Assembly: GCA_032433595.1 (NCBI GenBank) | Contig: JASWJB010000004.1 | Span: forward strand, 310,001 to 374,000 | DNA: 64,000 nt | Direction of reading: 5' to 3' | From: Conoideocrella luteorostrata | Lineage: Eukaryota > Ascomycota > Sordariomycetes > Hypocreales > Clavicipitaceae | Part shown: positions 1-64,000 of the stretch, in pieces | Layout: the number at the start of each line of letters is the position of its first letter | How positions within the stretch are numbered: position 1 is the first letter of the stretch | Program-made: the position numbers and the translations under genes | Notes under the pieces: generated by a model | Told to the model about the DNA's origin: nothing | The model's database searches: none | The model's input: only the letters and a program-made list of their open reading frames with translations

Positions 1-155
1 TAGTCGGTACTTACATGATGATGTCCTGCATCGTGGAAAGTTAGAAAGCTCGACGCGGTCGTATGGACGAACATAGCCTAGCAGTAGCTAATTATACACA
101 TGAATGTTGTGGGAAATCTTGTTGTCTCTGGAGTCGGCCGCCAAGGCTTCCAGAG

Positions 156-163
156 TATAAATA
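156..163 (+). promoter_or_regulatory. TATA box of the lipase gene
   Basis: A TATAAATA element lies about 170 bp upstream of the lipase ATG. Together with the intron in the leader (255-324) it places transcription start roughly at 185-200. Seen directly; the start itself is inferred. Confidence 0.6.
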
Positions 164-254
164 GCCCCCTGGTTGCGCGGTTCCTGGGATGCTCTCAGGC
201 ATAATTATTGAGCTGCTTCAGTCAGAAGCTAAATCTTCTGGTTCACCGCACCTC

Positions 255-324
255 GTGAGTTTGACCTCAGAGATGACTACTGACCAGAAACGCAGCTATT
301 CATGCTAACTAATGATGTCCGCAG
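255..324 (+). other. Probable intron in the 5' leader of the lipase gene
   Basis: A GTGAGT donor, a CTAACT branch-like site and a CGCAG acceptor bound a 70-nt segment ending three bases before the lipase ATG. It has the size and signals of the other introns in this window. Removing it gives a short leader. RNA reads would confirm it. Confidence 0.6.
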
Positions 325-327
325 ATC

Positions 328-1914
328 ATGCGTTCTCTACTCAGCCTGTCTGTCCTGGCAGCAGCCTTGATGAGCGCTCTTGTTGTAGATGCTGCTCAAA
401 CGCACAACATTGAAGTTTCTGCAGAGGATGCCGAGGCGCATGCCTGCGGCGAAAAGTGCCGACGCATCCTGCAGGTGACGAATCAAGAGGACAACAGGAC
501 GGTCGGGGACCTGTACAACTATGACTTTTACAGCACAGCGCCCGGGTTTGACCCCGACAGCAAGAAACACAGGCCGGGGGCGCTGCTGACGGCAGAGCGG
601 CTGCACAGCGAGAATGTAGATATCGACGCGGGAACGACCATCTTCCGGATACAGTATGTCTCTCGGGACGAGCACAACCAGTCCATCCCGGCAACAGCGT
701 TTATTGCGTTTCCCTACACGTCGCACGCGCAGAGAGTACAAGCCCACAAAGCCAAGAGGAATGTATACCGGCTGGCGGCGTTTGCGCACGGCACGATTGG
801 GCTGTACGCGGGCTGCGCGCCGTCGAACGCGCCGTCGCTGTTTGACTACTCGACGTGGCAGGCGGCGGTGGCGAGGGGCTACGCCGTCGTGGCTACGGAT
901 TATGCCGGCCTGGGCAACAACTACACGACGCACAAGTACCTGAGCATGCCGCTGCACGCGAACGACATCTACTACGCTGTGCAGGCGGCGAGGAAGATGT
1001 TCCCGCGCTGGTTTACCGACGAGTGGGTGTCGTTTGGACACTCGCAGGGCGGAGGGGCCGTGTGGAAGCTCGCAGAGAGCGACCATGTCAAGGACGATGT
1101 GAACTACCTGGGAACGGTGGCTCTCGCGCCGGCCACGTACTTTATCGACATGTTCGTGGACAACATCTACACGTTCAAGCCGGGCTACCTGCCCTTCCTG
1201 CCGACCGCCGCGGCGCGCTTCATGCCATCCTACAAGCCGAAAGTCTTGTCGTACCTCATGGAGCAGCGACTGGAGCTTGCCGAGAAGCACCAGCTCTGCG
1301 CGAGTGCCATGCTGGGGCTGACGGCGGATGTGCCGCGCAATAATCTGCTCGTGAGGGGAAGAAAGCTATGGAGACAAATCGGATGGCTTCGCGAGTGGCA
1401 GATGGCCGTGAGTCCGGCGCAAAGCAAGGCCAAGCTGCGAGGGCCCATGATGGTGGTGCAGGGTCTGTCTGACACGGCTGTTCTGCACGACACGACGCGG
1501 AAAGCGTGGGATACGTCGTGCAGCGCGGGCAATTACGTGCATCTCAGGGAGTATCCTGGCCAGGAGCATTCGCCGGTTGTGCAGGCGGCGGCGGCCGAGT
1601 GGCTGGGATTCATGGATGATCTCTTTGACAGGACGACGCAATGGGGCGAAGATCCGACCGAGCAGACGAAGAAGGGGGAGAAGACGAAGAAGGAGGAGAA
1701 GACGAAGAAGGATGAGAAGACAAAGAAGGAGGAGAAGACGAAGACGGAGGAGAAGACAAAGACGGAGACTCTAACAAAGAGGAAGACGGATCGGTGCTCC
1801 GTCGTCCGGAGGCAATCAGCTAATATGGTGACTGTGAAGCAGCCTCCGGAGGGCGGCGAGGAGTTGCAACGGGCTATACGGAGCATTCTAGATGATAAAA
1901 CACTGCCAAACTAG
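328..1914 (+). CDS. Secreted lipase (LIP family) with Lys/Glu repeat tail
   Basis: Predicted 528-aa extracellular triacylglycerol lipase of the fungal secretory lipase family (Candida antarctica lipase A / LIP type), acting on lipids outside the cell. The N-terminus is a signal peptide (about residues 1-22). The nucleophile elbow GHSQGG puts the catalytic serine at S239; the likely partners are D382 (GLSDTA) and H414 (GQEHSP). The family core ends near residue 440. After it comes a highly charged tail with five tandem copies of a six-residue unit of EKTKKE type, then a basic segment; such a tail is not usual for the family. The gene has no coding intron. The start is the first ATG after the leader intron and is followed at once by the signal peptide. 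Long minus-strand frames across the gene are GC-bias shadows. Confidence 0.85.
   Translation: MRSLLSLSVLAAALMSALVVDAAQTHNIEVSAEDAEAHACGEKCRRILQVTNQEDNRTVGDLYNYDFYSTAPGFDPDSKKHRPGALLTAERLHSENVDIDAGTTIFRIQYVSRDEHNQSIPATAFIAFPYTSHAQRVQAHKAKRNVYRLAAFAHGTIGLYAGCAPSNAPSLFDYSTWQAAVARGYAVVATDYAGLGNNYTTHKYLSMPLHANDIYYAVQAARKMFPRWFTDEWVSFGHSQGGGAVWKLAESDHVKDDVNYLGTVALAPATYFIDMFVDNIYTFKPGYLPFLPTAAARFMPSYKPKVLSYLMEQRLELAEKHQLCASAMLGLTADVPRNNLLVRGRKLWRQIGWLREWQMAVSPAQSKAKLRGPMMVVQGLSDTAVLHDTTRKAWDTSCSAGNYVHLREYPGQEHSPVVQAAAAEWLGFMDDLFDRTTQWGEDPTEQTKKGEKTKKEEKTKKDEKTKKEEKTKTEEKTKTETLTKRKTDRCSVVRRQSANMVTVKQPPEGGEELQRAIRSILDDKTLPN
1675..1764 (+). repeat. In-frame 18-nt tandem repeat, five copies
   Basis: Five consecutive 18-nt units each encode six residues of the pattern (G/E/D)EKTK(K/T). 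They form a Lys/Glu/Thr-rich, probably disordered tail on the lipase. The repeat stays in frame, so length changes by unit slippage would keep the C-terminus readable. Confidence 0.85.
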
Positions 1915-3900
1915 AACTCTGCGGGCCACGATTGCACGCGGTGTGTTGCGTGCGAAATGGATGGGTGAGCGTCCGGAAGCGCGAGGTCTTGGTAGACGGA
2001 ATGAATGACTGGTTGCTAGAACTCGAGGAAAGCCGATATGGGCGGTGATGATGAGACAGAGGAGGTCTCGTCGGGGTTATGTCCAGAGCGGAATGACTGG
2101 CCGTTGTAACTCTCAAGCCCGGTGCTTGCCGGCATGACAGATGGGCCAGATAGGCCGCGTGGCAACATGATGGGTAATATTGTAGCTACTTCGAAGTATA
2201 TGAAAGAAAGAACAGGCCTAGGCTTAATTCTCACGAGGTGTTGCCAATTTCTAGCCTTGTCGATCGAGAAGGCAACTCCTCGGCGGGGCCAGAGTCTAGA
2301 TTGCGTGAGTCCGATCCTGGCAGGGACTTGTCCTCTGCTCAGCCAAGGATGAGGCGTATGCCGGACTTGTTACTCTGTAGAACGCCGCAAGCTGGCTGGC
2401 AAGGCATAGGCGTAGAGGTTGATCGCGAAAGGCCAAGAAAGTTGAGCCAACTGACTGCCTGTTTGGGTAAAACTGCACCAGAACATAGTGCAAGTTAGCG
2501 GCGCACGGGGAGGGAGCACCAGTGCGCGCGACCAGCTAGCCCGCGTCGCAGACTTGGAAGAGAGTACTCCGTAGACCCGAGGAGAAAGTGGCCCGAGAGC
2601 GATTCGGCGGTGGTCCTTATAATTAGTATCGCCAGCTTCTTGTTCCTCGATAGCCTCGTTGCTTCAATGCGAGTCTACTGCTGTAGTTGCTTGGGGTACC
2701 CAAAATCCATCCACACTTGGATGCCGACAGCGCCGCAGGCTGGGCTTCTGGATCAGGGAAGAAAGAGAGCATGATGCGCACGTTGACGCACGATTATGCG
2801 GGAACACGATAACTAAGTACGCTATGCCAGAAAAAAGTAAACTGAGAACGGAGGCTTGGAAACGAGCTGGTGGAATTCTCCGTGGGCTAATGGAGGTCTT
2901 ATCGCAAATACGGGTCGGTCCTGGGTCTGGCTGGATCAGGCAGGTCGATGGGCGCCGGGACAAGCTTAAATGTATAGTAAAATGCGCAGATGATCGGCAG
3001 TTCTCATCCTCAGTGTCGCGGGGCGATGCAGCAGACGTGACTGATGTGTGCGGCGGTGGCGTCGACGGAGCATCCATCCATCTCTCCGCCTTCTGATCTG
3101 GTCAATCACTTCGAACGCAAGCAAAGGTTCCATCGAAGGGGTCCCCTAAACTCCATACTAGGGGTATGAAGAAAAGTCCGGCAAACCAACCACACGAGAG
3201 ATAAACCAACCACGCGAGAGATTCGCCCACCTACCGAAACCTAAAGATAGATTTATGCGGAGTCCGTCCATTGTTACGAGAACTAGGACTAGGAATAGCA
3301 ACGAACGAACTAACTACTCCGTAAGTGGCATCAGGTTAACCAACTACCCATTCCCCCACAAACGCAAATGCACGTTGCTTCCCCACACTTACGCACTGCA
3401 CGCCGGCTGCACGATGAGGTGGATGTATTTGGTGGGCCTTATTGTCGTGTTCTGCATGGTCTGAGTAGATTGCGAACGTTGTTCTCAAGTTACTATGGAT
3501 AGATAGCTCGGCTCAGCCAGAAGGTGCCATTCGACGACTGGTTGCCAAAAAGGGAAGGACGGTTGGCAAGTCCCAGTCCGGGTCCTGGCCACATACTGTC
3601 GCGACCTGCTTAACTAGCTATAGTTCTGGTAGTTCATTGTATCGAGTAGCACTTAACAGGTCGTGTCGCTTGCTTGCTTGTTTGCTCGACGGCATAGCAG
3701 CAGTAGCAGTAGCAGCAGCAGCAGGAGTGCTTCCGGCATGTGCAACCTTGCCCGCGTCGCTCGTTGCTGATGGCGACCTGTTGTAAATATAAAGGATCTG
3801 TTGCCCACCGTGAACGCTATTCGAGACACTAGAAAGATGCCAATTTGTCTAAATCAATAGCACTATCTTATTCATAGCACGGAGAAAATCCACAGTGATC
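1915..3900. other. Intergenic region with carboxypeptidase promoter
   Basis: No supported gene. Reading frames at 2659-3096 (plus) and 2664-3077 (minus) overlap each other and have no recognisable domain. The region holds two exact TACTCCGTA 9-mers (2565, 3315), an AGC/AGT trinucleotide run (3696-3724) and a TATAAA box (3788-3793) about 110 bp before the carboxypeptidase ATG. Confidence 0.6.
3696..3724. repeat. AGC/AGT trinucleotide microsatellite
   Basis: A run of about nine AGC-like triplets, two of them AGT, in the carboxypeptidase promoter. No coding frame is associated with it. Confidence 0.8.
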
Positions 3901-5491
3901 ATGAAGGCTGTCGCCGCTCTCTCCTCTCTTTTGGCCGCGGCCGCTGCTGTGAGTGCTGAGACGCCGGTGTCGTATGACGGGCACAAGGTCTTTCGCATTC
4001 CCGTTCTCGACGATGGATCTCATATCCAGAAACTCGTCGATCAGCTGCACCTCGAAGTCTGGCAGCCACCGTCCAAGAAAGGCGCTTTTGCCGACATTCA
4101 AGTTGCGCCTGACCAGCTGATCGCCTTTGAGAAAGCCATGGAGGGCCGTAGACTCGAGGTCATGCATGAGAACTTGGGCGATTCCATCGCGGAGGAGAGT
4201 ACTTTCCAGACATATGCTGGTAAGCATCGTCGCTGTTTGATCTTCTTTTTTTTTCTCCCCGCTTCATTTCGCCTTTGCGGCTGTAGGAGTCGGTAGCTAA
4301 CACCGATGATTGTGCACAGAGGGCTCCGCCAACTCTACCTGGTTCAACTCTTACCACGCGTATAATGACCATCTCAAGTGGATGCAGGACATGGCCTCAA
4401 AATACTCTAGCAATGTCAAGGTCATCACCTCTGGAAACTCTGGCGCCGGAAGCCCTATCACTGGTCTGCACATTTTCGGCAGTGGCGGTGCTGGCAAGAA
4501 GCCTGCTGTTGTTTTCCACGGTACCGTCCACGCCCGCGAATGGATCGTTGCCATGGTAGGTTGCGCCATCACAACTCCGGCGTAAATTAAAGACCATGTT
4601 TAACATGACTGACCGCTTAATCTTGTCTTTGTAGACCGTCGAGTACATGGCCAACGAACTCATCACCAAGTACAACACCGATAGCGCTATCAAGGCCGTC
4701 GTCGACAAGTACGACTTCTACATGCTGCCGATCGTAAATGTCGATGGTTAGTGCCTCTAAACATGTGCCTTTTGTTTGATGAAACCAACTGATCCATGCT
4801 GGACAGGTTTCAAGTACAGCCAGACATCAAGCCGTATGTGGCGCAAGAACCGTGGAACAAACCAAGGGTCTAACTGCGTCGGTACTGACGTGAACCGCAA
4901 CTGGCCATACCAGTGGAATGGCAGAGGCTCATCTACAAACCCTTGCGATGAAACCTACCGCGGCTCCTCTGCCGGCAGCTCTACTGAAATCAAGTCTCTG
5001 TCCGGCTTCCTGCAGAAAGTCAAGAGCCAGCAGGGTGTCAAGCTATATATTGACTGGCACTCTTACTCTCAGCTCTTCATGACCCGTGAGTGGCGTGCCC
5101 TCGCTCGGAGATGGAAAGCGATGAAGAAAGAAGTACAATAGTGACATGGTATTGGATATGTGAATGCTAACTATGCGTAGCATACGGCTACTCCTGCAGT
5201 GCTCGCGCGCCGAACGACAGCGCGCTTCAGTCTCTTGCTCGGGGCGCGGTGAATGCCATCCGCAATGTGCATGGAACCAGTTTTAAGTATGGTCCTATAT
5301 GCAGTACCATCTATCAGACTGCCGGAAGTTCCGTGGATTGGGTCAACGACGTCCTGAAAGGGGACAATGTCTTCACTGTTGAACTACGCGATACCGGGCG
5401 CTACGGTTTCGTCCTACCACCAGACCAGATTGTTCCTTCCGGCGAGGAAAGCTTTGCTGGCGCCATGTACCTCTTCCAGAACATGAAATAA
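3901..5491 (+). CDS. Secreted zinc carboxypeptidase (M14A)
   Basis: Procarboxypeptidase of the A/B type that removes C-terminal amino acids from peptides outside the cell. Five exons join in frame: 3901-4219, 4320-4555, 4635-4746, 4807-5085, 5181-5491 (418 aa). Order: signal peptide (about 1-20), propeptide of about 90 residues, then the catalytic domain. Zinc ligands are H177 and E180 (HAREW) and H307 (DWHSYS); the catalytic glutamate is E383 (TVELRDTG). The NRNW and SSVDW motifs of the family are present. All introns are GT-AG. It closely resembles the carboxypeptidases that insect-pathogenic fungi secrete during cuticle breakdown, so a host-protein role is plausible but inferred. Confidence 0.92.
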
Positions 5492-5908
5492 GGGGGACCA
5501 AAGCCTCTGTGTTCTGTGATAAAGAAAGAGTTGAAAAGTAGTGATAAGTCAGGCTGGGTGCACATAAGTAAGATGACCCCATACATACGTTCCTAGAAGG
5601 GGCAGGTCAGCGGCGACGTGTTGTAGCATTATCATTTTGGCGTAGTGCCCAAAAAAAGAACAAAAATTCGAGAGCAAACAAAGTACAGTTGGTGAATTGT
5701 GATTGTTCTTCGCATTATAATCTGCAAATGTCGTAACTAAGACCGCATTCTCCGTATTTGCGCAATTGTGACTTGCCTGACGTCAATCGGTACAGTCACG
5801 AAACCGGCCACCAGTATGCCATCCCAACCTACCCCGCCCCAGAACGCCGTCATGAATTTGTGCAGCAGCCATCATACTGGGTATAACGCCTGCAATATAA
5901 CCCTCGTT
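5492..5908. other. Convergent intergenic spacer
   Basis: This 417-bp stretch lies between the 3' ends of the carboxypeptidase (plus) and RPA3 (minus) genes. I see nothing else in it. Confidence 0.6.
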
Positions 5909-6398
5909 TCACCCGTCGGACACGAAGATTTCTTTATGTCGGTGCGTTGCGTCTACGACAGCGTTGCATAGTTGGAAATCTGGACTCCAAATGTTAGAGA
6001 TAGAACAGAGGATTCAGGTTCAGCACAAGCTCAATAAGCCAGACCTACCGACATCTGGGCCGAGATCTCGCGAACTTAAAACCTTGATAGATAAATCAGG
6101 GTTGACTTTGCCAATCAATTGGACCCCGTTTCCATTTGTTAGATGTGCGTCCTACAACGCGTCAGCTTGATGTCATCCTCAGCAGCAGGTGGGGATAAGA
6201 GGCAATGCACATCAGACACAACGTGGATGGAGAAGAGTCACTCACTCGATTCAACGCCACTGTCACGACGCCGTCGGCATCGATTGTAGCCTGCTCGCCG
6301 CGAAGCTGGGTGACCTTGCCAACGATGGTGACGAGACGGCCTTGAAAACTGTCTAGGTAGGCGGCAGTAATGCGGGGTGTTGACAACTGCTCGGACAT
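5909..6398 (-). CDS. RPA3: Replication protein A, small subunit (RPA3)
   Basis: Smallest subunit of the heterotrimeric single-strand DNA-binding protein RPA, used in nuclear replication, repair and recombination. Three minus-strand exons, 6398-6246, 6151-6049 and 5979-5909, give 108 aa, the normal size for fungal RPA3. The product is a single OB fold: RLVTIVGKVTQLRG, then the DGVVTV strand, VQLIGKVNPDLSIKV in exon 2, and the closing helix with AVVDATHRHKEIF in exon 3. Donors are GTGAGT and GTAGGT; acceptors are TTGTAG and GTCCAG. The start MSEQL was chosen over upstream in-frame sequence because it matches the normal N-terminus length. This is a conserved housekeeping gene. Confidence 0.9.
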
Positions 6399-8589
6399 TA
6401 TGGAGAGCCGTGCTGCGGGAAATTTTTTCCTGAAATCCTTGAAAAAGAACGAGGAAGAGGAGAGGAGAGGGGGGAGCAATAGAAAAAATGGCAGAGGGGA
6501 TGCAAATGTTTAATGCTACATGAACTATTGGGATGGCGAGTAACTAGCATGAGCACTTTAGAGACGCGATGGCGATCTCTACCGCGCGGTACAATCGCGT
6601 TAACACGTGACTTGGGATGTGCCTTGATACTCGTTGTATCCGCGAGATTTTTTTTAATGGTTAAAGCTTACGGAGTACAGTGCGGAAATCACACAACCCC
6701 GCCTTCTCGTCCTGTGAACCTCGACTACTCTCTGATGTGGCAAAATCTTGCATCCATCCAAAGACTGCGGGCACGGTGCGGCGCACATGTTGCCCACAAA
6801 TGTTGTTTGATGTCATTGCAAACCAGCGGCGCAATTGTGGCGGGCATGATATATCTCTAACCGACTTCAATCAGATCGCCTTCCAATAATTTCCTTAGAT
6901 GGTCAGTCTTGTTTAAAATCGACCTTGAAACCGATTTGGCGGATCATGACATGCTTATCTCTTCTTCCTAATTGAAACGGCCAGCAGTCCACGGTACGGA
7001 GATTCAACATTCAGCATGCGTAACATGACGTATCCTCGCGCAAAGCCACTTATGTATGTAGGTGGCGAGGTGTCTCTGATTTGTGGCCGTAACCATTTAC
7101 GAGTCGATGCTCCGTAGATTCATGTTGCGCTGAGCGCCCTCCCCCCCGCTTCGTTACCATACTCGTGCCTTGGTTGGCTGTAAGACCTTGTTCATATGAT
7201 TGAAAGCGTCTACTCTGTAACTACTCATACCATAGACGGAATCCTTACTCCACTGCATCAAAATGTGGACGATGGAAATTTGATGACATAATTGGGAATT
7301 AGCGTTGTGGTGTGGTGCAATCCTCTCAGGCGGGGGACAGTTTACTGAGCCATCGAGGTGGCATGAGCTCCGCAAGAGATAATGCCTCAGCGACCAAAAA
7401 CACGATAAAATTAAACCAAAAAAATGCATTAACTATTATATAGCTTATTTAGCTATTTATTTAATAAATTTTATTAATATCAAGCTTTAATTGCATCCGT
7501 GGTGGGCGTTCGAATTAAAAGGGTCAATTGGACAATGTGGACGAAATGGCTCAGTTAAACTGTCCCCCATTCACACAGTCCGGAACGAAGACTCCGGCTC
7601 GTTTACTCACTGGCTCAACGGGCCCCAGCTAACTGTTAGGCGCATTGTCAGCCTTGTAGACTTCATGCTAAGCATTTATTCTTCTGAAACAGCTTGATGG
7701 CTGCTGAACATGCTTTTTTTTTTCCCTTCCCGGAGCCTGACGTTCCTGTCAATGAATGGCGGGATTGTTGACAGCCAGCCAAACTGAAAGAATAGAAACA
7801 TTTTGTGGCGTCATTGCGATATATGCCACTGGCTACACTTAAAGACGGCCTCTGTAGTGAATGGCTGCATGGCAGTGGTGGCTGTTGCAAAGTCACATCT
7901 TTGCAGACATGATAAAAGCTAACGGGGGCTATAAATGACGGAAATACCCTGTCGCAAGCGACGTCGCTCCTCCCAACAACCAACGGCTTCGAAGCGATAA
8001 CTTGCATTTTTGTGGAGTTTCCCGCCCCCGATCAAGCAAGCAGCAAGCAGTGCCAAGCACAGTGCCCGAGTGCTTCCAACGAATGGCCACTGCCCGCCCA
8101 GACTCCCGGAATCTTTGAACCAGACATCTTTCTGTTCGCTGTTGATTAGAAATGGCATAGGTGGTTCTTCCTGCTTCCCATCAGATTCCAGCTTCTACTG
8201 CCCTCCTTCTCGATGCCCCCATCAAAGTACACCAGGCGCTATTTCTTGCTCTCCGCGCCCGGGATTGATGCAGTAGAAGAATCGAAAGTTGAACCGCAAT
8301 TGACTATTTCAGTACACGGGCTCCGCACAGTTGGGCTTTTACGGATATCCTAACGCGACCTTGCACAGGAGTTGACGATCTTGCAAAACTGTCTTTCGAC
8401 ATTGAACTGCGTTTCCCGGCTTGGCTTGCATGAGACACATATTTTATGCTGTATCGACCGCTGGCCCCTTGCTGAGCCATACATAAAGTGGTAATCTCGA
8501 TACTGGCCACAACGCAATTATTAATTCGGGGGTCAATCCTTACGCCAACTCTTCCCGGGCATGCCATAGGGCAGCAAGCGCCGAAAACA
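6399..8589. other. Intergenic region, partly AT-rich
   Basis: No supported gene in 2.2 kb between the divergent RPA3 and bZIP genes. It includes one exact TACGGAGTA (6669), a very AT-rich stretch (7425-7490) and short frames without domains. An in-frame GTG at 8488 lies upstream of the bZIP ATG. Confidence 0.55.
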
Positions 8590-9454
8590 ATGGATGCCGA
8601 ACATCCTTCTATACCACCAAGTCTACATGATGGAATACGTGCAGAGTTGCTCGCAATGAATGGAGAATATCCATTGCCTGACATCACCTCAGTGATCGAC
8701 ACTGACGCCAGCCTGTCGTGGATGGGCAAGGAAGCTAACTTGCCGACACCAAAACAACAGCTATCTTCCAAAGAAGAGATGCCGAAAGACAAAAGAACAA
8801 GACGGAAGCAGCCTTCAGAAGCCACAAATACATCTCCCTCGAAATCGCGCCGGCAGCCAAAACGACAAGCAACGACGGCTACGAATAGCGACAAGAAGTT
8901 AAATCGGCATGAACGGTCGTTGGAGCGGAATCGGGTTGCAGCTTCAAAGTGTCGAAGCCGAAAAAAGGTTTGGACCGAGAGGCTCGAAGAGAAGAAATCT
9001 GACTTGGAAGCAATGCGCAATGAGCTTCAAACCGAGTATTTCAACCTCCTAGAAGAGTCTTCGCAGTTGAAGAATCATCTAATCGGCCACGCTGGGTGTC
9101 AAGACCCGAATATTGACGTTTGGATTAATCATGAAGCGTCCAAATATGCATTGAGGTTAAGTGTTGAGAATCCTCAGTTGGCACGGGACATGGGATCTCT
9201 GCCGAGCCTAGGTCAGTACAAGTTGACGTGATGTTGCGGAAGCTCATCTACTTTCTGGAAACTCGATAGTATTTGCTGATAGCTGGTACGTACTAGACAA
9301 CGTCTCTGCCTTGCATTCATCGACTGGTAGCCAGCACACGCAGCCATCAGATATTTCACCGCCCATGGACGAGGAGGACGAGGAGGACTCCAGTCGTGAG
9401 GACATATCGGATGGAGACTGTAAGGATGAATATAGTGAGACACAGACCGAATGA
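8590..9454 (+). CDS. bZIP transcription factor, ATF/CREB type
   Basis: Nuclear DNA-binding factor of 259 aa from two exons (8590-9211, 9297-9454). The basic region contains the invariant asparagine and arginine (ERNRVAASKCRSRKK). It is followed by a leucine zipper with heptad leucines and then the ATF-type extension HAGCQDPNIDVWI. Exon 2 encodes a very acidic tail (DEEDEEDSSRED) that may activate transcription. The intron has a GTCAGT donor, a CTGAT branch and an ACTAG acceptor; skipping it would truncate the protein at 9231 and lose the acidic tail. The ATG at 8590 is the first usable one, as the frame upstream has only a GTG. The target genes cannot be told from the sequence. Close in type to fungal Atf21/Atf1-like regulators. 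Confidence 0.82.
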
Positions 9455-11999
9455 TTGAGACGTGAGTATGGATTGATTATGATCGAAGTTACACCATCAT
9501 TTGACAACACAAAATGAAAGCGGCAGTCTTAATTTCTTCATCTTCGATATAGTAGTTACTTCCTTAAATCAAATTATCAACTACTGTGCCTCACATAGAA
9601 AGATATGTCTAGACGTGAATTTTGACCGTTGTCAAGAGGTGGTAGATCTTGCCGGGTTGTCTCGCCAGGACGACGAGACGCAAAAATTTCAATATAGAAT
9701 AAGTTTTCTTTGGGTTGTGAATTACGGCAGGAATCTTATACTAAACCCAGAACATCAGCACCGGAATACCTAAGGAGGAAATTAACACTATTACACTAAG
9801 AACAAAAATACAACCTAGCACTATTATATAAATGCTCGCTGGGTCTATCTATCAAGTAATAGTTCATTTCTCATCTGGAAAGCTCTATTGAGTATCACAA
9901 ACAAGGAAATCGCCGGATTAGATGAGTTCAAATTCTAGGCATAAGAGGAAGGAATTCCTCGTTGATTTGCAAGGTATCAGACATCATCATGAAGTCCATC
10001 TACTTTCTACCATTCTCCACTGCGTACAATTGCTCTATTACTCTGGCTTCATTAACGTAGCAAATTTACTAGCCGCGGCCGACGCAAGGTTTGAAATGCT
10101 TTGCACAAGATGCCCCCCGAATATTCCCAGGTTTGGATTGCTCGCTGAAGAACTCCCTCATATTACTAACCAACTCTTGCTTCTAAGTGCCCCTCGTAAA
10201 GACAGTCAATAGACATCTTTCCTTTGGTCTGAGTCTTCCACTAAACGGAACCGCACTTCTCGAAGAGTGATATTTTACTCTGAGTCTATTTAGGATATTT
10301 AATCTAACACTCTTCAAGGAGGTCCTTGAAATTTGTACCAGTCTCTCTAAGCCTACACGGAAATGCTGAGAGTGAAGTGTAAATAAGAAGAGATTTCTTT
10401 CCTCCTAGGTGGTAGTTTCTATTAAGAAACGTAACCTAGAGAGGAATTTACAGGTTTTCTGGGCATCTGCTGAGTATCTTAGTTGATGAAGAAGATTCGT
10501 TCCCATTGTAGACGTAGCCCTTGGTGAAGACGACTCGCACTCCATGGTTCGTATCTATGTCCAACCCTAAAACGATTACTGTGATAGCATCCCAACAACC
10601 TAAATTCTCTTCGCAGCACCGAGATGCACTCTCGTTCATCCTCCACCGCTGCGCTTGCTGACTTGGGGGAGTCGGAGCTTGGCGCTGGACTTCGCGGGGC
10701 TGATTGCCAGGAACCAGATTTTGCGGAGCACAGGGTCTGAATGTCACTGAAGGCGGCGGGGCAGTGCATTGTAGGAGCATGGAATACTCACATACTTACG
10801 TTACTGTCTTTCTAGGCAGGCACAGGTCGTGATTGTTTGGTGTCCGCCGTCTACCTGGGCGGGCTATTGTTAATACTAGACTGTACATACGGAGTAAGTG
10901 TGTACCTATACGGTCAAAGTCCTGTTCGGATCTTAGTGAAGGAATCCCTTCATCGCGAGATGATGCAATTGATCTGTTGCCGGCGGGGACGACGTGAAAC
11001 GACTGGGTTACACGTGGGGGGCAGCGAGAGCGCAGTCCAACTCTAAACTAACAATAAATTAGTCCAGCACCATGCCCACGACTGACTTCCATGCTCCGTA
11101 GGGCCGGTTCCATTCCCTGTTCGGGAACGCATCGTTCGCATTTACCGACGGTGTGAAGAGGCTTTGCTTCAACAGTTGTCGGGTCATCATCATCCCCTGG
11201 CATTCAATAACATGGCGGAAACCAGTTTTGAGCGGCAAGACAGCCAATGGAGGCCCGGCTGTCAGGAACCAGCCAAGCCCAGGATCAGCCACGGTCTTCG
11301 CCGCCCTGTCGAGCAAGTCGGATTACGAATGGCAGAGCTGGAGAAGGCCGAAATGTGGCTCACCGCTAGATGGCTAGCTATGACCAACAGGACGCTGATG
11401 TGCAACGGGTTTCAGCTTCTATTGCACACGGGAAGGATGGAGCAAATAATGGCTCGCCCGGGCGGCGACAGCCGTCCTCAGGGGCCAGTGTGTCAGCCAC
11501 GGGCGCTGGCCGCGCCACTACGGAGTAGATCTGCTTGTTTCTCGTCGTATTCCCCCCTGCCCTGTCAGTGCCAGGGTCCAGCGGGTGTTTGAGTTTCTAC
11601 ATGCGTTTCGTAAGCACCTGACACTCGATTGCCACGCTGTGCTTCGTATCTACGGAGTACTCTCTAGTTATACAATTGCGTACCAGCGTACGACGTACTC
11701 CGTAGGCAGCGAGCAAAGTGCTAGAGCCCTGAATAAGCTCGGGTCATCCGCCGTCTGGTCGTGCCGTGAATCCTGGTCTGTCAATTGGTAGTCTCCGCGC
11801 AAAGCTTATAAGCCTAGCGTGGATCTCCTGGTTGTTTTCGCCTTCTGACAGAATTCGCGAACTTGGGCATGATTGTGTTAGTGACAGTCTCTTCGACTCA
11901 TCATGCGTCGTCCTTTCCTTCCCCTCTATCAACGGGTAACACCAACATGTTGTTAGTGTTCAGGACCATTCTCACAGTCGACCAAGAACCACCTTCACC
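9455..11999. other. Intergenic region, AT-rich then GC-rich
   Basis: No gene I can support in 2.5 kb. A 96-codon frame (9922-10212) has an ATG but no recognisable motif. Base composition shifts from AT-rich (9500-10450) to GC-rich (about 10600-11600), which suggests material of mixed origin. Four exact TACGGAGTA/TACTCCGTA 9-mers lie here (10888, 11519, 11651, 11696). Confidence 0.5.
11519..11704. repeat. Cluster of the 9-mer TACGGAGTA / TACTCCGTA
   Basis: Three exact copies occur within 186 bp (11519, 11651, 11696). Other exact copies start at 2565, 3315, 6669, 10888, 24924, 40988 and 59508. Near matches occur at 7107, 11097, 41088, 41330 and 45064. All lie outside genes. About 0.5 copies would be expected by chance in 64 kb counting both strands. 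Confidence 0.75.
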
Positions 12000-13954
12000 A
12001 TGAATCGGGCGGAGCTCCGGAGACGTGGCGGCGGCGGAATCGCATCTCGTCTATTCACACGTCGAGCATGCCTTGTGCTATTGCTCGCCAAGTTCAGCTC
12101 TATTCTCGCCAGCACTTATACCATTAACTGTCCGCTTCCAGGCAGCCACACAATACCGGAGCCCCCGACTATCAATTGGCAATATGAGAACATTACAGCA
12201 TGCCAAGAAGCGATACGGTTATTCCTGCCTTGGGATTGTCTTCCCGGCAATACCCAAGGTGGGATTGTCACCTCGCGCCAGCTGAACTTTACCTGTCTCT
12301 GCGAATCCAGCGCCTTCATCCAGCGCACCGCCATGGACTGCTACCGGAATGGTGCTGGAGACGGCTGCAAGGATCTCGGGATCCTGGCTGAGTTTTGGGA
12401 GCGGAGGTGCCGGGACTTCCCTACGGCTACATCTGTCGCTCGCAACACGACTGAACTTTTTAGCATCGGGTCGGGGGGCCAGCAGAGAAGTACCTGCGTT
12501 AACCCCCCCAAAGATTGTGCCCATGCGCAAATAACCATCACCACGCCCTTCAATCCGACCCCGACTCCATCTGAGCCTGTTCAAAACGGTACAACGTCCA
12601 AGAAAGATGGCGGAGGAGGAGGCAAGCCCGAAGATTGGCAAATTCGGGTCGGGGTCGGGGTCGGAGTCGGAGTCGGTGTTGGCATCCTCGGCCTCTTGAT
12701 CATAGCCGTTTTACTGAAGCCTAGATGGAGGTCTAAACTTTGCTGTTTTCCCCCTTATATTGATGCCCGCCACTCGATAAAGTCGGACATTACTTTGATG
12801 AGGCATTGGGCTTCTTTGATGAGGCATTGGCCATCTCTGCAGATCCAAGATGCTCCAGCGGATGCAAGGGAGGCTGATAACTGGCTTCGGGACGACGACA
12901 AATTCGGTGCAGTCAGGTCATTGTTTGCTGCGATTAGACCCATGATGGGAGACGAACCGGTCAAGATATGCGTGATAGACAGCGGCGTCGACCTCGGACA
13001 TCCCGCATTCAAACCTTACATCGACCGTGGACAAATATCGGCTGAGTTTTGCCGCGACTTTGTGCAGCCCGACGATACCAACTCCAGTTCGTCGACTATC
13101 CAAGACAGCACTGGCCACGGGACGCAATGTGTCCACCTAGTCTTGCAAATCTGCGAGACTGCCAAAATCTATGTGGCACGAGCATATGAGAGAGACCGAG
13201 ATGACCAACACGCTGCCGAGCGTGTTCTACAAGTACGTATGCGTGCACAAGTTCCCCGCGCAAATAGCAGGTAAAGGTTTCAAACCTCTAACATAAAAAG
13301 GCTATCCGCTGGGCGATACAGACCAGGGTGGACGTCATCGCCATGGCGTTTTCGTTCCCTCAGCGCAACGACGAGATGAGCGACGCCATTCGGGAAGCAA
13401 CCAATCAAAATATCCTGGTGTTTGCCGGCGCCTCAGATAGATATCACGTTGGGAACCCGGTCGGTTACCCGGCGTCGGATCACAATGCTATTGGCGTTTA
13501 TCCTTGCAGAGCCGACGGCGAGCCATCAACTACTGTAGCGCGGGAAGCAGAGCGGAACATCATGACACTTGGTGATGGGGTGGACGCTGCATTTCTCGAG
13601 GGTCAACAAAGACGCTTCAGCGGATCGTCGCCCGCGACAGCAATTCTCGCCGGCGTGGCTGGTCTGTTGATTACCTGCTCTGTAATAGCCCCCAGTCTGT
13701 CCGCCAGCGTCGGACAAGAGTATCAAAGGGAGCAGAGTTTATGGATGCTGCTCCGTACACAAAAGGGAATGGAGGCTATCTTGAAGAACACTATGGCGAC
13801 GCAGTGGGCTTCTCTGGAACGCCCAAAGCATTATTATGTTCGGCCATGGTTCCTTTTTTCAACGCCGAGAGAAGGTCAAGAAACTATTCACCATCTCAGG
13901 ACAATCTCCAGGCGAATCCTGGAGTCACTTGAAGCGGCGGTCGGGACGGGCTGA
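12000..13954 (+). CDS. Receptor-like membrane-anchored subtilase (S8)
   Basis: Two exons (12000-13232, 13301-13954) give 628 aa. Order: signal peptide or signal anchor (about 20-38); ectodomain to about residue 195 with ten cysteines and several N-glycosylation sites; Pro/Thr and Gly linker; one membrane span (about 217-238, a VG repeat then ILGLLIIAVLL); basic stop-transfer KPRWRSK; juxtamembrane duplication; C-terminal subtilisin-like domain. Catalytic residues are D327 (VIDSGVD), H373 (GHGTQ) and S521 (SGSSPATA). The usual oxyanion-hole Asn appears to be D457 (GASDR). The topology puts the ectodomain outside and the protease in the cytosol. The short S8 domain resembles those fused to fungal NLR proteins more than secreted proteinase-K types. 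The gene is convergent with the gasdermin-like gene 223 bp away, which suggests the two work together in regulated cell death. I do not recognise the ectodomain family. Confidence 0.8.
12645..12680 (+). repeat. GGGGTC-type hexanucleotide run in the membrane span
   Basis: About six degenerate copies of a GTCGGG-type unit encode the alternating Val-Gly at the start of the transmembrane helix. Slippage here would change helix length two residues at a time without breaking the frame. Confidence 0.75.
12794..12835 (+). repeat. 21-nt tandem duplication, juxtamembrane
   Basis: Two adjacent copies of a 21-nt unit starting TTTGATGAGGCATTGG encode a repeated LMRHW segment just inside the membrane. The copies differ at only a few bases, so the duplication looks recent. 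Confidence 0.8.
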
Positions 13955-14177
13955 ATGGGCAATTCTACTTACGAAAAAGAATTAAAAAAAAATCACGCAG
14001 AATGTACAATATGTACTGATAATAGTATGTACGTTTTGGTCAATCTTGTTGGCCTTCCGTGCTTGTACGCTCGTCTGTGGCCAAAAAGAGGATCGATCTA
14101 ACTAATTAGCCGCCGGACCGCCTCCAGCTTGTCATGATAGACAGCCTTGTGGCTCACCAAGAACAAACCTCTGTTCA

Positions 14178-14996
14178 CTACTCAACCATGCCGTCTTCGT
14201 CGCTCACAAGCGCCGTGCCCACAACATCGGTCCCAATAATGGGAACATCCTCCATTCTCTCCACTTGACGCTGCCCAGGAGCTGCCCGTCCGCCATCCGC
14301 CGCCTCGGTATCGCCTCCTGTGTAAACAACAGCCGGGCGCACCTTGAACATGTACTTGATCTCATGCAGCCGATACGCGAAAACAAAGTCGTCCATCTCC
14401 GTAATCGTCTCATCACGATTTAGCCTACGACCCCAAGTTGCCTCCAAGCCCATATCAATAGGAACGTTATATCCCGATCCGCTGAGGGACATGTTGGCCC
14501 CGCGCGATGCCTCTTCCCGGGTCTCGACGTGCATCCTGGCCCCGCGTGCGATCTTGACTCCCGTCACCAAGAACACTGACTTCCCCCACCATTTATCTGT
14601 TCCGCCACATTTGGGGCCGCGACGACTTGGCGGACATAATCCAACTGCGGTATGAAACCGTCGCACTCGATCGCCTCGAACGCCCACTCTCTCTTGACCT
14701 CTTGGCTGGACTTGGCCAGCAGATCAACGGACAGTACGGCCGCTTTGGTTTTGGCCCATGAGTCGAAGGAGCTGGCGAGACTTTGCTCTGTATTCAGTGA
14801 GACTCCTTTCTGCACGCCTTGGTCTCGGATATAATCATCGGGGATTTTAACGAAGCTCGATTCTGTTGAGAAGAGCGCGTCTTCTGGCTGATGGGCATTC
14901 TTAAGTACTTGGCCGAGTCGCAGCATTCGGTCAGGTGTCCATATTGGCGATGTGGTCCAGATCCAGGTCTTGGCTCTTGTCAAAGGTGAATGCAGC
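14178..14996 (-). pseudogene. Gasdermin-like (RCD-1/HET-Q1 type) gene with two frame breaks
   Basis: Three minus-strand segments read as one protein family. Segment A (about 14996-14940) includes AFTFDKSQDL. Segment B (about 14940-14600) includes QPEDALFSTESSF. Segment C (about 14600-14178) includes KSVFLVTGVKIARGA and FVFAYRLHEIKYMF. A and C share a frame; B is offset by one base. The breaks lie at 14930-14945 and 14585-14600, and neither has room for an intron. Segment C ends with a tail of about 40 residues of the kind that autoinhibits fungal gasdermins until a neighbouring protease removes it. The family call rests on remembered strand and motif patterns and on the adjacent subtilase. 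The start is unresolved, as an in-frame stop lies just upstream of segment A. It could be a true pseudogene or carry assembly errors. An intact family member would form membrane pores in cell death. Confidence 0.55.
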
Positions 14997-17334
14997 TAAT
15001 CAAGAAACCTGTCATTCGTGCTAACAAGAAGCTGCCGGTACGCCCAACAGTGCATTGGCCTTATGTTGATAGATCTCCATAGTATAAGCTTGAAACATTT
15101 CTCTAGCTTGTCCGAAGTCCTGTTGTCGCCTGAGGGCATGGTAGGACGCGCGACGCCATTGTGGCAGCATCTAATTGGTGTCGAAGTGTTTAGCCACGGC
15201 GTTTATTGGATTCAGGGCCAATGCAGAAAGCAGCCTCATTTGTCTCAAACAGCTGCACCATTTGGATTTGGTCCGGGGCAAGATGCGCGGCTTACAGTCT
15301 ATCCATGCGTGTTTTATGCACCTAGTGTTACACCATCATCTAGTCCAGCCTCGTTCAGACCGGACTCTGTCCGCTGAGGCATTTTTCTGGATACCATACA
15401 TCCCCAAATCAAGCCTACCTCTCCCGTAATTTTTGGGCAATGTTTCCGCAGTTCCTAGCTGTAATCCTTCTGGACTTTACCGCGCGACACATATAATTCA
15501 CGCTGAGCAGACCTAACGGGTTGGGCCCTTGCATCATCTGAGTAGTGTGCCATATTCACCAAGCTGCACTCCGGGCGATGGACAATACGGTCTTGTCCGG
15601 GGGGCAAAATTGACATTTGGTCGCGAGTGAATCCTGCCCAACCAGTCGGCATATGTCGTTCCAATCCTGCATCTTGGGGGCTGTCATACCCCGACGCTGG
15701 AACAACCTCACTCTTAAACGATATGTTCTTTATTTAATATTATGACCCCAATTCATCTGGACCCGTATAGAAAAATTGAGAGTTAGAAGTCCTCACCGTC
15801 TCTCGCACTTCCCTAATCAGTGTTGTAGGTCGCCAAACCTATCTTTGAGAGTTACTAGGATGTGCGCGGATGCTCGCCGGAGGCATTATTGAAGTATCGT
15901 GGTGCGTGGCGTACGACTCTAACCGATACCCTATCTGTGCAGTGCTGTTCCAAGGACCCTCCCCCATCTATCTCTATTTTATTTTATGATGCATTTGGGA
16001 AGATGGCCTGGTTCGCAAAGTACAGGACTTTGTAAGCCTATTGGTAGGGGTTGAATCAACTAGACCTCTACATCAGGTTGATCGGCCCACTGCTTACGGC
16101 GACCGAAGTCTCCATACTGCGAGAGCGAGAGGTGACTTACTGCCTCGGTCAGAGCCAAGCCACTCCATCTTCCAGAATTTGAGAGATTTCTGAACTCTCT
16201 GCCTCATCCATGGGACCCCTTTTCACTTCTTTCCATCTTCTTCACCTTCCTCTTCTCTTCCAATCTGCTGCCAGACAAAACAGCGTTCCCAATTCGTCGG
16301 AAATCATTAAATTCGCCCTCTACTTTTTGCACCAGGCGGTGCTAGCACAGGAAGCTTGCATGGGATAGGAAGTTCTTGCTGCTAGGATACGGGTGGCATG
16401 TTGCTTAATATGTACAATCTAGGCAATTGTAGATGTTCATCACCTCAGTCTCAAAACGGTATAGCCTCTTCAGGCCGCGTTCGTATTAAGTGGACGGTAA
16501 ACAAGCTGCGTGGCAAAGTTTCACGACCAATTGAATCACGGATGCTCAGAATAGACTAACCGCTGACTCGATGAAACGTCACTCACGATGATCTGCCACC
16601 AACCTCGACGGATGTTACCTATTGTGTCGTGTATTCTAGCCCTGAGGGCGGCGATCTATAGTTCATATATATCAATCCCACGTCATCTTGAGGTTGCATC
16701 CATGCAATACTGGACACAAAACTTGATTTATCTACAGCTCTTGAGACAACCAGCATAAAGTTTCCCCAGCCACTCTGGAATTTCTAGCTTTAGGGACTCG
16801 GAAAATGAAAGTAAACAAAGAGTTTTGCTCTAGACAACGTCCAAATGTCAGTGCTTTTATTATGCTGTGAGAGAATGATGACGCGTACGGCGAATTATGT
16901 ACATGCTAGATATCAACTATTGTGCTTTCTTATTGCGACGTCATCAGTTTATTGGCATTTGCAACGAGACGTTTTTCGTCCTCTGCGCAACTTCCGAGGT
17001 TCGGAATGTCGGTAGATCGGCAGATCGGCGCGTTGAAGGATGCGCTAGATTAATACTTCCTAAATTAGCGATCAAAGCGCTACAGTCGCCCAGCTAGCAT
17101 CGGTCATTGGATAATTCGGGCGGGGTGCCTTTGATGGGCTTGAGCGAAACGTATTCGCATGCCCGATGCTCCGCGAAGTGAAGAAAGCTAATGTGGGAAG
17201 GATGAAAGAGTATATATAAGCATCGAATCTCATTCCCAACCACACAAAAACTCCCACAAGAATTTTGTTTATCTATCCACTAAGAAAAAGATTAACTATA
17301 CAGTATAAACACAAGCCCATCCCAAGACAATAAA
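14997..17334. other. Intergenic region
   Basis: No supported gene in 2.3 kb; open frames are short, overlapping and without motifs. A TATATATAAG box (17211-17220) serves the small secreted-protein gene downstream. The first exon of the gasdermin-like gene, if there is one, would lie near 15000-15100. Confidence 0.55.
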
Positions 17335-17774
17335 ATGAAGACCGCCGGCATCCTCACTGTTATCTTCAGCGCCATGGCTGCTGTTTCTAACGCTACCCCA
17401 AGCTCGCTTCCTATGGGTGTTGAGATTACTGAGCAGGACGGTATCACGGTTGTCCGTGAGGTGGTAAGTGAAATCTTCCTTTCTGCCAACATTCCTCCAC
17501 GAGTTGGATGAGAAACTTATAATATTGCTCAGCCGCACGAGCTGCTTAGCCGAGGCCTCCAGCCCCGATGCAGGGAATGTGTTGGTCAAGGCGGCAAATG
17601 CACGGTTGGTGATGGCAGCTGCTACAAGGAGGATCCCCCAAGTAAGTAAACCTGCCTCGCATTTATGAAGTGTTTGCTGACTGAGTATTGCAAGTGTACT
17701 GCACCTACTGCGGCGGTCATTGCGGATCTGTCTGTGTTCGCCAGGGGCAGACCTGCGAGCAAACCTGCACCTAA
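17335..17774 (+). CDS. Small secreted Cys-rich protein (105 aa)
   Basis: Three exons (17335-17463, 17533-17641, 17695-17774) with GTAAGT donors and CAG/AAG acceptors join to 105 aa. Residues 1-20 form a signal peptide (ILTVIFSAMAAVSNA). After a short propeptide-like stretch the mature part has ten cysteines, including two CxxC pairs, and ends in CEQTCT. It is rich in Gly, Thr and Cys, as disulfide-stabilised antimicrobial or effector proteins are. I do not recognise the family. The strong TATA box about 120 bp upstream fits an inducible secreted product. Confidence 0.75.
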
Positions 17775-19403
17775 GCTCTGAGCAGAATCGTGTAAATTTC
17801 ATCGGTAGTTCAGTAGCTATTAGCTATATAGTACCAAGGCAAAGGAATGCATTCCATATCTGTTTCCGAGCTTCTGCAGCTTGATGTGTACATGTAGAGA
17901 TCAGAGGAAGTGCGTAAGCTTGGTTGGTTCCGATATTTGGCCGAAAATGGCCTGTAAATGCAGTGGCATAAGCTTCGATAATTATCATTTATGTATCTTT
18001 GGTGATGCACACTTCCATGAGTCTCCCTTCAACTCTCTGGAAGTTCATGTTGAGCAGCCGTTGCTGTGCTGATAACGGGCCAACCTCAGCCCCGAAACAT
18101 GCCGACTCAATATCGCTGATCAGATTAAGTCAGGCAACAAACACACAAGTGCTACATTTGGTGTGTCTGGCATTAAGGTCGCTCCTGATCTGATGGTGGT
18201 CCGACTCTGGAAACCTTAGCAGTGCAACCAGAATTAGCCTCTCCTTACACATCATAGAACGACTCTCGGTGAAGAGGTTACAACACACATAGTTTTGATA
18301 ACCGAAAGATGTAGTTCAGTCGGTGTGCAAGAACATCATTCCTCTTCTTATCATACTGTTATCTTGACTATCAAATTCTGCCTCTGCCCTATACTCATCA
18401 GTGCGATCTTATTGTTAGCAGAAGAGAGAAGAGACATGGCCATGGCTTGAGTAGATCAGGCCCATTATTGTCGCTCAACAAGGCCAAACACCCATACTCT
18501 CTGGTGCATTTCAGCTGACAGATTAATGTCCGCCACGTGAAGCACTCTGCTACGTCGCAGCATATGTGTAGATGTTACTTCGCCGTGTTGAAACAGGTGG
18601 GATTGGACCAACATTTACCCCAATCTTAGCTGCTACTGGGTTTATTAATGAAGGTAGAGTTGCTGAATTGTATGAAAGCAGAAAAATCGCAAAACAGCTT
18701 TATTAGTAAATGTCAAAGTTGTCGACACGCAACACACTTGAGAGACCGATAATAAGAGATCTTCCCAGACTCAATAGGCAGAATGGTTCGAATACCCGGG
18801 TCATAGTTAGTTACTACATGGTATAAGACGCTATTTGTGCCATAATTAGGCTACCAATATAGGTTCTCATATGCTTTTAAAAATAAATAGTTATAATTCC
18901 AGGGATAGGACTCAAGGGAGGAAATACCGTTTGTCCCCAACTCTACACCGCCTAGCCTCTCACCGCCCGGCGCGGGGTGGCTCCTTCAATCGGCATCCGC
19001 GTCGCTGACACCCCTCCCTGCAGCCACAAACATTAAGCGCGTTCTTTCAGGAACGGACCTGTAACGCTCATATAGATACCTAGGTACGAAGTACTGAGAT
19101 GGCATTTCGATCCTTGCTTTAATTCTCGACACCTCATAAGAAAATAGTTTCGATTCTTTTGCCCGGCTAATATAGTTTATTTATCTGGACTTGTCATCCA
19201 GCCACTCGTCGAGACTTACCAAGTGACCGTGTAAACTTTTGTGTCTGGCCCCACCAGCTTTGCTCGGTGGGGCTGCCGCAAATGTCCTGGAAGCAGCCCC
19301 GCCAAAAAATTTCCCTTCAGTAGTTCACGGTCGACGCGCAGCATCGCCAACTTCCCAATTCCCATTTTAACGCGACCAACAACCCTTTACGAAACTCAAC
19401 AAG
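17775..19403. other. Intergenic region with CTP synthase promoter
   Basis: No supported gene. The last 500 bp become GC- and CT-rich (a CACCGCC-rich patch near 18950-19020), as expected for a TATA-less housekeeping promoter driving CTP synthase. Confidence 0.55.
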
Positions 19404-22216
19404 ATGCGCGTGGTTCTGGTAAGCGGCGGTGTCATCTCCGGCGTCGGAAAAGGTCAGTTCTATCCCGTCGCACCCTAGCATTGCCTCGAACAAGCGATGA
19501 CGACCTTTGCCGCAACCGCCCGACACTACGACATCGACATTGGACAACATTTGCTAACCAGGTCTTCCTGATAGGCATTATTGGTATGATATTGCACTCG
19601 GTCGATTCGCCTTCTACGTCGGGCTAACATATCCTTCAGCCTCCTCCGCTGGCCTTTTGCTAAAGACAACTGGACTTCGAGTAACGGTATGAATGGTTTG
19701 GTTCATTGTCGCAATTAGATTTGACTGACGGCATGGATGTAGGCAATTAAGGTAATTGGCTGTGTTCCTATCACTGCCGCATATGTGCTGATTAATTAGA
19801 TTGATCCGTACCTCAACATCGATGCCGGCAGTAAGCAAGAAATCCGACCTGATCCACGTTGCCACGTGCATAACTGACGAGAATTGCTGCAGCCTTGGGA
19901 CCTCTTGAGTATGCATACTTGATTGACTCCTTGCAGATAAAGGCACATTACTGACCAGTTATAATCAAGACATGGTGAATGCTTTGTTCTAGCCGATGGT
20001 GGAGGTACGTCTCCCAACCAACTCCATGAACACGATACCGAGCCGACCCTCGACAATGTACGACCAACTAACCATGTAAAGAATCCGATCTCGACTTGGG
20101 GAACTATGAGAGGCAAGACAGATCACGGCTATCCTCATTGCATATTCAGGAGCTAACCGATTTTGGGCAGATATCTCGGCATTCAACTTTCCCGCGACAA
20201 CAACATCACTACCGGAAAGATCTACCATGAGGTCATTTCCCGCGAGCGAAAAGGGACATACTTAGGGCGGACTGTGCAAGTTGTTCCCCATATCACGGAC
20301 ATGATCGTGGAATGGATTACTCGAGTTGCCAAGATCCCAGTAGATGACTCTGGCGAGGAACCGGATGTTTGCATCAGTGGGTCTCAAGCCAGCCTATTTC
20401 AAATGTTGTCAGGTACTAACCTTCCTCTCAGTTGAATTGGTACGTCGCAATAATTTGTGATTCGAACTCGGGTTGCTAACGGAGCAATTCGTAGGGCGGA
20501 ACTATTGGGTATGTATACGTTTTTCTTTTTTTTTCTTTTCCAAGGCTTTCGTTGGATTTTTCGTCATTAATCTAGTGCGAAATGACTAACCATTGACTAG
20601 TGACATTGAGTCAGCGCCTTTTGTAGAAGCGTTGGTGCAGCTAAGACACAAGCTTAACAGAGATCCGGGCTCATCCTTTTTTAATATCCAAGTCTCATTT
20701 GTTCCACTGTGAGTAGTTAGTGGCCGTTGATCCGAGACTCTGTTACTGGATTGACAACTCAGCCTCTCTGCATGTCCTGTAGCTAATGCACCAACCTAGG
20801 ATACACGGAGAGGAAAAGACGAAGCCAACTCAACATGCTATCAAGCAGATGCGAAGCGCTGGTTTAATTCCAGATCTGGTAAGCAAGATGCGTCTTTTTG
20901 AGCGCCATTCTTCTCTTAACAGGTTTGCAGATTGCGTGCCGATGTGATACCACCCTTGTAGATGGTACCATCCGGAAAATTGCGTCGAGCTGCCAGGTCG
21001 ACTACGAGCAAGTTATTGGCGTGCACGATATGGAAACTGTCTACCAAGTCCCCCTACTTCTTCATGAACAGGGACTGCTCCAGCGACTTCGAACTGGCCT
21101 GGAATTGGATAAGTTGTCCTTGTCCCCTGCTGTGGCCGCAAATGGGGAGGCTCTCTGGGACCTGTGGAAGAAGACCGTCATTGTTCCGAAGGATACCGCT
21201 CCAGTGCAAATCGCATTGGTCGGAAAGTATACCAGCATGCTTGACTCGTATCTTTCCGTCATAAAAGCGCTAGAACACGCCGCTATGCATTGCCGTCGGA
21301 AGTTGAACTTGGTACCTGTTGACTCGGAGCATCTGGAGGCCATTACCCAGAAACAGGAGCCTGCCAAGTACCATCGAGCCTGGCAGACTGTTTGTGAAGC
21401 CAATGGTGTTATAGTACCAGGTAAGTAACGCCAGGCAACGCCTGATGTGACCTGTTGAGACTAATGAGGCTATACAGGTGGCTTTGGCTCAAGAGGAACC
21501 GAGGGTATGATTGCTTGCGCAAAATGGGCCCGTGAAAATAAGCGCAACTATCTAGGCATCTGTCTTGGCATGCAGGTTGCCACTATTGAGGTTTCTCGAT
21601 CGCTCTGCGATCGCCCCAAAGCTACGTCAGAAGAATGGGAAGATGATCCCAATTCCAAGGACCCGGAGAACTACTCGGTTGTTTTCATGCCCGAGTCATC
21701 TAAGGAGTAAGTTTGTCATTTATCGGTTCAGCGCTTAGTTGATATGCTAAGTCGGAGATTTAGGCAGTTGGGAGGCACAATGAGACTTGGTACACGACCA
21801 AGTTTGTTCCAGCCTGGCAGCGAATGGAGCAAATTGCGAGCTCTCTACGGAGGCGCTTCCGAAATCCACGAACGTCACCGACATCGCTACGAAATTAATC
21901 CTGAACGTGTTGAGGAACTAGAGAAGGCAGGGCTTCACTTCATCGCCAAGGACGAAACAGGCAATCGTATGGAAGCCTTTGAGTTGAAGGATCATCCATT
22001 TTATGTTGGGTAGGTTGCACTCTGCCAAACAAGCTTGGGCCTGCAGTTACTGACAGAACACACAGCTTACAAGCCCACCCTGAATTCCTCAGTAAGGTCA
22101 CAAAGTCTTCGCCGCCTTTCCTTGGCCTGGTAGCGGCTAGTGCAGGAATACTTGACGAGGTCATCGAGGAGGTGAAGAAGCAAGGGGCCATGACGAATGG
22201 GGTTGCAGAATTTTAG
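19404..22216 (+). CDS. URA7: CTP synthase (17 exons)
   Basis: Makes CTP from UTP, ATP and glutamine, the last step of pyrimidine nucleotide synthesis in the cytosol. Exons: 19404-19452, 19575-19583, 19640-19686, 19743-19751, 19800-19830, 19893-19908, 19970-20004, 20082-20112, 20171-20376, 20432-20439, 20495-20508, 20601-20708, 20800-20878, 20931-21420, 21478-21706, 21764-22009, 22066-22216. They join in frame to 585 aa, the normal length. The synthetase domain begins [12 protein letters not shown] and has [19 protein letters not shown] and ELGGTIGDIES. The glutaminase domain has GGFGSRG, the nucleophile C406 (GICLGMQ) and QAHPEF. Three exons are 8-9 nt and two are 14-16 nt. Intron 8 (20113-20170) is GC-AG. 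Symbol by homology to yeast. Confidence 0.93.
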
Positions 22217-22448
22217 ACTAAAGCTCTTGAGTGGGTGAATATTTGGAGTGCTGGCGTATTGTATTTACTTTACTGGAGGAGGATCTAACAATGACAAAGA
22301 AGAGGCGTGACTGAATGACTTTAGGGTATCATAGAAGTGGCGTTTTCATGTGGAGTGGTTTATACGAATTGTCATCCGAATCAAACACTTGACAATCATG
22401 CTCCGTGTCCACCTCGTGAACTCTCCCGGTCTCAGACGAGTAGGATGG

Positions 22449-24631
22449 TCATTTCATGTCCGCCAGCTCTTTACTGACAAGCTCCACACAGGCAGGATGA
22501 TACAATCGCTTTCTTTCTTCAAACGCTCTCACAGCAAAATCCTTATCCACCTCCGCTAAAGCCATGAAAAGCTGTCGCACATAGCGAAGTGTACCGACTT
22601 CGCCCAAAAACTCAACCACGCCTGCACAGACTCTTTTATCATGAGCTTTTAGAGCAATGCGATAATAGTTGGTTCGTAAAAGTGCGTTATCAGTAGCCGA
22701 GAGTTCGTACACCGTACCTAAATTCTGTGACTGTGCTCTGGAGAGCGGCTGCTGAAAGTCGAGGATTGCGTTGAGAAACGCAAGCTTCTGGCTGGATGGC
22801 CAGTCGCGTATGTCGTTGTTCTGAGCAATGAAGTTCTAGTGCGCCTATGTTAGTCCACCGAGCGCTACAACGATGTGATAGCAACACTCACAGGATCGTG
22901 CCATCGCGCAGCCAGGCCATAGCACACCTCAAGGAGAGACGTATCATAGTCGGGCTTCTCTGGAAATCCTGGTGCATGGAGAAGTTCCTCCCATTGGATA
23001 GCAGCCAGCTTGCCTGCTACCGATGAATACTCTGACCGCAGAAAGAAATCCTCAAACGTTTTTCGAAACTCGGTGGAATCTAATGACTTTTCGCTCCACA
23101 CAGTGAAATAATGGGGAATGAATTTGTCGAAATTTTCTCTCCCTACCAGACGTTCGAGGTAGTATACGAGACAAAAACCCTTTTCGTAAGGTATTGAGCA
23201 GAATGCATCGTCTGGGTGGATGCCAGAGAGGTTCGGACACAGTTTGGTGAATTCATGGTCCGGGCCGAGGCGTTCAACGTCCTCGGCTGCAGGAGTGTCA
23301 GTTTACGACATTAGGAGCGGAGAAGAATACCTGAACATTGAAGAGGGTTTAAAACGTACTGAGTCGTCTCCATCCGAGGGTGGAGGCGAGGCCAAAGTAT
23401 GCTTCGCAGTGTACCTTTGCAGCGAGACGTCTTTCTAGATATACGGTCCAACCTTCGTTGAGCCAACTACTATGTGTTAGTGAAAAGCCCAGCATGTCCT
23501 CAGAAGTTCAGTCGTGCATACTAGTGCTCCCAGCTACAGTTTGTAACGAGATTCCCGCTCCAACTATGCGACAGCTCGTGAGGAATGACGTCTTTCAAGC
23601 CTTGTCCGTCGCCCGTGACTACAGTAGGCGATGCAAAATTGTAGACTGGATATTCGAAGCCTTGGCACAAATAATAGTCGTCAATACGATGGAAGTGTTG
23701 TCAGTGACCACAAGGAGATCTTACCTCCATACGGAAAACTAGGCGGCATAACCAGAAGGTTATACTCACCCCAGCGATATGGGGTTAGCATTTTCTCAGC
23801 CTCCTCCATCAATCTAGAGATACCACCTTGAAACTCTCTTTGGCAAGCTTTAATCTGCGTCGGGCTAGCGACAACGGAAGAAATGGCGTCGATCGGCGCG
23901 GTAGTCAGATTCCCGGAGGCGAGAGCAAATAAATAAGAAGGTATGGGAATCTTCTGCTCATAATGATAGGTCTGTTCATTCTCGGTTTCTTCTACGCCTA
24001 CTGTGAGACCACTTGCAATGACTGCAAAAGGTGACGTTATCTTCATGGTGTATGTGGATTTGACATCCGGTGTATCTTGGCATGGAAACATGGTTCGCGC
24101 ATGGATGGAGTAGCACTGAGTGAAGACAAATGACTCATTGTTCAGCGTGCCGCGAGGTCCCAGCCAAAGCAATGCCGTGCACCGGTCTGTTGTTTGAAGA
24201 TGCATCTGTAGTTTGACAATCTGGCCCCTTGGAATATTATCCGGGACGAGAACGTGCACTGGTGTTCCGAGGGCGTCAGATTTTACTCCATGCCTCCATG
24301 TGGTCGGTGTTGAATTGACGGTTATTGACGAAATGTCAAGAGTGTGAGAATCTAGAACCACCTCGCTCACGTGTCCGTCCGTCAAAGCTTCCAGATCTAG
24401 CGTTACATGACCGCGCAATATCCTGTTTTGGAAGTCAATGCGGAAATTTAAGTCTGTATGCCTTGTGCGCCAGGCGCTGTAGTTAGAGAGGGTGCTCGGG
24501 TCGCGAGGCGCCATGCTTGCTGGGAAGGACGAGCAGCTGCGCAATTGAGAGAGCGGTGACTTGAGTCTAGTTGGGCTCGTGCCGATGAAGTCAAATAGTC
24601 GACGCAATGCGGTAACTTGTCGCAAATGCAT
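22449..24631 (-). CDS. M1 aminopeptidase, leukotriene A4 hydrolase type
   Basis: Zinc aminopeptidase/epoxide hydrolase family protein, cytosolic or mitochondrial. Five minus-strand exons (24631-23725, 23660-23522, 23466-23360, 23286-22892, 22835-22449) give 644 aa. The zinc site HELSH...E is complete: H330, E331, H334 and E353 (WLNEGW), with the usual 18-residue spacing. The C-terminal helical repeat domain of LTA4 hydrolases is present. The exopeptidase motif normally GGMEN reads GGFEY here, formed across the exon 1/2 junction; its Glu is kept but Met and Asn are replaced. The first 40 residues are Arg/Ser-rich without acids and could be a mitochondrial presequence; a second Met (MAPRDP) would give the cytosolic form. 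Confidence 0.9.
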
Positions 24632-25776
24632 GGCACGTACGCTTTATGACATGGAGTGCGATGGATGAACGAGGCTGGTGTGTGTTGTGGATTGGCCCCG
24701 TATCCTGCTGACAGCACGAGGGGGCGAGCCGCGGCTGGTCCAACAACACTACAGTGTCATACGTTCCAGGCCGTATAAAGCCATGTAGCCTGAGGCAGAT
24801 ATCTAGTTTTTTGAGGCATGATAACCGATCACCCCAAGAAAAGGTCAATTGGCAGGCGTTGGGTGTCATGCAAGGTCGGGTTTTGTGGGTTGCCGTGCAG
24901 CAGGTTTCAATTGGCAAGGACACTACGGAGTACTAGTCGGCTCAAAGACGACAACGTTAACCACTAGCAACGGAGGTCCTTCGGTGTCCTGACCGAAAAC
25001 TGTGATTTCAGCGACGTAGTAGGACTGAAAGTCGCACCTAATATTAATAGCTCGCCTCGGAGTATCACTGATGATCACATACTTGTAATCATTCGTTCTT
25101 TGTAATGCGAGGCATTTGTCACAGTAGCTACCCTAGATGCCTGCAGGTAAGAACGGTATATTTCCAGAACCAAGTTGGTAGACATACTCACTAAGTAGGC
25201 TTGCATTATATCGTAGGAGCTGATCTAGTTGACAAGTCGTTACCGCTTGTTTTTTCTGCTGCAGTTGTGGCACAAAGCATAGTAAATGCACACCGAAGCA
25301 ACAAAGCATAGTCCGGCGGTTTTTATAATTTGATCCATAAAGCTTCCTAACCATGGAACGACAGATAAAACTACTAAAAGTGTAAACTAAGCATAATGAA
25401 CTAAAAAATAAATAAATAAATAAATAACGATGGTGCTTGTGTTGGATAGATTTAAATGCCACATGAATTCTACTATATGAAACCCAGCTCTTGCAGCTCT
25501 CCTAGTGTAGCTATTAATTCACTGGAAGGATGTTATTTGAAAGACTGCAGCTGATATCAAGGAAAGGCTGTTAATCATCTCAATAGTCCGCGCTCTACAG
25601 CCGGATTTAACAAAAACGTTCATCACTGAATGAGAAACAAGTTTCAGCTTAATTTAGTGTGTAATGCATTCTCTACTGTTCTCATCACTTCATAATGTCA
25701 GACCTATGCGATGCAACGCCTTATCCCCCGCCTTTCATGTAGAATATAAGTTCCCATAAGGCAAATAGAGCCTTGC
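24632..25776. other. Intergenic region
   Basis: No supported gene. It contains one exact TACGGAGTA (24924) and an (AAAT)n microsatellite (about 25404-25428). The frame at 25133-25462 (minus) is AT-rich and has no recognisable motif. Confidence 0.55.
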
Positions 25777-26731
25777 TCAACAACCGGCTTTTCCCACGAT
25801 AACATTCCAGTCCGCATTCGTAAACAGCTGGAATGAGTGTTAGCATGCTGCTCAACCCAGAATATATTTCTCTAGACTGTATAGCAGCAGAGCAGGAGCC
25901 GGAGAGCTTACCTGTCCTCTTGCTCCGTTCCACCCACTTGATTGCTATATAAAACGTTAGCCTCAACCCGCCTCGCAGCCACTTTGGCAATTAGCTATGG
26001 GTAAGTTATCAACTTACCGTAATCCAACACCTGTCAATCAGTGACAGCGCCGCTTTGGCAACTTCTGCACAGGGCATAGCTATTTCATGCCAATCCACGT
26101 CATTGCAGAGCCAGATTCCGACTCTTTTGTCACAGCTGACCCTGGCGCAGCCTCCTGGCCCCTGAGGTGCCGAACACGTCTTGTCGCCCTTTTTGAGCCC
26201 TGCACTATAACGTTAGCTGTCTCGGAATACTTTCATGAGAATGTAGTTGCTCAAGAGACATACAATTGATTTGTGTTGCAACGATGGTTTTGTCGGCCCA
26301 GTCGTCGCCGTAATCGCAGTCAGGTTCTTGCTTTACTCTCTGTCGTTTTTTTTTTTTTTGCACATTAGCTCGGCCACAAAGACAGATATTACTCTAAGTG
26401 AGTAGTCCTTACCCATCGCTTCTCCAAGTGACTTTCAGAGTCAGCATCAGTGATGTTGGCATTTGTACTTTCCATCTCGTAGTTGGGATTAACAGCTTTG
26501 ATTTGCTGGTCAATCTCCTGAATAGTGCCCTTGAAAGTGAAGGTTCTCCCGGGGAGAACCTCACCCGTCCAGGAAACTCCAGCGACTCGGGATTCAACTG
26601 TGTTCATTTTCGCATTGGGCAGTGCCTAGCATGACTGATCAGCATCTGTATGTACTGATACGTTACAATGATGTCCATACGTAGACTGCAGCCAACAAAA
26701 AGCTAGTAACTGAAATAGTAGTGAACTTCAT
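25777..26731 (-). CDS. Secreted Cys-rich protein, six exons (198 aa)
   Basis: Assembled from splice signals. Exons 26731-26681, 26625-26413, 26330-26264, 26199-26018, 25944-25912 and 25827-25777 join in frame to 198 aa. Residues 1-15 are a signal peptide (FTTISVTSFLLAA). The N-terminal half is a propeptide-like region ending near HLEKRW, a likely Kex2 site. The mature part has a conserved-looking core: GGCARVSC, GIWLCND and the C-terminal pattern GQLFTNADWNVIV ending in Cys. I recall this arrangement from a family of fungal secreted proteins of unknown function. All donors are GTAAGN or GTATGN. A TATAAA box lies about 85 bp upstream (26814-26819). Secretion and disulfides are inferred; a host-interaction role is only possible. 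Confidence 0.75.
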
Positions 26732-27985
26732 CTTATATGATTCGTCTGAGAATGGTAGAAGTTGATGTTTCGTATGATAATCTATGTGGAAAGCTGGGGG
26801 GTAGCTGGGCCCCTTTATAGGAATTTGTTGCGGTTGCAAACTTGTGCCTTATCTGAAGTCACCCCGCAAGCTCGTATCTACTAAGTTGATCCATAATCAG
26901 TGCAATGTGGCCGTACGGGGAAGAATCTATATTTACACATTTTTACGATAGGACTCTCTTGCAAAGACCAATAATTGGTTTGGGCGGCTCTTTTCCCCCG
27001 CAACAACGCCTCATGACGACACATGAAACTCGGCTTTATGATTCACGTGTACACGAGTCCGAGTATTGTACCCCATTCTATCTTGGCTTTTCCGTGACAT
27101 CAGCCCGATTATCTTATCTACTTCGGCTCCAGACAAGTGGCTCAGCCATCCGATAACAACAGAGATACTACTGGAGCATTTACACAAGTTGTTCAGAAAT
27201 GAGAAGCTAGTGTAATAGCATGGATATGACTATTCCAGTCTTTGGACTACACACCAAGTAACTAGAAGAGGTCTAGAGACAGGAAAAGTTAACACACGTT
27301 ACTCAGCGAATTCTTGACTGAAGCGCTGCATAGAGTTCAAGAGTCACAGGCCGCAGAATTAAATGACCAGTCGAGCACAGCGTTCCAATGTCGGACCCTA
27401 GTGCCAAGATAGCCAAGACTATTGTTGCGGACGATGAGGGATTTGAGGAATAATGCCCCAAACGCCCCAGACAGGTCATCATCCTGGATCCGCTTCGTAC
27501 AGGGCATAGCCACATGACACCTCTGCGGGATGTAAATATAACTTGGCTGCCAAGAACACCGGTCTGATACGAGGCTGGAGAATCGGCCGAGTCTATCATG
27601 ACACGGACAATGTATTGCTCTCTGGCCAACAATGTGGCGTCAGTAAAAGGTGGAGATACTGCTATTGTCGCGATGATAAGAATGGACAAGAGGCCACTTT
27701 TTGCCTGACCGCATTTTGCCCCTCTACATTCTGGACCGTTACTACATACTTGTATTGTCTCCTGCATAAATGGCATTGCGGATCTTACATGGACAAAAGA
27801 GGAAATCATGGGGAGGAACTCCACCCGTTCAATAGGCGGGGATGGAGTCAGTACTCGCTGACTGACCAGCATTGAACTTGTGACACCCACCCCGGACCGC
27901 GAAAGGACGATCCGCTCAGTCAATAGGATCGTGAAGCACTCACACCCCTATTCACCACTATGGCCTCGTCTCGCTTGCTTCCGCG
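26732..27985. other. Intergenic region
   Basis: No supported gene. The 206-codon minus-strand frame (27303-27923) opens with TTG, overlaps a plus frame and matches no family I know; it may be a decayed remnant upstream of the MFS pseudogene. Confidence 0.45.
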
Positions 27986-29628
27986 ATGGCTGCGCAAGGC
28001 GATGATCCGGCTGCAAATGATGAAACGTATATCTCATCGAGTGGCAAACTTTCCAAGGCTAAAGCCATCACGGTGATTGTGACGCTCGCTGTTATCAGCT
28101 TCATGAATACAATGGGCTCAGGTATCCTGATCGCAGCGCCCCCACGGATCGCTCAAGACGTGGGGGTTTCAGATGGCCGGCTGCTGTTTACGCTCCCGCA
28201 ACAGGATGTCTGTGTCTGATCTTTGCAGCGGCAGCAAACGCGATTGGAGCCCAGTTGGTTTAAGGCACTGACAGTTTTCCGTTCGTAGTCTTTACCATAG
28301 CGTTGGGTCTTGCGCACACGGGCATCTAGGCCATTCTGCGCCGGACATTTCTTGGGGTTTGCAATAGCCATGTGTCTCCCCACTGCCGCCAGTCTTATTA
28401 CCAACACGTTTCCAAAGGGCGTGTGGCGCAGTAGTACATTTGCAATGAGTGGCATGGGTCAGCTACTGGGGTATGCGTTAGGTCTTGTGCCTGGCGGCAG
28501 ACTTCTCGGATACACTTGACTGGCGGTGGGCGTACTACATGATGGCCATTATAAACTTCTGTCTCTCCGCAGCTTCTGTATCTAGCGTGAAGTCGCGGTC
28601 TGGAAACAAATGGACGCGTCGCCTTCGCGAGGACATAGATTGGGTAGGGCCACTGGTCATGAGCATAGCGCTCGGGCTCTCGTTGTATGTCTTGGCCACA
28701 GATACAACGTCTTGTCAAAGCATCAGAAAACGCACGAAGCATTGCACTGTTGGTTATATCGTTTGCTCTACTGGTAGTCTTCCCTGGGTGGATGAGCTAT
28801 CAGACCAAACACAATAAACCTGCCTTGATTCCGAATGGGCTACGGGATGAGGCCTCTTTCCGATTCCTTGGCTTGTCAGTTTTCTGTTGCTGGGCGACTC
28901 TCCATCGGATTGAGTACTTCACACCTCGTTAGTAAGTCAATCTCTGATCCTGAACATGTGCTCGAACAATAGTGTTCATACACTACGGGTGGCTTCCAGC
29001 AAGTAGAGGGACTAGCTGCTTGCAGAGCTCCATTCGGTTTTTGCCACACGTCATTATGGGCATCTGCGTCAATGCCGCGACCGCATATCTCATTTCGTCG
29101 GTGAAAGTTCGGACTCTCACAGTTGTTTCCGGTCTCGTCACCAACTATGATCACGCCGTCGCTGATGGTCACTGTGAGCATCGGCGAGAACTATTGGTAC
29201 GCTCCACTCTGGGATGGGCGCTGTTTCTCTTACCCGTGAACCCAGATGGTACTTTGCGCTTCATACATATCCACCGAATTGCTCATTTGCTGCATCCTTC
29301 TTCTTTTGCCCGAGCGCTCACCTGCTTTGAAGTTCTCTTCACGGTATCTAATCCAGTTATTTCCGATGCGTTTTCACCAGAAATGCAATCCTTGGCGGGT
29401 GGTGTCTTCAGCGTGGCCTCGCAGTTCGGCAACTCAGTTGGTCTCGCTGTCACTGCAGCTATTGCTGCATCTAATATAGAACGCGCAGCCAGTAAAGATC
29501 GTAGACTCGCGCTTATGGAAGGTTTCCGAGCCGCCTTCTGGACTAGTTTTGCTCGTGCGGCAGCAGTAGTTGTGATTAGTTTTGTAGGTTTTCGAAAGGG
29601 CGGGCCCGTTGGTAAAAATAATGACTAG
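27986..29628 (+). pseudogene. Decayed MFS multidrug transporter
   Basis: Conceptual fragments in three frames spell an MFS drug:H+ antiporter of the 14-span (DHA2) type. An N-terminal start and first helix (ITVIVTLAVISFMNTMGSG) are followed by a stop at 28217-28219. Later fragments include LGFAIAMCLPTAASLITNTF, LDWRWAYYMMAIINFCLSAA and LLVISFALLVVFPGW. The last fragment ends with SPEMQSLAGGVFSVASQFGN. Several small insertions or deletions, for example near 28200-28290, 28500-28510, 28720-28740 and 28930-29010, make it unlikely to yield protein. An intact 12-span MFS gene lies 660 bp away, but it is not the same subfamily. Confidence 0.8.
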
Positions 29629-30287
29629 GAAATATCACTACATGTATGATACATGGAATGAAAATAGGATTAGCTAATTTTCTCAATGCGTCCGTGGACA
29701 GCGAATATTGAACTACGAATTCTCTCTGTGTCTGCCAAAAATGAGCAGTAATAGCTATCTGATACAGTGGAATTGCCCTTGTATTCTAGCTATTAGCGAG
29801 GAGTTAGACCTCTTGTTATAGACAAGTTCTAGCTAGGCATTCGTCACCGAGTTCGCCATCTTCAGAAGTATATTATTAGGTCACACACTTCAATAAAACA
29901 TTAAATTTTATCTGTAGTTAACTAAGGTGAAGTAGTATAGGTTGTTTGTGAATACCATTTGGTTGAAGAACAAGATTCATCTCACCCGGGCGTGTTGCGT
30001 GTTCTAACCTCATCTCACAATGTCTATGGAGCAGCTCGTTGCACGGTTAACCATCGCCCTAATACCTCTTAGTCCTTTGCTCTTCTCCTTCATCTACTAC
30101 GAGCCTTTGAGCTGCCTCGGCCCACACTGTGAAACCGATGAATGGTTGAGCGTGTAGCTAAGGTATAAACAACTGTCCACAGCAAGCTGATCCATTTTTA
30201 CATATACAGTGCTTCTAGCACTTATAAGTATTGTATTTGAACCTATCGTTTAGATTCACATTAACCTAGCAACTAGCAGACGTAGTA
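29629..30287. other. Intergenic region
   Basis: AT-rich spacer of 659 bp between the MFS pseudogene and the 3' end of the intact MFS gene. Nothing recognisable. Confidence 0.55.
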
Positions 30288-32167
30288 TTAGTTCTGCACC
30301 TGCAAATCATCCCTTGTATCCGTACTTGTATAGCTAAGGTCACTATCGTAGCCCGGATCGACCCAATCCGGACTCCCGTTCCTTTCCCGAATTTGGCCAC
30401 CAAATCTATGAAGCAGTGCCAAAGCCGGCAAACACACAAATATAGATATCATAGCGTGTCCTGCAAAGGTCCATGTATAACCTACACTATTATACCAAGG
30501 CGTAATGAAAAATGGATCAATAAAGGCAGATAGGTTGATCATGACGGAATAGAAGACAATGACAGCCATCGACTGAAAGGGGTATGCGTCCACGATGTAC
30601 GAGCAGATTGCGGTATTGCCCATCTGAATCCCAGCACTTACTATAGTTTTGACGTAAGCGACGCACAATTAAAATGACGGAGATGAGACTTACAAAGCAC
30701 AAAAGCAACTTGGTCTACCGCCCAATGCCAGTGGTAGTCAGCGCTGACCCCCCAGACGACCATACCTACTGCAGTGAGGATGATCCCCGGATACGCGAGC
30801 CAAAGACGCATCTCGGGCGCTTTGACGCCTCCGTTTCGTTTCGCAAGCGTGATGACAAGCCAGTCGCTCATTCGCCCGGAAAAAATTATTTCGGCAACAA
30901 GCGTGCCTATGATGAGGCCGAGGAAGAAAAGTCTGGAATTTCCACGCGGTTAGATATATAAATGACGCCGTATAGCAATGAGTTTCGTGTAGGTTCATAC
31001 CCTTGCGTTTCCGGCGAGTAATCCACGTATACCACAGGCATCAAAGTTATGATCGAAAGAATCCACCAGTACCAGGTGAAACAGTATGCTCCTACTGAAA
31101 TGGACACAGCCGCAAACTTGAATGTCTTCAAAAAGCAAACGAGCGTATCTGTGCATTTAGGGAGCTTCATGCCAGGAAGCGGCTTGAAGTTGATGAAAGG
31201 CAGTCCTTTAGTCCTCGGTGGACCTTCAAGCGCGTCCGGTTGTGTCCCCGGCGTTTGTTCCTTCTCTCGAGAGCCAGCAACAGATGGGATATTTCTGGAT
31301 TGGGCTAACATCAAATTGCGAGGATACAGCGTTTCGGGCAGAAATATGAGCTCTGCGACGAGAATTGCGCCCAAAAATATGGCAACAACCCACTGGATCC
31401 AAATATGTCCGGCGCGGGTGATGAAGCCGCCGAAAAACGGACCGAACAACAATCCAAGATCAATTGACAGAACCCAAAGCCCGACTTTCTGTCCTCGCTC
31501 GTGCTCGAAAAAAATGTCGTTTGTTATCGCGAGGCCAATTGATGCCGCGGGAGACACACCAAATGCTTGGAAGAATCTTGCGGCCATGTACCCCGAATAA
31601 GTAGGTGCAAGAGCGGCGCCGACTGTCGATGCCAGAGCAATAACTGTCCCGAGCAGGAAAATCGTCCGGCGGCCGATTATATCCCCCATCGACGACCAGA
31701 CCAGCGGGCCAACGGCAAGACCCAGTGCCGGAATTGCAATTGTCCAATTTGCTTGCTCTATACTGATGGAATATTGGCTTTGAATGGCCGGGAAAGATGG
31801 CACGGTCATTGTTGTGATGTAAGTAAACAAGAAATAACTGCGCCCTCGTCAGCACCCAAGGCAGCAGTCCCATGAGAAGCCGAAATATGAGATCCAAGCC
31901 AGGAGACATCATGTTCCCTATTTTGGGTTTGAACTTTAAGGCGACTGAAACTTACAGGGTCATAACTATGGCGAGAATTGTATGCTTTTGTGTGAATGAC
32001 CAGTTCAAAGGATCCATCGGGTCATTTCTAACTGGTGGTGGATGAATTTTGAAGCCATGTTTTGTGTAGATCGGTTCGATTTCGGGGGATGCCTCATGTC
32101 CAACTGGCGAGCTTGATGTAGATGCTACGAAAGCATTGCCTGTCTCCTTGGGATGGGGAAGAGCCAT
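30288..32167 (-). CDS. MFS transporter, DHA1 (12-span) type
   Basis: Proton antiporter of the plasma membrane, probably exporting drugs or metabolites. Four minus-strand exons (32167-31956, 31837-31001, 30932-30694, 30640-30288) give 546 aa. The cytosolic N-terminus carries the fungal DHA1 lead-in DPMDPLNWS before helix 1. Motif A (GDIIGRR) lies between helices 2 and 3. The motif C-like segment GLLFGPFFGG is in helix 5. A charged loop of about 60 residues separates the two six-helix halves. The start is the first in-frame ATG; the open frame reaches further only with a TTG. The substrate cannot be read from the sequence. Confidence 0.87.
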
Positions 32168-33671
32168 CGCTCGCGTTGTAACCCTCCGACGAAGACGGAG
32201 AACCTCTGTACTCGAATCCAAGAAGTAAGAATGCGGCGGTGGGGAATTTGGAAATTATATTGCAGGTTTACCAAAGACTACGGAAAAGTTCTTTTGCGTC
32301 TTTTTAGCCTTAATTAAACTGGTCGTGTCACAACCGCCAAGAAATATAACCCATGGAATTACCCAAGCGACACTTTTTAATCCATGACATGGGGCTTGGC
32401 TTTGTCCGTAGAAGCCGTTGCGAATGAACTTCTCCCTATATTTTAGCCTCCGTTCTTTCCCCGCTCTCCGCGCGCGACTTCGGAACTAGCCCTTGCAAGA
32501 GGGGAAAATGCTAATTACCGGATTCTGCATGGCAATGCAAGATCAGGCGCAGAACTTCCTCGGTAGTGCAGATTCGAACGCTTAAAGCTACCTGCGCAGC
32601 ATCGGAGCAGGGTTCCCCCAATTTATAAGCGAGTGGGTAACAACAGGTCACACAACTAAGAGTTTTGAACCTAGGAAGGGTACGTAATACCACTGGAGGC
32701 TCTAGGACCCCTTCCTTGCGGCAGTCATCTTTTCGGCCCTGTAGAATGCAGTAAGCTGACACTTGCAGGTGCTTCAACGCAACCCTGCAAGCTAGTTTTG
32801 CCCTTAACCCCCACTCAGTCTCGCCCAGAGTGTGGCAGCAAGAGACAAGGGGGACGAAATGGCTGCATGGGACTCTCCTGCACTTCATAGAGTTGAGTAA
32901 ATCAGTAACCGGCAGTCACAGCGTATCTTGTTCCAGTCGCTCCAATAAATATAGTCCGTATATCCCGAGCCGTCGGGACTTAGCAGCCAATAAGAGCCAA
33001 GGCCGGCTAGCCTTGTTCTGAACATGTTGCGTCCGGAACTTTTGCATGCTCTGTGGTGGATTGTCTTCGGTTCTGAACCAAACTTTTTCTCGCCATTAAG
33101 GACACATTAGCTCCATGTAACATGGGGCCATATACCATACGATGGCCCAGAACCACTAGTTGACCGCCTTCGACGCGGTACTTCCCGGGCTCCCCCCGGC
33201 CTGCACATCGCGACGGTCCCTTTCGCCGGTACGGATTCGTTGGATTGTAGCCAAAACCATTGATAGGTATTCTTTTCTCTTTGCTAGAAACTGACTATCT
33301 GTCAGTAAAGTAATGGGTGAAGCGGCCTCCAGCGATTTCTTATGCTGGAAGCTCGGTCTGCACGTTGCAATCTCCTGTATGCCACGCGACAGAGTCACAA
33401 GGTATCTATGGAGCTTGACTAGCTTGATTTTACGCTTATCTTATGGGCCGTGGATTCGTCTTCTCATTGGATGCTCTGTGAAACGGCGCGATATAGATGT
33501 ACTACTACAAAAAAAGCGAGGATCTTCACCGCCGCCACGGGAGAGTTGTCAAGCTGTATTGCTCGTGTATCTAAATATCGACTCGGCATCGGCGACAACT
33601 TCTTTCCGGACGGGAAATAGCATTGCGATATCAAACCAAACCATTGATGCAGATGTGAGGAGAAATCAATC
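32168..33671. other. Intergenic region
   Basis: No supported gene between the divergent MFS and MATE genes. A minus-strand frame at 33156-33398 (QFLAKRKEYLSMVLATIQ) looks helical and could be a relic, but it has no ATG-led context or known domain. Confidence 0.5.
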
Positions 33672-35229
33672 ATGGAGCCGAATCAACAATATGGCATTTC
33701 TAACCATGAGTCATTGCCATCGGAAATCTCGGCATTGTTACCGAAGCCCTCGACTCGTCCCAGGCCGATCGAGCTCAGCGTCTGGAAATTGCTATCAGAG
33801 GCTCTGGTCCTGACAAGAGTGTCAATACCCGTCATTCTTGGCTACATTCTTCAGAACAGCCTCCAGACCGTATCTGTTCTGATTGCAGGCCGCCTGAGCC
33901 CAGAAGCTCTCGCGACAGCAGCGTTCAGTTACATGTTCGCAATGTCAACAGCATGGCTCATTGCTTTGGGGGGGACCACAGCTCTCGATACGCTCGCGTC
34001 TAGTAGCTTTACGGGATCATCCAACAAGCGCGATTTGGGCATGCTATTACAGCGAGGACTCATCGTCCTATCATTATTCTACCTCTTGGTGGTGGTGGTC
34101 TGGTGGTATTCTAAACCTCTGTTCCAAGCCCTGGGACAGGAATATTTCATCTGCGAACAAAGCCCTATATTTTTGAGGTGGCTTATTCCGGGTGGCCTGG
34201 GATACATTTGGTTCGAGGCAATGAAGAAATTTCTCCAAGCCCAAGGTAAGCAACGCAATGCAGTCCTCAGTCATTATTATTATGGCTGCTTACACTCTGC
34301 GGTTTAGAGATTCACCGCCCGGGAACATATGTTCTTCTTATCACTTCCCCGATAAACGCCGTGCTAAATTACCTATTTATTTACACTTTGGAATTTGGAC
34401 TTTATGGTGCACCACTCGCTACCGGCATTTCCTACTGGCTGTCCTTTCTGCTGTTGGTATGGTACACGGCATTCTTTCAAGGAAAAGAGTGTTGGGGTGG
34501 TCTACAGCTTGGCCAGGCTGTTCAAATATGCTTCCATTCGCGAAGCTTGCTTTCCTAGGCGTCATCCACATTGGCACAGAGTGGTGGGCGTTTGAGATTG
34601 TGGCACTGGCTGCCGGCCGCCTAGGAACAACGGCACTGGCCGCACAGTCTGTCATTATGACGTCTGACCAGATTATTAATACCATACCGTTTGGGCTGGG
34701 CGTTTCCACTTCAGCCAGAGTTGGCAATCTCTTGGGAGCTCGAAGGCCAAGAGATGCGGCACGCACCACACATGTCTCTGCAGTCTTATCTATGGCACTG
34801 GGTGCCTTGATTCTGGCTGTGCTGATGTCGAATAAGAATAACTTTGGGCGAATCTTCAATGGAGATGAGCGCGTCATTGAAGCGGTCGCAGAAGTAATGC
34901 CTTATGTAGCCTTATTCCAGATCGCAGACGGGTTGAATGGGTCTTGTGGAGGTTCGTTGAGAGGCATGGGCAGACAATGGATTGGGGCTTCTGTGAACAT
35001 CTTAAGCTACTATTTCTTTGCGCTGCCGTTTGGAATCTATCTTGCCTTCCATGGTTGGGGGCTGAGTGGCCTTTGGATGTGCCAGTGTCTTGCTCTGTAT
35101 CTAGTTGGAGGCCTGGAGTGGCTCATTGTAGGGCTGAGCGACTGGAACGAGGAATGTGAACGTGCTATTGATAGGATTCAGGAAGAAAGCACCGATAGTG
35201 AAGACAGATTAATTGCGGTCGCGGTCTAG
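33672..35229 (+). pseudogene. MATE-family transporter with one frameshift
   Basis: Multidrug and toxin extrusion family, a cation-coupled exporter with 12 helices. Exon 1 is 33672-34245 and exon 2 starts at 34308 (62-nt GT-AG intron). The product reads well from MEPNQQYG through [17 protein letters not shown] to about residue 270 (AFFQGKECWGG). The frame then hits a stop at 34556-34558. The rest of the protein (KLAFLGVIHIGTEWW to the end at 35229) is in another frame. One missing base near 34500-34545 explains this. No GT-AG pair near the break can restore the frame. Everything else is well preserved, so the break is either very recent or an assembly error. If real, the second half-barrel is lost and transport abolished. 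Confidence 0.8.
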
Positions 35230-36273
35230 GTACTGATCGGGCCGGCCGGGCGTCAGATTCAAGATGCGATTTGATCTAGCGGATCAAATGGAAGCTGTTA
35301 GAGATAATCCCTCCGTCAACCAGTTCTTACAAAGATTCGAATGCTGCATAAAATAAAGATGATACGGGTAGATGTATGATCAATGCATTTTGTGGTTCTG
35401 TGATGATGTGGCAAGAAACTCAACGGAGCTGCGTAAAGCCAAGCAGTTAGAGAGTCTAGAATAAGAGGAACCGTCATTTTTTACTTCTATGCAACATCCC
35501 GTGTCAGTTTTAGATATATATTGACTCGATTAATTATCCTTGATGCCGAGTAGCGGCATAATGTGGGATAGTACGCAGTGGACATAGGTGCAACTAAGTG
35601 AGTCAGTCCGTTTGTAACCCACTCAAGCTGCAAAATAAACGTAATGACCGCTACTAATTATAATATCTGTAAACAGTACCTTAATACAAATACCAAGAAA
35701 CAAATGTGACGACAATCAGCTGCTTGGACGAGCGGAGGCACTTGAGTCGGCATATACTGACGAAACTTATCAATAGTTAGCTTTTACAACCGGCCCACCT
35801 AATGAACAAATATGGATTTTGAGTTGCAAGATAACACTATGTATGCGGATTGCCCCGTGCGCTGCGACGGTGATCCGTCACTCTGGGTCTTTGGACCCAT
35901 AGTCAGCCCATAACTAATGCGAAGCTCGTATCCGGGCTGGTATTAGATCACAATTTGTAAGGCTAGGGGCATCAAATGGCTATAAAGGACGTCAAACTCC
36001 TCACATACTGCGGACGAAGCATCTACAACCGTTTCATCCGCCATAGATCACCCACTATAAACCACATCGCATCAGCCAGATTATATCCCCTAACAATTCC
36101 AAATACAAACGGCGTTAATACGACCACAAAGTTTGTTCTGAGTTTTCACTTTGTCACGTTATCAAACGTCAAAATTTCTACAATAGCGTTTCACACTGAC
36201 GCATATTTTCCGCCTATAGGTATAACAAGCGTACAACCCCCACCTTCATTCAACCGTCTTTGCTGCTGCAAAA
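35230..36273. other. Intergenic region
   Basis: No supported gene. A TATAAA element at 35980-35985 lies about 290 bp before the secreted prepropeptide gene. Confidence 0.55.
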
Positions 36274-36597
36274 ATGAGATTTGCCGTTTCCGTCATTGTC
36301 TTGTACCTCTCTTATGTCAACGGAGCGCCGTTGGCTAATGAGAAGAAGGGCATGCAATTGGAGAGACGGGGTATAGAGTGTGTATTTACAACGCGCGGAA
36401 AGGTCACTGTTGACTGCTTCAAAGCGGGGCCTACTCCTGAAAGGTAAGCGACGCACAGGATCGTAATGTTTTCCTTCCAATGCTAACCCAGAAGCAATAG
36501 CTGCTACTTGGGTTCTAATGGGAAAATGCTGCCTGCTATGGATCTTCTACCTGCAAAGCATGACGAGTGTCATTTCTCGTCCCTTCCCAGCTGTTAA
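36274..36597 (+). CDS. Small secreted prepropeptide (88 aa)
   Basis: Two exons (36274-36443, 36501-36597) give 88 aa. The signal peptide is residues 1-17 (FAVSVIVLYLSYVNG). A short propeptide ends in LERR, a likely Kex2 site, so the mature peptide would be about 55 residues beginning GIECVF. The mature part has five cysteines, ending in SSLPSC. The intron has a GTAAGC donor and two acceptors nine bases apart (CCCAG at 36491, ATAG at 36500). Both keep the frame, so two forms differing by three residues are possible. I do not recognise the family; an antimicrobial or effector peptide is a guess from its design. Confidence 0.7.
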
Positions 36598-39023
36598 GAA
36601 TACTGCATACTCTGTGGCTCTTGAACTGGCAGGAATATTTCCTTCGACACGCAGGGCGTAAGATATTGTTGCCGAGAATACGGTATGATATGAGCTACAA
36701 GTTACGGGTTCTTATTTGGAGCACATATATACGGCCGCACTGTACACTTTCCTCCGCTTGGCAAGGCGGAGTGCATTCATGCTCTCTATAGGCGCCAGTA
36801 TTTACGTAGCTTTAGAAAGTATATTCAAATCATTGAAGCCACCTCTCTACCACTATCATCTGACTAGATGACGGTTTTTTAACATTCAACGAAAGTGCAA
36901 CGGAAGTTGCCCTGCCTAACAGAACCTGCTTGCTACAGTTCTGGGCGTTCAACCTAACAGTATTACTGCTTCATTTCCTGGCCATTTAACGTGTAGCCAA
37001 CTAAGCCCACTTGGGGGGCATTATCAGAATTAAGATTGCCATTGCAAATCCAACATTGAGTTCTAAGTTGCCGCCCTCTGCGCGTCTCTAGTCCCCAATG
37101 CAGCGATCTTTGCCTGAGCATCTACTGCTGCGGCTTTGCTGCAGCATTCGCTCTGCAAACACTGATGAGTTGGTATTTGATGCGGTTGGTCATGATATTT
37201 GGATTAAGGGCTTCCTGCTGGTTTTTGTTGACGAGAGGATCAACAGCCTGGAAAGTGAATTCGGTGACCTTACGCCCAGTCAGACCAGCGTCGAACTAAA
37301 TTGTAGGAAAGTAGAGACCAAATTCAAGACCCCGAATAGACGAGGCCTTGAAGCCTTCAAAATTGCACATGATAGCATTCTGAACCGCTCCAGATCCTTG
37401 CTGGGGAGAAGAGAACAGGCCAGATTGTTAATAAGATGATACTATTTTCGCTTCAAAGCAAATACTCTTCCAAACCTGGCCTATTGGCAGATGCGAAAAT
37501 CAGCTTCTGATTATCAGCACTGTTCACAGTGAGAAGCCACTTGCTGGCTTCGTCTGAGCTAAGATGCTAATAGGGTGGCTGGGATAAATTCACGTGCGAT
37601 TTTGGACTTGACCGAATTGGTCAGATCAAGTGATATAGCTATAAGAAGAGGGCTTTGTTGTGCAAGGATCACGAATTTAAGGTTTCCCCCGCTGTGACGA
37701 CTGGTGATTGGTCCAAGGGATAAATCGGGTCGTGAATCTATGTTGGCACTAAAACTAGGACGTCGTGGTCTGAGCAATAAGGGACGTCACTGTGGATGAT
37801 AGACTGCAAGTGATAATCCGTTGGTATTTAAATAGATTAGTAGATTCAAGTATAGATGGCTGTGTTGAGAGCTGTCTAGCTTTTTATCTAAAACAGTGAA
37901 ATTTGGCGGCGTCTATATACTACACGGTTCACCGCTGGTTCACTCTAACTAAGATTGACTCTCCCACGATGTTTCCTGACGTTGTACAGAAGGTTCACGT
38001 AGAGCTCACCCGAGTCCTGGGGGTCGCAGCCACTGCACGTGTCCTAGCTGCCGGTTCTTGCAGTCCACGTGGCTTCGCAATTTTGTCTAAAATACGGAAA
38101 TGGATATTTCACGATAAACGTACCGCCAATGCTCAGCATCTGTGTATTTGTCTTAATTCAGCGTGTTTTTACAGCCGAGTCTTTCTGTCCATTGCCGGTC
38201 CTTGAACTCAGTTTTAGCACTGATGCGACCGGACAGGGAGGCTGTATGAACGGGGTTGACGTAGCGGGGGGGTGGTTGTCCACTGCTACGGTTAGACTAA
38301 CAATGGCTTGGAATAAGGTTAACATGCCAGCAATATGAGTTGTCATTATGATGTCTCCATCACAGTCAACTTGAGCGGTGTGTGAAGTCTGGCCTTGCTT
38401 TTTTGTCAGGCTCGGAAGTGCGTTGGAGTGTTGGCGCTGTGGAGCAACTTCTGGATTTGCAATCTGTGCTGCGTCGCCTGCCGGTTCATCGCGCAAAGAT
38501 AAGAGGGCAAAGCGTCTGCAAAGCTCGTCGATTGAATCAGTTGCTACGTGTCGCTGCATTATCCCCCTCTGGTTTGGGTGTAAATAATTCGATTACTATT
38601 TAGAAGGCGGTGTTCTGCTTTCTTTATGCTCAAGCCTGGACACATCTTCTATCAAATACTCGGCGAATAGCAAACGATAGGTGTTACCCTTCCTGGCCGC
38701 ATAGAGATGATAGCCAACGTCAGGTTGAGGAAACAGAGCCTGTCGTGGAGAGTTCACTCTCATGTCATTGTGACACTCCAGATCTCGTAACTTTACATTC
38801 CTCAACTACAGTTTTCAGGCTCTCAGTCTGAAAAGCACCGGGTAATTTGCACTCGTAATTGTTACAATAGAATCGGACAGAGCAAGTATGTGCTGGTTCC
38901 AGCATTACAACAGGCAGATTCAATAGTCATTAGTCGGCATGTCATGTACTGCAATAGGTTCTTGTCAATGGCCGAGGCCTGATTCATTAAAAGAGCGTTA
39001 TTTTGCGTCTGACCATAAACAAT
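36598..39023. other. Intergenic region with two doubtful frames
   Basis: No firm gene in 2.4 kb. A 113-codon ATG frame (37098-37439, plus) has no known domain. A 133-codon ATG frame (38158-38559, minus) has protein-like composition (SIDELCRRFALLSLRDEPAG, then CDGDIIM) and might be a relic or a small hypothetical gene; confidence for either is about 0.2. Confidence 0.45.
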
Positions 39024-40628
39024 TTACGAGTGTCCCTTGTCCCACGGAATGCTGACGCCGAAGTCCCTCGCGACCCTCATGGCAGAGATGACACATCCTT
39101 CCAGCACAACCAAGCCATCCCAGCACCAAGATCCTGTGATCCAAACACCGTCTTCTCCGTTTGTCCAAACACCACAATTGCTATCGTCACCCGAGATACT
39201 CTTGCGCAAAGCTCTATTGACAACACGTCTGCTTCGGATCGTGCGTAATGTTCTGGTGAATGTCGCAGAATGTAAACTTCCCTTTGGTAAGTCGGTCCCA
39301 GCAGAAGGGCTTGTTCTCACAGTCACCCCATTTGGCAGAAAATGGAGCGACTCGGACCGGACGACATCGGCAGAGAACATGGTCCTGAATACCATGACTT
39401 GGGTGTCGCCTCGGCGATATGAACACTCGCCGGAAGTTTTGTGTCCTTTTTCATGTACAAGCGACATTTTTGCTGAGGCTGGAGCTGATACCGAGCTGGT
39501 AACAGGAGCTGTAGGAATCATACTGAGTGTGGATTTAGCTGGATCAAAAATGGCCGCTGCTACGTTTGGGGACACAGCAAGCACCACACGATCAAACATC
39601 TCCTCGGACATGGGACGTCCTTTGTCTGCTGGCCGCTCCCAGCGTATCAAGACCTGTCCGTCTGCTTGGTCTACCTTCAAGACTCGGGCTCGTAGCCGGA
39701 CATCTTGGATTTGGTTGGACAGGGCCGATTGAACTCGATTGATGCCTCCTTTATTTACATATGTTTTGCGCCAAAACGATCCCTTCACGAAATTGGTGAC
39801 GTCGCTCGCAGGAAAGTCCATCATCTCGGCATGTGAGCAGCTGCATATGACGCTCAACACTGGGAGTAGATAACACGACAGGTATTGTTGGGGTAGCCGT
39901 ATTCTGTCGACATACTGACGAAAGGACTCGTAATGGCTGAAGTCATCGGTATTAAAGTCCAGGTCGGAGTGTGACTTTGGCCGAATCCTGCGCGGGGCTA
40001 GGAGAAAGCAGGAGGCGAAAAACCAAATGTGGCATATGGCTAGATAGAAGGTCTGTAAAATCGTTTCAAATGAGCTGCGCCAGAAGTGCGACGACATCAG
40101 CAGCATTTCATGCAGCCTTCTGCCGTACACAAAGTAAGTCCCCGGTATCGTCTCTGCATTCTCATAGCAAGATGGATCGAATTCGGATCGAGACGTCGCG
40201 GATGCCTTGGCATAGACCCAAGTTAGACTGATTGGCTGAAAGGGCATGCCCAGGTAGTCGTACATGCGACAGAGATTGTCGTAGTAACCTCTACAGAAGC
40301 TGCGCGGCGGAATGTCGATGCGCTCGGTCACGCCCGTCCCGTCATTCTTGACCGTAACGGATGCCGCATCCAGGGACATGGCCTCCGCCTGTGAAGCTGT
40401 TTAGATGCATTGCGCGAGAAAATTGCGAAAAAGTGGGAGTAGATGCGTGTATACCTGTTCGAAAAGCGTGACATGATATCGCTTTTGCTTGTCCTGCTGC
40501 AGCAGATACGCAGTAGTAAGCCCAGCCAATCCAGTTCCAACGATGGCGACACGGATTTTTCGGGCGCAATTTGCCGGCTCGGCCTGCGGCTGCTCTTTGC
40601 TCAACTCTCCGTTATGCGTGCCGTCCAT
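39024..40628 (-). CDS. FAD-dependent oxidoreductase (amine-oxidase-like)
   Basis: Two minus-strand exons (40628-40455, 40388-39024) give 512 aa. The dinucleotide-binding motif VAIVGTGLAGLTTAYLLQ lies near residue 30, and the FAD ribose-binding acidic residue follows in VTLFEQ just before the intron. Exon 2 continues with AEAMSLDAASVTV, typical of fungal FAD/NAD(P)-binding proteins annotated as amine oxidases. A hydrophobic stretch (LAICHIWFFASCFLLA) suggests membrane attachment. The C-terminal FAD contact is GVWITGSWCWDGLVVLEG. The ATG at 40628 was chosen because sequence upstream in frame opens only with GTG. The substrate is unknown; no secondary-metabolite core enzyme lies nearby. Confidence 0.8.
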
Positions 40629-42626
40629 GCCGAATTTGCCAGCGTCCGGATGGCTTTGGCATAGAGAGGAAGACTGTGCGTAAGAGAGAGAGAGAAGGAA
40701 GGAGAGAGGTTGAGGGGATACTAGTTTGGCTTGATGCGACACTACAACGGTCACAATCCATTATGAGGGTCCGACAATACAAATACATTGTCTAGTGTCT
40801 AACTAACTACCCAGTGTCTACTAGTAACTACCCAGTCTGCTAGTCGACCCAGTTCGAAACGCTTACTACGGCCGAGGCAGAGCGGACGTGAAACCAAGGC
40901 TCCGCTCCGGCCACTCAAGGGCTGTCGCTCTCTGTTGCAAAGGGTAAGGAGCAAAAACTCCCTGTATTGCCTGCATTACATCGTCAATACTCCGTACTGT
41001 GTCCGTTGATCTGATGAAGTCAACGGTTCTGCACGTCCAATCAAATAAAGGCAATTGCCGGCTGCGTGGCGATGGACTCAGGGGTGCATACTCCGTTGGG
41101 GCCGTTACGGCTTTCGTGTTACGCCGAGGGACGTCATAGCCGGTCCAATCGTTGGACCGAGTAGAGCCCAGACAAGTGGGTCGTCTGGTCTTTCATTCAC
41201 ATGCCAAGGTGCAGTAGTGGATTTTTCACACAAACCCGTCATTGCCCCCCACCAAACAGAAAAGCTTCCGGTCCCGGTGCGCTTCAATCTTTGTAATAAA
41301 ATAGCGGCAGGGATACTTCACACTACGTGCTCCGTAGAACTCTGTGCTCTGCACATTTCTCACCGCCTAAGGCTGTAATTTAGTAGTGGCGTCTGCTGCG
41401 CACTCAGATTAGCTTACCGCGCAAACTGCCGGGGTGCCCTTTTTCCTCAGGTCCTTCCTGTAGGGCATCATCATCAAAAATATCTATATCATCCAATCAG
41501 ACCCCTTGAATGCAACACTGTGCAGGAGTTTCTCAATCCACGATACAGAACTAGAAGTACGTTAAGTACCTCCTGGCAAATAGAGAGCTGGCAAGACCTG
41601 TACTCCTACCACAATAGTGTGACTGTATACCAGAGTACGTTCCTTTTCAGGAAGATGCATATATGGCTAATGCCATGCGATTTTAGCAGTTCATCTAAGG
41701 CTACTTTACAATCTAGTTAGCCTACGTTCCCGCTAAGGTTAGTGTGCGCTCCGCATCAATCCGCGGATAATATCTGGGTAACTATGCTATTTCCTGTTAA
41801 GCTTAATCTGTAAAGTTGATGGCTGCAAATTGGCTGTCGTTTTCGACCGCTTGGCGGGCACCCCACCCCTGCGCTCCCCACGCCCTACTTAGGAACACTG
41901 CCGCCAAGGAGGACCTTCACTGCAATTTCAACTCCTCCCAAGGGTTGCTCCCCCACCAAGAGAGCTGACATCCACTGCGATTTCGAAAGCTCCCGACCAC
42001 AAATTCCTAGCAGCAATAAGTACAGCCAAAAATAAACCAAGCGCCCGTGCTAAGTATGGGTAGATAGGCGGGGTCGACCAGTAGTTAGCCCAGCGCTCTA
42101 AAAATTGTCGTCCAGAGTAGGCGTCACATCCTCCGGACGCCACATCTCAGGATATGGACGTACATTTGCTGTGAACCTGCACTTTTGCTGTAAACTGTTA
42201 ATAGCCTTATAGATTAAACTTTGTGAACCAAATAAGGAACCCGCAAGACTACTGAACTGATAGTATACCTTATGCGCGCGACTAGATAGCACAGGCCGTA
42301 GATAAGCATAGATAATGAAGTCGAGCTAGTGTGTAGGCGAGCGTGTAACTAAAATAGAAGCACAAAGCCAAGAGGGCGTGTCACAGATAATAATTTGCGC
42401 GTATTACTACGTATGTAAAGCATTTTTGTTTCATGAGACAACTTAGATAGCTTGATGATTCGATACCGCCACGTTGTGTAGCAGTTATTGCCGCCAAAGG
42501 AAGGCATACCAAATGCTAGATATCGTCAGAATCGTCACTAATCCTAGGACTTCTATGGTACACGTTGTTGTGGGACACCTAACGCGCCATGCAGATAAGC
42601 GGAGGCGACAATAATTATCTCTCCAC
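40629..42626. other. Intergenic region
   Basis: No supported gene in 2 kb. One exact TACTCCGTA (40988) and near matches (41088, 41330) lie in it. Short minus-strand frames at 41928-42292 show no domain. Confidence 0.55.
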
Positions 42627-43571
42627 CTAGTGAGGCTGATTCCATCCAGGGTTCGAAAAGCTCGAGAAAAGACCTACCCAATCAAAGGAAGATTTCTCAC
42701 TGGAGGGTACATTTTGGCTTGCGGGTACTTTTTCACCTGTGGCTGGTTTTCCCCCGACTATGACTGCGTGTACTGCAACTCCTCTTGGTCCGCATTTGTT
42801 CCAGTCGAAACCCTTTTCGCGTGTTACTACATGTTCAGCAGTAACCTCCTCAAGCTTTTTATCATCTATCAGGCTCCTGATGCTTTTCTCGATCATGAAT
42901 TGCATTCCCTCCCCTGTTTGACCGAAGCCTGGCGCGATCATCCCTGCAGTGGCTTCGAACTTCTCTTTGACGTGGTAGATATGAAAGGTGTTGGATCTAT
43001 CGACCCCAGTAAGTGGCCAAGCGGGGTAAGGGTTGAGACTTGAGGGTGGTAAAGCCCTTGAGCCGTAGGAAGTGCCTAAAATAGCAAGGAAACTCCCTTG
43101 AAAAGAAAAGAATTAATAAGCAGTCCTGAATTCCCGTCGAAACTCTATATAATATGTGTTTTACATACCATTCTCTGATCCGAAACGATCTAGGGATGTA
43201 CCTGGAGGTATATCCGTGATGCTGCTTTGACTTGTACCGTTGGTGAAGTTGGAAAATCCATTTGCATAAGGATAGATCCATTGCTTGTTCTCATTTTTGT
43301 ACTTCGATAATAAAGCACCAGGTTTCATGCCCGCGAGAGGGTCGTAATCTCGCAATATGCAGTCTAAGATACGGTTCTTCGGAGATGGACGAGTCTCTTT
43401 GGTCGCATTGCTTCCGTGGAGTATGAGTCCAAGATTCTCATCGCCGCAGATGTAGTCTTTTGATTTTTCGGCGTTGTTTGCAGTGCCTGTACAATCATAG
43501 TGCGACGCGGGAGCGGCGCTGGTCAAGGTAGACCCAAGAAATAAAGACAGAAAAGCGTGTGAGACCTTCAT
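42627..43571 (-). CDS. Secreted TNT-domain NADase
   Basis: Two minus-strand exons (43571-43169, 43096-42627) give 290 aa. The intron has a GTATGT donor and a TTCAAG acceptor; this acceptor restores SFLAILGTS, whereas a later TTTTAG would delete it. A signal peptide (about 1-19) is followed by a Cys-containing N-terminal part and then the TNT fold first known from the tuberculosis necrotizing toxin. Family hallmarks are WIYPYANGF, LDRFGSENG and APGFGQTGEG. R129 and Q194 are the expected catalytic residues. Known fungal members sit on the cell or spore surface and hydrolyse NAD+ to nicotinamide and ADP-ribose. No immunity protein is seen nearby, which fits a secreted enzyme. A TATA-like box lies about 130 bp upstream (43702-43710). 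Confidence 0.83.
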
Positions 43572-45179
43572 GTTGTTATAGTAAAGAGAGTGGGCGAAAA
43601 TTTCAAGGTGAAGGGAAGAACTAAACGTTGTAAAAACGTTTTTATTTTAAAGCTGAAGGACTTTTGTAATACCTAGATTTTGGTAGGCAACCAGCGGATG
43701 CTTTATATAAGTCTGGTTACCCGTATGGAAATGATAAACAGAGTATTTCTGAAGCAACAATGGGTAGAGAGTCATATAATAAAACGGTTTCGTTGATAAC
43801 TAATGTTAAGCCATAAAGTAATTAAATTGCATTTACGAACTGATTACTTCTGTCGCAAGGTGTAGGTGGTCGTAGTGGCTCCGGCATAGAGCCTTGCTCC
43901 TTATCTGTGACAGCGTCAGCGTGCGTGAAATTTTCCTGCACACCACATTCGGTTGGCCTTCTGTATTATAGCTGAGTAGTCTCTAGTGAGTCTCCACTTC
44001 ATTAAAATTTTAAAAACAAAGTTAAACACTTTGTATCAGTCTAAAATTAAGCTATTATTTGCCCCATAAGGTTTCAAGTACATGAATCGTTTCTGCAACA
44101 GCCCGCATTGAACGGTCGTTAAGAACCAGGCAGTAAGACCGCCAGCCGATACTTTTACCACAAGTTTAACAATGGCAGAGATGAACACTACCTAAAACGG
44201 CTATAGCGATCGCAGTCCCTGTTTTCACAGTAATGCCAAAACAGTTTACACAGTCCAGGTAGACTAGTCCTCAATCCGTGAGGCTGACTCGTCGGCATTG
44301 CTGCTCATTAAGATTAATGGTCACATGGTATAGCTATTGTCTCGAAGAACCCGTCAACGGAGGATTCCACGGGAATGTCTCAATTTGGCGGCGCAATATC
44401 GTATGATAGAACTCACGACCTGACAAAATGCCCCAAATCAGTAGCTAGAAATTATCCATAAAAAGAGATCGTATTCCTCGTCAAATAGCTAGAATACAAG
44501 GACAACTCCGCTACGTCAGGGCAACAGCTTCCGTAGCCGCTCACATTGTGACAGCTATTCAGTATTAATATTGGGGTTTAGATGCTGGAAGATGTTGCCC
44601 ACGCTAAACTGCACAAGTAAGCAAGTATCCTAAACCCAATCACCGAAGTTACTGCGAGACGGGTTATTTTAACCGATCAATTGAGTCTCACGGAAGCATT
44701 AGAGATTCTTTTGCATCACAGTCTTATCTGACTAATGTACACCTAAATACTATGTTTGACGTGGTGCTGGTTTACCTAAATATTCTTACGCCATGATGGC
44801 TGTCTCTGGGGCATTCGTTCCCGGAACAGGCCGGGGTGTTTATTTAGTATGCTCCAATGGCGTCAATGAGGTTTTCTAGTGTGATTATGGCATTAGGTCG
44901 GACGACTGAGATGATACTAGATTTCACGGGAAGTCCAAGAAGGGAGTGTAATACGGTCCGACCAACTGCTAACTGACAATTTTCAGCACCCTTACAATAA
45001 GCACCCTCGATTTTATTTTCGACACCTTGCTCGTACTATAACTTTCTAACGCTGCACCAAGAGCACGGAGTAATGGCACCCGAATCGATAGTCAATACGT
45101 TGACTCAAGTATATAAAAGTTGACGAAATTGGAATTTACTCTGCGATTGATAAACTATTGTCTGCTACTACTGTCCACA
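43572..45179. other. Intergenic region, AT-rich
   Basis: No supported gene in 1.6 kb. The composition is AT-rich with no long open frame on either strand. One near match to TACGGAGTA lies at 45064. Confidence 0.6.
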
Positions 45180-46961
45180 TTAGTTCTCTGTTGTCTTGAG
45201 CAGCATATCGTCCATCATTGCCTTCTCAATGGGCAAGACCAAATTAAGGAAAACTCCTAGAACCGCCGCGATGATAAAGGGTGTTGTGATGATTAATTGG
45301 ATGCTTTGAAGTAAACCCTGAAGGGCGACATTCGAACCTTGATAGCTGATGACTTGATCGAACCATGTGGGCGTGACTATGTCTATGAAACCAAATGCTA
45401 ATGCGACGATTAAAATGAAGCGATTGCGGCGGGTGAAGTCAACCATTCCGAGGACCCGAATGCCAGCCACCGCGATGGTGCTGAAGAGAAACACCTGCAT
45501 ACCCCCGAGGACGGATGCCGGCATAGCAGTAAATATTGCGCCAAATTTACCTATAATACCCATAAGAATCAGGAAACCTGATGCTGCCCAGCCCGCACGA
45601 CGAGACTAGAATACAAAGTCAGTAACCTATGAAACAGGTGGTAAGAAACGAAAACCTACCGCGCATCCGGTAACTACAATCGTACCGTTGTTGCCTGCTT
45701 GAGCTACCATGGGAAGCGCCGTGCCAAACGCACTGAGCAAGCTGCCGATGCCATCACAGAGAATGCCCCCCTGAATGCGCGAATTGAACTCGGTCCCTTC
45801 GATGTTGAGCCCCGAGATCTCCGCTGTGGCGAGGATATCAGGCATGCAAGCTATACCTTGAACAATGAACAGGACTACCAGGGGCAGCACAAGAGCTCCG
45901 TCAACACTGAGATGGAAAGTATGTCTCCACAGGAAGGTGGCATATGGGGCATTGTTAATATTTTCCGGAGACCAGTAGCCTGTTGCTGCCGAGATGGCAC
46001 ACCCGACGCCTAGTCCGAGAACAATGGCCGCAGACCTCATAAGCGGCGACCCGAATTGCTCGATGATGACTATGCTAAAGAAAACGCTGAATCCAAGCCC
46101 AATCAACCGTGGATGGGCCCAGGGAAGCGCATTAGGAGCATCGATATTTGGGCAGAGCGCATAGAAACCTTGGCCGTTACTACAGTTGACGGACCCCGCC
46201 CAGTTGTTCATCCCGTTCCTAACCAAATAAACTCCAAGAAGCAACAACAAAGAACCGGTTACGACTTTCGGGAAAGCCCGGTTGAGGATATTTGGTGGCA
46301 CCATGGACATGGCAATCTGTACCCAAGCTGTGCAGAGGATCGTGCCGAGAAGTGAGCCCCAGGCTTCCGGGCATGGGAGCCGTGTGCCGTCCTCGGCCAC
46401 TGGACAGGTGCCGTTCTGATATCGCATGTTGGTATAGGCAAAAGCGATGGGTATAATGTCAAACGTAGGCCCTACAACGCTAAGGAGCCCGGTCCCGACA
46501 TAGAACGGCGTGCCTCTTATGTGTAGCCGCGTTACTTGCAGAGCCGTCGCAATGCCCGTGGTAATAAAGCAGGCGGCGATGAGATACGCGACTTGGTCCG
46601 CCTCGAGATGAAATGCACCTACAGCAAGGGCCAGGGGCGGAGAGACGATGGATCCAACCATGGTCAAGGCATGCTGGAAGCCCAAAAGAAGCGTGAGCAG
46701 TATGGGGACTCGATCATGCAAGCCATAGAATGGAATCGCGCTGTCCTTGTACTTGCGATTGAAGGGATAGATGTTGGGCGTCGCAAGGTACCAGTAATCA
46801 TAATCACCTAGCCATGCATCTTTGGACAGGATACATGAAGAAAACCGAGCTGCTCGCTCACGCAACGTGAGTTGCAAGGGATGGCATACTTGTGTATCAG
46901 TTGAGGCCGGGTGAATGACACTAGGAGTAGAAGGAGTCTTGATGTCCGCCGGGTGGGCCAT
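45180..46961 (-). CDS. NAT/NCS2 nucleobase permease, UapA-like
   Basis: Plasma-membrane proton symporter of the nucleobase-ascorbate family, which imports xanthine, uric acid, uracil or related bases. Two minus-strand exons (46961-45660, 45605-45180) give 575 aa with about 14 spans. Family features include the N-terminal DYDYWYLATP, LLGFQHALTMVGS in TM1 and GYWSPENINNAPYATFLW. The signature normally QNNG....TR reads GNNGTIVVTG here: Gly423 replaces the Gln, and Gly432 the Arg, that set substrate binding in UapA. The substrate probably differs from xanthine/urate. It shares a 442-bp promoter with the amidohydrolase gene, so uptake and deamination are probably co-regulated. Confidence 0.9.
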
Positions 46962-47403
46962 GACGAGTGTCTGCGGTCGCTTGATTTGAAATGGTGTTGA
47001 TTCCTCTTCCGGGTTGCCGGCTCATAAGCTCTTATGAGACGGTGGTGAAGTGTCTTGCCACGGATGCTCTGTAGTGACTTTGTCAGATATGGGGAACGCC
47101 AAACTTAGGCTGTTATCTACTGTCGCGGCTACGAGATAGCTCTTTAGGAGGTTACCGCGCATAATAAACGTATCCGTATCCATCAGCAACATGTTGATGA
47201 TTGCTGAGGAGGGAAAACTAGCACAAGATAAGGCCGAGATCTGTCGTACGACGAGTCGGCCTAGCGGCAACACGCCAAGATTGGCGTACGATAATAATAA
47301 CTTTGCAACAATGTATTTTACATGTGGCAGAGTGTGCTGCGGCTCCAATATAATCCAGCGCATCTTTTTCTTTTGCTTGCTCCTGCGTTTCACCGCAGCA
47401 AAA
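46962..47403. promoter_or_regulatory. Divergent promoter of permease and amidohydrolase
   Basis: The two start codons are 442 bp apart and face away from each other. The interval holds a strong inverted repeat (47021-47038), two GATA-type sites (TTATCT near 47111 and GATAAG near 47226) of the kind bound by the nitrogen regulator AreA, and a CT-rich stretch before the amidohydrolase ATG. Sites are seen; binding is inferred. Confidence 0.55.
47021..47038. promoter_or_regulatory. Inverted repeat, candidate operator
   Basis: CTCATAAG-CT-CTTATGAG: perfect 8-bp arms around a 2-bp spacer, about 60 bp upstream of the permease ATG. The half-site CTCATAAG recurs at 48994-49001, between the 3' ends of the amidohydrolase and first dioxygenase genes. 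It could be a site for a dimeric regulator. Confidence 0.45.
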
Positions 47404-48917
47404 ATGACCGTCAAGACCCCATCGGAGGTGGTTGTCTTCACCCACGCCACTATCATCACCCAAGACCCCCAGCGAACAATTTGGCTGGATGCTACAATTG
47501 TTGTGCAGGGTGATCGCATCATAGCAATTGAGAAGACTTCCCAGATTGTTAGCAGCGGCACACTGCCCAGCGACGCACGCTTTGTGGATTGTTCAGGCCG
47601 TATTATCATCCCCGGACTGGTCAATACGCACGCTCATGCAGCGCAATCTCTTCTCCGGGGCCTCGCCGAAGATGTTCCTCTGCACTCGTGGCTCTGCGAT
47701 GTTATCTGGCCGCTGGAAGCTCATTTCGATGGAAAAGATGGCTACCTGGCAGCGAGACTGACAATTGCGGAGATGCTGAAGAGCGGCACGACTTGTTTCC
47801 TCGAAGCCATGCTGACCCATCGCAGCGGTTTTGATAACGTAGCAAGGGCGGTGGAGGAGATGGGCATCAGAGCGTGTCTCGTGAGTAACGGCGTTACATC
47901 CTCTCCCGTACACACGTGCATGCGTTCTGACTTAGATGGCAGGGCAAACTAGTGAAAATGACAGAGCCTGACTCGAATGATGGTTTAAGTGACGCGAGGG
48001 ATCGAGACGCTGCACACATGTCCATGGACACTATGCTCGCAGCTCATGCAAAGTATCATGAGTCCTGCGAAGGAAGGCTCCAGGTTTGGGTTGCCCTAGG
48101 AACACCTCGTGGATCTTCGGAGGATGCATATCGAGCTGCCGGCGCTGTATGCGAGACACATGGACTGGGGATCACTATGCACTGTGCTGAGACACCAAAG
48201 GACCGGCTATTATACCACGAAGCTTACGGCTGCAGTCCTGTTGAGTTTTGCAAGCGCACCAAACTAATCAGCAGCGGCAGAAAGGCAGTGCTAGCACACA
48301 TGGTAAACCTCGATATTGAGACCGACCTTGCACTGCTTCGCGAAACCGGCGCCACCGTTTCACACAATCCAGCAAGTAACTGCAAGCTTGCTTCGGGTAT
48401 TGCTGCGATACCTCAAGTGCTGGAGGCGGGGGTACGTGTGACACTAGGGACTGATGGCGCCCCTTGCAACAACACATATGACATGCTCCAAGAGATCCGT
48501 CTTGCTGGTCTCCTTCATAGCGGCGTCCAGAAAAAGGCGGGCATCTTGCCGGCCGAAGATCTCTTGGCTATGGCAACTATCCGTGGTGCGGAAGCGCTGG
48601 GTCTGGATAAGGACATTGGCAGCCTGGAGGTGGGCAAGAAGGCGGATTTTGTCATTCTTGACGTTACCACATTGGGATGCGCTCCTTTTGATGCCGCACA
48701 AGTCTTGGATGGCGGGTTTGACCCGGTCACGACGGTTGTCTATTCATGTACCGGTGCAAATGTCGAGTCCGTCGTTGTTGATGGTCAAGTCTTGGTCGAG
48801 AACCGCGTCCTGCTACACGTAAGCGAGCAGGACATTATCGAAGACGCAAAACTTGCCATCCAACGCATACGCGCGAGATCAGGTTTCCGCGGCGCGGCAC
48901 TGAGGAATTATAGATAA
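47404..48917 (+). CDS. Amidohydrolase / deaminase, ATZ-TRZ type
   Basis: Metal-dependent hydrolase related to guanine/8-oxoguanine deaminase, S-adenosylhomocysteine deaminase and chlorohydrolases. Two exons (47404-47880, 47943-48917) give 483 aa. Metal and catalytic residues are in place: H76 and H78 (NTHAHA), H239 (TMHCAET), H278 (AHMVN) and D330 (LGTDGAPC). The N- and C-terminal strands forming the composite beta-sandwich (VVVFTHATIIT and KADFVILDV) are present. It probably removes an amino group or other leaving group from a nucleobase or triazine-like ring. The divergent nucleobase permease supports this. The exact substrate cannot be told from sequence. Confidence 0.87.
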
Positions 48918-49284
48918 TAAGTCATAGTGTAGAATGTCATTATCGTATGCTAAGTTGAAGTGTCTGCAAGCAATTCCTGCGGTACAACTTTTGCCTCATA
49001 AGAGCATCCCTGATATGGAGAGTCGTAGGCTTGTGACTTGCACTGGACAGTTTCATGCGGGCTTGTGATTCACATTGGCGACTTCCACGCGACCATCCGC
49101 TTCACAACCTCCGTCTTGGTGAATTGCTAATGCACCGGAACACGGGTTATAAAGCGACCAAAACTCCAAATAACTACGTTGAGTGATTGGGAGGTCAAAA
49201 GACGTAATTAGGCCAGAGAACATAGTTAAATTCTTGTTCATGGTCTGGAACAACCTGATTGTCATTGGATTACATCTCCTCTGC
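48918..49284. other. Convergent intergenic spacer
   Basis: Holds the 3' flanks of the amidohydrolase (plus) and first dioxygenase (minus) genes. It includes one CTCATAAG half-site of the 47021 palindrome and is otherwise unremarkable. Confidence 0.5.
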
Positions 49285-50323
49285 CTAATAAGACTGACTG
49301 TATCTGAGTGAGAGATGCTCTAGTACGGTATACTTCGACGTTCCTGAGCCATCAAGTGGTTCAACAAGAAAATCCGGATTTCCGTCAAAGAAAAATGGAA
49401 CCGAGTACCTCTGTTGGCCACTGGTGTTTATCACGCGATGGACGTTGGACTTATACTGTCCACTGGTCCAAGTCTCCAGCAAATCTCCAATATTTACCAC
49501 AAATGCATCGCTCCGTGACGGTACGTCAACCCATTCCTTCTTGGACTGATTCAGAACCTGGAGACCTGAGTTCCCATCTGTGAGCAAGATCGTGATGGCA
49601 CCAAAGTCGGTGTGCGCACCGGCGCCAACCAAGTCATCGGCATCAATATCAGGGTGGGGCGGGTAATGGAGCAGCCTGGCCGGGGCAATAGGTTCGCGGC
49701 AGAATTCCGCCATCATGTTGCTATTGCTAATGTCGAGACCTCTTACCAGAAGGCCCATAAGATGGACCGCAAGCTCGTACATTGCCGTGTAGTATGCAAG
49801 TAGTGGGAACTTGAAGTCTTCTTCTGGCAGCAGGCTCGTGTCGGGCCAAATATTTGGTTTTTGAAAGGGCTTGTCGGCTGACTGTAGCTCTGGCATCTCA
49901 CGATGGTAGAAGTATCCCTAGAAGTCGGATAATTTTAGTCTACTTTGAACGGTCGAAAGTCATGTCGCAGACTGAATCAGACGTGTCGCACTAATTTACC
50001 TCTTTTAAATCCGGCTTTTTGCCAGCTTCAAGTACCTGGGACCCAAATGCCTCGTAGCCAAGACCTGGACCGCCCTTCAATTTTAACTTTTCTTCTTGCG
50101 GCAGAGAAAAGAGCTTTTTAGACGCGCAAAATACAGAGTCCTGCATGGTACGTGATATGCCGTGGCCGACTATCTGAAAAAAGCCACTTGTCGAACAAGC
50201 TGTACGGATCTGGCTGACAAGGGAGTCGACTTCATCTGATCCCCCGCCACATAGGTAAGCGCTCAAGTCCACCACCGGAATGCTGAACTCTGGCTTTGTG
50301 CCATCCTCGGGTGCCGACGCCAT
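49285..50323 (-). CDS. 2OG-Fe(II) dioxygenase A (IPNS-like)
   Basis: Two minus-strand exons (50323-50000, 49917-49285) give 318 aa. The N-terminal DIOX_N part (IPVVDLSAYL, GFFQIVGHGI) is followed by the double-stranded beta-helix. Iron ligands are H210 and D212 (AHTDFG) and H268 (NVHRV). The 2-oxoglutarate-binding Arg-x-Ser is in QQRYSVPFF. The isopenicillin-N-synthase-like superfamily includes thymine 7-hydroxylase, so oxidation of a nucleobase is possible in this cluster; other small molecules cannot be excluded. The ATG at 50323 was taken because it directly precedes the conserved N-terminus; an upstream in-frame extension lacks family similarity. It is divergent from the Zn2Cys6 regulator. 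Confidence 0.87.
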
Positions 50324-50709
50324 GAGAAATAAAAATTTGCAGGGTAGGATAGACAAGACAAGAGCTTCTCCAGGTACTATCTGCCACCTCGCTTGAGGAT
50401 AATGTAAGCACGAAGAAATTGGGATCGTAGCTGACATTTAACGAAGAAACCAATTGCATCGCCATTGTGGTGGATCTGGCATAGGAGTCCTTGAACCGCT
50501 GATAGCGATGGATATGGCGTGCGATTCCGGGGCCGGCCGATTGGAACCGACGACGTATCGGGGGCCAGTGGATTCGGACGACGGCTTATCGTACATCATG
50601 TAGATAACGTACCTGGCGTCGCAAACCCGCCTTGTTCTTATCGCTCATTTATAACAATAGCGCAAATATCGATCGGAATTCGTACACCATTGCTCGCTGG
50701 TGCACCCAC
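50324..50709. promoter_or_regulatory. Divergent promoter of dioxygenase A and Zn2Cys6 regulator
   Basis: 386 bp between facing-away start codons. A GC-rich patch with overlapping CGG/CCG triplets (about 50526-50541) is the kind of element Zn2Cys6 dimers bind, so self-regulation is possible. No copy of the 47021 palindrome was seen here. Confidence 0.4.
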
Positions 50710-52665
50710 ATGCATGTCGCGATGGCGAGCTGTACCCGCCGCGAGACACGCAGAAAGCGAGAGACATGCACGGAGTGTTCTCTGCGGCGTCAAAGATGTG
50801 ATCGTCAAATCCCGTGCGGGCGATGTGTAAGGAGGGGTGTCGCTGAAAGGTGTACCTTGTCTTGGGACAAGGCGTACGATGAAGTCGATCATCGCGGCCA
50901 TCGGGGCCAAATGCGTGTGCGCAGTGGCCCTGGCGACAATTCCCAATCAGTCGACCGGCAGAATCATCGCAGACATGATGCCTTGCCAATCTCTCCCAGC
51001 AGCCGTGATGCTGATTCCGTGGCGGGCTCGCCTCAATTCAGAGTTACCTCGGGATCCTGGACTTCTCATCCAAGGCTGCAGTACTCTTTTACTTCTCCGG
51101 CCCGTCCTCGCAACCGCAAGTCATCGGGTCGGAGCGGAGAGGCCGGCCACGACGTACTCTTAGCTGCTGTAACAGACACCGCAGCACCGTACGAAGATTA
51201 CCTCCAAGCCTTGTTACCCTCCAAGCATCAAATCTATTACCTTGTTGACTACCACGAACTATACCTGCTGTGGTATCATGGGACCTATCACGGCCCAACG
51301 TTCCGGGTTGAGCTCCAAAGCGCTATGCGAGATGACACAGAGGGCGCAAATCTAGATATCGCGCAACTTGACCTCCAATGGATGGCTCTCCTCTTCTCCA
51401 TCATGGCCGCGAGCCTCGTTTGCAGCCCCAGTGCCCAGATAGAGGAGTGGGGGTTTCACTGTGCTGAGGTATCAGAACTCGCGTCTGCTTGGTTTAAAGC
51501 ATGCATCAACTGTCTGAATAGAGCCAACTACTCGGCCAGGCGGAGCATCTACTCTGTACATGCCATAGCCACCTTGGCCATGTCAGCGCATGTCCTTGAC
51601 CAATCTCCAGAGCTCTCAGTTCTCCTTGGAGCTGCTACTCAGATTGCCCGGAGCCTGGGGCTGGACCAGTTAGACGATGACGCTCGTGTTGACAGCGTGA
51701 CAGCTACATCGTCGCACGCAGACAGGCATAAGACACTGCAACGAGAGACTGGGCGGCGTTTGTGGCTCCAACTCTGCGTGCAGGACTGGATTTCCCTTCC
51801 GTTTACTGAGAGCCACACCATCGATCCGCTCCAATTCACAACCTGCAAACCGGCAAACAGGAATTTTCTAACCATGGATCCCATCGATGAGGTTTGTCCC
51901 ACGTACGTCAGCTACACGAACTATCTGTTTCAGATTGCCAAGCTGATGGCTAAGCATCACGAAGCGGTGCTTCGGTCGTCCACTTTGCTGACAAAGTACG
52001 AGCACACACTTGACTATGACTACCGACTGCGCACGCTCGCAACCAAAGCTATGCCTCGATACTTCCACGTCATGGAACCAATTGACCCTGCATGGCCGGA
52101 CTGGATACCATGGGCGCGCAGAAGCCTAACAATCTGCTTCGCGCACAAGATGATCATGATCCACCGCGCGTTTCTCCGGAAAAGCTTTGGGAATGCTGCC
52201 TTTTCTGCAACACGCTCTACTTGCTTGGCGGCAGCAAAGACTATTCTCAAAGAGGCACAGACCAGAGACATAGAAGGCCCAACTATTTGGATCGACGAGG
52301 CTTATTGCGCTTCAGCAGGCGTTGTCATCTGTCTAGACATACTTCACCGACCTCCAACAGATGCGCTTTTCCAGACCCACGTAGATCTCGTCAGAGAATG
52401 CATCAGCCGGTTGCACAGATGCAGCTGGAGTGCTGTCGCCGTACGCGGAGCTCGTGTGCTGACGATTCTCCTGGACAAGGTAGGGACCGGCGAGGGGTCG
52501 ACAGCTGACATCGAGCTCTCACAGGTGCTCGAGATGACTGGGTCCCATCTACACGATACCGAGACGGTTCTATTGGATGATTTTGCTGAAGTATTTCCTC
52601 CGCCTGTTGGTATGCGTAATAAGTACCTTTTTGAGGAGCTGTTTCAGATTGAGCACGTACCATGA
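50710..52665 (+). CDS. Zn2Cys6 transcription factor, cluster regulator candidate
   Basis: Intronless gene of 651 aa from the ATG at 50710 (or 647 from 50722). The N-terminal binuclear zinc cluster fits Cx2Cx6Cx5Cx2Cx8C: CTECSLRRQRC, then IPCGRC and a final Cys after VRRGVAER. A linker of about 100 residues leads to a fungal-specific transcription factor domain (about residues 170-450, with LLFSIMAASLVCSP and RETGRRLWLQLCVQDW). The longer open frame upstream starts only at a TTG. It is placed between two 2OG dioxygenase genes and divergent from the first, so it probably controls the surrounding nucleobase-type cluster (inference). Confidence 0.88.
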   Translation: MHVAMASCTRRETRRKRETCTECSLRRQRCDRQIPCGRCVRRGVAERCTLSWDKAYDEVDHRGHRGQMRVRSGPGDNSQSVDRQNHRRHDALPISPSSRDADSVAGSPQFRVTSGSWTSHPRLQYSFTSPARPRNRKSSGRSGEAGHDVLLAAVTDTAAPYEDYLQALLPSKHQIYYLVDYHELYLLWYHGTYHGPTFRVELQSAMRDDTEGANLDIAQLDLQWMALLFSIMAASLVCSPSAQIEEWGFHCAEVSELASAWFKACINCLNRANYSARRSIYSVHAIATLAMSAHVLDQSPELSVLLGAATQIARSLGLDQLDDDARVDSVTATSSHADRHKTLQRETGRRLWLQLCVQDWISLPFTESHTIDPLQFTTCKPANRNFLTMDPIDEVCPTYVSYTNYLFQIAKLMAKHHEAVLRSSTLLTKYEHTLDYDYRLRTLATKAMPRYFHVMEPIDPAWPDWIPWARRSLTICFAHKMIMIHRAFLRKSFGNAAFSATRSTCLAAAKTILKEAQTRDIEGPTIWIDEAYCASAGVVICLDILHRPPTDALFQTHVDLVRECISRLHRCSWSAVAVRGARVLTILLDKVGTGEGSTADIELSQVLEMTGSHLHDTETVLLDDFAEVFPPPVGMRNKYLFEELFQIEHVP

Positions 52666-53204
52666 ATGTCGTGTATTCAGACACGCCATGCAGTGAGACA
52701 CGTAGATTAATAAAGAAACAAAAGATAGCAATGCTATTTTTAGTTCAAGAATCGTATTGCTGCGCCAATTGCAACCCGTTTGGCACATATGACTGCATTT
52801 GAACCTGGCCATATGCCCTAGTTTTTGTTGTATTATATCACGTCCTGCTCCGGCAGACGTACTTGATAGCTTGAACTTAGGTAAACCGTAATGATGGTCG
52901 TACGACTGCTGCGGAGTAGCGTGATTAGCGGTGCAGCTGGCCAACTGCGGGGTATCTACTCAGTGGCAAAGGTTTCGTACGACGGCGTCAGCGACAAGCG
53001 ATACTCAATCAGAACCTCTAAATTGCTCCTCTTATCGACTATGTACGCCGTTGATTACCACAGCTGCCGAGGACAGGTCGAGTTTTGGGTTACCTAGAAG
53101 GGAGCCTTTAAGAGAGCATTATGTAGCATGTTGACCACCCCATCGCAACCAAACACAGCAAAAACCTGATCTGTCCAATATTGCGACACAGATTGACCAG
53201 CAGA
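52666..53204. other. Intergenic region, promoter of dioxygenase B
   Basis: 539 bp between the regulator stop and the dioxygenase B start. No gene. One GCGGAGTA near match lies at about 52913. Confidence 0.5.
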
Positions 53205-54203
53205 ATGGCGCTCACAAAGTACTCCAGCCGCTCCATCCCGACCATCTCCCTGGCTGACTTTGACCAGCGCATCGGGGAGATCACCACGCAACTCGTTGAT
53301 GCCGCTGAAAATGTTGGCTTCTTCAGCATAATTGATCACGGCATTGCACGCGCCGACGTGGACAGGATGTTCGATGCGTCCGCCAACTTCTTCACCCTCC
53401 CCGACGACGTCAAGTCGCAGGTGCCGTTCTCAGCCACCGAGAATGTCGGCTGGGAGAAGAACGCCCAGATCCGACCCTCAACCGGGACATATGATCGCAA
53501 GGAGTCATACCAGTTACAGTTTAACAGCAACATGGACGCTCGCTGGCTGCCCGAGTCCACTCTTCCAGGCTTCCGATCTACCGCTACGACCTTCATGCAC
53601 CAGGCCCAGGCCGTGTCCGAGAAGCTCATGGTCTGCTTCGCACGCGGCCTTGGCTTCCCGGATGATTACTTTGTCACCGCGCATGACGTTAGCAGAGGCG
53701 ACTCGCAGACCGTCGCGCGCCTGCTGCACTACTTCGCCACTCCTGTTGTCAACGACGGACAAGTGTACCACCGCGCAGGCGCGCACACGGACTGGGATTT
53801 TGTGACGCTGTTGTTCCAGAAGGCGGGCCAGTCTGGATTGGAGATCTGCCCAGGCCGCGAGGCGACCTCGTCCTTCGGCGAGAACGACGTCTGGACTCGC
53901 ATTGAGCCTGAACCGGAGTCTGACGCCATCATCTGTAACATCGGCGACCTGCTCATGTCCTGGTCCGATGATCGCTTCAAGTCTACGCTGCACCGTGTCA
54001 AGGCTCCCTGCGAACCGGGGGACTTCTATGGAGAGAGATATAGCATTGCCTTCTTCAACCAGCCGTGCAAGGCTGTGGAAATTCAGGGCCGCAAGAAAAA
54101 GTACCCGCTTGTGACGGGCGCTGAGTTTACGCGCAACGCCATGCAGAGAAACTTCAAGGCCATCTTGCAGGCGAAAGAGAAGCTGGCGGCTGCGGGAGCC
54201 TAG
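53205..54203 (+). CDS. 2OG-Fe(II) dioxygenase B (IPNS-like)
   Basis: Intronless, 332 aa. The N-terminal part (IPTISLADF, GFFSIIDHGIA) precedes the beta-helix core. Iron ligands are H194 and D196 (AHTDWD) and H263 (TLHRV); the 2-oxoglutarate Arg-x-Ser is in ERYSIAFF. It is a paralogue in type, not a close copy, of dioxygenase A, and unlike that gene has no intron, so the two were probably not made by a recent duplication. Two such oxygenases beside a permease and a deaminase suggest successive oxidations of one imported ring compound. The start at 53205 is the first ATG; the frame extends upstream only with TTG. Confidence 0.9.
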   Translation: MALTKYSSRSIPTISLADFDQRIGEITTQLVDAAENVGFFSIIDHGIARADVDRMFDASANFFTLPDDVKSQVPFSATENVGWEKNAQIRPSTGTYDRKESYQLQFNSNMDARWLPESTLPGFRSTATTFMHQAQAVSEKLMVCFARGLGFPDDYFVTAHDVSRGDSQTVARLLHYFATPVVNDGQVYHRAGAHTDWDFVTLLFQKAGQSGLEICPGREATSSFGENDVWTRIEPEPESDAIICNIGDLLMSWSDDRFKSTLHRVKAPCEPGDFYGERYSIAFFNQPCKAVEIQGRKKKYPLVTGAEFTRNAMQRNFKAILQAKEKLAAAGA

Positions 54204-54409
54204 GCTGCTACTAAACTTTGAAGTTTTAGATATCGATCCCTGAATTGAATCCTTCAAGTTCGTCATCATGTCCACATTTTGCTTTGCTGGGAGTCCTTAA
54301 TTGTCCAAAACGACCTACCTCTCCCTCTTCCTCTTTTCTGACTCGATTTTGTCGCCAGGAAGTAGAAAATTGCCAGACTGATGTATTTAGGATTAGTACT
54401 ATGTATAGC

Positions 54410-55150
54410 TCAGAATTTTGAGGGAACGTACAGAGCGAACAGAAGGCAGGCGATTATGCCAAGCTGGAAATTTACCCGCAAAGCCATCTCGTGATGCCAA
54501 TTGATGTCCGTAGGATTGTGGCTCTCTTTGCCCGAACTCCGACTGCAGCATTGTTGCATCGCCTCATCGGATGATCGAAGAGGTCCCAAGGTAAATTTGT
54601 ACGCCCAGCACTGCATGGTGCTGCAGTCGGTTTCATAATTATCCTTTGCCGATAGTGCCCCGATCAGGACCTCTTCTGTCGAGAGCTTGATGAGCCGCAC
54701 ATGCACGGCAGGAACATCCTTGACAGTCAGGTGGCCGACCTGGCGGGTTTCGTAATGTATATCGATCAATTCGATGTTTTCCGTTTCATCTTTTTCCACA
54801 GTCGTGATGTTTAATTGATAGCTGATGGTCTCCTCATGAGGCTCTGTCCCACTAATATTGCTATCTTGCACAATGGCAGTGATGAGCGGCTCCCGGTCCT
54901 CATCGTGGCTGGGATACAACTCGAAACCATTGACTAAGAGTTTTGTATGATCTTTTATAGCAAAATCGAGCCTGATGCGGCTGTCTTGCACTGGGCATTG
55001 TTCACAACGAAGATTGAGACATTGGCCTTGATCTGCCAGCAGGTCATCATGAAGTGTTGGCTTCGTTCTGGAAACCTTGTTCCGGCTTCTCATGATTGCC
55101 ACAATGTGAGCCGCTACGATCAGATATATCGGTGGCAATCGTCCTTGCAT
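54410..55150 (-). CDS. Membrane-anchored hypothetical protein (DUF7728-like)
   Basis: Intronless frame of 246 aa. It has an N-terminal hydrophobic signal (PIYLIVAAHIVAIM), a lumenal or extracellular part with a Cys pair (LRCEQCP), beta-rich segments (LLVNGFELYP, VHVRLIKL), further cysteines (CSTMQCW) and a C-terminal membrane span (LGIIACLLFALYV). The order CxxC, then LxLNGxxxYP, then C...W.C is what I recall for a fungal domain of unknown function, DUF7728; this is from memory. It is tail to tail with dioxygenase B and probably not part of that cluster. No function is proposed. Confidence 0.65.
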   Translation of the reverse strand: MQGRLPPIYLIVAAHIVAIMRSRNKVSRTKPTLHDDLLADQGQCLNLRCEQCPVQDSRIRLDFAIKDHTKLLVNGFELYPSHDEDREPLITAIVQDSNISGTEPHEETISYQLNITTVEKDETENIELIDIHYETRQVGHLTVKDVPAVHVRLIKLSTEEVLIGALSAKDNYETDCSTMQCWAYKFTLGPLRSSDEAMQQCCSRSSGKESHNPTDINWHHEMALRVNFQLGIIACLLFALYVPSKF

Positions 55151-55799
55151 TTCTAAATAATTGACAAGAAATTAGACCCCTTCTTATAGATAATTCCTGG
55201 CTAGCTGGATATTGGAAAAAGCTAGTCATGTCGGATGATGGCGACCAGGATCGCATCCGCTTGTTGCAAATAAAGCTCATTCTGTGACAACAGTAGTGGG
55301 GGTCCGGGGCGATCGAGATGAAACTGTCCGTACAGAAAGTTTAAAAGGAGAGATGCCGGCCAGGCGAGATATACCTCACAGCAGGAGGAAAACCCCCTGT
55401 TCCACTCCTTGAACGAATTCCCGAGCCGTGATCGCTATAGCCTGCTTAGCCTCTGAGCGTCGTTGATGAATTTGATGATGGCGTGTTGGAGAAACAAGGA
55501 ATACAGCCCTACCGGGCTTGCGCGGGAAGCTGCACAATGCATCCCTTGCCGGATCACGAAAAAACGCGGAACATTCGAGAGTTAATATGCATCTTGTCAC
55601 TGCCGTCATGCTTCACCATATACATTCCGCGTGAGGGCATGATATGCGGGATGTGACGGCATCACAATTGTGGGCGCGCAGAAAATGACAGCGTAGCTGA
55701 ACAGCGCCGACCAGGGATGCTCTCCTTTGCATTACCTTGCCTCGCTTGGCCCTTGTATTCAACGCGTTTGCGCAGAGCGCTGGAGACAAGTAGTAAAGG
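55151..55799. other. Intergenic region
   Basis: No supported gene. Short frames on the minus strand (55376-55609) show no domain. Confidence 0.5.
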
Positions 55800-56143
55800 C
55801 TGTTCACTGTCAAGTTATTGCTAGAACACAACGCCGAGGTGGACCTGAACGACATATGGCATGACACCACTTTATACGCAGCTGAGAAAGGCCACGAAAA
55901 TGTTATTAAGGTGTTGCTGGAACACAAGGCGGAGATGGACTCGAAAGATAACAATGGCCAGACGCCACTGTTATGGTCAGCCAGGCATGGTTATGAAAAG
56001 GCCGTAAAGCTATTGGTGGAAACATCACTTTAGTTAGCCTCAGCATTCGGTCACCATCAAGTCGAACAAGTGCTCCAAACAGCGGCGGACCTTGAGCTAC
56101 AGGAGTTGTTTGTATTGAGGCTTTGTTTGCGCAAAACTTAGCA
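55800..56143 (+). pseudogene. Ankyrin-repeat relic
   Basis: About three ankyrin repeats can be read: VKLLLEHNAEVD, VIKVLLEHKAEMDSKDNNGQ (with TPLLWSARHGY after it), and after a stop codon LASAFGHHQVEQVL. There is no ATG, the frame is interrupted at 56031-56033 and there are no flanking domains. It is probably the leftover 3' part of a larger ankyrin protein, a class that in fungi often belongs to NLR-like receptors. Confidence 0.75.
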
Positions 56144-58011
56144 TGCAATGAGATCATTTGAGTGGCTAAGTGTGGTCTCTCAGTTCGCCGGAAGACCAGC
56201 TGCTCACATCCACTCCAGATAAGGCTCTAGGCGTATGTTTGAGCTTTAGTCGCTACACTAGGTTTATAGTTGTGAAAGGTGGAGATATCCTTTGAAGCTA
56301 TGGCTAACTAACATATAACGGCAAATTCGTGGATAAACTAGTGCGGACTAACACGTGGGCTCAACTAACTGATATGAATTGAATTAACCTCCCGGGTAAA
56401 AATGCCGCTTCATACGCGTGGTAGACTTTGAATGCACTGTCTAAGAACAATGGTTATGCACACACCTTCTACATTAGACCTACTTTGCGATTGATGGTTA
56501 CAAACATTTTAAACACATGTCTTTGGATGGGATATGTAGACCTGGATCTAATTAGCCGGATTTGGGGTGGGTGCATAAAAGCGACCCTGAATGGCCGACA
56601 TTTATTACTCGATTCGTGGAGGGTTCCATCGCTCCTTCGCCTTTCCCCGCATTACCAAACTTTCTACCTTGCGCAATATCAGCAAGTCTAACAAGCTCTC
56701 CATGTAACCCTCGAGATTGGCCTACTTATATAGTACTAGCTTGCCAACCAAGTTATGGTTTATCCATCCACTATGCATTGTGTGAAGGGTGATATACATA
56801 ACAAGCCCTCGTTCAAGAGGCCTCTCATCGTCCGCGTTGCGAATTAAGTATGCTAGAAATAGTAGCACTCTTGGCGGTTACACGCTGCATCCTTCACCAT
56901 TTTCACGATCTCCTTCCTAAAAGGGCAGTTCTTATTGACAATCCGACATCGCCAACTGCGCGAAGGCTCTCCTCTCTTTAGCTCAAACTGCACGTTCAAT
57001 TTAGATTGGTACTCCAACCACCCTGAAGTAATTGCCCACACATCTGTGTGGTTCTTGCCAATTGGATTTTAAGCTTCTTTTGATGCTAAAACATATCCAG
57101 TCAATCCACATTCCACTTCTAGTCTCTTCCCTATTAAGTCTGTTGGCCCGGCGCGGTTTCACATGGTTCACGTCCAAGCAGCATGATCCGCTTCAAGTTT
57201 GACCAATTTACCAAAAGGGTTTCTCATAAGGATCAATTACGGGTATGGTTGTGCTCTACCTCCGCCTCTTGGAAATGCATGTAAGCCACACAGATCCCAA
57301 AATACCCCCGCTCTCTATTTTCACAGCCCTCATCCGCTTTGTATGTGCTCTAAATTGAGCTTTATCTACGCCATTGCCGGAACAAAGTTGTCAGTAGTGT
57401 GAGCTGCAATTGTTTGACAACTATATTGGACATCGTTCAGACTTCCTGTGGCGACTTCCTGGTTTTCATTTAACGGTAGTAGCCTCCAAACGGGTAGCGG
57501 TTGCACCTACTTCTCTAGGTAAGAGAAAGCAACTTGTTCTGGCCAGAGACACATCATGAGGGTCCTTGGCTGCCAAGGCTGCTTTCGGATTCACGTTGCA
57601 TGGGTTGAAGACAGTCAACTGCGATAACATATCCGAGACTGGGTACAACGCCATCTTAAGGTACTGGTTGCACCTTTGTCCCCTGGGGTCTACTCGGTCG
57701 ACATTTGTAGGCATGCGCAAAAGGAAGGTCACATCATGAGTTTAGATGAAGGTACTCAAAGTATACCTACTCCAGGAGCTAATACGTTATTGCACTGTGT
57801 CTATTATATGATCTTCTACATGTCAACGGACTATCCTTTTCTAGATTCTATTGAGCAAGACTACCTATCATCTTAGTATCTTGACGTAAGTGCAGAGCTA
57901 TAAGTAGACCGACATTCGCTCCTCTGACCCCCTAATTCTCTCCTTACATCTCAAACCTAGATCGCAGCATCAACCTCCATATATACTTAATCAAAATCCC
58001 CAGTTGGCATC
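56144..58011. other. Intergenic region
   Basis: No gene I can support in 1.9 kb. Several frames of 60-90 codons lie on both strands (for example 57466-57732, minus) without motifs, repeats or terminal inverted repeats that I can see. It could be degraded mobile DNA, but I cannot show it. Confidence 0.45.
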
Positions 58012-59116
58012 ATGAAGCTGTCCGCTGGAATCATTGCTCTGGCCTCCCTTGCCGCTGCTGCGCCGCGTGGAGCTCCTACTCCTCTTGACGTTAAGCTGGA
58101 AATGATAGGTAACTCCAAGGTCAAAGCTACTATCGCCAACAATGGCAAGGGAAACCTCAAGCTTCTCAAGCTTGGTACAATCTTCGACCAAGCCGCGGTG
58201 CAGAAAGCCACCGTCTCTTCTAACGGTAAACATGATGTATTTGCAGCGACACAAATGCAATGCTCGTCAACTGACATGTATGTTAGGTCACAATCTTGAA
58301 TTTGACGGTCTCTTTCTCCATGTTGCCGTTGATAGACTTGATGAATCTGCCTTCCAACGCATCCCCGCTCGCGAGTCTGTCGAGGTAACTTTTGACGTCG
58401 CTGAGGTTTTTGACCTGTCCTCCACCGGCAAATATGATATCCACGCCAATGGTGTCCTCTCCTTTGCCGAAGAGGGTAACAACAAGCTCATTGGATCCGT
58501 CCCTTACAGCTCCAACGTGATCAAGGCGGATGTCAATGGTGAGGAGGCTGCCCTGTCCCGTATCGCCTTCCACCAGAAGCGCACCATCGTTCAGAGCGAC
58601 TGTACCGGACGCAAACTTCAGGTCACACAAACGGCTCTGCGGAACTGTCAATCCCTCGCTTCGCGGGCCCAGCAGGCCGCTGCGTCCGGACCCGCTGCCA
58701 AAATGGTAGAATACTTCAAATCTTCCAGCAGCAGCACTCGCAACACCGTGTCTGCAGTCTTCCAGCGCGTTGCCTCGGAGTGCGGCTCGACCAGCAGCGG
58801 CGTGAGCCGATACTACTGCACCGATGTGTATGGCGCTTGCGATGGCAACGTGCTTGCCTATACTCTCCCCAGTGCTAGCTACATGGCCTACTGCGACTTG
58901 TATTTCAACCAGCTCCCAGCCTTAACCGGAACTTGCCACGCTCAGGACCAGGCGACGACAAATATACACGAGGCTACGCATTTGCGTCAGATCAAAGGGA
59001 CAGACGACTATGGTGGCTATGGCTACAATTTTGTCCGAAGCTTGTCTGCTGCGCAGAACCTTAACCATGCTGACACGTATTCTCTCTTTGCCAACGCCAT
59101 TTACATTGGCTGTTAA
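58012..59116 (+). CDS. Secreted deuterolysin metalloprotease (M35)
   Basis: Two exons (58012-58225, 58287-59116; 61-nt intron) give 347 aa. The signal peptide is residues 1-17 (ending ASLAAAAP). A propeptide runs to the Kex2 site HQKR (R170), and the mature enzyme begins TIVQSDC. The aspzincin zinc site is HEATH (H299, E300, H303). The third-ligand region reads KGTDDYGGYGY, one residue longer than the usual GTxDxxYG. Six or more cysteines lie in the mature part. It degrades basic proteins outside the cell. Insect- and nematode-associated fungi often have many such genes. The first exon reading through its donor would give only a short dead-end protein. Confidence 0.92.
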
Positions 59117-59928
59117 TTCAGGAGCTTTTTAATGGGTATATATCGCTTCGTAGGTGGCACTTGTTGAAGGGTGTACGTCGGCAGCCACAAATAAATGTAA
59201 AATGTTGTATGTACCAGTATAGCTTTAGCGCTATAGCTTCCTTTCATCGGTGTGAATTCGCGTCACTGTTTTGCTGCTGAATATATGGCCAAAGCTGTAA
59301 AAGAAGGCAAGTGATGTGCCTGATAGCTGCATAGAAAGTATCCTAAACGACCAAATGTGCGCAGAGTATTGACCCAAAGCGTACTATACCTTGACGATAA
59401 ATTCCGAATAGCCACCTGTGGTTGTATGTCGGGCTGTCAACAGCCATATCGTGTTTACTGGGTGGCGCGGAATTACTGTCAGGGTACGGAGGGAGCACTA
59501 CTAAGTATACTCCGTAATTTGGTCAATTTTGGTGGATGCAGGTGGGGAGTAGGGCCTATCACGTAGATCAACTAGGCCACTGCGAATAATCCTATCTACA
59601 GTTCCCATACATATTGTGCAACGGTGTCTGGTAAGTGTTCACGTGAGACGTGATGATGTGTTGCATTATCACGGTAAGCCGCTATTATAATGTTGGATAG
59701 CCCCCAAACGGGCTGGGTCCAATCTTACTATCTACGTCAGCACAGTCAAAGTCAGCTTTGGGCTCCCACTTGGTCTTCTACATCAACCTGAATGCGACTG
59801 TAGACCACCACCTAACGATGCTCAATTGATCGAATTCTGTTGTTGCGCTCCTTCACCAGTGTCGTCGGCGTCTCGGACGGCAAGCGAAAAACAACATAGC
59901 AGATACTTGGAGCGTTGGCACAGTCTCG
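59117..59928. other. Intergenic region
   Basis: No supported gene. One exact TACTCCGTA lies at 59508. Confidence 0.55.
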
Positions 59929-61491
59929 ATGCCGGCTGGTCCATTCCGAGGTTGCGATACGTGTCGCAAACGGAAGAAGAAGGCAAGTTTCTCGCTACCA
60001 GCGATCTCAGCGCGTGCTTCAATTGACCATGCCATTCTTGCGATTTCTTTAGTGCGACCGAGCTAAGCCCGCGTGTTCTCTTTGCGCCAGGCTAAAGGTA
60101 CCCTGCGTCAATGTTGACCTGCAGCGAATCAAATTTAAAGATCAGTCGAACCGGTTCACGGCGGTCGGCGGTCAAAATGCAATTTCGAAGACACCAAGCA
60201 ATGAGACCACTCTTCTAGCACAGAAAGTATTTTATCTCTTTGAGACTCGCCATCCGGGATATAATGCGGGACGGCGATTTCCCCGCCATATAACTCCACA
60301 AATCGTCGGCCATTCACGCGTGGTTGACCTTGGCCTAACGGCCTTGATCAATATTATGGAGTCCCGGCAACCACCTTACTACCAAGTGTCTTTGCAATCT
60401 CGAAACAAATACATCTTGGGCTTGCGTGCTGTTCAGAAAGCATTAAACAATCCGGAAACAGCCTACCAAAAGGAAACGCTGCTCGCGATAAGTTTACTGT
60501 CAGACTGCCAAACCTGGATAACAGGCAGTGATGCTTCATATACCATCACAGCGAGCCCTCGTAGCCATTACGATGGCATGTCGCACATTGCGTCTGTTCT
60601 GGTTCAGAAGGGACAGCAAGACCAGCTATTACACTGTGCTGTGCACTGCGCGGCTTATGAATTAGTAAGTTTGTCTTTACTACCTAATTAGCTTTTCGGC
60701 TTTGGTTTAGGGGAGTTTTCCACCCTTCTGACCAAGTGCAGCTAGAAAGAAATATAACCGACCCAAATACCAAACTTCCACTGTGGGGGTATGACGTACT
60801 AGGGGTCGTGCCTCCGCATGAGATTGTCCCTCCGGCCGAGCGTGGAATAATCGTCAATGATTGCTTTATAGACTGCTATGGTCTTGGTGCAAGCGAACTC
60901 GCCCTTTTGCCCGGCTTTATGCGACATCCAAGAAAGAATCTAGGCATCATGAACACAATATATAACAATCTGCTAGACTCATATCCGCTTTGCGTCCACC
61001 GCAGCAGATCAAGAGCAGCGATTTTAAGAAAAGGTAATGTCCGATGGGAATTTAGGTCCCAAACCGTGCTTCGCGAGGCACAAGGACATTCAATTGCTAC
61101 CATCCTTATGATAAATGCATTTCTGCGCACAATCGACCCAGACAGCACGGAACTTTCGGAAACCAGGGCTGCAATCTGCGAAGAGGCTGTAAGAGTTGCA
61201 GAGGAAACGAGAACAGAACTTCCGTTTGGTGCAGACGCCACGCCCCTTGCTTTAGGAGCAGCATGGTGTGTAGCTGAGAAGAATAGCAATACTGAGAAAA
61301 CACTGCGAGGCTTATTAGAAGAGTACCGGAACTCGTTTGGCATGCTAAGATTTCTCCAGTCTGTCCCAAGTTGGCGTGAGGCTCCCAAAAAGCTGAGCCA
61401 GGAGATTCCTTGGTTTCCACGGTACCAAGGCCACCGCGAGGTTTCTGACGAGTACGAACCCGAGATGTACCGTTACTGTTCTGTTATGTAA
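59929..61491 (+). CDS. Zn2Cys6 transcription factor (471 aa)
   Basis: Three exons (59929-59982, 60053-60664, 60742-61491) join in frame to 471 aa. The zinc cluster Cx2Cx6Cx6Cx2Cx6C is split by intron 1: CDTCRKRKKK in exon 1, CDRAKPACSLC onward in exon 2. Intron 1 uses a GC donor (AAG|GCAAGT...TTTAG). The rest matches the long all-helical C-terminal region of fungal zinc-cluster regulators (for example DFxxG-type middle region LLHCAVHCAAYEL, then YRYCSVM at the end). Without the GC-AG splice the DNA-binding domain would be lost, so this model is favoured. No clear target genes are adjacent. Confidence 0.82.
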
Positions 61492-62289
61492 TGAGCGTTG
61501 AACATAAAAACAGCAAGAGGGCAAAACTAACAGGTCCATGAGCTTTCGCCACTTTAGTTTGCTTAAACCCTCAAGTCTTTGCCCGCGCTATCTGGAATTA
61601 GTAAGATACGCTGCACGGCATTAACGGTATTTGGGTTAATTTGCTTGAAGGTAGAAGTGTATAGAAAGTACTGTTTGATGATCCTTGCCGCGACGAATTA
61701 CCTTCAAAACGGTGATTGTCGAACGGAGTGCCTCATTATCACATGCTATATAGTATAACAGCTGTATCGGAAAGCTACTCGAAATTAACACCAAGAGTAT
61801 TCTGTAGGATATAAGACATGATTACATCTTACTGAATGAACATTTAGTGAGCTCACACTTTTGCGCTATGGCGCAATGGATATTTAAGTTGACATATTCA
61901 CTTGAGGCCAAATGCGGAAGTGAGATCTTTTTGGTCATAAAAAGTACGGAGCAGTTAAAGCACATCCGTGTTATTTACCCCTACTGCCCGCCACCCAACC
62001 AGATGTATCAGTTCGAGAGAGACCAGCACTGAAGCACCTTATTGGTTCATGCAGTAGTTAGTCAGTGGGCAAACTTTCCCGGTTCGAGCTGTGAAGCTAA
62101 CCAATTTTGTAAGATGCCGAAGCTGTCTATACAACCGACATTATTGGTGTGGCAAATTATTGACATGCCTTTCTCCCCCCCGCTCCACCGTTTAACCGGC
62201 CTCTCTAGCATTGCTGTTGCATTTCATTTGCGTCGTTCTGTCCGACCGTTACTTATTCCATAACAGAAGCCGATCAAAATACTACTGCC
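61492..62289. other. Intergenic region
   Basis: No supported gene between the two zinc-cluster regulators, which point the same way. Nothing else seen except a TACGGAGCA near match (61945). Confidence 0.5.
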
Positions 62290-64000
62290 ATGGAAGAGCG
62301 TCTTCCCATGCGACCGTGGCCACGCCAGGCGCGAGGACCAAAAGTGCGAGTAAGGCGCTGGGCGCCCAAGGTTAAAAGTGGCTGTTCGACTTGCCGGTTA
62401 GATTTCCAAACCCCGGTTAATCATGTCAAGATTGCCGGTAGTTTTTAAACAAACGTTCTGGCTTACATGAGTGATTGACAGACATCGCCATGTCAAGTGT
62501 GACGAGGCTAGACCGGCATGCAATCAATGTACGAAATCCGGACGAGTCTGTGCGGGCTATGGGACTCAACCAGAGCTATCTACCGGGGTCCTCGGAACTA
62601 GAGCAGAACGAGCATTAAGCGATGAAGTATGGTCGATAGACTCAGTTGTATCTGTATCTCATCCATACCATTCCGGCCCCAGCCATCAACACAACCTCCG
62701 CCTTGCCTTTGCCTCTGGGTTTGAGCAGCCGCATTCGGCGCATCACCACGCACCGCCATTGCAGCTCCTTGAACGATCTTTAGAGCGCTTGGCATGGGAA
62801 TCGAAGCAGTTGGAGGTGTACTGGGCCATGCTTCTTCCAAATGGTAAAGTATTCTCACCCCAGGCTGCGCGATACTCGACCGTCGGTCTGCATGGTGTCG
62901 TGCAGGACGTGTATCATCGCGACGACTTGATACGATGTGCCTTGCTGGCCAATGTCTTTGGAGCTGTCGGTCTACGCAATCGCCAGACACATATGATTGT
63001 AGAGAGTTGGCACATGTATGGCAGATCGCTACGACTATTGGCCATGTCTCTTGCAAACACGGTCCAAGGACGGCTGGACTATCGCCTAACGGCATCAATG
63101 CTTCTCTCGCAGTACGAGGTGTGTTGTGTTCTTTCCATTATTGTTTCGTTGCACTCCGCTCTCATTCAAGGCCCGGGCTGGGCTTCAAGTTGAACTAACT
63201 GCCTATGCATCACCCTAGGTGCTATTTCCTCTGACAGGAGGCGATGCCCACCGTGTTTCGTCAGGTGGACGCCCCTGGCTCCGACATGCCCTTGGGATGG
63301 AAACCCTCATTTTGTTGCATGGCCCGACAAACTGCACAGACGGCATCGCACATCGACTCTTCATCGACATTCGATTCCAGCTAGTAAGAAGTGCCTTGTA
63401 TTATTTCATATATAAATGTGCTCCGTTGTACGTTCTATGCTAGCTTTGGTCCGTCTCTAACATTGGTTTATCTTATCCACAATAGGCATTCGCCGCAGTC
63501 TTTCATCGTAAGAGGTGCATCTTCAGTTCCCACGATTGGAAGACCATCCCATGGTCTGTTCACGTGAAGGGCCCCAAGGACGAGCTAGGAGACATTCTAG
63601 TTGAGATTCCAGCTCTTTTGGAAGGGCTGAAACGTCTCCTTTCCTTGACCCCCAGCCAGTCCCGCGAAAAGAGGTCTTTGTGTCAAAACTTGGCGGAAAG
63701 CTGCCGTTTCTACAACAGTCAGCTTCAGACATGGTCGGACTCTTCAGGGTTGGCCTGCGTGTCATTCGCAAATTCCCGAATCAACAACGAAAATGTTGGA
63801 CAGGAATGCGCTCCTCCTTGCTTGGAAGATTTCGCCATGGCACATCTAGCAATGGTGTACTGGTCCACTTGCAACATGGTGAACGAACTTCTTCTGTTCA
63901 CAGTCAAAGACGCACATGCTGAGCATTGTGTTTCGCCACGATATTACTGCCGTCAAATTGCGCTGCTGCTGCCTTTCTTCCAAGTGCGTGAGATGGGAGC
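62290..64000 (+). CDS. Zn2Cys6 transcription factor, 3' end outside window
   Basis: Four exons are seen (62290-62396, 62482-63118, 63219-63383, 63486 onward), open at the window edge. The zinc cluster is split by intron 1: GCSTCR in exon 1, HRHVKCDEARPACNQC in exon 2, then TKSGRVC. The intron 1 donor is the weak GTTAGA; its acceptor is TGACAG. Exons 2-4 carry the fungal-specific regulatory region (LLSQYE joined to VLFPLTGGDAHR, then FAAVFHRKRCIFSSHDW). It resembles fungal factors of the type next to metabolic clusters, but nothing in the window shows its targets. Confidence 0.8.

What the first reader, a model, noticed from the sequence alone, without database searches (positions are those of the whole stretch)
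12000..14996. Subtilase and gasdermin-like gene side by side: a candidate fungal pyroptosis-like module
The minus-strand gene at 14178-14996 has segments that resemble the fungal gasdermin family (RCD-1, HET-Q1), and the next gene, tail to tail 223 bp away, encodes an S8 protease. Established knowledge: fungal gasdermins are often encoded beside a protease (subtilisin-like or CHAT) that cuts off a short inhibitory C-terminus, as HET-Q2 does to HET-Q1. The gasdermin-like gene here ends in just such a short tail. The pairing is strong context for both calls. Inference: the two genes form, or formed, a cell-death switch.
Basis: partly seen in the sequence, partly recalled or inferred. Interest (0 to 1): 0.88.

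Follow-up and report, generated by a model that had tools for sequence, protein, structure and literature searches.

The report
Fungal gasdermin with membrane-anchored protease partner
Next to a (probably broken) fungal pore-forming death gene sits an intact protease gene whose protein appears to reach through the cell membrane, so it may have been a cell-death switch that reads signals from outside the fungus rather than from inside.

Summary
The minus-strand gene at 14178-14995 is a fungal gasdermin (HET-Q1/RCD-1 family); its tail-to-tail neighbour encodes a subtilase (S8) with Asp/His/Ser in place. The genome (Conoideocrella luteorostrata, a scale-insect pathogen) has at least 13 gasdermin loci, 12 within 10 kb of an S8 match, so the pair belongs to the known fungal gasdermin/S8 two-gene clusters. 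Corrections: (1) the gasdermin is in two frame pieces, not three, with one frame change near 14.6 kb and no in-frame ATG before the conserved start: probably broken in this strain. (2) The protease gene is intact and not a plain subtilase: one open frame carries an N-terminal hydrophobic segment, a Cys-rich domain with sequons, one likely transmembrane helix, then S8. Of 12 related S8 genes tested, 9 have DUF7580, 2 have ankyrin frames upstream, 1 nothing recognised. (3) Its S8 groups with a PNP_UDP_1-S8 protein and with the S8 of cluster C203, whose gasdermin is also the nearest in-genome one. Best reading: a gasdermin switch whose sensor became a receptor-like membrane protease. Known kind, new sensor variant; topology, cleavage and stimulus are inferred.

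The parts
12000..13232 (+). protease gene, coding exon 1 (411 codons: N-terminal hydrophobic segment, Cys-rich domain, likely transmembrane helix, first half of S8)
   Evidence: no stop in frame against 15 and 16 in the other two frames; 0 of 5000 shuffles fully open, longest 287 codons; PF00082 E 5.8e-8
12066..12113 (+). N-terminal hydrophobic segment (residues 23-38), signal peptide or signal anchor
   Evidence: 19-residue Kyte-Doolittle windows starting at residues 23-24 reach 1.55-1.69 after an Arg-rich start; weak, a Lys lies inside it
12114..12647 (+). predicted extracellular Cys-rich domain (residues 39-216): 10 Cys, 4 N-glycosylation sequons
   Evidence: no Pfam family; in-genome search gives only itself and two matches at E 0.087 and 4.2
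12648..12716 (+). likely transmembrane helix (residues 217-239), followed by K and PRWRSK
   Evidence: hydropathy up to 2.81 per 19 residues; 5 K/R and 1 D/E in the 22 residues after residue 240, 4 K/R and 3 D/E in the 20 residues before the helix; helix 224-239 in a low-confidence model
12960..13675 (+). S8 peptidase domain (interrupted by the intron); Asp 12978-12980, His 13116-13118, Asp at the oxyanion-Asn position 13436-13438, Ser 13628-13630
   Evidence: PF00082 in both exons; positions; alignment with 12 paralogues
13233..13300 (+). 68-nt intron, GTACGT...CTAAC...AAAAAG
   Evidence: sequence; in 9 of 12 paralogous S8 genes the Asp/His part and the Ser part also lie in two frames that meet before the AI-x-WA motif
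13301..13954 (+). protease gene, coding exon 2 with stop codon
   Evidence: PF00082 E 2.1e-8
14603..14986 (-). fungal gasdermin, N-terminal piece (profile positions 5-131)
   Evidence: 65.1 bits against a profile made without the window; 30% identity to P0015
14181..14609 (-). fungal gasdermin, C-terminal piece (profile positions 134-245) with a tail of about 54 residues (5.6 kDa) after the conserved VFAYRLHEIKY region
   Evidence: 72.3 bits; tail length and mass

Best explanation
The pair is (or was) a fungal gasdermin/S8 death switch with an unusual sensor. The intact plus-strand gene makes a receptor-like protease: a Cys-rich, probably glycosylated domain outside the cell, one membrane pass, and an S8 protease inside. 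A signal at the cell surface (shown: none; inferred) would turn on the protease, which would cut off the short C-terminal tail of the gasdermin, and the gasdermin would then perforate the plasma membrane, where its activator already sits. In this strain the gasdermin reading frame is broken, so the pore-forming arm here is probably silent while the sensor is kept. Shown: family of both proteins, clustering, intact protease frame with catalytic residues, broken gasdermin frame in this assembly. Inferred: membrane topology, cleavage, stimulus.
For: Gasdermin identity. Clustering in this genome: 12 of 13 gasdermin loci within 10 kb of an S8 match, 10 of 13 within about 2.1 kb (distances for 10 of 13; C171, C5 and C71 read). 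Tail-to-tail in 6 of the 10 pairs measured. Co-divergence: the window S8 groups with P0042 (support 0.996) and then the S8 of C203 (0.981), and the C203 gasdermin is the nearest in-genome gasdermin for both window pieces. Different N-terminal parts inside that clade: PNP_UDP_1 in P0042, DUF7580 beside the C203 S8, Cys-rich domain plus membrane helix in the window. Continuous frame across the fusion. The charge flanks favour the S8 side inside; and if both hydrophobic segments enter the membrane, the domain between them is outside and the S8 domain cytosolic whether or not the first is cleaved. A weak in-genome match (C186, E 0.034) overlies the membrane helix and basic flank of an unrelated frame, as expected of a real membrane helix. 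The published assembly is Illumina at 51.6x with five Pilon rounds, which makes a false indel unlikely.
Against: No homologue of the ectodomain was found, so the fusion rests on one genome. The N-terminal hydrophobic segment is weak. No dedicated signal-peptide or topology predictor was available, and hydropathy alone is not decisive: frames upstream of paralogous S8 genes reach 2.27 and S8 core helices 2.47, against 2.81 for the window helix. GC by codon position in the ectodomain part is less coding-like than in the S8 part. The ectodomain model is poor (mean pLDDT 42.8). The S8 oxyanion Asn is Asp, as in 2 of 12 paralogues. A broken gasdermin means the pair may no longer work together. The N-piece model is weak (pLDDT 54.5); its top Foldseek matches are RCD-1 but none is significant (best E 0.44).
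Confidence: 0.6

Rival explanations
1. Ordinary cytosolic HET-Q2-like protease: the real protein starts at an internal Met downstream of the membrane helix, or the upstream part belongs to another transcript; the long frame is accidental.
For: No homologue of the part ahead of S8 was found. The S8 genes of paralogues have cytosolic-type modules: DUF7580 in 9, ankyrin in upstream frames of 2, of 12 tested. GC at codon positions in the ectodomain part (0.53, 0.56, 0.59) is less coding-like than in the S8 part (0.59, 0.42, 0.56) and close to that of the 600 bases upstream (0.54, 0.56, 0.54).
Against: 411 codons open, 0 of 5000 shuffles match; the upstream part has Cys, sequons, a hydrophobic start and a strongly hydrophobic helix with a basic C-side flank, a combination unlikely in non-coding sequence.
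Confidence: 0.2
2. Dead relic: both genes are remnants of a lost cluster and neither has a function now.
For: Gasdermin frame broken and no in-frame ATG; the oxyanion Asn of the protease is replaced; birth-and-death evolution is reported for fungal gasdermins (PMC10197012 section 15). A second in-genome gasdermin (C71) has a stop inside, and the one of C105 also lies in two frames.
Against: The protease is free of stops over 628 codons with a clean intron and D/H/S in place. Asp at the oxyanion position also occurs in two paralogues (C369, C123) and, from recall, in the active convertase PC2.
Confidence: 0.25
3. The gasdermin is intact: the frame change is a short unrecognised intron or an assembly error, and the start lies in an upstream exon.
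For: GT..AG pairs 44-47 nt apart give open frames scoring up to 121.4 bits, and five upstream ATG exons are possible on paper. The gasdermin of C105 also lies in two adjoining frames, perhaps through an intron.
Against: Those donors (GTCGTC, GTCGCG) are not fungal-type (recalled), the intron would remove a conserved helix, the 8 aligned in-genome gasdermins are single open frames there, and the published assembly was polished five times with Illumina reads.
Confidence: 0.2
4. The S8 gene is a secreted or vacuolar protease unrelated to the gasdermin; adjacency is chance.
For: It has an N-terminal hydrophobic segment, as secreted subtilases do.
Against: Under random placement of 88 S8 loci, 9 or more of 10 gasdermins within 3 kb of one has probability about 1e-16 (simple model; the ten include C105, first seen in an S8 locus and later found independently, and leave out C171, C5 and C71). 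In the tree the window S8 sits with gasdermin-linked or PNP-type S8 (0.981), apart from the clade of four other subtilases of the genome (0.958), one of them only a fragment.
Confidence: 0.03

Closest known systems
HET-Q1/HET-Q2 of Podospora anserina
   Same: fungal gasdermin with a short C-terminal tail, and an S8 protease that is reported to cut it (PMC12881547 section 20)
   Different: het-Q1 and het-Q2 are idiomorphs at one locus, here the two genes lie side by side; here the protease has a predicted ectodomain and membrane helix; here the gasdermin frame is broken
Q2L protease/fGSDM two-gene clusters (Clave et al. 2022, as summarised in PMC10197012)
   Same: adjacent gasdermin and S8 protease, the protease being multidomain with a variable sensor part
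   Different: the modules named in the sections read of the two reviews are ANK, TPR, WD40, NLR and kinase-like; no membrane receptor form is mentioned there. The original paper is not held, 18 architectures are reported and cover about a third of the proteins, so I cannot say that none is membrane-bound
RCD-1-1/RCD-1-2 of Neurospora crassa
   Same: gasdermin family
   Different: RCD-1 acts by pairing of two alleles, not by proteolysis
Bacterial gasdermin/protease defence systems
   Same: gasdermin clustered with a protease; profile match to bacterial gasdermin 7n51
   Different: no PADLOC gasdermin model matches the window pieces

Membership tests
fungal gasdermin (fGSDM) | sequence profile match over the pore-forming domain | tested here: met
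   65.1 and 72.3 bits, positions 5-131 and 134-245 of 277; family profile finds HET-Q1 and RCD-1
fungal gasdermin (fGSDM) | gasdermin fold | tested here: inconclusive
   only the N piece was modelled, pLDDT 54.5; Foldseek ranks RCD-1 first to seventh of 43, best E 0.44
fungal gasdermin (fGSDM) | short C-terminal tail of about 5 kDa | tested here: met
   54 residues, 5.6 kDa after the conserved core, against about 5 kDa for HET-Q1; the cut site is not known here
fungal gasdermin (fGSDM) | intact open frame | tested here: not met
   one frame change near 14.6 kb and no in-frame ATG; a non-standard intron is not excluded
HET-Q2-like (Q2L) S8 protease | S8 domain with catalytic Asp, His, Ser | tested here: met
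   oxyanion Asn is Asp
HET-Q2-like (Q2L) S8 protease | encoded within 10 kb of a gasdermin gene | tested here: met
   223 bp; 12 of 13 gasdermin loci of the genome within 10 kb of an S8 match
HET-Q2-like (Q2L) S8 protease | groups with gasdermin-linked S8 proteins rather than other subtilases | tested here: met
   with P0042 and C203 (0.981); four other subtilases form a separate clade (0.958; one row is a fragment), but deeper nodes have low support; HET-Q2 itself was not available
HET-Q2-like (Q2L) S8 protease | cleaves the neighbouring gasdermin | not testable with these tools
   needs an assay
CFEM domain | Pfam PF05730 match | tested here: not met
   no match up to E 1, and the place is not among the 25 CFEM places of the genome at E <= 0.01; the CxC...C...C...C spacing only recalls it (recalled)
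single-pass membrane receptor | hydrophobic start, outside domain, one membrane helix, cytosolic enzyme | tested here: inconclusive
   hydropathy, charge and sequon evidence; no topology predictor or experiment

The most novel reading that the evidence does not exclude
Fungi have a cell-surface route to gasdermin death: a type I membrane receptor whose cytosolic domain is itself the gasdermin-cutting protease, a one-protein receptor-and-caspase-like switch, made by putting an extracellular Cys-rich domain and membrane helix in place of the usual DUF7580, ankyrin or PNP module.
Probability: 0.35. Interest if true: 0.82.

Novelty: new variant of a known kind. Interest (0 to 1): 0.52.

Why it matters
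What activates the putative sensors of fungal gasdermin and related death pathways is called a major open question (PMC12881547 section 20). None of the sensor types named in the sections read of two reviews is described as membrane-spanning, and LRR membrane receptors are reported almost entirely absent from fungi (PMC2939053, abstract and passages). A membrane-spanning sensor would say that at least some of these switches read the cell surface and would give an isolated ectodomain with which to look for ligands.

Tried and rejected
Three-segment gasdermin: rejected; the stretch at 14999-14934 in the third frame does not score. CFEM membership of the ectodomain: not met. In-genome relatives of the ectodomain: C106 (E 0.087) has a stop inside and lies beside repetitive sequence, C38 is at E 4.2; C186 (E 0.034, two stops) is a match to the membrane helix and basic flank of an unrelated frame; none taken as a relative. 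Homologue search with the whole protease gave two S8 proteins, one bacterial and one unnamed, among 7993 capped candidates; the S8 region alone gave 4. PDB search with the ectodomain: two chance-level matches. Structure of the ectodomain: too poor to search. NCBIfam and PADLOC: no gasdermin family for the window pieces. Intron that would explain the frame change: possible only with non-standard donors. Synteny in related fungi could not be tested: the window's own genome was the only fungal genome that could be searched here. Gasdermin row dropped before the count of 13: C130 (E 0.148, stop inside). One S8 paralogue locus (C303) was not scanned for a sensor module; for C105 two upstream frames were scanned. 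That paralogous S8 genes lack a membrane helix was not tested.

Literature: searches showed, among the papers listed, none on a membrane-anchored protease beside a fungal gasdermin; some searches listed only 15 of 116, 20 of 32 and 20 of 536 papers. The key paper (Clave et al. 2022, PNAS) is not held, so absence from print is not shown. Seen: PMC12881547 (passages and section 20), PMC10197012 (passages and section 15), PMC2939053 (passages with abstract), PMC12352038 (part 1 of 2 of the whole text); all other papers by listing only.

Full report
Where it is. The window is contig C4, 310001-374000, of a 46.4-Mb genome in 620 contigs. Two gasdermin proteins of that genome are database records of Conoideocrella luteorostrata (P0003, P0005; contig lengths 80,237 and 22,599 agree with C203 and C492). 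The published draft of that species is an Illumina assembly at 51.6x polished five times (PMC12352038). It gives 864 scaffolds and 47.39 Mb, so the held copy is smaller than the published figure.

The gasdermin. The frames at 14995-14567 and 14723-14181 (minus) match a fungal gasdermin profile of 35 rows built without the window with 65.1 and 72.3 bits, at positions 5-131 and 134-245 of 277; the best of 19,993 fragments from 300 base shuffles reaches 5.5. A profile of ten rows, two of them window pieces, finds HET-Q1 (2.1e-23), RCD-1-2 (1.6e-19), RCD-1-1 (6.9e-19) and bacterial gasdermins (5.7e-7, 1.1e-6) in the PDB. Against single sequences the match is weak: C piece to RCD-1-2 E 0.047, N piece none, and no Pfam, NCBIfam or PADLOC gasdermin model rings. 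A model of the N piece is poor (pLDDT 54.5) and its Foldseek list is headed by RCD-1 without significance. So the family rests on the profile evidence, which is strong.

State of the gasdermin. The reading frame changes once near 14.6 kb, and the N piece opens after a stop with no ATG before its conserved TWIWT-like start. Introns with non-standard donors could in principle bridge the change, at the cost of a conserved helix. The 8 aligned in-genome gasdermins are single open frames; two others are not: C105 lies in two adjoining frames and C71 has a stop inside. The most likely state of the window gene is broken in this strain.

The protease. The plus-strand gene has two exons, 12000-13232 and 13301-13954, split by a 68-nt intron with a fungal-type donor, branch site and acceptor (the consensus is recalled). 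In 9 of 12 paralogous S8 genes the Asp/His part and the Ser part lie in two frames that meet at the same place. Asp 327, His 373 and Ser 521 are in place; the oxyanion Asn is Asp (residue 457), as in C369 and C123 among 12 paralogues. Ahead of the S8 domain, in the same frame, come a hydrophobic segment, 178 residues with 10 Cys and 4 sequons, a helix with hydropathy up to 2.81, and a basic flank (5 K/R, 1 D/E, against 4 K/R and 3 D/E before the helix). As a control, upstream frames of paralogues reach 2.27 and S8 core helices 2.47, so hydropathy alone does not decide. The frame is open over 411 codons, never seen in 5000 shuffles; codon-position GC in the ectodomain part is not clearly coding-like. 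No Pfam family matches that part, no other place in the genome resembles it convincingly, and single-sequence folding gives no usable model.

The setting. By gasdermin searches alone the genome has 13 gasdermin loci: C4 (window), C203, C291, C221, C269, C23, C492, C30, C88, C71, C171, C105, C5; one weaker place, C130, was dropped. Twelve of 13 lie within 10 kb of an S8 match (none is listed on C71), and 10 of 13 within about 2.1 kb. Distances were computed for 10; those of C171 (about 2.0 kb) and C5 (about 6.8 kb) are read from the coordinates. Six of the ten measured pairs are tail to tail. Of 12 related S8 loci tested for a sensor module, 9 have DUF7580 in the same frame (2) or an adjoining upstream frame (7), 2 have ankyrin repeats in a frame 0.7 and 1.0 kb upstream (C123; C369, the latter below Pfam's cut-off), 1 (C105) nothing. 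Where the module is in another frame, that it belongs to the same gene is inferred.

Co-divergence and different sensors. In a tree of 19 S8 sequences (one of the four outgroup rows is a fragment; deep nodes are weak) the window S8 joins the Penicillium angulare protein P0042 (0.996) and then the S8 of C203 (0.981). The C203 gasdermin is the best in-genome match of both window gasdermin pieces. The two halves of the cluster thus appear to have the same nearest in-genome relative, as expected of a working pair. Within this one S8 clade the N-terminal parts are PNP_UDP_1 (just above Pfam's cut-off), DUF7580, and the membrane form.

How it would work. Established knowledge (PMC12881547 section 20): HET-Q1 loses about 5 kDa from its C-terminus, likely cut by the S8 protease HET-Q2, which frees a pore-former. 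Here the tail is 54 residues, 5.6 kDa. Inference: the ectodomain binds something outside or in the wall, the cytosolic S8 is activated, the tail is cut, and pores form in the same membrane. If both hydrophobic segments enter the membrane, the S8 side is cytosolic whether the first is a cleaved signal or an anchor.

Novelty. The cluster is a known kind. The sections of two reviews that were read list repeat, NLR and kinase-like sensors; a membrane receptor form was not met among the papers listed by the searches made, but the primary survey could not be read. I therefore grade it a new variant of a known kind, with moderate interest because the topology is inferred from one genome and the executioner is broken.

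Noticed in passing
window 42630-43646, minus: Two frames of a secreted-looking gene, the one at 42630-43112 with a TNT (NADase toxin) domain, PF14021 E 1.9e-18; resembles fungal surface NADases (recalled).
   Followed up: no
window about 20783-22216, plus: Pieces that read like a CTP synthase in several frames (by eye); the one scanned matches PF06418 only from position 207, so a truncated duplicate or a gene with undetected 5' exons.
   Followed up: partly
own genome, contigs C203, C291, C221, C269, C23, C492, C30, C88, C105, C171, C5, C71: At least 12 further gasdermin loci; one (C71) has a stop inside and no S8 match listed on its contig.
   Followed up: partly
L034, L030, L038, L028, L032, L036, L029, L035, L031: DUF7580 is the usual module in or just upstream of the S8 genes related to the window's (9 of 12 tested), 8 of these 9 near a gasdermin within 5.5 kb and C5 at about 6.8 kb.
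   Followed up: partly
window 45630-48917 and 49288-54200: Xanthine/uracil permease next to an amidohydrolase, followed by two 2OG-Fe(II) oxygenases around a long frame that reads like a Zn2Cys6 regulator (domains; regulator by eye).
   Followed up: no
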